DNA from: Lentimicrobiaceae bacterium
Lineage (GTDB): Bacteria; Bacteroidota; Bacteroidia; Bacteroidales; F082
DNA: 35,039 bases
NCBI GenBank assembly: GCA_015061335.1
Contig: SUWT01000020.1
Location: 1 to 35,039 of the forward strand
Direction: 5' to 3'
In this document: positions 1 to 35,039 of the stretch, piece after piece
How positions within the stretch are numbered: position 1 is the first letter of the stretch
How the letters are laid out: every line of letters starts with the position of its first letter
Position numbers and translations under genes: made by a program
Notes under the pieces: model-generated
Seen by the model: only the letters and a program-made list of their open reading frames with translations
Database searches by the model: none
Told to the model about the DNA's origin: nothing

Positions 1-39
1 ATGCGCATTTTGGAATGCTCTGACAAAATCTCAGAACCC

Positions 40-453
40 TCATGGAAAAATCTTCAAATATGTTAATAATCCAGAGTTTTGCTCATAAAAAAAGAAACTG
101 CCTAACTTTTTGTTGTTAGACAGCCTCGCTTCTTTCATCATACCAATATATCTGGACACATTACCTTTAGAACAATAAGGAAGTACTAAAAAAGGTGAGT
201 CATTCGACACTTCAAAATGGCTGGGACGTAATAAATTCTGATGCGTTATGTTGAAAACAGTAGCATATTCTCTTCTGAATATTTCTATACCATTATCATC
301 CATACCTTTATCAGGCGCATAGATCTTGACAGCTACCTTATTACCTGCCATACTATCTTCCGCCTGCCAGACCTCAGAAAAAGCTCCATAGCCTAATCTC
401 TTTCTTAAAACATATCGATCTGCAAATACCTGATCTTTTTGAAAATGCGACAT
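40..453 (-). pseudogene. Ser/Thr protein kinase, N-lobe only (truncated or frameshifted)
   Basis: The 137-residue product begins like a eukaryotic-type Ser/Thr kinase. It has a glycine-rich loop GYGAFSEVW at residues 21-29, the ATP-anchoring lysine in VAVK (K43) and a likely helix-C glutamate (E62). The match runs on to a hinge-like LVLPYCSKGN (about 89-98). It stops at residue 137, before the HRD catalytic loop and DFG motif, so it cannot be an active kinase as it stands. The last 20 residues still loosely resemble the helix before the catalytic loop, which suggests a frameshift or recent 3' decay. I could not find a convincing continuation in the other frames up to the window edge, 39 bases away. 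An AGGTG-like ribosome site precedes the ATG. It lies 48 bases downstream of the barrel gene on the same strand, with no promoter seen between them, so it may share that transcript. A deliberate short pseudokinase is possible but less likely. Confidence 0.6.
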
Positions 454-501
454 ATCACCTACTTTTATAAATTATTACTTAGTAAATTGTTCCTAGATAT
501 A

Positions 502-1662
502 TTATCTGATCTTATAACCTAGTGTTATATTGATGGAGTTTGTATGTTGTTTATAATCTTTTACACCATTCCCCGCATATTCTGTAATCTGTGCACGACT
601 ATTTGTCCAGAAAGAAGAATTAGCATAATTATTAAGACCTAAGACGTAAGAAAAGCCCAGATTAATACCTACAAATTCCACATCGAAACCAAGATTTAAA
701 CCTAGGTTAAGACGTTTATATGGATTTGCACAGTCAATATTTTCTGAACCAGAAGATCCTGTGATATAGGAATAGTCGTATGACCCATCACCTGAGAACA
801 GATCCATGCTGCCTACGATATAAGTATCACGTCCATAGTAATCAATAATACTTCCACTATAATAATCAACAAACGTTAAATTGTAACCATCTGAAGTATT
901 ATAGCCGGAATAATCTAATTTTCCTGACAAGCCAATACCGACATTAAGACCTGCATTGAATTGAATGTTCAATTTCTTGTTTTTTGTCAACGGTAATCTA
1001 TATGAAGCTAAGATAGGTACATCCAAATAATTAAGTGAGTAATTTTCCTCAAAGCGATCATACATATATCCTATAAGATAACCAACGTAGCCCTCATCGC
1101 TGAAAACTTCTGCAATTTCATATTTACCATTAAAATCATTTGATACTTTATGGTTAGTATATACCAAACCTGTTTTAATAAAGAAATTGTTCACTAATTT
1201 AACATCTAAGGTCACACCAAAATTATATCCCATCTCTGATTGATAGTTTGGTGTCTCTCCCAAAGATTTCTCATAGCCGTAATTCAACACACTACCGACA
1301 AATCCATCGGAGTATTTATATTTGAAATTGGACATATTCATACCGGCTACGACACCAAACACAAAAGTCTTCTCTTTCTTTACAGATGTCTCTTCAACCT
1401 CTGCTATTTCCTCTGGAGGATAAATAGTAGCACCATCAATAGTGATAATCATATTGATCTGAGACCATGGCATAGTATATGTCGGACCTTCCTGATTATT
1501 ATAATCTTTATACTCTACAATTCCCTGAGGTTCCTGTGATACCTTGGTTAAAACAACTGTCAATCTCGACTTTGTCTTGTCCTTTGGGACAATAATATCC
1601 TGTGCCTGAATTAAATCAATTGCAAAAAAAGTCACAAAAAATAATATAATAAATCTTTTCAT
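502..1662 (-). CDS. PorT-like outer-membrane beta-barrel protein
   Basis: The 386-residue product has a typical signal peptide (hydrophobic core about residues 4-17, likely cleavage after A20 in IQA-Q). A short N-terminal part of about 75 residues follows (it contains LTVVLTKVSQEPQGIVEYKD), then a Glu/Lys-rich linker near 82-97. From about residue 100 to the end there are alternating amphipathic strands (GVVAGMNMSNF, GYNFGVTLDV, FFIKTGLVYT, YLDVPILASYRL, LNLGLNLGFDVEF, INITLGYKIR). The barrel ends in a short polar strand. This matches the PorT/OMP_b-brl_2 type of small barrel common in Bacteroidota, which includes sensors, adhesins and assembly factors; the specific role is unknown. The gene follows the repeat-lipoprotein gene by 49 bases, and that gap is mostly a copy of the same leader found before that gene. 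Signal and barrel are seen; the role is not. Confidence 0.75.
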   Translation of the reverse strand: MKRFIILFFVTFFAIDLIQAQDIIVPKDKTKSRLTVVLTKVSQEPQGIVEYKDYNNQEGPTYTMPWSQINMIITIDGATIYPPEEIAEVEETSVKKEKTFVFGVVAGMNMSNFKYKYSDGFVGSVLNYGYEKSLGETPNYQSEMGYNFGVTLDVKLVNNFFIKTGLVYTNHKVSNDFNGKYEIAEVFSDEGYVGYLIGYMYDRFEENYSLNYLDVPILASYRLPLTKNKKLNIQFNAGLNVGIGLSGKLDYSGYNTSDGYNLTFVDYYSGSIIDYYGRDTYIVGSMDLFSGDGSYDYSYITGSSGSENIDCANPYKRLNLGLNLGFDVEFVGINLGFSYVLGLNNYANSSFWTNSRAQITEYAGNGVKDYKQHTNSINITLGYKIR

Positions 1663-1700
1663 AATATATAAGCTCTGTTATCAACCATCGAGATCATCGG
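1663..1700 (-). repeat. Conserved 5' leader, copy 2 (upstream of barrel gene)
   Basis: Read on the minus strand this is AACCGATGATCTCGATGG, then TTGATAACAGAGCTTATATATT, directly abutting the ATG. It matches the leader at 2972-3015 at most positions, including the spacing to the start codon. It holds a direct repeat CGATGa/CGATGG separated by three bases. It could be a regulatory or ribosome-loading element, or a footprint of duplication. Confidence 0.7.
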
Positions 1701-1711
1701 TTTTAAATTAT

Positions 1712-2971
1712 TTATTTAATTGGTTGTATTTGTTGTCTTCCTGATGGTTGAGCATTCTTTTTAACCTCTGCCTTACCTAAGATTAGTTTCATCAGTTCAC
1801 AAGGATAATCAACAGTTAGAGTACCAGACCATGAATAGTAATCATTCTCTGCATAAAAACTATATTCACCATACTCTACATCATAGAAATTGGCACATCC
1901 TTCCTCCCCACAGTATTCAGGAGAATAACCAGGATTATAATACATAGTAATTGTTTCAGTCTCATCATATGCACTAGGATCACCGGTCTTCCAAAGATTA
2001 ACCTCAACAACTTGAATGATATATTCCTCATCAGTCCAGAATGAAACTCTACCTTTCTCTTTCTCTATTGCATTTGACTCGTCAAGTTTCACCAACTTAC
2101 ATGTCTCTGTGACATTTACTTCACCTTCCCATTCAAAATTGCCATTACTTGCGTAATAATAATAATATCCAGGTTCTATATCTTCAAAGTTTGCACAACC
2201 ATTTTCCTTACAATCTGGTGTTGAATATAATACCTTTGTTACGGTTCTATCTGCATCATATCCTGAGTTGTATAGATTAACTGTGATATTGTTGCAATCA
2301 TTGTCATTTGTCCAGAATGTTACATTATATTTCTCTATTGCATTTGACTCGTCAAGTTTCACCAACTCACAAGCGTCGTTAACATTTATTTCGCCTTCCC
2401 ATTCAAAATCATCGTTAATAGCGTGATAATAATATTTCCCTGGTTCTATATTTTCAAAGGTAGCACATCCATCTTCACCGCAATCAGGTGTTGAGGATAA
2501 TACCTTAGTAATAGCATCATCTTTATCATATCCTGAATTGTTGTATAGATTAACTGTGATATAGTCACTGCAATCACTATCGTTTGTCCAGAATGTGACA
2601 TTATATTTGATTATTGCATTTGACTCGTCAAGTTTTATTAAGCCACATGTTTCACTGACATTTACTTCACCTTCCCACTCATAATAACCACAAATTGCAA
2701 AATAATAATATTTTCCAGGTTTCAAATCTTTAAAAGTGGCGCAGCCATTATCACCGCAGTCAGGTGTAGAAGAATATACTTTAGAAATAAATCCTTCTTT
2801 ATCATAACCACCATTATTATATAAATTAACTACAATAACACCACCAAAATCTTCATTTGTCCAAAATGTGAGATTGTAAGTAGGTTCTGGTTCCGGTTCC
2901 GGCTTTGGTTTACATGTAACAAAAAAAGTCACAATTGCCAGAAGCATCAAAAAATAATAACTCTTTTTCAT
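1712..2971 (-). CDS. Predicted lipoprotein with four tandem ~91-residue Cys-containing repeats
   Basis: The 419-residue product has a signal segment (residues 4-19) ending at C20 in FFVTC, a weak lipobox, followed by a KPKPEPEPEP spacer. The rest is four homologous units of about 90-92 residues. Each opens with a [TS]FWT[ND] strand, runs through VNLY(N) and a T/S-rich strand, then has DCGxxGCA.F (CGEEGCANF in the last unit), a PG.YYY.A turn, an EWEGEVNV strand, a further Cys and a closing LVKLDESNAI. The phrase A.F.diePG.YyY resembles prealbumin-like or Cna-B-like beta-sandwich modules, but I cannot assign a family. Units 1-3 are close; unit 4 has diverged and carries a C-terminal Gln/Lys-rich tail. 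The three conserved cysteines per unit may form a disulfide or bind a metal. It is probably anchored to the cell surface. Upstream is a candidate TATCTTTA promoter element (3058-3065) and the duplicated leader. Confidence 0.7.
   Translation of the reverse strand: MKKSYYFLMLLAIVTFFVTCKPKPEPEPEPTYNLTFWTNEDFGGVIVVNLYNNGGYDKEGFISKVYSSTPDCGDNGCATFKDLKPGKYYYFAICGYYEWEGEVNVSETCGLIKLDESNAIIKYNVTFWTNDSDCSDYITVNLYNNSGYDKDDAITKVLSSTPDCGEDGCATFENIEPGKYYYHAINDDFEWEGEINVNDACELVKLDESNAIEKYNVTFWTNDNDCNNITVNLYNSGYDADRTVTKVLYSTPDCKENGCANFEDIEPGYYYYYASNGNFEWEGEVNVTETCKLVKLDESNAIEKEKGRVSFWTDEEYIIQVVEVNLWKTGDPSAYDETETITMYYNPGYSPEYCGEEGCANFYDVEYGEYSFYAENDYYSWSGTLTVDYPCELMKLILGKAEVKKNAQPSGRQQIQPIK
2066..2890 (-). 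repeat. Tandem coding repeat, unit about 270-276 bp
   Basis: The block encoding CxLxKLDESNAI recurs on the minus strand; the plus-strand word ATTGCATTTGACTCG starts at 2067, 2337 and 2613, giving spacings of 270 and 276 bp. Whole units are conserved at DNA level, including silent positions, so the expansion is fairly recent or is kept similar by recombination. The divergent fourth protein unit lies just outside, toward 1760-2060. Confidence 0.85.
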
Positions 2972-3015
2972 AATATCTTAGCTCCGTTATCAACCATCGA
3001 GCCCATCGGTTTTAA
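2972..3015 (-). repeat. Conserved 5' leader, copy 1 (upstream of repeat lipoprotein)
   Basis: On the minus strand: AACCGATGGGCTCGATGG, then TTGATAACGGAGCTAAGATATT, abutting the ATG. It is the counterpart of 1663-1700. The internal direct repeat is perfect here: CGATGG-GCT-CGATGG. The run CGGAGCT lies about 10 bases before the start codon and could act as a ribosome contact. Confidence 0.7.
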
Positions 3016-3057
3016 ATGTTAATGATTATTTAATTTTAATTTGTTATTCTTTTGGAT

Positions 3058-3065
3058 TAAAGATA
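3058..3065 (-). promoter_or_regulatory. Candidate -7 box (TATCTTTA) for the repeat-lipoprotein gene
   Basis: TATCTTTA departs by one base from the Bacteroidota TAnnTTTG consensus. It would give a leader of about 80 bases containing the conserved element. It is weak evidence on its own. Confidence 0.35.
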
Positions 3066-3422
3066 ATGTGAATAATAAATAAATATTTAAAATCAAATTT
3101 TTATCAACTCTAACCGATGATATATTATGATAATAAGAGAGCGTTCCGTCAATATTCCTGACAGACTTAAAGATGTTATTATGTATTATAGTATTTGGAA
3201 ATAGATTGGAAGGAAATGAAGGAGAAATGATATTTATATAAGACGAATTACCCCCCCCGACAACACTAAAGCGCTGACAACCAATAATTTATATAAAAAG
3301 GGCGATTCCATTTTTCTTTATCTTATACAGTTTTTTATTCTATTTCTCTGCTAATTCATCGCAAAAGTATAAAATAATTTTATATAAATCATATCCTAAT
3401 CATTTTTTTTCAGAAACATTAC

Positions 3423-3430
3423 TATCTTTG
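3423..3430 (+). promoter_or_regulatory. -7 box TATCTTTG for yraN
   Basis: An exact TAnnTTTG followed by CA, 23 bases before the yraN ATG. This is the usual Bacteroidota primary-sigma -7 element. A T-rich run lies about 20 bases upstream, where the -33 TTTG would be expected. Confidence 0.6.
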
Positions 3431-3453
3431 CATATCACTAAAATTTATGAAAT

Positions 3454-3822
3454 ATGGCATCACACAATGAATTAGGCGCCTTGGGCGAACAAATCGCTTG
3501 CGAATATCTTATCAAGCAAGGTTATCAAATCTTAGAAAGAAATTGGTCTAACGGACACAAAGAAATCGACATCATAGCTAAAGATGGCGATACTATCGTC
3601 ATTGTTGAAGTTAAAACACGGCAAAGTACTTTTCTGGTTGAACCAGAGATAGCCGTCGATGTTTATAAACAAAGAAATCTCATCTGGGCAGCTAACTCCT
3701 ACGTAAACCGTAACCAATATGACAACGATGTCCGCTTCGACATAATCTCCATCGTCATCGACAGAAACAACGAAAAAAGGATAGAACACATTGAAGATGC
3801 ATTCTATCCTTCCGTTAGGTAA
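3454..3822 (+). CDS. yraN: YraN family (UPF0102) putative endonuclease
   Basis: The 122-residue product matches the small YraN/UPF0102 family in length and layout. It opens with GALGEQIACEYLIKQGY, a helix common to the family, then ERNW. The PD-(D/E)xK nuclease-like core is GHKEIDIIAKDGDTIVIVEVKTR; E37, D39, E52 and K54 are the likely metal-binding and catalytic set. The fold resembles Holliday-junction resolvases, but the cellular role of YraN is not settled. The ATG is supported by a promoter box 23 bases upstream and by alignment of the N-terminus with the family. It is convergent with metG, 32 bases away, with no clear terminator between them. Family assignment is firm; activity is inferred. 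Confidence 0.93.
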   Translation: MASHNELGALGEQIACEYLIKQGYQILERNWSNGHKEIDIIAKDGDTIVIVEVKTRQSTFLVEPEIAVDVYKQRNLIWAANSYVNRNQYDNDVRFDIISIVIDRNNEKRIEHIEDAFYPSVR

Positions 3823-3854
3823 GTCTAAAGTCTAATGACTAAAGGCAAAAGTCT

Positions 3855-5915
3855 TTATCCAACATTGCTTCCAGGAGCAACAGGCTGACTTGGTGTGACA
3901 ACGACCAATCTTCCGTCTTTGTCTTCTGCCGATAATATCATGCCTTCGCTGGTTACGCCTTTCAGCTTGCGAGGCTCGAAGTTAGCGATGAAACAAACTT
4001 GCTTGCCGACCAATTCTTCCGGATTCGGATAATATTTCGCGATTCCGGAAACGATGGTACGTTTGTTCATGCCGTCGTCAATCAGGAATTGTAATAATTT
4101 GTCAGCCTTCGGGACTTTTGTACATTCCAAAACAGTACCGACTCTGATGTCCATCTTGCCGAACTCATCGATATTGGTGTTAGGCTTGATTGGATTTGGA
4201 GCCCAAGCGTTCAATTCATTCTGTTTCTTGGTGTCTTCCAATTTCTTGATCTGAGCAGCGACTGTCTCATCTTCAACTTTGGTGAATAACAATTCTACTT
4301 CGCCTATCTGACTTTCTTCTTTCAACAAAACAGTCTCCTTAGCCTGATTCCAGCCGTTTACTTCAAGACCAATCATAGCTTGTAATTTCTTAGCTGAGAA
4401 TGGCAAGAACGGTTCTGACAAGATAGCGAGTTTTGCGACAATCTGCAATGAAACGGCGAGGACTGTCTTCACTCTCTCTGGATCTGTCTTGAATTGTTTC
4501 CAAGGCTCGTTTTCTGTAAGATAACGGTTGCCGAGACGAGCGAGGTTCATCAATTCTGACAAGGCTTCACGGAATTTATAAGTGTCGAGAAGATGAGCGA
4601 TCTTATCAGGATATTGATTCATTTCTTCGATAGCGGCTTGGTCTTTCTCGTTGAGATTTGCCATAGCAGGAACCTTACCTTCAAAATATTTATGAGTCAA
4701 GACCAAAGTGCGGTTTACGAAGTTGCCGAAGATGGCGAGCAACTCATTATTGTTTCTGTCTTGATAATCTTTCCATGTGAAGTTGTTGTCTTTTGTCTCA
4801 GGAGCGTTAGCTGTCAAAGCGTAACGTAGAACGTCTTGTTTGCCTGGGAATTCTTCGAGATATTCGTGCAACCACACAGCCCAGTTGCGTGATGTGGAAA
4901 TCTTATCGTTTTCTAAGTTGAGGAATTCGTTGGCAGGAACGTTTTCCGGGACGATATAATCGCCGTAAGCTTTAAGCATGCAAGGGAATATGATGCAGTG
5001 GAACACGATGTTATCTTTTCCTATGAAGTGAACGAGTTTTGTGTCTTCATCTTTCCACCATTTTTCCCAGTCGGTTCCATTTTCTCTGCAGTGTTCTATT
5101 GTATTTGATATATAACCTATAGGAGCGTCGAACCATACGTAGAGCACTTTGCCGTCGGCTTCTTCAAGCGGGACAGGCACGCCCCAGTCGAGGTCGCGGG
5201 TGACGGCGCGAGGCTGAAGACCGTTGTCTAACCAACTCTTAACCTGACCATAGACATTAGGTTTCCATTCTTTATGACCTTCGATGATCCAGTCGCGAAG
5301 CCATTGTTCGTATTGGTCTAAAGGCAGATACCAGTGTTTGGTAGCTTTCTTGACGAGTTTGGCGCCGCTGAGAGCTGACTGAGGATTTATCAATTCCTCC
5401 GGGCTCATTGAAGAACCGCATTTCTCGCATTGGTCGCCGTAAGCGTGGTCGTTACCACATTTAGGACAAGTACCTATGATATAACGGTCTGATAAGAATT
5501 TGTTACGTTCCGGATCGAAGAACTGTTCAGTTTCTCTTTCGATGAATTTGCCGTCTTCATAGAGTTTCTTAAAGAAAGCGGCAGCGGTTTCGTGATGAGT
5601 CTTTGAAGAAGTACGAGAATAGATGTCGTAGCTTATTCCGAGTTTTTGGAAAGAATCTTTGATGATATTATGGTATCTATCGACGATATCTTGTGGGGTA
5701 CAGCCCTCTTTTTCAGCTTTGATGGTGATAGGCACGCCGTGTTCATCGGAGCCGCCGACAAACAAGACCTCTTCACCTTTCATTCTGAGGTAACGGACGT
5801 AAGTATCTGCCGGGATATAAACGCCGGCTAAGTGACCAATATGTACAGGACCATTAGCGTAAGGTAATGCTGTCGTTACCGTGTAACGTTTGAAATGTTT
5901 GTCGTTATTTTCCAT
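3855..5915 (-). CDS. metG: Methionyl-tRNA synthetase
   Basis: The 686-residue enzyme charges tRNA(Met) with methionine using ATP. The class I signature is VHIGH at residues 24-28, and the KMSKS loop appears as KISTS at 338-342. The zinc knuckle is CPKC...CEKC (C150, C153, C163, C166). The anticodon-binding helical domain follows, and the last ~100 residues are a Trbp111/EMAP-II-like OB-fold ([24 protein letters not shown]), giving the long dimeric form of MetG. I chose the ATG at 5915 ([10 protein letters not shown]...). A longer frame would begin with TTG at 5948, but that codon lies inside the promoter's -7 box (5946-5953), so it cannot be translated from that promoter. It lies downstream of radA on the same strand, with its own promoter in the gap. 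Confidence 0.97.
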
Positions 5916-5945
5916 TTTTGTTTCAATTTTAGAATTTTTAAGGTG

Positions 5946-5953
5946 CAAAGATA
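5946..5953 (-). promoter_or_regulatory. -7 box TATCTTTG for metG
   Basis: An exact TAnnTTTG on the minus strand, 30 bases before the ATG at 5915. It implies a leader of about 20-25 bases and decides the metG start codon against the upstream in-frame TTG. Confidence 0.65.
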
Positions 5954-5991
5954 ATAATAGTTTAGATATGCTGATATGTTTTTAATTAATC

Positions 5992-7356
5992 TCACAAGAG
6001 TTTTCTCAACAAGTCAGTCACGGAAGCTATAGGCACCACTTCTACGTTAAACTTTGAGGTATCGAGTCCGCGGCAGTTATATTTGGAGACGAAGATTTTC
6101 TCCATACCTAGTTTATCGGCTTCTGCGATACGAGCTTCCACCCTATTGACGGAGCGTACTTCTCCAGACAGTCCCACTTCAGCTGCGAATGCGTATCTGT
6201 TACTTATCACGACATCTTCATTAGAAGAAAGAATTGCAGCCATGACAGCAAGGTCTATAGCAGGATCATCGACACGCAGTCCTCCCGCGATGTTAAGGAA
6301 GACATCTTTTGTTGAGAGACGAAATCCTGCTCTTTTCTCCAGGACTGCCAGAAGCATATTAAGGCGGCGGATGTCGAAGCCTGTGCAGCTTCGTTGTGGG
6401 GTGCCGTATGCAGCAGAACTCACGAGAGCTTGTGTTTCTATCATCATCGGACGAAGTCCTTCAACCATAGAAGCGATAGCGATACCGCTGACATCCTCAT
6501 CACGTTGAGAGAGCAAAATCTCACTTGGATTACTAACTTCACGTAAGCCATTGGCATTCATCTCAAAAATGCCAAGTTCAGATGAAGAACCAAAACGATT
6601 CTTTACAGTACGAAGTATTCGGAATCCGTAATGACGATCGCCTTCAAACTGTATCACAGTATCTACTATATGTTCAAGTATTTTAGGACCTGCGATGCTG
6701 CCATCCTTGGTAATATGACCTATAAGAAATGTAGGCACATGATATTTCTTTGCCATTTTATTCATTTCGGCGGCAGTCTCTCTGATCTGGCTTATACTAC
6801 CTGCTGTCGCATCCACAGAGGGAGATGCTAGAGTCTGTACCGAATCTATGATTACAATATCAGGTTTTATCACATCGAAATGTTTTATGATATTGTCGGT
6901 ATTAGTCTCTGTAAGAATAAAACAATTATCATTTTTAACTCCAATTCTGTCTGCGCGCATTTTAATTTGTTGAGCACTTTCTTCTCCTGAGACATAAAGT
7001 ACTTTCTGAGACTTGATATTAAGAGCGACTTGTAACAACAATGTAGATTTTCCTATACCGGGTTCACCGCCGAGCAACACGATAGATCCTGGCACCAAGC
7101 CACCACCGAGCACCCTATTGAGTTCCTCACATTTTAAATCAATACGAGTTTCTTTAGCACTAGTGACATTCTGGACAAGAACAGGTTCAGAAGCGATCTC
7201 AAGTAGATTCTTATTAGTAATATTGTTGTTTTTGCCAACTATGACGCTCTCTTCCACATAAGTATTCCATGCTCCACATCCAGGGCAATGTCCTATCCAT
7301 TTAGGAGATTCGTTACCGCAATTACTACAAAAAAAGATTGTTTTAGTCTTAGCCAT
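5992..7356 (-). CDS. radA: DNA repair protein RadA
   Basis: The 454-residue product is full-length RadA (Sms), a RecA-related ATPase and helicase that helps process recombination intermediates. The N-terminal zinc finger is CSNC...CPGC (C10, C13, C24, C27). Walker A is GGEPGIGKST (96-105) and Walker B is IVIIDS around 167-172. The RadA-specific KNRFG motif is at 252-256. The C-terminal third is the Lon-protease-like domain (GGLRVDDPAIDLAVMAAILSS). The start at 7356 fits the family N-terminus (MAKTKTIFFC). The gene is divergent from the susC-like gene, sharing a 105-base promoter region. A TATTTTTG box at 7377-7384 precedes it. Confidence 0.97.
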   Translation of the reverse strand: MAKTKTIFFCSNCGNESPKWIGHCPGCGAWNTYVEESVIVGKNNNITNKNLLEIASEPVLVQNVTSAKETRIDLKCEELNRVLGGGLVPGSIVLLGGEPGIGKSTLLLQVALNIKSQKVLYVSGEESAQQIKMRADRIGVKNDNCFILTETNTDNIIKHFDVIKPDIVIIDSVQTLASPSVDATAGSISQIRETAAEMNKMAKKYHVPTFLIGHITKDGSIAGPKILEHIVDTVIQFEGDRHYGFRILRTVKNRFGSSSELGIFEMNANGLREVSNPSEILLSQRDEDVSGIAIASMVEGLRPMMIETQALVSSAAYGTPQRSCTGFDIRRLNMLLAVLEKRAGFRLSTKDVFLNIAGGLRVDDPAIDLAVMAAILSSNEDVVISNRYAFAAEVGLSGEVRSVNRVEARIAEADKLGMEKIFVSKYNCRGLDTSKFNVEVVPIASVTDLLRKLL

Positions 7357-7376
7357 AACATCATAATTTTACAATA

Positions 7377-7384
7377 CAAAAATA
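7377..7384 (-). promoter_or_regulatory. -7 box TATTTTTG for radA
   Basis: A TAnnTTTG match on the minus strand, 20 bases before the radA ATG. It lies 33 bases from the oppositely oriented box of the susC-like gene, so the two promoters are back to back. Confidence 0.5.
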
Positions 7385-7417
7385 AAAATACTTGTTATAC
7401 CATATCGTAAATTATAT

Positions 7418-7425
7418 TATTTTTG
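7418..7425 (+). promoter_or_regulatory. -7 box TATTTTTG for the SusC/SusD/PNGase F operon
   Basis: A TAnnTTTG match 36 bases before the SusC ATG at 7462. It is the only good candidate upstream of the three-gene operon. A CTTG at 7391-7394 could be a weak -33 box but is slightly too far (23-base spacer). No adjacent regulator gene, such as an ECF sigma/anti-sigma pair, a SusR or a hybrid two-component system, is present. Confidence 0.5.
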
Positions 7426-7461
7426 TACAAATTTTTTGTAGAAAATTAAAATGTGTTAAAT

Positions 7462-10400
7462 ATGAGGAAAGTTTACTTTTTCTTAATCTTCCTCTTAGGG
7501 GTTAGTATATCCCTAAGGGCGCAAGACATTAATGTTTCCGGTATTGTAACATCATCGGAGGATGGTTATGGATTACCGGGTGTTACTATTCTAGTTAAGG
7601 GTACAAGTAATGGTACCGTCACAGGTCTTGACGGAGATTATACCATTGTAGCCAATGCACACGATACATTGACATTCTCTTACGTCGGTTATCAGACTCA
7701 GGACATAGCCGTCGGCGGAAGAAACAAAATTGATGTCGTAATGAGTACTGACGCTATGATGTTGGATAACGTTGTTGTCACAGCCTTAGGTATCAAACGT
7801 CAGAAAAGAGAGTTAGGTTATGCCACTGAAGACATCAGCGGTGAGGACTTGACTCGTTCTGGTAGCGACAACGTAATCAACTCATTGAGCGGACGTGCTG
7901 CCGGTGTTCAGATCATCACCAGCGATGGTGTCGCAGGAGGATCTTCTCGTATCGTCATACGCGGCAACAACAGTATCTTTGGTGACAACCAGCCTCTTAT
8001 TGTTGTTGACGGAGTTCCAATGACTAACGAGGGCGGTGTCACTGGATGGGGCGGCGGTCAAGACTGGGGTACTGCTCTGAACAATATCAACCAAGAAGAT
8101 ATTGAAGACCTCAACATTTTGAAAGGTCCTACCGCAGCGGCTCTTTATGGCTCAAGAGGCGGTAACGGTGTTGTCCTTATCACAACAAAGAAAGGTAAGA
8201 AACAGCAAGGTTTAGGTATCAATTTCTCATCAACATACAAATTGACAACACCTTATGGTTATCGTGATGTACAAAACAAATACGGTGCAGGTGGTCCTGT
8301 ATCTTTCATGACACCGACATTAACACAAGATGCGAATGGAAATTACATCTACAACGGCAACTATCAGTCGGACAACGGTCCTGAAGGTGAACCGACAAAC
8401 ACCACATTCGGTTATTACGGCGGAGCAGTATCATGGGGTCCTGTCATGGACGGAACCAATATGATCTGGTGGGACAGTTCATATAGAGACTATTCACCAC
8501 AACCGGACAACCTAAGCATGTTGTACAAAAACGCTCATTCGTTCATCAACAACATCTCTTTCCAAAATGCCGGCGACTTCGGTTCTATCAGAGTCTCTGT
8601 CACCGACGACCGCTCCGATGCTATCATCGACAACTGTAACTTAAGTCAGACTACATTCAACGTCGGTTCCGTATTGAACGTATCTGAAAAGATAAAAGCC
8701 GATGTCTCTTTTACATATTTCGATTATCACCGTCTTAACTCTCCTATACTCGGTGAATCATACAGCAACTTCAACAAAGGTCTTCTCTACAGCTGGCCTA
8801 GAAGTTGGCAAGGCATAGAGTCGATGGAATATGAACAAGCCGATGGAACAATGACAGAATGGGGCAACTATCCTTTCCAATATATCAATGCCAACACATT
8901 CTGGAGTTTCTATAACAACAACACGACTCTCGACCGTGACAAAGCTTACGGTTCCTTACGTCTCACATACGACATCACCGATTGGTTGACATTGGCCGGT
9001 AAAGCTGCTCTCGACTTCAGTCTAGACCAATATGAAACAAGAAACAAAGCCACTACTGTCGATGGTATGACAGGAGGTTATTACAAACAGAATCTTTCAA
9101 GAGACTACACTCTTGATGCTGACTTCCTCTTGACAGCTCATAAAGATTATATCTTCGGAACATTAATCAACGCACGTCTCTCATTCGGTGGAGAACGTTA
9201 TTACAGAAACATGTATGGCATGTGGGCTAGCACAGGCGAATGGGCATTCCCTGATCTATACACATTCTACAATTACCTCAGCGGAGGTTCAAATCCTATC
9301 ACAACAAACATGCTCCCGGGAGAGTCTCGTTACGAAAAACAAGTTAACTCATTATACGGTTTCTTGAACTTATCATATAGAAACTATCTCTTCTTGGACT
9401 TGACAGGAAGAAACGACTGGTCATCAACATTGCCAATGGACAACAATAGTTATTTCTATCCATCCGCAACATTGAGTTTCATTCTGACAGAAGCATTCAA
9501 AATTAACTGGGGTCCTATCAGTTTCTTGAAGATAAGAGGTTCCGCCGCTATGACAGCTAGCGATGACAATCCTTACCAATTAGACTTCACATACAATACA
9601 GGTTCTTTCGGCGGACAGTTAATGTCAACTCTCCCGACACAAGTCCCTCCTTTGCAATTGAAACCACAACGTCAACGTTCCTACGAAATCGGTATTGACT
9701 TCGGTTTATGGGATAAAGTCAACATGGACTTCACATATTACGACATCTACTCATGGGATCAGATCTTAGCTTCTCCAATGGCGGTGTCATCTGGTTCAAG
9801 CAGCGCACGTATCAACACCGGTGTCGTTACAAACAAAGGTATAGAAGCTATCATCAATTATAATGTATTTCAAAAACCTAACAGCTATCTCCAAATCGGT
9901 TTGAACTTTGCTAGAAACACCAACCGCATCGTTGACTTAGGAGGTGCCGACATGTATATCTTGTCAGAAGTCTGGGGATCTAACGGTCCTGCTATAGCTG
10001 TTCAAGAAGGTGAAGAATATGGAACCATATACGGTTGGGATTACGTCTATACTATGGAAACAGCCGACGGAACAGTTGTTGGTCCTTTCTATGATAGCAA
10101 CGGCAATCCTCTTCCTCTTATCAACGAGGATGGTACCGAATATCTTAAAACTAACCAACGTGTTCCTGTAGGCAACTGCGCTCCTTTGGTAACAGGCGGT
10201 CTTAACCTCAAATACAACTACAAAAACTTCTCGTTATATGCTTTGATAGATGCAAAATTAGGAGGACAAATATACTGCGGTTCATACGTCATCGCAATGC
10301 AAACAGGTCAAAGTCCTGAAACCATGTATGAACGTGAAGGTAACGGACTCCCTCTTTATGATGAAGAAGGCAATTTCTTAGGTAATTACGGTGTCGTACT

Positions 10401-10779
10401 TCCTGGTGTTTACGTAGATCCTGAAACAGGCGTGGCAACAGAAAACGAAGAGGTAGTACATTATTATTACAATTATATGCCTAACTTCGGAGGATGGGGT
10501 AATTACCTCTCAACACCTGGTATCTTGAACAACACTTGGATCAAGATGCGTGAGATAACACTCAGCTATAACTTCCCAAGCAGAATCATCGAAAAACTTA
10601 AAGTGTTCCAAAACGCTTCCATCTCTGTGACTGGCCGCGACTTGTTCTATTTCTACAAATCATTGCCAGATAATATCAACCCTGAAGGAACTCTAGGAAC
10701 AGGTAACTCTCAAGGTCTCGAATACGGTTCATTCCCAATGACACGCTCATTTATATTCTCACTCAGATTCGGTCTTTAA
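7462..10779 (+). CDS. SusC/RagA-family TonB-dependent outer-membrane transporter
   Basis: The 1105-residue product begins with a signal peptide (cleavage likely after A20, RA-Q). A carboxypeptidase-regulatory-like domain follows (ISGIV-type start VSGIVTSSEDGYGLPGVTILVKG, about 24-100), then the SusC-type TonB-box region DNVVVTALGIKRQKR near 105-120. The plug domain has SLSGRAAGVQI and PLIVVDGVPM. A long beta-barrel ends in the terminal strand SFIFSLRFGL. It imports oligosaccharides or glycopeptides handed over by the SusD-like lid, powered by TonB. The frame is open back to a GTG at 7453, but ATG 7462 gives a better signal peptide (MRKVYFF). SusD follows after 20 bases. The neighbouring PNGase F-like gene suggests the substrate is an N-glycan; that is inference from context, because SusC sequence alone does not reveal specificity. 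Confidence 0.95.
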   Translation: MRKVYFFLIFLLGVSISLRAQDINVSGIVTSSEDGYGLPGVTILVKGTSNGTVTGLDGDYTIVANAHDTLTFSYVGYQTQDIAVGGRNKIDVVMSTDAMMLDNVVVTALGIKRQKRELGYATEDISGEDLTRSGSDNVINSLSGRAAGVQIITSDGVAGGSSRIVIRGNNSIFGDNQPLIVVDGVPMTNEGGVTGWGGGQDWGTALNNINQEDIEDLNILKGPTAAALYGSRGGNGVVLITTKKGKKQQGLGINFSSTYKLTTPYGYRDVQNKYGAGGPVSFMTPTLTQDANGNYIYNGNYQSDNGPEGEPTNTTFGYYGGAVSWGPVMDGTNMIWWDSSYRDYSPQPDNLSMLYKNAHSFINNISFQNAGDFGSIRVSVTDDRSDAIIDNCNLSQTTFNVGSVLNVSEKIKADVSFTYFDYHRLNSPILGESYSNFNKGLLYSWPRSWQGIESMEYEQADGTMTEWGNYPFQYINANTFWSFYNNNTTLDRDKAYGSLRLTYDITDWLTLAGKAALDFSLDQYETRNKATTVDGMTGGYYKQNLSRDYTLDADFLLTAHKDYIFGTLINARLSFGGERYYRNMYGMWASTGEWAFPDLYTFYNYLSGGSNPITTNMLPGESRYEKQVNSLYGFLNLSYRNYLFLDLTGRNDWSSTLPMDNNSYFYPSATLSFILTEAFKINWGPISFLKIRGSAAMTASDDNPYQLDFTYNTGSFGGQLMSTLPTQVPPLQLKPQRQRSYEIGIDFGLWDKVNMDFTYYDIYSWDQILASPMAVSSGSSSARINTGVVTNKGIEAIINYNVFQKPNSYLQIGLNFARNTNRIVDLGGADMYILSEVWGSNGPAIAVQEGEEYGTIYGWDYVYTMETADGTVVGPFYDSNGNPLPLINEDGTEYLKTNQRVPVGNCAPLVTGGLNLKYNYKNFSLYALIDAKLGGQIYCGSYVIAMQTGQSPETMYEREGNGLPLYDEEGNFLGNYGVVLPGVYVDPETGVATENEEVVHYYYNYMPNFGGWGNYLSTPGILNNTWIKMREITLSYNFPSRIIEKLKVFQNASISVTGRDLFYFYKSLPDNINPEGTLGTGNSQGLEYGSFPMTRSFIFSLRFGL

Positions 10780-10786
10780 TTAATGG

Positions 10787-10792
10787 AAGGAG
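10787..10792 (+). promoter_or_regulatory. AAGGAG ribosome-binding site before the SusD-like gene
   Basis: A clear Shine-Dalgarno-like AAGGAG 7 bases before the ATG at 10800. Most other genes in the window lack such a site, as is common in Bacteroidota. Confidence 0.55.
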
Positions 10793-10799
10793 AAAAATC

Positions 10800-12509
10800 A
10801 TGAAAAAGAACATATTAAATTTCAAAAAAATATTGCTTGCATCAGCAGCATCACTCATTCTAGTTTTCGGTTCTTGTACCAAAGGTTTTGAAGAAATGAA
10901 TAAAAACCCTATGAGCCCGACAGGTACTGACATAGGACCTCTCTTCAACGGAGTCGTCAGCAGCCTCTGCTGGACTTGGGATGAACAGTTTTATCTCAAC
11001 AACGAGATCTTCTATCCTGAGTCAGAACTCGGTGCTTTGATCTCAGAATCATGGGGTAACTATAGCATCGGTGTCGATGCCGTATGGAACAATTATTATC
11101 TGGCTTTGGCTAACATACATGATATCGACAAACGTCTCGATGAGATGTGTACCTCAACAGGCGACAACGAAATCGATGATAAAGTAAGAGCTCAACTTAC
11201 AGTCATAGAAGCATACAAAACTTTCAAAGTGACAGATATGTTCGGCGACATCCCTTATTCAGAAGCCGGCTATATCTGGTACGATACAGAAGCTAACAGA
11301 AAACCTAAATACGATACTCAAGAATCTATCTACAAGACATTATTGGAAGAATTAATATGGGCAAGAAACATCCTGAATAGCGGTTCTAATATAACTGAAC
11401 TCGGTAACCAATATTATTCTCTAGGAGCATACGATGTGTTGTATAAAAACGATTATCTCAAATGGGCTAAGATCGCCAACTCTTTAATCTTACGTCATGG
11501 CATGAGAATGTATCATAAAGATCCAACTTTCGCTGAACCTATCTTGCAAGAAGCATTCAACGAACCTGTCATCGATGATTATATGTATAACGGCAACGGA
11601 GCTTTCGCTTTATGGCCTATAAACGTAAGTCAGTTCGGCGACCAAGGATGGTCATTCCGTGAACATAAGAATCTAAGAATGGGTGAGACCGTCTTCGCAC
11701 AGATGTCAAAAGAAACAGACTCTATCGACAATGCTATCTTCGACCCAAGAGTTTTCGTATTCTTCGATACCAACAATAAGACTGCCGACTATCCTGAAGG
11801 CGCATGGAGAGCTTTCCCACAAATAAGAGATGAAAACACTCCTATTGAAGGTGGCTCGCCTTATTCTTCAGCACGCGACAAAAATTATGCCTTCAAGGGC
11901 CCTGCCTGTTTGTATTCACCATTCAACTTCTATCTCATCCGAGACCACGTTTTCGTACCTCAAATCATGATGAGCCCCGCTGAGGTTTGCTTCATAAAAG
12001 CTGAAATGATGGTTAAAGGAATCGTACCAGGCGGACTCGGAATGGCAGTAGAAGAACTCATAAGAAATGGTATCAAGAACTCTTATTATATGTGGTTACA
12101 ACTTCCAATATACGGAACAGACGCTACATATAAATATATATACCCGGAACTTCAAGCTATTCTGGATGGCGGAGACATATGGTCTATCTCTGATTCTTAC
12201 GCATCTCAAGTCATGAATGAGATGATGTATCTCAACTACGACTTCATGTATGATGAAACAGCTTACCTGGAATTCATCTACCAACAACGCTGGTTGGATT
12301 TGTTCCGCCAACCTAATGAAGCATGGAGCCTCGCCAGACGTACATTCATGACACCTACTACCATAGATCACCAAAAACTCGTAACATACAGATTACCTTA
12401 TCCTCAATCAGAAGTGACTTATAACTATGACAATTATAATGAACAAATCAGAAAGATGAGTCATGGCGATACAAGAGAAACCAAGGTATGGTGGATGGAA
12501 GAAAATTAA
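10800..12509 (+). CDS. SusD/RagB-like surface glycan-binding lipoprotein
   Basis: The 569-residue product has a lipoprotein signal peptide ending FGSC with C26 as the lipidated residue. The following TKGFEEMNKNP is a hallmark of the SusD-like_2 branch. The TPR-rich helical SusD fold is recognisable in WNNYYLALANIHDIDKRLDE, AYKTFKVTDMFGDIPYSEA, YLKWAKIANSLILRHGMRM and the C-terminal EFIYQQRWLDLFRQPNEAWSLARRT. SusD proteins sit as a hinged lid on the SusC barrel and capture the substrate. It lies between the SusC-like gene (20 bases upstream) and the PNGase F-like gene (20 bases downstream), so the three genes are almost certainly one transcript. The family is clear; the ligand is inferred from the neighbouring enzyme. 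Confidence 0.93.
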   Translation: MKKNILNFKKILLASAASLILVFGSCTKGFEEMNKNPMSPTGTDIGPLFNGVVSSLCWTWDEQFYLNNEIFYPESELGALISESWGNYSIGVDAVWNNYYLALANIHDIDKRLDEMCTSTGDNEIDDKVRAQLTVIEAYKTFKVTDMFGDIPYSEAGYIWYDTEANRKPKYDTQESIYKTLLEELIWARNILNSGSNITELGNQYYSLGAYDVLYKNDYLKWAKIANSLILRHGMRMYHKDPTFAEPILQEAFNEPVIDDYMYNGNGAFALWPINVSQFGDQGWSFREHKNLRMGETVFAQMSKETDSIDNAIFDPRVFVFFDTNNKTADYPEGAWRAFPQIRDENTPIEGGSPYSSARDKNYAFKGPACLYSPFNFYLIRDHVFVPQIMMSPAEVCFIKAEMMVKGIVPGGLGMAVEELIRNGIKNSYYMWLQLPIYGTDATYKYIYPELQAILDGGDIWSISDSYASQVMNEMMYLNYDFMYDETAYLEFIYQQRWLDLFRQPNEAWSLARRTFMTPTTIDHQKLVTYRLPYPQSEVTYNYDNYNEQIRKMSHGDTRETKVWWMEEN

Positions 12510-12529
12510 TTAACTTAATAATTACCAAA

Positions 12530-15088
12530 ATGAAAAGATTATTTTTAACATTATCATTATTGTTGTGTTTAACGATGGTTAAAGCACAAGTGGAATACCT
12601 TATTGACTTTAACAACTACACTACAGGTACTCAATGTCTTAACGGACAAGACAACTGGGTGACACATTATCAAACTGCAGGTTCATCACAAGACTTCGAC
12701 GTTGATTACAATTGCGATGAGTTGTTATCACCAGATGAAAGTATAGCAATCTTCTACCCTTACGGAGGTCCTGGCGTTGGAAGAACCGCAACACGTAAAG
12801 CTACCGGCAATTTCGATTTTAACTTCCAGAATGGAGGTATCATCGATCTGGAATTCGACATCTTTCCTGCATGGTGGGGCGACTATGTTGGTGTCGGCTA
12901 CGATGCCGACGGTGATGGCAACATTCTTCAAGGTATGACAGATGGCGATGGCGGCGTATTTCTCCGTGTTGCCGGCAGCGAAAACGATAATCATCCCAAT
13001 ATCATGCTCCCAGACGGAACCAATATCCTCATCTCAAACTTCAGACAAGAAGGCTGGGCCAGATATAAAATGTCATTCGACTTCTCCGCCTACGACGGAG
13101 CTGGATCTTTGACAGTTTTCGTTAAAACCTTCGATAACACATGGAGCGAATGGACACAGTTAGCTGAAGCTACAGAACTTAATATGGGCATGACTCCAGG
13201 TTCAGGTGACATGCGCGACTATGAAGTGTGGGACGGCATCTTCTTCCACTGCCAAGGTGGAACCGGAGGATTCGACAATCTCCTCGTTCGCCAAATGCCT
13301 GAAGGTAATATGCAATATATCAATATGGTTGATATCCCAAAACAACTGACTATCAACGAACCTTATACCTTAGAAGCTACCGCAACATCTGGCCTCCCTG
13401 TATCTTTCGAAATGATTAGCGGCCCTGCTACTATCGAAGGTAATACCTTGACATTGACAGGTGAAACCGGTACTGTTTCTTTGAAAGCTACACAAGCAGG
13501 TAACGATGAATGGCTTCCCGCTCCTGATGTCGTAAAAACTTTCGAGGTTATCGACCCTATGGCTTACTCAACAGATATTACAATACGTCGTCCTTACGAC
13601 CAAACCAACGTTTATCTTCCTGAGCTAAGACCTATAGTCCTTAACGTCAGCCTACAGGTAGAACATGCCGATGCCCTTCATTTTGAAGAAGTTAAATGTT
13701 CTATCAACGGTGAAGACTCCTATCTTATTACAGACTATCCTGACGACCCTGAAAATGGCTATTTCTACTGCTATTGGATGCCTGCTCAATATGGTGAACA
13801 TAATATGACCGTCTCCGTTACAACAACAGGTGGTAATGTCACAACAAAATCTTCATCATTCACCATCACAAACGAATATGACGACTTAAACGTTGTTACT
13901 CTCAACGGTGACCTCATCTGCACACCTTCTATTCACTCTGCTGTTGGAGAATATGTTATGCCAACTCACGTAGGCGCATTCAATATGATTACAGCTCATT
14001 ACGACCACAATTGTGTTAACGGCAACTGCGATACTTACGACCGTGTCGGTGGTGTTAAAGTTAGAAATTATAGAGGTGAATGGATGGAACTCTTCCGTTA
14101 TATCACACCTTTCGGCGTTCAATGTGAAGATAATTTAGATGTTACAGACTACTCTTCTGTACTTCAGGGATTGGTAGAATTCGAACTATATTTTGAATCT
14201 TGGAATGGCGATGGCTTCAATCCTATACTCACTTTCGAGATGACAAAAGGTGCTCCTGAATATCTCTACTCTAACGTTGACGAAATTTGGTTTGACATTT
14301 ACTCATTCGGTGATTATGCCAACCAACAACCTGTCCCTGACGTTGATTATACCTTCTCACCAAATACCCAAGCAGCTAAATTAAAACTCATCACTACAGG
14401 CCACAACTGGAGCAGTTATTCAAATGGCGGTAATTCTTATAACACAGGTAATGCCGCTGAGTTCTATGAAGCTACTCACGGAGTTAAAATCAACGACCAA
14501 GCTGAATTCGAACAACACTTATGGAGAACATGTAACCCTAACCCTTCTGGATGCCAACCTCAAAACGGCACTTGGACATACAACCGCTCCGGATGGTGCC
14601 CAGGAAGTATCGCAATGGTCTGGGATTTCGACCTCAGCGAACACATCAACGATGGCTGCATCAATATCTTCTACGAATTAGATCCTACTTATATTGACGA
14701 ATGCCATCCTAACTATCCTGACTGTATCGATGGTCAAAATTCATGTCCTCAATGCGACATGCCTGATAATCCAGTTCTAAGAGTATCCGGTAAAGTAGTT
14801 AGTTATAGCAATAACGTAAATGTTTTGACAGACGCTCCTGCTATCATCGACCAAGCCACATTTAACGTTGATATTTATCCTAACCCCGCTCAACATAATC
14901 TTAACTTCTCATCAGATTATGAAAATGGCAAATTGAGCGTTCTTATCCTTAATGCACAAGGTCAAGAAGTTAAGAAATTTGCTTTCAGCGGAAGCAGAAC
15001 AATAGACGTATCAGAACTCCCAAGCGGTGTTTACTTCGTCAGAATATTAGGTGGGACAATGATAACAAAGAAGATCGTTATCAAATAA
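12530..15088 (+). CDS. T9SS-exported multidomain peptide:N-glycosidase F-like protein
   Basis: PNGase F hydrolyses the bond between asparagine and the first GlcNAc of N-glycans. The 852-residue product has a signal peptide (1-20, MVKA-Q), a ~240-residue jelly-roll-like domain, two Ig-like modules (about 265-345 and 345-450), the two-domain PNGase F core (about 455-760) and a T9SS sorting domain from about 776 (YPNP at 783-786, DVSELPSGVYFVRI, KKIVIK). The three catalytic acids known from Elizabethkingia PNGase F (D60, E118, E206) correspond to D504 in CDTYDRVGGVKV, E556 in YFESW and E644 in NAAEFYEATH. The last spacing is 88 residues in both. NRSGWCPG and CNPNPSGCQPQ are further core signatures. 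The start at 12530 gives a clean signal peptide; an in-frame ATG at 12488 lies inside the SusD gene. It closes the SusCD operon. Confidence 0.9.
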   Translation: MKRLFLTLSLLLCLTMVKAQVEYLIDFNNYTTGTQCLNGQDNWVTHYQTAGSSQDFDVDYNCDELLSPDESIAIFYPYGGPGVGRTATRKATGNFDFNFQNGGIIDLEFDIFPAWWGDYVGVGYDADGDGNILQGMTDGDGGVFLRVAGSENDNHPNIMLPDGTNILISNFRQEGWARYKMSFDFSAYDGAGSLTVFVKTFDNTWSEWTQLAEATELNMGMTPGSGDMRDYEVWDGIFFHCQGGTGGFDNLLVRQMPEGNMQYINMVDIPKQLTINEPYTLEATATSGLPVSFEMISGPATIEGNTLTLTGETGTVSLKATQAGNDEWLPAPDVVKTFEVIDPMAYSTDITIRRPYDQTNVYLPELRPIVLNVSLQVEHADALHFEEVKCSINGEDSYLITDYPDDPENGYFYCYWMPAQYGEHNMTVSVTTTGGNVTTKSSSFTITNEYDDLNVVTLNGDLICTPSIHSAVGEYVMPTHVGAFNMITAHYDHNCVNGNCDTYDRVGGVKVRNYRGEWMELFRYITPFGVQCEDNLDVTDYSSVLQGLVEFELYFESWNGDGFNPILTFEMTKGAPEYLYSNVDEIWFDIYSFGDYANQQPVPDVDYTFSPNTQAAKLKLITTGHNWSSYSNGGNSYNTGNAAEFYEATHGVKINDQAEFEQHLWRTCNPNPSGCQPQNGTWTYNRSGWCPGSIAMVWDFDLSEHINDGCINIFYELDPTYIDECHPNYPDCIDGQNSCPQCDMPDNPVLRVSGKVVSYSNNVNVLTDAPAIIDQATFNVDIYPNPAQHNLNFSSDYENGKLSVLILNAQGQEVKKFAFSGSRTIDVSELPSGVYFVRILGGTMITKKIVIK

Positions 15089-15109
15089 TCATCTAAATAT
15101 TATCAATAA

Positions 15110-15147
15110 AAAAAATCCCGGGCTCAACAATTAGCCCGGGATTTTTT
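15110..15147. terminator. Strong bidirectional intrinsic terminator
   Basis: A perfect 10-bp stem ATCCCGGGCT/AGCCCGGGAT (15115-15124 with 15133-15142) and an 8-base loop, flanked by A and T runs that extend the pairing. It ends the SusC/SusD/PNGase F operon on the plus strand and also sits just past the C69 dipeptidase stop on the minus strand. Confidence 0.92.
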
Positions 15148-15162
15148 ATTAAATATCGTTTA

Positions 15163-16905
15163 TCAATAAACTTTCAATTTATCACCGGTCTGTTGAATAA
15201 TTGCTCTGTAGAAATCATCGCTGAATTTTGGTTGTTCAACTTTAGGTGCATAATATTTGTAGTTCTCTGGAGTTGGCTGCGCAGTCTTGATATTGCCATC
15301 CATGTATTTTACAAATAAATATTTATAAAACTCTCTCCAGTCGGCTGTCAATCTCTCAGCCTCTTTGCTCGAGAATGCTGTAAGATATTCAATAGCTTTG
15401 TTAGGATCTTCCTGATATAGTTCCGCAGCCTTTGCATCTACTTCCGCTAAACCATCAGCCCAAGCTGTTTCGTATGCTGCCTGACGTTCTGCTATCTCTG
15501 GATGTATATAATCGTATTTTGTATAAGCCCAGTTCGTTACTTGGTTGAAGACCCAGAATGCTGCTGTTTCTGAGTATTCCATAATATCGCCATTACCCTC
15601 TCTAAAGCAAAGAGGTATCTCTGTCATACATGTGTACATAGGACAATATACTGTACTTGCTGCATCATCAACACCAAACCATATAATACCGCCTATTTCG
15701 GCTATGGTATTAGGACGACATTGTGCTACGAAAGAGAATCCGGTCTGTTGTGTTGCCGTTGCACGTTCATGAACATATTCAACGCCATCAACTTCCCAGC
15801 CCATTGGACGTGGTCTGTATGGACAATGGAAAGGTCCACCACCAATATCTTGAGTCATGTCGAGTTCTGTACCTTCTAAATGATCACGCATAAATGCCAT
15901 CATATCCAAAACACTGACTTTTTCATTAGGCTTAACCCATAAAGGCATTCTGTTTGTTGGGAAATTCTCAGGTGTTTGTGGTTCACCACTGATATAAGGT
16001 TTAGCACGATTAATGTTTCTTCCTGTAGCATAGTCCCAATATTGATCCATTCCATCGACAACTTGATTAAACATAGCCCATACACGGATTTCGCAAGCAC
16101 GGGCGCCACTGAAATCTACAGGCGCATAAACATCTGAGAATGAGAATAATCCATCAGGACCAGCATATAAATTATTCTTCTTCGCAAAAGAAATCACATC
16201 TTCCGAATAAATACAGTCAATGTTAGGATTCTTCAAAAGTTTGTCGATATTTTTTGATGTGATACTATTCTTATTTTTCTTCGTTGCCAAAGGAAAAGTA
16301 GTGATACGAGCTTGGTTTGCATGAGCACTAACATAACCATCAGGGATGCGAAGAGCTACCCATACAGCACCTTTTTCTTGACCTTTACCAATGAGTTCCA
16401 TAATCCAGACCTCGTTAGGATCCGCAATTGAGAATGACTCACCACTACTCATATAACCGTATGTTGAAACCAATTCCGCCATTGTTTTGATAGCTTCACG
16501 AGCTGTCTTGCTACGTTGCAATGTGATGTAAATCAAACTACCGTAATCGATCAAACCATCAGGATTCTCGAGATTTGGCAAACCTCCGTATGTAGTCTCT
16601 CCAATGGCAAGTTGCCATTCATTCATATTACCTACTACATTATAAGTATGAGCCACTTCAGGGATACTACCTAGATATCTTCCTGAGTCCCAGTCAAAGA
16701 TCTCTCTCACAGCTCCTTCCGGATGATCTGCTGCAGGATAATAATACAATTCACCATAAAGAACATGTGAATCAGCAGCGTATGAAATCATCGAAGATCC
16801 ATCTGCTGAAGCTCCTGGTGTAATTAAAAAGTTTGTACATGCTTGTGCAGGTTTCATATATGAAACTAGGCACATCATAATCAATAATGTCAAAAATCTT
16901 TTCAT
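15163..16905 (-). CDS. Secreted C69-family dipeptidase
   Basis: The 580-residue product belongs to the C69 (PepD-like) N-terminal-nucleophile hydrolases, which release dipeptides from peptides. The signal peptide ends in PAQA, and the next residue C23 (CTNFLITPGASADGSSM) is the conserved nucleophile, so export cleavage or self-processing would expose it as the mature N-terminus. Other family blocks seen are VVGNMNEWQLAIGETTYGG, EAIKTMAEL, GYMSSGESFSIADPNEVWIMELIGKG and SAHANQARITTFP. Length fits secreted Bacteroidota members. It is the last gene after asd and ribF (30-base gap, no promoter box seen), so it may be expressed from their transcript. It may act on peptides in the periplasm or outside; context with the deglycosylating operon is suggestive only, as the two are convergent. 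Confidence 0.92.
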   Translation of the reverse strand: MKRFLTLLIMMCLVSYMKPAQACTNFLITPGASADGSSMISYAADSHVLYGELYYYPAADHPEGAVREIFDWDSGRYLGSIPEVAHTYNVVGNMNEWQLAIGETTYGGLPNLENPDGLIDYGSLIYITLQRSKTAREAIKTMAELVSTYGYMSSGESFSIADPNEVWIMELIGKGQEKGAVWVALRIPDGYVSAHANQARITTFPLATKKNKNSITSKNIDKLLKNPNIDCIYSEDVISFAKKNNLYAGPDGLFSFSDVYAPVDFSGARACEIRVWAMFNQVVDGMDQYWDYATGRNINRAKPYISGEPQTPENFPTNRMPLWVKPNEKVSVLDMMAFMRDHLEGTELDMTQDIGGGPFHCPYRPRPMGWEVDGVEYVHERATATQQTGFSFVAQCRPNTIAEIGGIIWFGVDDAASTVYCPMYTCMTEIPLCFREGNGDIMEYSETAAFWVFNQVTNWAYTKYDYIHPEIAERQAAYETAWADGLAEVDAKAAELYQEDPNKAIEYLTAFSSKEAERLTADWREFYKYLFVKYMDGNIKTAQPTPENYKYYAPKVEQPKFSDDFYRAIIQQTGDKLKVY

Positions 16906-16935
16906 ACTAATTGTGTTTAAAATGTTTATCTATTA

Positions 16936-17862
16936 TTACAATATCTCTCTAATATCTTTCTCATCAATCTCAAGTTGTCGCCTCATGACTTCCAGATTTT
17001 CAAATATACGCTCGTCTCTTATCCTTTTCACAAAACGTATCTTAACGGTCTTATCATACAGATTTCCTTCAAAATCAAAGACATGCACTTCTATACTCTC
17101 TACTCTATCATTATTAATTGTAGGTTTCGTTCCAATATATGTCATTGATTTATATGATTTTCCATCGAAGTCGATGTATGTTGCATAAACTCCGGGAGTT
17201 TCAATGAGACGAAACTCCTTGTTAACTTCCAAATTTGCTGTCGGGAAACCAATCTCTCGACCAATTTTCTTACCTCCAACAACTTTTCCAATATAAGCAA
17301 ATTGATAACCCAAAAGCTGATTTGCATGCTCTACATTGCCCTGTTGTAAAGAATGACGTATTTTTGTAGAACTTACAGCTATATTCTCAACGTCCTGAGC
17401 AGGAATACGTTGTACCTTAAAACGATACATATTGCCTAAGTCGTACAGCAAATTAAAATCACCCATTCTGTTCTTTCCAAAATGATGATCATATCCTATC
17501 ACTATCTTCACCGGTGCAATTTTATCGATGACATAATCACGAATAAAACTCTCTGATGAGATACGTGAAAACTCCTTTGTAAAATTTACTATAATGAGAT
17601 TATCAATACCTAGATCGTCGAGATGTTTAATCTTTTCTTCTTGAGTTGTGATAAAACGAAGATTAGCGCTGTCAATATTTAAGACCTGACGAGGATGAGG
17701 ATAGAAAGTAATCACTACCGTCTCTCCTCCAATCTCTTTGGCAGTCTTAACCATATCTTTCAGAATAGCTTGATGCCCAAGATGCACTCCATCGAAAGTA
17801 CCTATTGTTACTATGGCATTGCTTACCTTTTTATATTCTAAAAAATTATTATATATTTTCAT
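16936..17862 (-). CDS. ribF: Bifunctional riboflavin kinase / FAD synthetase
   Basis: The 308-residue RibF makes FMN from riboflavin and then FAD. The N-terminal adenylyltransferase domain shows TIGTFDGVHLGHQ (19-31), a HIGH-like nucleotide site, plus TFYPHPRQVL and IGYDHHFGKNRMGD. The C-terminal riboflavin kinase domain shows GREIGFPTANLEV (201-213) and the GVYAT strand with the family's barrel. Its ATG overlaps the stop of asd (ATGA), implying translational coupling. Length and both active-site blocks are normal. Confidence 0.97.
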   Translation of the reverse strand: MKIYNNFLEYKKVSNAIVTIGTFDGVHLGHQAILKDMVKTAKEIGGETVVITFYPHPRQVLNIDSANLRFITTQEEKIKHLDDLGIDNLIIVNFTKEFSRISSESFIRDYVIDKIAPVKIVIGYDHHFGKNRMGDFNLLYDLGNMYRFKVQRIPAQDVENIAVSSTKIRHSLQQGNVEHANQLLGYQFAYIGKVVGGKKIGREIGFPTANLEVNKEFRLIETPGVYATYIDFDGKSYKSMTYIGTKPTINNDRVESIEVHVFDFEGNLYDKTVKIRFVKRIRDERIFENLEVMRRQLEIDEKDIREIL

Positions 17863-18848
17863 TTGATAAAATTCTCAATAACATATTTTGCTATCTGCAC
17901 AGCATTCGTAGCAGCACCCTTTCTGATATTATCGGAAACGACCCATAGATTCAGTCCTTTCTCAATACTGAAGTCTCTTCTTATTCTACCAACAAACACC
18001 TCGTCCTTATCATACGACATCAATGGCGTAGGATAGATATTCTCATCAATATTATCATAAACCTCTACACCTGGAGTCGATGACAAGATACCTTTAACAT
18101 CATCTATATCATATTGTTGTGCAAATTGAACATTAACACTTTCCGAATGTCCGCCATAAACAGGAACCCGTACCACAGTAGCAGTAACAGCAATATCAGA
18201 ATGCAAGATCTTGTTAGTCTCAAACACAAGTTTCTCTTCCTCAGCAGTATAAGCATTATCGGAGAAGTTCCCTCCATGTGGTATCACATTCTCGTGAATC
18301 TGATAAGGATATGCCGGATTATCACAACGCTCACCTCTCTGTTCCGCACTCAGCTGGTTCAAACCCTTATGACCACTTCCACTCACCGACTGATAAGTAG
18401 AAATAACCAAACGTTTCACATCATATTTCTTATGTAAAGGCGCAACCGCCATCAACATACATATCGTCGTACAATTAGGATTCGCTATAATATGGCTATC
18501 AGCACTTATGTCAGAAGCATTGATCTCCGGTATTACTAATGGAATATCGCTATGCTTACGCCATGCAGAGCTGTTATCAATAACGTATGTACCTTTCCCC
18601 GCAAACCTCTCCGCATATAGTAACGAGACTTCGGCTCCCGCAGAAAAAATCGCTATGTCAGGATTACTCTCAATAGCATCCTCTATACTCACAACCGTCA
18701 ATTCCCTCCCATCAAAATTTATCTTCTTTCCTATAGACTTCTCCGAGGCAGCAACTACCATCTCGTCAATATGCAAATCTTGCTCCACCAAAACTTGTAA
18801 AATCTTCTGTCCTACCAAACCCGTAGCTCCTATAACAGCAACCTTCAT
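17859..18848 (-). CDS. asd: Aspartate-semialdehyde dehydrogenase
   Basis: The 329-residue enzyme reduces aspartyl phosphate to aspartate semialdehyde, the branch point to lysine, diaminopimelate, threonine and methionine. The Rossmann start is VAVIGATGLVGQ (3-14). The active-site cysteine is C126 in NPNCTT, with the substrate-binding SVSGSGHKG block (155-162) and the catalytic histidine H234 in GGHSESVNV. Full length. It is first in a run with ribF and the C69 gene. On the minus strand upstream, TAACTTTTG (18919-18927) resembles the -7 box but has one extra base. Confidence 0.97.
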   Translation of the reverse strand: MKVAVIGATGLVGQKILQVLVEQDLHIDEMVVAASEKSIGKKINFDGRELTVVSIEDAIESNPDIAIFSAGAEVSLLYAERFAGKGTYVIDNSSAWRKHSDIPLVIPEINASDISADSHIIANPNCTTICMLMAVAPLHKKYDVKRLVISTYQSVSGSGHKGLNQLSAEQRGERCDNPAYPYQIHENVIPHGGNFSDNAYTAEEEKLVFETNKILHSDIAVTATVVRVPVYGGHSESVNVQFAQQYDIDDVKGILSSTPGVEVYDNIDENIYPTPLMSYDKDEVFVGRIRRDFSIEKGLNLWVVSDNIRKGAATNAVQIAKYVIENFIK

Positions 18849-19034
18849 CTCTTAATTATTATTAACTTATTATTTCTTTTTTCCCATTTTATTCCCTATT
18901 TTTTAACACTTTTTATGACAAAAGTTAAAAATAGTTAAAAATCAACAACTTATAAAAATATTTTGTACTTTTACCTGCAAATATACAATTATTTTGCGAA
19001 TTTTATATGCCAAAAACTCAAAAACATTATTGTT

Positions 19035-19997
19035 ATGAAGTCAAATAAACTTACCTTATTAATAACGGCTTTTCTATTATGCCATTATTCTTTTTGCAAT
19101 AACACCAAACTTTTCACTAATAATCACATCCATAAAAGTGAAAAATTCTCCGATAGTATTATTATAAACGAAATATTGTTTAATCCAATCTCTCCTGGCG
19201 TAGATTATATCGAACTGTATAATAACTCCATTAACGAAATCGACATTTGTAATTACTCTATTGGAAGAATCAGAGAATCATTTCCCAATCCTCCCGACAC
19301 CTCTCTTAAAGTAATTTGCTCAGAATCATACATATTGCCTCCTAAGTCTTATGTATTACTCTCAACAAATAGCGAAATGGTCAGTTATCAGTATGTTTGT
19401 TCCTCCGATAATTTTCTTGAGATGAAATCCTTCCCTTCTCTCCCAAACGACGAGGCTATGGTAATACTCTGCAACCAACATAAAGATATTATTGACGAGA
19501 TGTATTACTCCGATAAAATGCACCACGATCTTCTTATAGAAACTAAGGGCGTCGCTTTAGAACGTATCTCCTTCGACAATTCTTCACTAGATCGAAACAA
19601 TTGGACATCAGCATCATACACTACAAATTACGGTACCCCTGGATACAGAAATTCCATGGCCGTAGATCTTCTTGAAGAAAAAATAATGAATGAAATAAAT
19701 ATTATTCCTGAGATATTTTCTCCTAACGGAGATGGTCGTGATGATATTTGTAGTATCAATTATATGTTTGATAAAAACGGATATAATATGAATATTAAGA
19801 TCTTTAACTCTAAAGGCATTTTTGTCAAAAACCTGCTTAACAATAGTTTAATAGATAATAAAGGTAGCATAACATGGAATGGAGGCGATGACAATAACCG
19901 CATCCTTGATCCGGGTATCTACATCATTCAAGCCGAGATCTTCGACTTGAACGGATATGTGAAAAGAATGAGGAAAGTAGTAGTGATAGCACCTTAA
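19035..19997 (+). CDS. Secreted lamin-tail-domain protein with gliding-motility-type C-terminus
   Basis: The 320-residue product has a signal-like N-terminus (hydrophobic 5-19, then C21). A lamin tail domain (LTD) spans about 41-190, seen in IIINEILFNP, DYIELYNNS and the YILPPKSYVLLST strand, with the typical late NYGTPGYRNS. The C-terminal ~100 residues (from about 223) match the gliding-motility-associated or FlgD-like Ig repeat found at the ends of exported Bacteroidota proteins: IFSPNGDGRDD, MNIKIFNSKGIFVKNL, WNGGDDNNRILDPGIYII. This suggests export to the surface, perhaps by the type IX system (type B-like signal). I chose ATG 19035 because upstream codons lack a signal peptide. LTDs occur in adhesins and nucleases, but no catalytic domain is visible. 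The gene stands alone; stop codons of this gene and the BASS gene are only 4 bases apart. Confidence 0.75.
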   Translation: MKSNKLTLLITAFLLCHYSFCNNTKLFTNNHIHKSEKFSDSIIINEILFNPISPGVDYIELYNNSINEIDICNYSIGRIRESFPNPPDTSLKVICSESYILPPKSYVLLSTNSEMVSYQYVCSSDNFLEMKSFPSLPNDEAMVILCNQHKDIIDEMYYSDKMHHDLLIETKGVALERISFDNSSLDRNNWTSASYTTNYGTPGYRNSMAVDLLEEKIMNEINIIPEIFSPNGDGRDDICSINYMFDKNGYNMNIKIFNSKGIFVKNLLNNSLIDNKGSITWNGGDDNNRILDPGIYIIQAEIFDLNGYVKRMRKVVVIAP

Positions 19998-20001
19998 AAT
20001 A

Positions 20002-20853
20002 CTACTTCTTCATTCTTTTCACCACCGCAACATATATTAAAAGTATCACATTCATCAACAAGGCATAAATGATAGCTGGTATAGCCATTTCACCACTATT
20101 AAAAATAAAAGGAGAACTTGCGATAGCAATCGCTTGAGCAGCATTCTGCATACCAACCTCTATAACAATTGTTCTACGCACTGCCTTACCCGATTTCGTA
20201 AACCTAGACAATAAGGAACTGCACAACATGGCCGATAATATCAATATCGCTACCGTTACACCTAAAACAGCAAAATTATCTTTTATCTCTTGTGTGTACT
20301 GCAAAAAGAAAATCAAAGCTAATGTCATAAGAGCAGGGAACGCCAATTTCCCTAAAACCCTATTTGTCTTATTAGCCGCTTCAGGATATAAACGACGAAA
20401 TAGTATTCCCACTAATAATGGTACAAAAAGTAATACTATATTTTGCATTATCAGTCTTCCAAAAGGGAGATGAATATCTATACCACTTTGTTCTGATACA
20501 AACCCTGATACGAATTCCATGATAATGGGTATTGTAAACATTGTAATAATGCTACTTATAGCTGTCAAAGTTACCGACAAGGCAACATCTCCTTTTGCGA
20601 GCATAGAAAAAACATTAGATGAACTTCCTCCGGGACAACATGCTATCAATACCAATCCCATAAAATAAACAGCAGGAAGTTTTAAGAAATAAGCCAATGC
20701 AAAGGCTATTATAGGCAATAATACTATCTGTCCTATCATTCCGACTATTACTGCTTGCGGGTTACGAGCCACATTGGTAAAAGACTCTTTGTTTAAATCT
20801 GTGCCCAGTAAAAACATCAGGACAATCAGAATAGGCATCACTATCCAGATCAT
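20002..20853 (-). CDS. BASS-family (bile acid:sodium symporter-like) transporter
   Basis: The 283-residue membrane protein is hydrophobic throughout, with about nine or ten membrane segments. Family signatures include LIACCPGGSSSNVFSMLAKGDVALSVTLTAISS (about residues 68-100), the unwound sodium-site region of BASS/SBF transporters, and the matching EVGMQNAAQAIAIASSPF in the second half. BASS members move bile acids, pantothenate, 2-keto acids or other organic anions with sodium; the substrate here cannot be read from sequence. It lies downstream of atpC but is separated by a hairpin terminator, so it is probably a separate unit. Confidence 0.9.
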   Translation of the reverse strand: MIWIVMPILIVLMFLLGTDLNKESFTNVARNPQAVIVGMIGQIVLLPIIAFALAYFLKLPAVYFMGLVLIACCPGGSSSNVFSMLAKGDVALSVTLTAISSIITMFTIPIIMEFVSGFVSEQSGIDIHLPFGRLIMQNIVLLFVPLLVGILFRRLYPEAANKTNRVLGKLAFPALMTLALIFFLQYTQEIKDNFAVLGVTVAILILSAMLCSSLLSRFTKSGKAVRRTIVIEVGMQNAAQAIAIASSPFIFNSGEMAIPAIIYALLMNVILLIYVAVVKRMKK

Positions 20854-20871
20854 AAATTAAATCCAAATATA

Positions 20872-20898
20872 AAGACGCATCATCAAGTGATACGTCTT
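20872..20898 (-). terminator. Hairpin terminator after atpC
   Basis: An 11-bp stem AAGACGCATCA/TGATACGTCTT with a 5-base loop. The single mismatch (C20878/A20892 on the plus strand) becomes a G-U wobble in minus-strand RNA, so it folds fully only in the atpC direction. The U-tract that follows is interrupted (TTTATATTT). Confidence 0.65.
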
Positions 20899-20940
20899 AG
20901 CATTAATTTTCAATTTTCAACTTTTAATTTTCAATTATAA

Positions 20941-23288
<2,348 letters not shown>

Positions 23289-23292
<4 letters not shown>

Positions 23293-23684
23293 TTATTCTT
23301 TTGTCCCATTTTTGCCTCAACACTAAGGGTAGCATGTGGCACAGCACGCAATCTCTCTTTAGGAATCAACTTGCCTGTCACACGACAAACCCCGTATGTC
23401 TTGTTTTCTATACGTATTAAAGCATTCTCTAAATTCTGTATATACTTGTATTGACGAGCCGCTAACTGACCATTCTCCTCCTTCGACAAAACATTGGAGC
23501 CTTCCTCCAAAATCTTAAAAGTCGGAGCTGTGTCTTCTGCATTATCACCTCCGGAAACATTCTCATTTAACATCTCCAAATCCTGACGAGCTCTAGCCAA
23601 TCTTTCTAAAATAAGCTCTCTGAATTCCGCTAACTCCTCGTCTGAATATCTTACCCTATCCTGATTTCTATTATTGTCTTCCAT
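23289..23684 (-). CDS. DksA/TraR-family protein with degenerate zinc finger
   Basis: The 131-residue product has the DksA/TraR plan: a charged coiled-coil hairpin (about 15-95) and a C-terminal YGVCRVTGKLIPKERLRAVPHAT block. Only the first of the four zinc-finger cysteines remains (C100); the others are replaced by Gly, Ser and Ala positions. Such degenerate members are common in this phylum and may keep the fold without zinc. DksA-family proteins bind RNA polymerase through the secondary channel and affect transcription with ppGpp. Whether this one does so is not shown. It has its own promoter box upstream and is followed by overlapping lspA. Confidence 0.88.
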
Positions 23685-23719
23685 ATCTCTTAAGTTGAAT
23701 TAAACTTATATTTCGCCGT

Positions 23720-23727
23720 CAAAGTTA
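23720..23727 (-). promoter_or_regulatory. -7 box TAACTTTG for the dksA-like/lspA/atpDC operon
   Basis: An exact TAnnTTTG on the minus strand, 35 bases before the ATG at 23684, in the 77-base gap after ileS. Confidence 0.6.
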
Positions 23728-23761
23728 ATAATAAATGCTCAATAATACAAGAAAAACTTTC

Positions 23762-26700
23762 TTATGCCTTACAAATTTTTATCTTGACATTTATACCATC
23801 AATAAGCTCGATAGCTTCAACATCATCACCTAATTTATCCAAAACCTCAAGCTTTGCTAATGTTTCCGAACAGATATATGGTTCAAACTTCTCTAAAACC
23901 TTAACAATATTTCCCTCCTTCTCTATGGATAAAATAATATGATCCGTCACCTCAAAACCACTGTCTTTACGCATATTTTGGATTCTGTTGATGATTTCTC
24001 TCGCCAAACCTTCTTCAGCCAACTCAGAAGTGATGGTGATGTCTAAAGCAACTGTAGAATCATCTTGCGTTGCAACAGCCCATCCCGGAATGTCTTCCGT
24101 TGTGATGATAGCGTCATCAAGTTCGAGATGCAGCTCTTGTCCGTCTAAGGTGATGTCCAAATAACCTACGTTTTCAAATGTCCTGATTGTCTCTTGCTCA
24201 ATCTCAGCGAAGAACTGTGTTATCTGTTTTATCATCTTGCCATAACGACGTCCTAAGTTTCTGAGATTTGGTTTTACCTTCTTGACCAAGATGTTCTTGT
24301 CGGCTGTCAGATATTCTATCTCCTTGACGTTGACTTCAGAAAGAATGAGCTGCTCAACCATCTTGAATTGCTCGAGTTCTTTTTCCGACTTGACAGGAAT
24401 CATAATCTTTGATAATGGCTGACGAACACGGATGTTGGCTTTCTTTCTCAACGACAATACCATTGATGAAGCGAGTTGTGCCATCTCCATTCTTTCTTCC
24501 AAGTCTTTATGGATCAATTCCTTGTTAGCGACAGGGAAGTCGGTGAGATGTACTGATTCTGCAGCCTCGCGACCTGTTGCTGCGTTCAAGTCTTGATACA
24601 AACGCTCTGAGAAGAATGGTGCGATAGGACTTGAAATCTTTGCCAAGACATTCAAACAGGTGTATAAAGTCTGATATGCCGATGTCTTGTCTGCCGTGAC
24701 ATCACTCTTCCAGAAACGACGGCGTGAGAGACGTACATACCAGTTGCTCAAGTGTGCATCAACGAATTCCGCTATGGCACGGCCGGCTTTTGTTGGCTCG
24801 TAGTTCTGATAATCTTCATTGACTTCTTCAATCAAAGAGTTCAATTCTGATAAGATCCATCTGTCTATTTCCGGGCGTTCTTCGTAAGGTATCTCTGCTT
24901 CTGAGAAGTCGAATTTATCGATATTGGCATACAATGCGAAGAATGCGTATGTATTATATAATGTTCCGAAGAATTTACGGCGTACTTCATCAACGCCTTC
25001 TTCGTCAAACTTGAGGTTGTCCCATGGTTGTGAGTTTGTTATCATGTACCAACGTACTGCGTCGGCACCGTATTTTTCTATCGCTTCAAATGGATCGACG
25101 GCGTTGCCGAGACGTTTCGACATCTTGTTGCCGTTCTTGTCCAGGACCAAACCGTTAGAGATAACTGTCTTGTAAGATACGGAATCTGAAATCATTGTGG
25201 CGATGGCGTGTAATGTGAAGAACCAACCACGTGTTTGGTCAACGCCTTCTGCTATGAAGTCTGCCGGGAAAGTCTCGTCATTGAGTTTGCCTTCTTCACC
25301 CATATAATGGATCTGCGCGTAAGGCATTGCTCCTGAATCGAACCATACGTCGATGAGGTCTGGCTCGCGGAACATCTTTCTTCCGTCTGATGAAACTAAT
25401 ATTACGTTGTCGATATAAGGTCTATGTAAGTCGAAGCTGTTATAATCTTCCGAAGCGTATGGGTTTTCTGTCATGAAACCTGCTTTCACCGACTCGTCTA
25501 TTCTCTCGCGGAGTTCAGCTACGCTGCCGATACAAACTTCTTCTGTGCCGTCTTCTGTTCTCCAGATTGGAAGCGGTGTTCCCCAGTAACGTGAACGTGA
25601 CAAGTTCCAGTCAACTAAGTTTTCCAACCAGTTCCCGAAACGACCGCTACCTGTTGCTTCCGGTTTCCAGTTGATAGTCTTGTTAAGTTCTATCATTCTG
25701 TCTTTAAGAGCTGTGCTGCGGATAAACCAACTGTCTAATGGATAGTAGAGAACAGGTTTGTCGGTACGCCAGCAGTGTGGATAGTTGTGAGTATGTTTTT
25801 CGCTCTTGAAGAGTTTGCCTTCTTCTTTCAACATAACTACGATATCAACATCCAATGATTTATCTTTCTCAGTCTTTGTTGGATCGAAAGCGTTTTTCAC
25901 GAACTGACCTGCGTAAGGACGGTATGCTTCAACGTTCATGAAGTTCTTTACGAATTCTTCGTCTAAGTCTTCTATCTTGAAGAACTTGCCGGTCTTGTCA
26001 ACCATTGGTTGAGCCTTGCCGTCTTTGTCGATCATTTGGAGTGGAGGTATGCCGCTTTGTTTTGCCACGCGGTCGTCATCAGCGCCGAAGGTAGGAGCGA
26101 TATGGACGATACCGGTACCGTCTTCTGTACTAACGTAGTCGCCGTGGATGACGCGGAATGCGCCTTCGCCTGGATTGACCCAAGGAATGAGTTGCTCATA
26201 TTCCAAACCTACGAGCTCTTTGCCTTTGCAAGTACCGAGAACTTCGTAAGGAAGTTTCTTGTCGCCGACTTTATAATCTTCGAATGATGGTTTTTCTGCC
26301 TCGCTTGGGAAGAACGAACCCATCAATGGAGTTGCTATGACGAAATATGCTGTTTCACCGCTTACTGGATTTACAGATTTCACGAGGTTATAGTCGATGC
26401 CGTTGCCGACACACAATGCTGTGTTTGAAGGCAAGGTCCATGGTGTTGTTGTCCATGCAGCGATCTGGATGCTGTTGAAAGGAATGTCAACGCCGAAAGG
26501 ATTTGCTTTTATTGTTTTTTGTTCGGCTTTGATGCGGAACAGAGCGACGCATGTGAGGTCTTTAACGTCACGGTAGCAACCTGGAATGTTAAGCTCGTGT
26601 GAGCTCAGACCTGTACCGGCTGCCGGTGAGTAAGGTTGTATTGTGTAACCTTTATAGAGAAGACCTTTCTTGTAAATCACTGATAGGAGATACCATAAGG

Positions 26701-27178
26701 TCTCGATATATTCGTTTTTGAATGTGATATAAGGGTCGTCTAAGTTAACCCAGTAACCCATGGTGCGAGTGAGTTCGTCCCACAAGTCTTTATATTTCAT
26801 GACTTCTTCACGGCAAGCCTTGTTGTATTCATCGACGCTGATTTTCACGCCAATGTCTTCTTTGGTGATGCCGAGTTTCTTTTCAACGCCGAGTTCTACG
26901 GGAAGACCGTGAGTATCCCAACCAGCTTTACGAGAGACTCTCTTGCCTTTCAAAGTCTGATAACGGCAGAAGATGTCTTTAATGGTACGTGCCATAACAT
27001 GATGGATACCTGGAGTTCCGTTTGCTGACGGAGGTCCCTCATAGAATACGTATGCTGGACCGTCTTTACGGTTGTCTAAACTCTTTTGGAAGACATCATT
27101 CTCTTCCCAATATTTACGAATCTCTTTGGCTATCTGCGTGAGATTCAAGTTTTTATATTCTCTGTACGAGCCTTTCAT
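23762..27178 (-). CDS. ileS: Isoleucyl-tRNA synthetase (long, type 2-like)
   Basis: The 1138-residue class I enzyme charges tRNA(Ile). The HIGH motif appears as HHVM (59-62) in NGTPGIHHVMART, and KMSKR is at 685-689. The CP1 editing domain is present (AWTTTPWTLPSNTALCVGNG near 241-260, GTGIVHIAPTFGADDD). The long C-terminal half lacks the CxxC zinc-binding end found in type 1 bacterial enzymes such as that of E. coli. This, the length and the sequence style fit the type 2 (eukaryote-like) IleRS, a group known for low sensitivity to mupirocin. A TATCTTTG promoter box lies 35 bases upstream. Confidence 0.97.
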   Translation of the reverse strand: MKGSYREYKNLNLTQIAKEIRKYWEENDVFQKSLDNRKDGPAYVFYEGPPSANGTPGIHHVMARTIKDIFCRYQTLKGKRVSRKAGWDTHGLPVELGVEKKLGITKEDIGVKISVDEYNKACREEVMKYKDLWDELTRTMGYWVNLDDPYITFKNEYIETLWYLLSVIYKKGLLYKGYTIQPYSPAAGTGLSSHELNIPGCYRDVKDLTCVALFRIKAEQKTIKANPFGVDIPFNSIQIAAWTTTPWTLPSNTALCVGNGIDYNLVKSVNPVSGETAYFVIATPLMGSFFPSEAEKPSFEDYKVGDKKLPYEVLGTCKGKELVGLEYEQLIPWVNPGEGAFRVIHGDYVSTEDGTGIVHIAPTFGADDDRVAKQSGIPPLQMIDKDGKAQPMVDKTGKFFKIEDLDEEFVKNFMNVEAYRPYAGQFVKNAFDPTKTEKDKSLDVDIVVMLKEEGKLFKSEKHTHNYPHCWRTDKPVLYYPLDSWFIRSTALKDRMIELNKTINWKPEATGSGRFGNWLENLVDWNLSRSRYWGTPLPIWRTEDGTEEVCIGSVAELRERIDESVKAGFMTENPYASEDYNSFDLHRPYIDNVILVSSDGRKMFREPDLIDVWFDSGAMPYAQIHYMGEEGKLNDETFPADFIAEGVDQTRGWFFTLHAIATMISDSVSYKTVISNGLVLDKNGNKMSKRLGNAVDPFEAIEKYGADAVRWYMITNSQPWDNLKFDEEGVDEVRRKFFGTLYNTYAFFALYANIDKFDFSEAEIPYEERPEIDRWILSELNSLIEEVNEDYQNYEPTKAGRAIAEFVDAHLSNWYVRLSRRRFWKSDVTADKTSAYQTLYTCLNVLAKISSPIAPFFSERLYQDLNAATGREAAESVHLTDFPVANKELIHKDLEERMEMAQLASSMVLSLRKKANIRVRQPLSKIMIPVKSEKELEQFKMVEQLILSEVNVKEIEYLTADKNILVKKVKPNLRNLGRRYGKMIKQITQFFAEIEQETIRTFENVGYLDITLDGQELHLELDDAIITTEDIPGWAVATQDDSTVALDITITSELAEEGLAREIINRIQNMRKDSGFEVTDHIILSIEKEGNIVKVLEKFEPYICSETLAKLEVLDKLGDDVEAIELIDGINVKIKICKA

Positions 27179-27212
27179 ATATCAGCAGTTATTTATTTTT
27201 TTTAATAAGCGA

Positions 27213-27220
27213 CAAAGATA
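27213..27220 (-). promoter_or_regulatory. -7 box TATCTTTG for ileS
   Basis: An exact TAnnTTTG on the minus strand, 34 bases before the ileS ATG, in the 133-base gap shared with the divergent DUF3109 gene. Confidence 0.6.
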
Positions 27221-27298
27221 AGATATTTTCTCATTATAATATAGGTATTTATGAAATAAAATATAAATATTTTTCAACTTTCAGATTTCATTTTTTAT

Positions 27299-27306
27299 TA
27301 CTTTTG
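27299..27306 (+). promoter_or_regulatory. -7 box TACTTTTG for the DUF3109 gene
   Basis: An exact TAnnTTTG followed by CCGCC, ending only five bases before the ATG at 27312. Transcription from it would start at or very near the start codon, predicting a leaderless mRNA. Confidence 0.55.
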
Positions 27307-27311
27307 CCGCC

Positions 27312-27872
27312 ATGATTATAGTTGATAATGTAGTAGTGTCTGACGAGTTTATCAATGCTCGTTTTTGTTGCAATCTTGCACGTTGCAAGGGGGAATGCTG
27401 TGTTGCCGGAGATGCTGGTGCTCCTCTAGAGCCAGAAGAGGTTGGACTTATCGAAGAATATATCGAAGAGATAAAACCTTTTATGCGTGCGGAAGGCATA
27501 GAAGTCATTGAAAATAATGATGTTTATGATTATGACGAAAAAGGCTCCTTGGTCACCCCTTTAGTTAATGACGAGGAATGTGCTTTTGTTTATTTTCACG
27601 AGAACGGCACGGCTTTATGTGCTATAGAAAAAGCTTTTCTGGAAGGCAAGATAGATTTTTGGAAACCTATCAGCTGTCATCTATATCCGATACGACTGAT
27701 AGAGAAAGGAGGCTTCATCCATGTGATGTACCACGAATGGAGCGTATGTGTCCCCGCTAAACGCAAAGGAGAAAAAGATGGCATTCCTTTGTATAAATTC
27801 CTGAAAACACCGATGATACGGCGTTTCGGTGAAGATTGGTACGAAAGATTTGAAAAACAGATTAAAGGATAA
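27312..27872 (+). CDS. DUF3109 family cysteine-rich protein
   Basis: The 186-residue product matches the DUF3109 family of Bacteroidota in length and motifs. Cysteines cluster in FCCNLARCKGECC (C19, C20, C25, C29, C30) with further conserved ones at C90, C103, C122 (PISCHLYPIR) and C146 (WSVCVPA). GDAGAPLEPEEV, the CAIEKA block and the PLYKFLKTPMIRRFGEDWY tail are typical. The pattern resembles YkgJ-type proteins and suggests binding of zinc or an iron-sulfur cluster, but the function is unknown. The start is fixed by the family N-terminus and by the promoter box immediately upstream. A terminator follows. Confidence 0.9.
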   Translation: MIIVDNVVVSDEFINARFCCNLARCKGECCVAGDAGAPLEPEEVGLIEEYIEEIKPFMRAEGIEVIENNDVYDYDEKGSLVTPLVNDEECAFVYFHENGTALCAIEKAFLEGKIDFWKPISCHLYPIRLIEKGGFIHVMYHEWSVCVPAKRKGEKDGIPLYKFLKTPMIRRFGEDWYERFEKQIKG

Positions 27873-27881
27873 ATATATTTA

Positions 27882-27916
27882 AAAAGCCTCGGAAATTTGA
27901 TAATCCCGAGGCTTTT
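27882..27916. terminator. Bidirectional intrinsic terminator between DUF3109 and the yeiH-like gene
   Basis: A stem GCCTCGG/CCGAGGC (27886-27892 with 27906-27912), extended by flanking A4/T4 pairs, with a 13-base loop. T-rich sequence follows on both strands, so it serves both convergent genes. Confidence 0.85.
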
Positions 27917-27921
27917 CCATA

Positions 27922-29214
27922 TCAGTTGGCTATGAAGCCAAATATCACAATGGCGACTATCAATGTGAATATCACATTAAATGTCTGTGCCGTAAGGAAT
28001 GCCTTCAAAGAAGGCGTGTTTTCCTTCGTAAAGATCTCTTTAAATCGTGTCTCTAATCCTATACAAACAAATGCTATCGAGAAGAATATCCCTTGGAAAT
28101 TCTTTGCTAACGCCTTGTATTTTACCATTACGCCATCAATTTCAACAGCACCTGAGAACCAGATACTGAATATAGCGGATGCTACTATCATACCCAAAAC
28201 AAATTTAGGAAAACGATGCCATATCATTGTTCCCTTTGTCTCCATAACACTATTAGTATCTCGTACCGACCAGAATAAAGAGATAAAGAATGCAGCAACA
28301 CCAAGCAATACATTCTGTGATGCCTTAACAATAACAGCTGTATCACCAGCCACATCGCCAAGTATCTCTCCTGAAGCAGCGACAGCTGCTGTTGTATCTA
28401 TAGTACCACCTATCCACGCACCAGCAACCTGTGCCGCAGCAATTTCATTTGTAGGGAAAATAATAGGAAGCAACCAATTACACAACAATGGCATGATATA
28501 TAACATAGGTATAGCAACAACCATCACCAAAGAGATAACATAACTGAGTTTCTTCTGATTACCTCTAATGGTTCCGCATGTCGCTATAGCAGCTGAAACA
28601 CCACAAATACTGACTGAACTAGCTATCATCGTTGACATCTCATCATCTACATTGAAAACCTTACGCGAAATCCAAAATGCGAAATACCAAACACCCAAAA
28701 CAACTAATAAGGCTTGCGCAAGACCATATGCTCCTGATTTCATTATCTCACCAAAGATAATCGTCGCTCCCAAACATATTATACCTATCTTGATGTAGAA
28801 CTCACTTTGAACAGCAGGCTTCAACCACTCAGGTACACCAAATACATTGCTGATTATCAATCCAAAAAATACAGCAAACAAAACCGACTCTAAACCATAT
28901 TCCTTACAGAAAGGAATACTTGCACATAACTGTGCCAGCATTGTCAAAACAAAAATCACCAAGAAAGAAAGGAAAATCCCTTTGACAGGCTTCTTCATGG
29001 CTAATGCAGAGATAAGTATCACCAAAAATAGAAAAACAAATGTATATGCAGCATTAAGCCATCCTGTTGCAGTGTCTAATGTCTTAACATTCAACATTTT
29101 GATATTTGACATCATCTCTGGGAATAAAGCTATAAAAGCTAAAATCACAAATCCCAGCATTACGATGAGCCACTCCTCATTCAAAAATAGGGCTCTAAGT
29201 TTTCTTGTTTTCAT
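27922..29214 (-). CDS. YeiH-family putative sulfate/anion exporter
   Basis: The 430-residue integral membrane protein belongs to the YeiH/PSE family (UPF0324). It has many membrane segments and the signatures FAVFFGLIISNVFGVP, IKIGIICLGATIIFGEI, SSVSICGVSAAIATCGTI and AGAWIGGTIDTTAAVAASG. Compared with E. coli YeiH it has extra N-terminal membrane segments. Members are proposed exporters of sulfate or other oxyanions; direct evidence is limited. It lies 19 bases after the porin O/P gene and is almost certainly cotranscribed with it. Confidence 0.88.
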   Translation of the reverse strand: MKTRKLRALFLNEEWLIVMLGFVILAFIALFPEMMSNIKMLNVKTLDTATGWLNAAYTFVFLFLVILISALAMKKPVKGIFLSFLVIFVLTMLAQLCASIPFCKEYGLESVLFAVFFGLIISNVFGVPEWLKPAVQSEFYIKIGIICLGATIIFGEIMKSGAYGLAQALLVVLGVWYFAFWISRKVFNVDDEMSTMIASSVSICGVSAAIATCGTIRGNQKKLSYVISLVMVVAIPMLYIMPLLCNWLLPIIFPTNEIAAAQVAGAWIGGTIDTTAAVAASGEILGDVAGDTAVIVKASQNVLLGVAAFFISLFWSVRDTNSVMETKGTMIWHRFPKFVLGMIVASAIFSIWFSGAVEIDGVMVKYKALAKNFQGIFFSIAFVCIGLETRFKEIFTKENTPSLKAFLTAQTFNVIFTLIVAIVIFGFIAN

Positions 29215-29233
29215 TGTAATCAGATTAAATAGT

Positions 29234-30334
29234 TTAGAATTTTACAGAAAGCTGTGCTTGTAATAAATGACCAAATTCATTATACTTAACTTTGTCTTTC
29301 AAAGTATAGTTAAGCAAAAGACGAAGGTTATGCATTGGCCACCAATCAACACCAACCATATAATATGTTGAATTTGTATTTATATCCTCAACATCTTCTC
29401 TGAAGAAATCGTAACGTGCTACAGGACGAATCTTATGTGTCTTACCAGTGTTTTTGCATGTGTAATTAAACCAATAACCAGCAGCTACATAAAGACCATC
29501 TGAGTTAAGAATGCCGTACCTGCCATTTATATTCATTCCCGTCTTGCCTGTAATATATTCAGAACGAACTACAAGACTCTTGCCTTCATATTTAGCACCT
29601 ACGGTGAAACGGTCTCTCTCTGCGTCATCATTATAAACTTCTATTTCATCAAGCATATAATTACCATCATAATATGATGCAGCAAGCATCAAACCTTTAA
29701 CACCAGGACATATCTCAATACTAGCAGCAATATCTTTTTTAGTATTGGCATCCTTCTTGTTCATTCCATTACCATTAAAAACACCCAACTTATATGTGAG
29801 GATAGGAATGTCCTTTCCATTATTTTCAAAGCTGAAAAAGTTACCATACAACATCAAACCAACATCACGACCTCCTGAATATGTGGCGACATGACAAACA
29901 TCACTATAACCTGAAAGTTTACTTATGACCTGTGCGTATTCTATACCTTCCAAAGTGAGCGGCGACTGTGGATTTTCAAATGTAAAAGGAATCTTAAACT
30001 GACCAGCTTGTATATTGAAATATTTTGCCAGTTTTATCTTTACAAAACCATCAACCATCTTAGGACTTACGGCAAAGTCACTCTGAAGACGAAATTCTAA
30101 ATAAGGATTAATATTGCCTTTTATGTCTAAACGAGCTCGTCGTACGTTAAAAGTATTCATATCTACAACGACTTCTTCCCCGTTCATCTGTTGTTCATAA
30201 TCATATTGAATGTTCATCCATCCACCAATAGACAAATAATCACCTATTAAGGATTTCTTGGACTCTTGAGCATTAAGTGATGATAATCCAAATAACAACA
30301 TTATCATCACAAAAAGTAAAGATTTTCTTCTCAT
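29234..30334 (-). CDS. Porin O/P-family outer-membrane porin
   Basis: The 366-residue product has a signal peptide (cleavage likely after A22, NA-Q) and the phosphate-selective porin O/P pattern: GGWMNIQYDYEQ, FNVRRARLDIKG, YLEFRLQSDFA, KIKLAKYFNIQAGQFKIPFTFEN, a GGRDVGLMLYG block and a C-terminal strand HLLQAQLSVKF ending in F. OprP-like porins are anion-selective channels. The YeiH-like exporter gene follows by 19 bases, suggesting joint movement of an anion across both membranes. A TATATTTG box lies 29 bases upstream. Confidence 0.92.
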   Translation of the reverse strand: MRRKSLLFVMIMLLFGLSSLNAQESKKSLIGDYLSIGGWMNIQYDYEQQMNGEEVVVDMNTFNVRRARLDIKGNINPYLEFRLQSDFAVSPKMVDGFVKIKLAKYFNIQAGQFKIPFTFENPQSPLTLEGIEYAQVISKLSGYSDVCHVATYSGGRDVGLMLYGNFFSFENNGKDIPILTYKLGVFNGNGMNKKDANTKKDIAASIEICPGVKGLMLAASYYDGNYMLDEIEVYNDDAERDRFTVGAKYEGKSLVVRSEYITGKTGMNINGRYGILNSDGLYVAAGYWFNYTCKNTGKTHKIRPVARYDFFREDVEDINTNSTYYMVGVDWWPMHNLRLLLNYTLKDKVKYNEFGHLLQAQLSVKF

Positions 30335-30362
30335 TTTTCAAAATTTTTAAATTAATCGACGG

Positions 30363-30370
30363 CAAATATA
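30363..30370 (-). promoter_or_regulatory. -7 box TATATTTG for the porin/yeiH operon
   Basis: A TAnnTTTG on the minus strand, 29 bases before the porin ATG. The divergent kinase promoter lies 56 bases away, so their -33 regions interleave. Confidence 0.55.
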
Positions 30371-30425
30371 GACAAAATAGTAAACCGTTTTACTATTCTT
30401 ATGATTTTTTTTTACAAAAAAATAC

Positions 30426-30433
30426 TATCTTTG
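30426..30433 (+). promoter_or_regulatory. -7 box TATCTTTG for the PfkB kinase gene
   Basis: An exact TAnnTTTG followed by CG, 17 bases before the ATG at 30451. It supports that start over an in-frame codon at 30277, which would lie inside the divergent porin gene. Confidence 0.65.
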
Positions 30434-30450
30434 CGAAAAATAATTTTACT

Positions 30451-31425
30451 ATGAAAGCAAGAGTTTTAGGTATCGGAAGTGCCTTAGTTGACATTCTCAT
30501 ACGCATAAAAGATGATGAAATACTAAATGAATTAAACATTCCAAAAGCTTCAATGCAGATCATTGATGAAGAAAGGTCAGCACAGATTACGGAAAAATTT
30601 AAGGATTATGAAAAGATTATGGCTCCAGGCGGATCTGCAGCCAACACCATACATGGTTTAGCAAAATTAGGTATTGAAACTGGATTTATAAGTTATATCG
30701 GCAAAGATAATATCGGTGAATTTTTCGAAAAGTCGATGAATTCTGTAGGCGTAAAACCTATTGTTTTTCACAGCGATCTGCCTAGCGGAACAGCCTTTGC
30801 CATAGTATCGTCTGATGGAGAACGTACATTCGCTACACATTTGGGTGCCTCAACCGAACTCAACGACAGCATCATCACCGACGAATTATTTACGGCTTGG
30901 GATTATTTCTACGTAGAAGGTTATCTAATTGCCAATGTGCCTCTTTTCAGAAAAGCCATTATGAAAGCTAAAGAAAACAATTGCAAGGTCATCCTTGATT
31001 TGGCAAGTTACAATGTTGTTGAAAGCAACAGAGATGTCTTAAACGAAATGTTACCTTATATCGATATTGTTTTTGCCAATGAAGAAGAGGCAAAAAGCTT
31101 GACAAATATGAGTGCGGAAGATTCTTTACACTACATCGCTGATAAAGTTGATACCGCCATCGTTAAGATTGGCAAAAAAGGATCTCTGATAAAAAAAGGT
31201 GAAGAAGTCGTAAGAATAGGATGTAACAAAGTTGATGTTATCGATACCACAGGTGCCGGTGACATGTATGCGGCTGGTTTTTTATTCGGAATAATCAACG
31301 AGTATGACTTAGAACGATGCGGTATCATAGGAAATCTTTTGGCAGAAAGCATTATTCAGGTCATGGGAGCTAAAATGGACGAGAACAGATGGGACGCATT
31401 CTCAAAAACCATTAATGATTTATAA
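30451..31425 (+). CDS. PfkB-family kinase, adenosine kinase-like
   Basis: The 324-residue product is a ribokinase/PfkB sugar or nucleoside kinase. The N-terminal block is MAPGGSAANTIHGLAKLG with the di-glycine typical of the family, and the C-terminal signature is DTTGAGDMYAAGFLFG, with D271 as the catalytic base and GAGD as the anion hole. The N-terminus MKARVLGIGSALVDILIRI and overall length fit the group annotated as adenosine kinase in Bacteroidales. Exact substrate is not certain from sequence; other nucleosides or sugars are possible. The gene has its own promoter and is followed by the EF-G-like gene with a 140-base gap. Confidence 0.9.
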   Translation: MKARVLGIGSALVDILIRIKDDEILNELNIPKASMQIIDEERSAQITEKFKDYEKIMAPGGSAANTIHGLAKLGIETGFISYIGKDNIGEFFEKSMNSVGVKPIVFHSDLPSGTAFAIVSSDGERTFATHLGASTELNDSIITDELFTAWDYFYVEGYLIANVPLFRKAIMKAKENNCKVILDLASYNVVESNRDVLNEMLPYIDIVFANEEEAKSLTNMSAEDSLHYIADKVDTAIVKIGKKGSLIKKGEEVVRIGCNKVDVIDTTGAGDMYAAGFLFGIINEYDLERCGIIGNLLAESIIQVMGAKMDENRWDAFSKTINDL

Positions 31426-31474
31426 TTTATCACAGGCGTTGGGCAAAAGGCTCACAAAAATTATTTAATTTATT

Positions 31475-31506
31475 TTTGGATTATTTAATTGAAATGTTTA
31501 TTTTTG
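31475..31506 (+). promoter_or_regulatory. Bacteroidota promoter of the EF-G2-like gene, within a short tandem repeat
   Basis: A -33 TTTG (31475-31478) and a -7 TATTTTTG (31499-31506) with a 20-base spacer form a near-ideal promoter. The region contains TTATTTAATT twice (31461, 31481) and TATTTTTG twice (31471, 31499). A leader of about 55 bases follows, with a small TTGGA-TTAT-TCCAA hairpin at 31516-31529. Confidence 0.65.
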
Positions 31507-31565
31507 CACCCCAAATTGGATTATTCCAAATTTTCGTTTTTTGAAGAATTAATTATTTGTAACAC

Positions 31566-33701
31566 ATGAAGATATTCCAAACAGAAGACATTCGGAACGT
31601 CGCTCTCATAGGAGCTGCTAAATCCGGTAAGACAACGCTTGCTGAAAATATGGTTTTCGAAGGCAAGCTCATCAACAGAAAAGGCACTACAGAAGGTAAA
31701 AACACTGTATCTGACTACCGTCCAATCGAAACAGAACGCGGCATCTCCGTGAACGCCAGTTTGTTATACACAATCTATAACGACAAGAAAATCAATATCT
31801 TGGATACTCCAGGCTTTAGCGATTTCTCAGGCGACATCGTTGCTTGTTTAACAGCTGCCGATATGGCTGTGTTTACCGTCAACTCACAATCAGGCGTTGA
31901 AGCAACATCAGAAAATGCTTGGAAATATGCAACAAAAACCAACAAACCAGTAGTATTCTTCATGAATCAGTTAGATCATAACAACGCTAACTTCGATGAT
32001 ACAATTCATCAATTGAAAGAATACTTCGGTGATAAAGTCACTCCAGTACAATTCCCAGTAAACTCAGGCGAAGGTTTCAACTCTGTTATCGACCTTATCA
32101 CAATGAAAATGTTGGTTTTCAAAAATGGTAATGGTGCTCCTGAAGTACAAGACATACCTGCAAATCTCGCTGACAAAGCAGCAGAAATGCACGAACAACT
32201 CATAGAGCAAGCTGCAGCCGGTGACGATGCTCTCATGGAAAAATTCTTTGAAGAAGGTACTTTATCAGCTGAAGACATGGAAAAAGGTCTTCACCTCGGT
32301 ATCATCAACCGTGACATGTTCCCAGTATTGTGCGGTGCTGCTAAATCAGGCGTTGGCGTAACACGTCTCCTTGAATTCCTCATCAATGCATGCCCATCAC
32401 CTGCTCACGTTAAAGCTACTAAAGCTACAAACGGAACAGAATTCCATAACAGCGTAGAAGAAGCTCCAGCAATGTTCTTCTTCAAGATCTCTAACGAACA
32501 AAACGTTGGTGACGTCGCTATGGCACGTATCTACGGCGGTACAATCGCTGAATCACAAGATATGGTTAACCCACGTACAGGCAACAAAGAACGTATCTCA
32601 CAACTTTTGGTTTCAAACGGTAAGACACGTGAAAGAGTTGAAAAAGCCTGCGCTGGTGACATCATCTCAACAATCAAATTGAAAGACGTCCGCGTTAACG
32701 ATAGCTTAGTAGATGCTAAGATCTCTGACACAGCATTCGAAGCTGTTCCATTCCCAACACCAATTTTCTCAACAGCTATCAAAGCAGTTAACTCACAAGA
32801 AGATGAAAAACTCGGCGGTATCCTCGCTGACTTCCATAAGATCGACCCAACAGTCATCACTTCAATGTCTCGTGAGTTAAGACAAAACATACTCCAATGT
32901 CAAGGTGAATATCACCTCAACACAATTAAATGGTATCTCGATAACGTACACAAAATCGCTGTTGAATTCGCAGCTCCTAAAGTGCCTTATCGCGAAACCA
33001 TCACTAAAACAGCTAACGCTGACTACCGTCACAAGAAACAATCAGGTGGTTCAGGTCAATTCGGTGAAGTTCACATGAGATTAGCTCCTTATTATGAAGG
33101 CTACACAGATCCATCAGATCTCCAAGTTCGTGGTAAAGATGAATACGATCTCCCATGGGGCGGTAAACTCATCTTCTGTAACTGTATCGTTGGCGGTTCT
33201 ATCGACGCTCGTTTCATGCCAGCTATCTTGAAAGGTATCAACGAACGTTTGGAAGAAGGTCCTCTTACAGGTTCTTACGCTCGCGACATAATCTGCTACA
33301 TCTACGATGGTAAGATGCACCCTGTTGACTCAAACGAAATGGCATTTAAGATCGCTGGTCGTATGGCATTCTCAGCAGCATTTAAAAACGCTGGTCCTAA
33401 GATCATGGAACCTATCTACGACTTGACAGTTCGTATGCCAGAAGATATGATGGGCGCTGTTAATACCGACCTCCAAAGCCGTCGTGCTATCATCATGGGT
33501 ATGGATGCTGACCGCAACTACCAAATCATCCGCGCAAGAGTTCCTCTAGCAGAAATGGACAGATATTCAACATCATTGAGCTCATTGACATCAGGTCGTG
33601 GTACCTTCACAATGGAATATGCAGAATACGCTCAAGTTCCAACTGACGTTCAAACAAAACTCTTGAAAGCTTACGAAGAAAGCAAGAAAGACGAAGATTG
33701 A
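31566..33701 (+). CDS. EF-G paralogue (EF-G2/FusA2-like) with altered GTPase motifs
   Basis: The 711-residue product has all EF-G domains, including the GTPase domain (1 to about 265), domain II, domain IV (KQSGGSGQFGEV...) and the C-terminal PLAEMDRYSTSLSSLTSGRGTF. Its G motifs differ from housekeeping EF-G: G1 is GAAKSGKTT (16-24), G2 is RGISV with S61 where Thr is usual, G3 is DTPGF with F84 replacing the catalytic histidine of DTPGH, and G4 is NQLD (134-137) instead of NKxD. Bacteroides thetaiotaomicron has an EF-G2 reported to support translation during carbon limitation and gut colonisation without GTPase activity; this looks like the same class, by motif. Codon use appears biased as in highly expressed genes. 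It has its own promoter and a terminator. Confidence 0.93.
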   Translation: MKIFQTEDIRNVALIGAAKSGKTTLAENMVFEGKLINRKGTTEGKNTVSDYRPIETERGISVNASLLYTIYNDKKINILDTPGFSDFSGDIVACLTAADMAVFTVNSQSGVEATSENAWKYATKTNKPVVFFMNQLDHNNANFDDTIHQLKEYFGDKVTPVQFPVNSGEGFNSVIDLITMKMLVFKNGNGAPEVQDIPANLADKAAEMHEQLIEQAAAGDDALMEKFFEEGTLSAEDMEKGLHLGIINRDMFPVLCGAAKSGVGVTRLLEFLINACPSPAHVKATKATNGTEFHNSVEEAPAMFFFKISNEQNVGDVAMARIYGGTIAESQDMVNPRTGNKERISQLLVSNGKTRERVEKACAGDIISTIKLKDVRVNDSLVDAKISDTAFEAVPFPTPIFSTAIKAVNSQEDEKLGGILADFHKIDPTVITSMSRELRQNILQCQGEYHLNTIKWYLDNVHKIAVEFAAPKVPYRETITKTANADYRHKKQSGGSGQFGEVHMRLAPYYEGYTDPSDLQVRGKDEYDLPWGGKLIFCNCIVGGSIDARFMPAILKGINERLEEGPLTGSYARDIICYIYDGKMHPVDSNEMAFKIAGRMAFSAAFKNAGPKIMEPIYDLTVRMPEDMMGAVNTDLQSRRAIIMGMDADRNYQIIRARVPLAEMDRYSTSLSSLTSGRGTFTMEYAEYAQVPTDVQTKLLKAYEESKKDED

Positions 33702-33719
33702 TAATATACAAATATAGAT

Positions 33720-33750
33720 AAAAGACCGGCTTTATCAGTCGGTCTTTTTT
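33720..33750 (+). terminator. Intrinsic terminator after the EF-G2-like gene
   Basis: A stem AAAAGACCG/CGGTCTTTT (33720-33728 with 33740-33748), an 11-base loop and a run of six T. Confidence 0.88.
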
Positions 33751-33773
33751 ATTACACTTAAAAACCTTTTCAC

Positions 33774-33781
33774 TATCTTTG
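33774..33781 (+). promoter_or_regulatory. -7 box TATCTTTG for the EamA gene
   Basis: An exact TAnnTTTG followed by TAC, 17 bases before the ATG at 33799 and directly after the preceding terminator. Confidence 0.6.
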
Positions 33782-33798
33782 TACATATTTACATCATC

Positions 33799-34737
33799 AT
33801 GAATACTAAAGTCAAAGGTTATATCTTAGCGGCTATTTCTGCAGCGACATACGGCATGAATCCATTGTTCGCACTTCCTCTTTATGATGGCGGAATGGAT
33901 CTTTTTTCTGTTCTTTTCTTCAGATATTTATTCGCCATACCTATTTTGGCAATAATGCTTAAGTTAAGACGTCGCGATTTTTCTATCAAGAAAGATGATA
34001 TTGCACCATTATTAATATTAGGTGTTTTGTTCGCCATGTCGTCAATAACATTATTCTCGAGTTATAATCACATGGATGCAGGTGTCGCTTCAACGATATT
34101 GTTCGTTTATCCTATCATGGTGGCTCTGTTAATGTTTATTTTCTTTAAGGAGAAAATATCTAAAATGACAATGGCCTGCATTGCCGTCGCGATGGTAGGA
34201 ATTGCTTTGTTATGCAAGAGCGGCGACGGTGCGATGATAAGTATGAAAGGTCTGCTTTTTGTCCTCGGTTCTGCATTATCTTATTCAATTTATATTGTTT
34301 ATATTAACAAATCAAGGATAAAAGGAATGGCGACTATCAAAGTCACGATGTATGTTCTGACTGTCGGATGGTTTATCTTTGCCATAAGAGCCTTGATTAC
34401 AGGAGAACTTAATATGCCTTCGTCGGAGCAATGGTATCTTTGGGGTAATGTCTTGGCGTTGGCTATATTTCCAACCATAATATCATTGATATGCACAACG
34501 GAAGCCATTCAATGTATAGGTTCCACTCCGACTGCAATTCTCGGAGTTCTTGAACCAGTAACTGCCGTTTTCTTCGGAGTCGTCATCTTCGGTGAAATCT
34601 TGACACCAAGAATCATATTAGGGTTGATACTCGTAATAACATCCGTTACCTTTGTCGTCGCAGGCGGCAACTTAGGAAAGATATTGTTAAGAATTAAAAA
34701 GATGTTTCCGAAGAAGAAGGCAAAAGATGAAAGATAA
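33799..34737 (+). CDS. EamA/DMT-family transporter
   Basis: The 312-residue membrane protein has ten predicted membrane segments in two EamA halves. The first runs from GYILAAISAATYGMNPLFALPLY to about 135, and includes RYLFAIPIL and the STILFVYPIMVALLMFIFFKEK block. The second starts near GLLFVLGSALSYSIYIVYINKS and includes STPTAILGVLEPVTAVFFGVVIFGE, a hallmark of the family. It ends in a basic tail. DMT transporters export or exchange metabolites such as amino acids; the substrate is unknown. It has its own promoter and seems to be a single-gene unit. Confidence 0.92.
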   Translation: MNTKVKGYILAAISAATYGMNPLFALPLYDGGMDLFSVLFFRYLFAIPILAIMLKLRRRDFSIKKDDIAPLLILGVLFAMSSITLFSSYNHMDAGVASTILFVYPIMVALLMFIFFKEKISKMTMACIAVAMVGIALLCKSGDGAMISMKGLLFVLGSALSYSIYIVYINKSRIKGMATIKVTMYVLTVGWFIFAIRALITGELNMPSSEQWYLWGNVLALAIFPTIISLICTTEAIQCIGSTPTAILGVLEPVTAVFFGVVIFGEILTPRIILGLILVITSVTFVVAGGNLGKILLRIKKMFPKKKAKDER

Positions 34738-34847
34738 AAGTTTAGGATATTATCCTGACTTCGTCATTAACTTACCCAAATTACAATCTTTTGTCTAAAA
34801 AAAGATGAAAATAATCTCATTTTGTCTTTGCCTTTCGTCTTTTTCAC

Positions 34848-34855
34848 TATCTTTG
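34848..34855 (+). promoter_or_regulatory. -7 box TATCTTTG driving the cobalamin riboswitch
   Basis: An exact TAnnTTTG followed by CACCC. Its expected start point coincides with the first paired base of the riboswitch (34861), which supports both calls. Confidence 0.65.
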
Positions 34856-34860
34856 CACCC

Positions 34861-35022
34861 GCAACGGTTCCGAAAGGATTAATAGGGAATATCGTGAAAA
34901 CCGATAACAGTTCCCGCTGCTGTAAATTCTAATAAGTTGATGTTCAAAGCCACTGTTAGTGAGCCATCACAATAATGGGAAGGCACATCAACCAAGGAAT
35001 GAGTCAGAAGACCTGCCGTCGC
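34861..35022 (+). ncRNA. Cobalamin riboswitch aptamer
   Basis: Conserved B12-aptamer blocks appear in order: GGTTCCGAAAGGATTAATAGGGAA, then TTCCCGCTGCTGTAA, AGCCACTG (34948-34955), GGGAAGGC (34978-34985) and the B12 box near 34996-35017 with GAGTCAGAAGACCTGCC. The outer P1 stem closes: GCAACGG at 34861-34867 pairs with CCGTCGC at 35016-35022 with one mismatch. The aptamer is complete. The controlled gene starts past the window edge; in this phylum it is often a BtuB-type vitamin B12 receptor or a cobalamin-related enzyme. Confidence 0.93.
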
Positions 35023-35039
35023 AGATATTGTAAATTAAA

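Follow-up and report, generated by a model that had tools for sequence, protein, structure and literature searches.

The Gpd complex of Capnocytophaga canimorsus is described in PMC3128124 as a system that releases N-glycans at the cell surface, with GpdC as the presumed importer and exo-glycosidases in the periplasm. The locus studied here lies in a window of 35,039 nucleotides, which is the whole stretch of DNA that was analyzed. It resembles the Gpd system in that surface release of N-glycans, a TonB-dependent transporter and internal trimming can be proposed from its genes. The two differ in the cutting enzyme and in the number of components: the Gpd complex uses the endo-beta-GlcNAcase GpdG together with several surface lipoproteins, whereas the unit described here consists of three genes, one of which encodes a PNGase with a sorting tail for the type IX secretion system (T9SS).

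For Bacteroides sartorii, Crouch et al. (2022) describe a PNGase gene with a susC/D pair as its sole neighbours (PMC9522356); the two loci are likened here by the gene arrangement described there, not by sequence relationship. According to the same source, PNGase genes of Bacteroides lie near susC/D genes and encode enzymes of groups 1 and 2, whereas the PNGase of the window is a multidomain protein with a T9SS tail. A further difference is that the unit in the window follows a family-wide gene order and contains the single SusC of its genome. Bacteroides genomes carry many polysaccharide utilization loci (PULs). A literature search covering titles and the beginnings of abstracts did not find such a unit beyond PMC9522356. 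Judged by that description, a PNGase with lone susC/D neighbours is already known. Every component of the unit belongs to a named family of known function, and what is new is the tight and minimal pairing.

The three-gene unit and its products

Three co-directional genes and their flanking signals were located in the window:

7418..7425, forward strand: Bacteroidetes-type promoter box (TAnnTTTG), 44 bases upstream of the possible susC start ATG 7462
7453..10779, forward strand: SusC/RagA-type TonB-dependent outer membrane transporter (TIGR04056, 558 bits)
10800..12509, forward strand: SusD-like lid lipoprotein (SusD-like_2) of 569 amino acids (PF12771, 144 bits)
12530..15088, forward strand: PNGase F-like enzyme of 852 amino acids, identified by profile, phmmer and fold comparison
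15110..15147, no strand assigned: strong hairpin of 15 pairs that resembles an intrinsic terminator and could serve both sides (T runs on both strands)

Both gaps between the genes measure 20 bases if the PNGase gene starts at 12530. An ATG at 12488 is also possible, but 12530 is preferred as the start of a signal peptide. The compact trio described in the initial annotation is confirmed by the coordinates of the open reading frames (ORFs). That annotation also placed the genes between a single promoter and one strong terminator. A TAnnTTTG box, which we take to be the -7 promoter motif of Bacteroidetes, is located approximately 27-65 bases 5' of susC in 17 of 17 upstream regions (the window and loci L051-L066), compared with 1.9 expected and a maximum of seven in 300 shuffles. 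A scan for sigma-70 promoters gave 26 sites in the region vs. 27.7 in shuffles and thus no excess. The hairpin was found where a terminator had been predicted, between the operon and a convergent C69 peptidase gene, with T runs on both strands; terminator-like sites across the region showed no excess (4 vs. 6.8 by chance). The C69 peptidase gene was considered as a member of the unit and rejected, as none of the other fetched loci contained a match to it.

The absence of glycoside hydrolases noted initially holds for the operon and for the 21 window ORFs that went through a Pfam scan (the ORF list of the window contains 35, several of them antisense). In a classical PUL, SusCD is accompanied by hydrolases or lyases encoded nearby; the operon is therefore not a PUL of this kind. 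Elsewhere in the window, the product of positions 18963-19997 combines a lamin tail domain with a T9SS tail of the CHU_C type, the latter scoring at its cut-off.

SusC comprises 1108 amino acids when counted from the GTG at 7453, with the ATG at 7462 as another possible start, and its TIGR04056 score lies well over the cut-off of 368 bits. The adjacent gene belongs to the SusD family (cut-off of PF12771, 27 bits), and its product carries a lipobox-like FGSC, read from the sequence. These scores bear out both identities, and by them the pair is classed as a SusCD importer. In the genome of origin (assembly of 2.58 Mb, 92% complete), where all 17 candidates were scored, the SusC of the window is the only TIGR04056 match over the cut-off; 14 others remained below 92 bits.

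The PNGase F-like protein is composed of a signal peptide, a strand-rich N-terminal region (residues ~20-460), a PNGase F domain (~470-775) and a T9SS sorting tail of type A (~780-852). N-glycanase_C (PF09113) reached 46 bits against a cut-off of 25, and the tail reached 56 bits with PF18962 (cut-off 27) and was also matched by TIGR04183. The N-glycanase_N model scored 13.5 bits, under its cut-off of 22.4; since this region aligns to PNGase F in phmmer, the low score reflects a limit of the model and not a missing domain. Both sequence and fold are similar to PNGase F: phmmer against the PDB aligned residues 483-708 of an 866-residue frame with PNGase F (3pms, E 4e-26), and the best PDB matches of the predicted structure in Foldseek were PNGase F with a TM of 0.71 by target length, the model having a mean pLDDT of only 70. 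The N-terminal region of the predicted structure gave no clear assignment.

With PNGase F of Elizabethkingia meningoseptica (1pgs, 1pnf, 3pms) the enzyme shares the fold and the residues D60, R61, E118, W120, E206, R248 and W251, whereas identity in the fold alignment is only ~24% and the window enzyme adds the N-terminal region of ~460 residues and the T9SS tail. The residue numbers of the active site are those which we assume for PNGase F, E118 excepted. The number of E118 follows PMC9522356. The active-site residues D60, E206 and R248 as well as the supporting R61, E118 and W120 are present, and every residue checked is intact in the window copy. D60, E206, R248 and W251 are invariant in 95 of 95 aligned family proteins of at least 600 amino acids, a set with at least one duplicate (L014 and L055 represent one gene), and two further columns are conserved in 94 and 92 of them. 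Family members have E, Q, S, M, G, I, V or D at position 118, and some copies carry H or Q at position 61. Crouch et al. tie residue 118 to the tolerance of core alpha-1,3-fucose: E118 of PNGase F is described as blocking it, and a glycine in the type II enzyme as admitting it (PMC9522356). Fold and conserved active site suggest that the window PNGase hydrolyzes the GlcNAc-Asn bond, and its description as a PNGase F-like protein with a type IX sorting domain was upheld.

In L072 (G116:C4), L075, L080, L081, L082 and L090, PNGase paralogues stand in tandem, as many as four together, and those in L072, L080, L081 and L090 lie behind SusCD. Several of the extra copies have H at position 61 and N, K or P at position 57, with D60 and E206 retained.

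Gene order and occurrence among relatives

Matches to the window PNGase at E 1e-20 or better were found in 96 of 173 genomes of the family. Within the genus, a co-directional PNGase gene follows 60 of 71 SusC genes at a distance of at most 8 kb. By coordinates, this was the case for 53 SusC genes (at most 2.3 kb for 49 of those); the regions of the remaining 18 were fetched, and seven of them had a PNGase directly behind SusD. The 11 SusC genes without PNGase alongside comprise one unrelated second pair, three at a contig end and seven with no PNGase next to the SusCD pair. The genomes of these last seven carry the PNGase elsewhere, and the seven pairs count against the cut-and-import reading given below.

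Beyond the genus, a search gave 26 matches in 22 genomes. Twenty loci from 19 genomes, selected by PNGase alone, were fetched; the set leaves out G033 and G040, whose hits are fragmentary, and two Saprospiraceae pieces covered as L018. SusD lies 5' of the PNGase in all 20 loci, directly in 17 and with one intervening gene in three, and SusC is visible before SusD in 19, a contig end cutting off the last. The search for the three-gene order, proposed with the initial annotation as a check, returned a PNGase downstream of most SusC genes of the genus, and SusD ahead of the PNGase in every fetched locus of other genera. Position 118 varies in these loci, and positions 57 and 120 are G and L, respectively, in 16 of the 20. 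In L170, the one locus scanned of the three most distant ones, both the PNGase and the product of the additional gene have a T9SS tail and a Laminin_G_3 domain, which is lectin-like. On the Saprospiraceae contig, PNGase pieces in two open frames are followed by a SusC that is 44% identical over the visible part; as a Pfam scan of the first PNGase piece gave no family, this locus is assigned by tblastn similarity only. A related PNGase gene adjoins a GH92 gene in L010. No other glycan-active gene recurs among the named neighbours, which make up the minority of the neighbouring ORFs.

SusC over the cut-off is present in 70 of 99 genus genomes and in exactly one copy in 69, a count based on up to seven scored candidates per genome and therefore firmest for the genome of origin. 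The exception, G044, has a second SusCD pair with another SusD family. SusC and window-type PNGase (up to five candidates per genome scored) occur together in 70 genomes; the PNGase occurs without SusC in five, SusC without the PNGase in none, and neither in 24. A search for N-glycanase_C with all candidates scored found no window-type copy in these 24 genomes either. The five PNGase-only genomes are 71-93% complete, and SusC may have been missed in them through assembly gaps. Fisher's test on this table (p 2e-18) ignores relatedness and was set aside. In a quick MetG tree built from 90 of the 99 genomes, PNGase changes three times and SusC six times. The PNGase changes fall on a clade of 19 genomes and on two single genomes, G059 (73% complete) and G084 (89% complete, on a long branch). 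In the three independent pairs differing in PNGase, SusC follows in the same direction (sign test p 0.25, a test that cannot reach significance with three pairs). With three tree changes, the co-occurrence is suggestive. MetG of the window (encoded at 3855-5948) is 94-98% identical to its counterparts in eight other genomes; all other near-full-length copies of the genus are at most 85% identical to it, and the tree has a long branch here.

The tie to SusC concerns the window-type family. That PNGases in general track SusC was rejected, because N-glycanase_C is found in 95 of the 99 genus genomes. Seventy-two of the 99 have a high-scoring copy (156 bits or more, the class resembling the PNGase-II-like gene of the genome of origin); among the 24 genomes that lack the unit, 20 retain such a gene while having no SusC. 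A PNGase therefore does not need SusCD, which was counted against the cut-and-import reading. GH20 copies average 3.2 in genomes with the window-type PNGase vs. 2.1 in those without (p 1e-5, relatedness ignored), which was counted in favour of that reading, and GH92 copies do not differ between the two groups (2.3 vs. 2.1, p 0.17), which was counted against it. In four genomes without the unit (G048:C17, G073:C24, G077:C54 and G081:C28), high-scoring N-glycanase_C matches and GH20 matches converge at a distance of ~0.8 kb.

Probable trimming enzymes and the proposed cargo of the transporter

The genes are best explained as a compact surface cut-and-import unit for N-glycoproteins, which may come from the host or the diet as the initial annotation proposed, and in which SusCD takes up the freed N-glycan, a reading to which we assign a probability of about 0.6. 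The sorting tail and the presence of SprA/Sov suggest that the PNGase is exported to the cell surface by T9SS. There it would cut the GlcNAc-Asn bond, as its fold and active site predict, and free the whole N-glycan. In the subsequent steps, proposed from the protein families and their tight linkage, SusD would capture the freed glycan and SusC would carry it into the periplasm with TonB energy, where GH20, GH92, GH2 and GH95 enzymes encoded elsewhere may trim it. A whole N-glycan has a mass of ~2 kDa. According to PMC7782687, the molecules held by one SusCD pair may be as large as ~2.5 kDa each. The size thus fits import.

The genome of origin encodes SprA/Sov (SprA_N, 578 bits), by which alone the presence of T9SS was judged; together with the sorting domain, this makes the PNGase a T9SS type A cargo. 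The trimming enzymes, which the initial annotation had expected outside the operon, were found as two GH92, five GH20, a GH2 and a GH95. The GH2, GH20 and GH95 genes lie within ~11 kb of one contig, and GH20 adjoins GH95. An organism without glycan-degrading enzymes, which would use its PNGase for peptides alone, was thus rejected. The six glycosidases examined (both GH92, two of five GH20, GH2 and GH95) have no T9SS tail and start with lipoprotein-like or other signal-like stretches, as read by eye. This fits import before trimming, although the enzymes may also be surface lipoproteins. Searches for GH18 and GH130 found neither in the genome. As no GH130 was found, breakdown of the N-glycan core lacks an explanation in the import-and-trim scheme, and this was counted against it. 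On contig C128 of this genome, an M64 (IgA-type) peptidase gene and one of the two GH92 genes lie ~7 kb apart (L092:1-1052 and 8081-10411).

Besides the window copy, two N-glycanase_C genes are present in this genome. One is PNGase-II-like, with PNGF-II (4r4z, E 1e-123) as its best solved match; the stretch GAFIGNYD is common to both, and the enzyme is probably of the type in which G replaces E118. The other is a paralogue, 54% identical to the window PNGase, directly 3' of a gene for an M28 peptidase with a T9SS tail. This M28-PNGase pair (L004:7956-12367), conserved in 8 of 15 further fetched loci, has Q at position 118 of the PNGase and is preceded by genes that we take to be rpiB-like and LdhFe-like.

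The M28 association bears on a less likely but serious alternative, namely that the unit serves peptide or glycopeptide scavenging: the PNGase would deglycosylate substrates for secreted peptidases and SusCD would import peptides as RagAB does, the glycan being a by-product. The paralogue follows the secreted M28 peptidase gene in nine loci (the genome of origin and 8 of 15 further fetched loci), with Q at position 118 in all nine copies, and in L066 the order is SusC-SusD-PNGase-M28. An S9 prolyl oligopeptidase gene is found downstream in L163, and in L090 a gene resembling the Porphyromonas-type peptidylarginine deiminase (591-2591, with a T9SS tail) is convergent and one ORF away from a SusCD-PNGase-PNGase array. 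The window itself has the convergent C69 peptidase gene. However, among the 40 loci L051-L090 only one had a match to M28, and the 20 from other genera had none, counts obtained by BLAST against proteins of the genome of origin, which would miss unrelated peptidases; the C69 gene had no match in any other fetched locus. The transporter shares a likeness with the peptide importers BT2263-2264 and RagAB, in that BT2264 is the solved structure to which SusC is closest in sequence (259 bits). To our knowledge, no PNGase partner exists for BT2263-2264 or RagAB. The BT2264 complex is reported with bound peptide (PMC7782687, PMC11817032). The SusD-like protein points away from peptides: it reaches only 28.8 bits with BT2263, and its best solved relatives are glycan-binding or uncharacterized SusD homologues.

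These same relatives would also fit an active PNGase whose SusCD serves another glycan, or a chitin-like oligosaccharide that the enzyme exposes. The SusD-like protein aligns over nearly its full length with the chitin-binding AqSusD (8j0p, 67 bits), and its top scores are to an uncharacterized SusD homologue and to glucan-binding proteins. This explanation appears improbable, as the linkage of SusCD to the window-type PNGase is nearly exclusive in the genus and no further glycan-active gene recurs among the named neighbours. That the protein uses a PNGase F-like fold for another reaction or for binding is very improbable; the N-glycanase_N score under its cut-off, the variation at position 118, H or Q at 61 in some copies and the G at 57 and L at 120 in most loci of other genera might suggest it, but D60 and E206 are kept in 95 of 95 family proteins and the window copy retains all residues that were checked.

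Implications for a probable use of N-glycoproteins

The surprising feature of the proposed N-glycan cut-and-import unit is that the single SusCD pair of the genome is the one linked to a PNGase. In gut Bacteroidales, SusCD pairs are usually numerous, and each is accompanied by its own hydrolases. We suggest tentatively, at somewhat less than even odds, that the genus has at most one SusCD pair (with one exception), that this pair is devoted to the products of a surface PNGase, that N-glycoproteins are the sole class of large nutrients imported in this way, and that the genes of the unit are retained or lost together. With its one SusCD pair tied to a single amidase, such a lineage would represent a minimal, naturally isolated system for studying SusCD import after PNGase action, and the family would offer multi-domain PNGases that vary naturally at residue 118, which Crouch et al. 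connect with core alpha-1,3-fucose tolerance. Several near relatives are metagenome-assembled genomes from herbivore guts, and the lineage would mark a recurrent route for the use of N-glycoproteins in this habitat.
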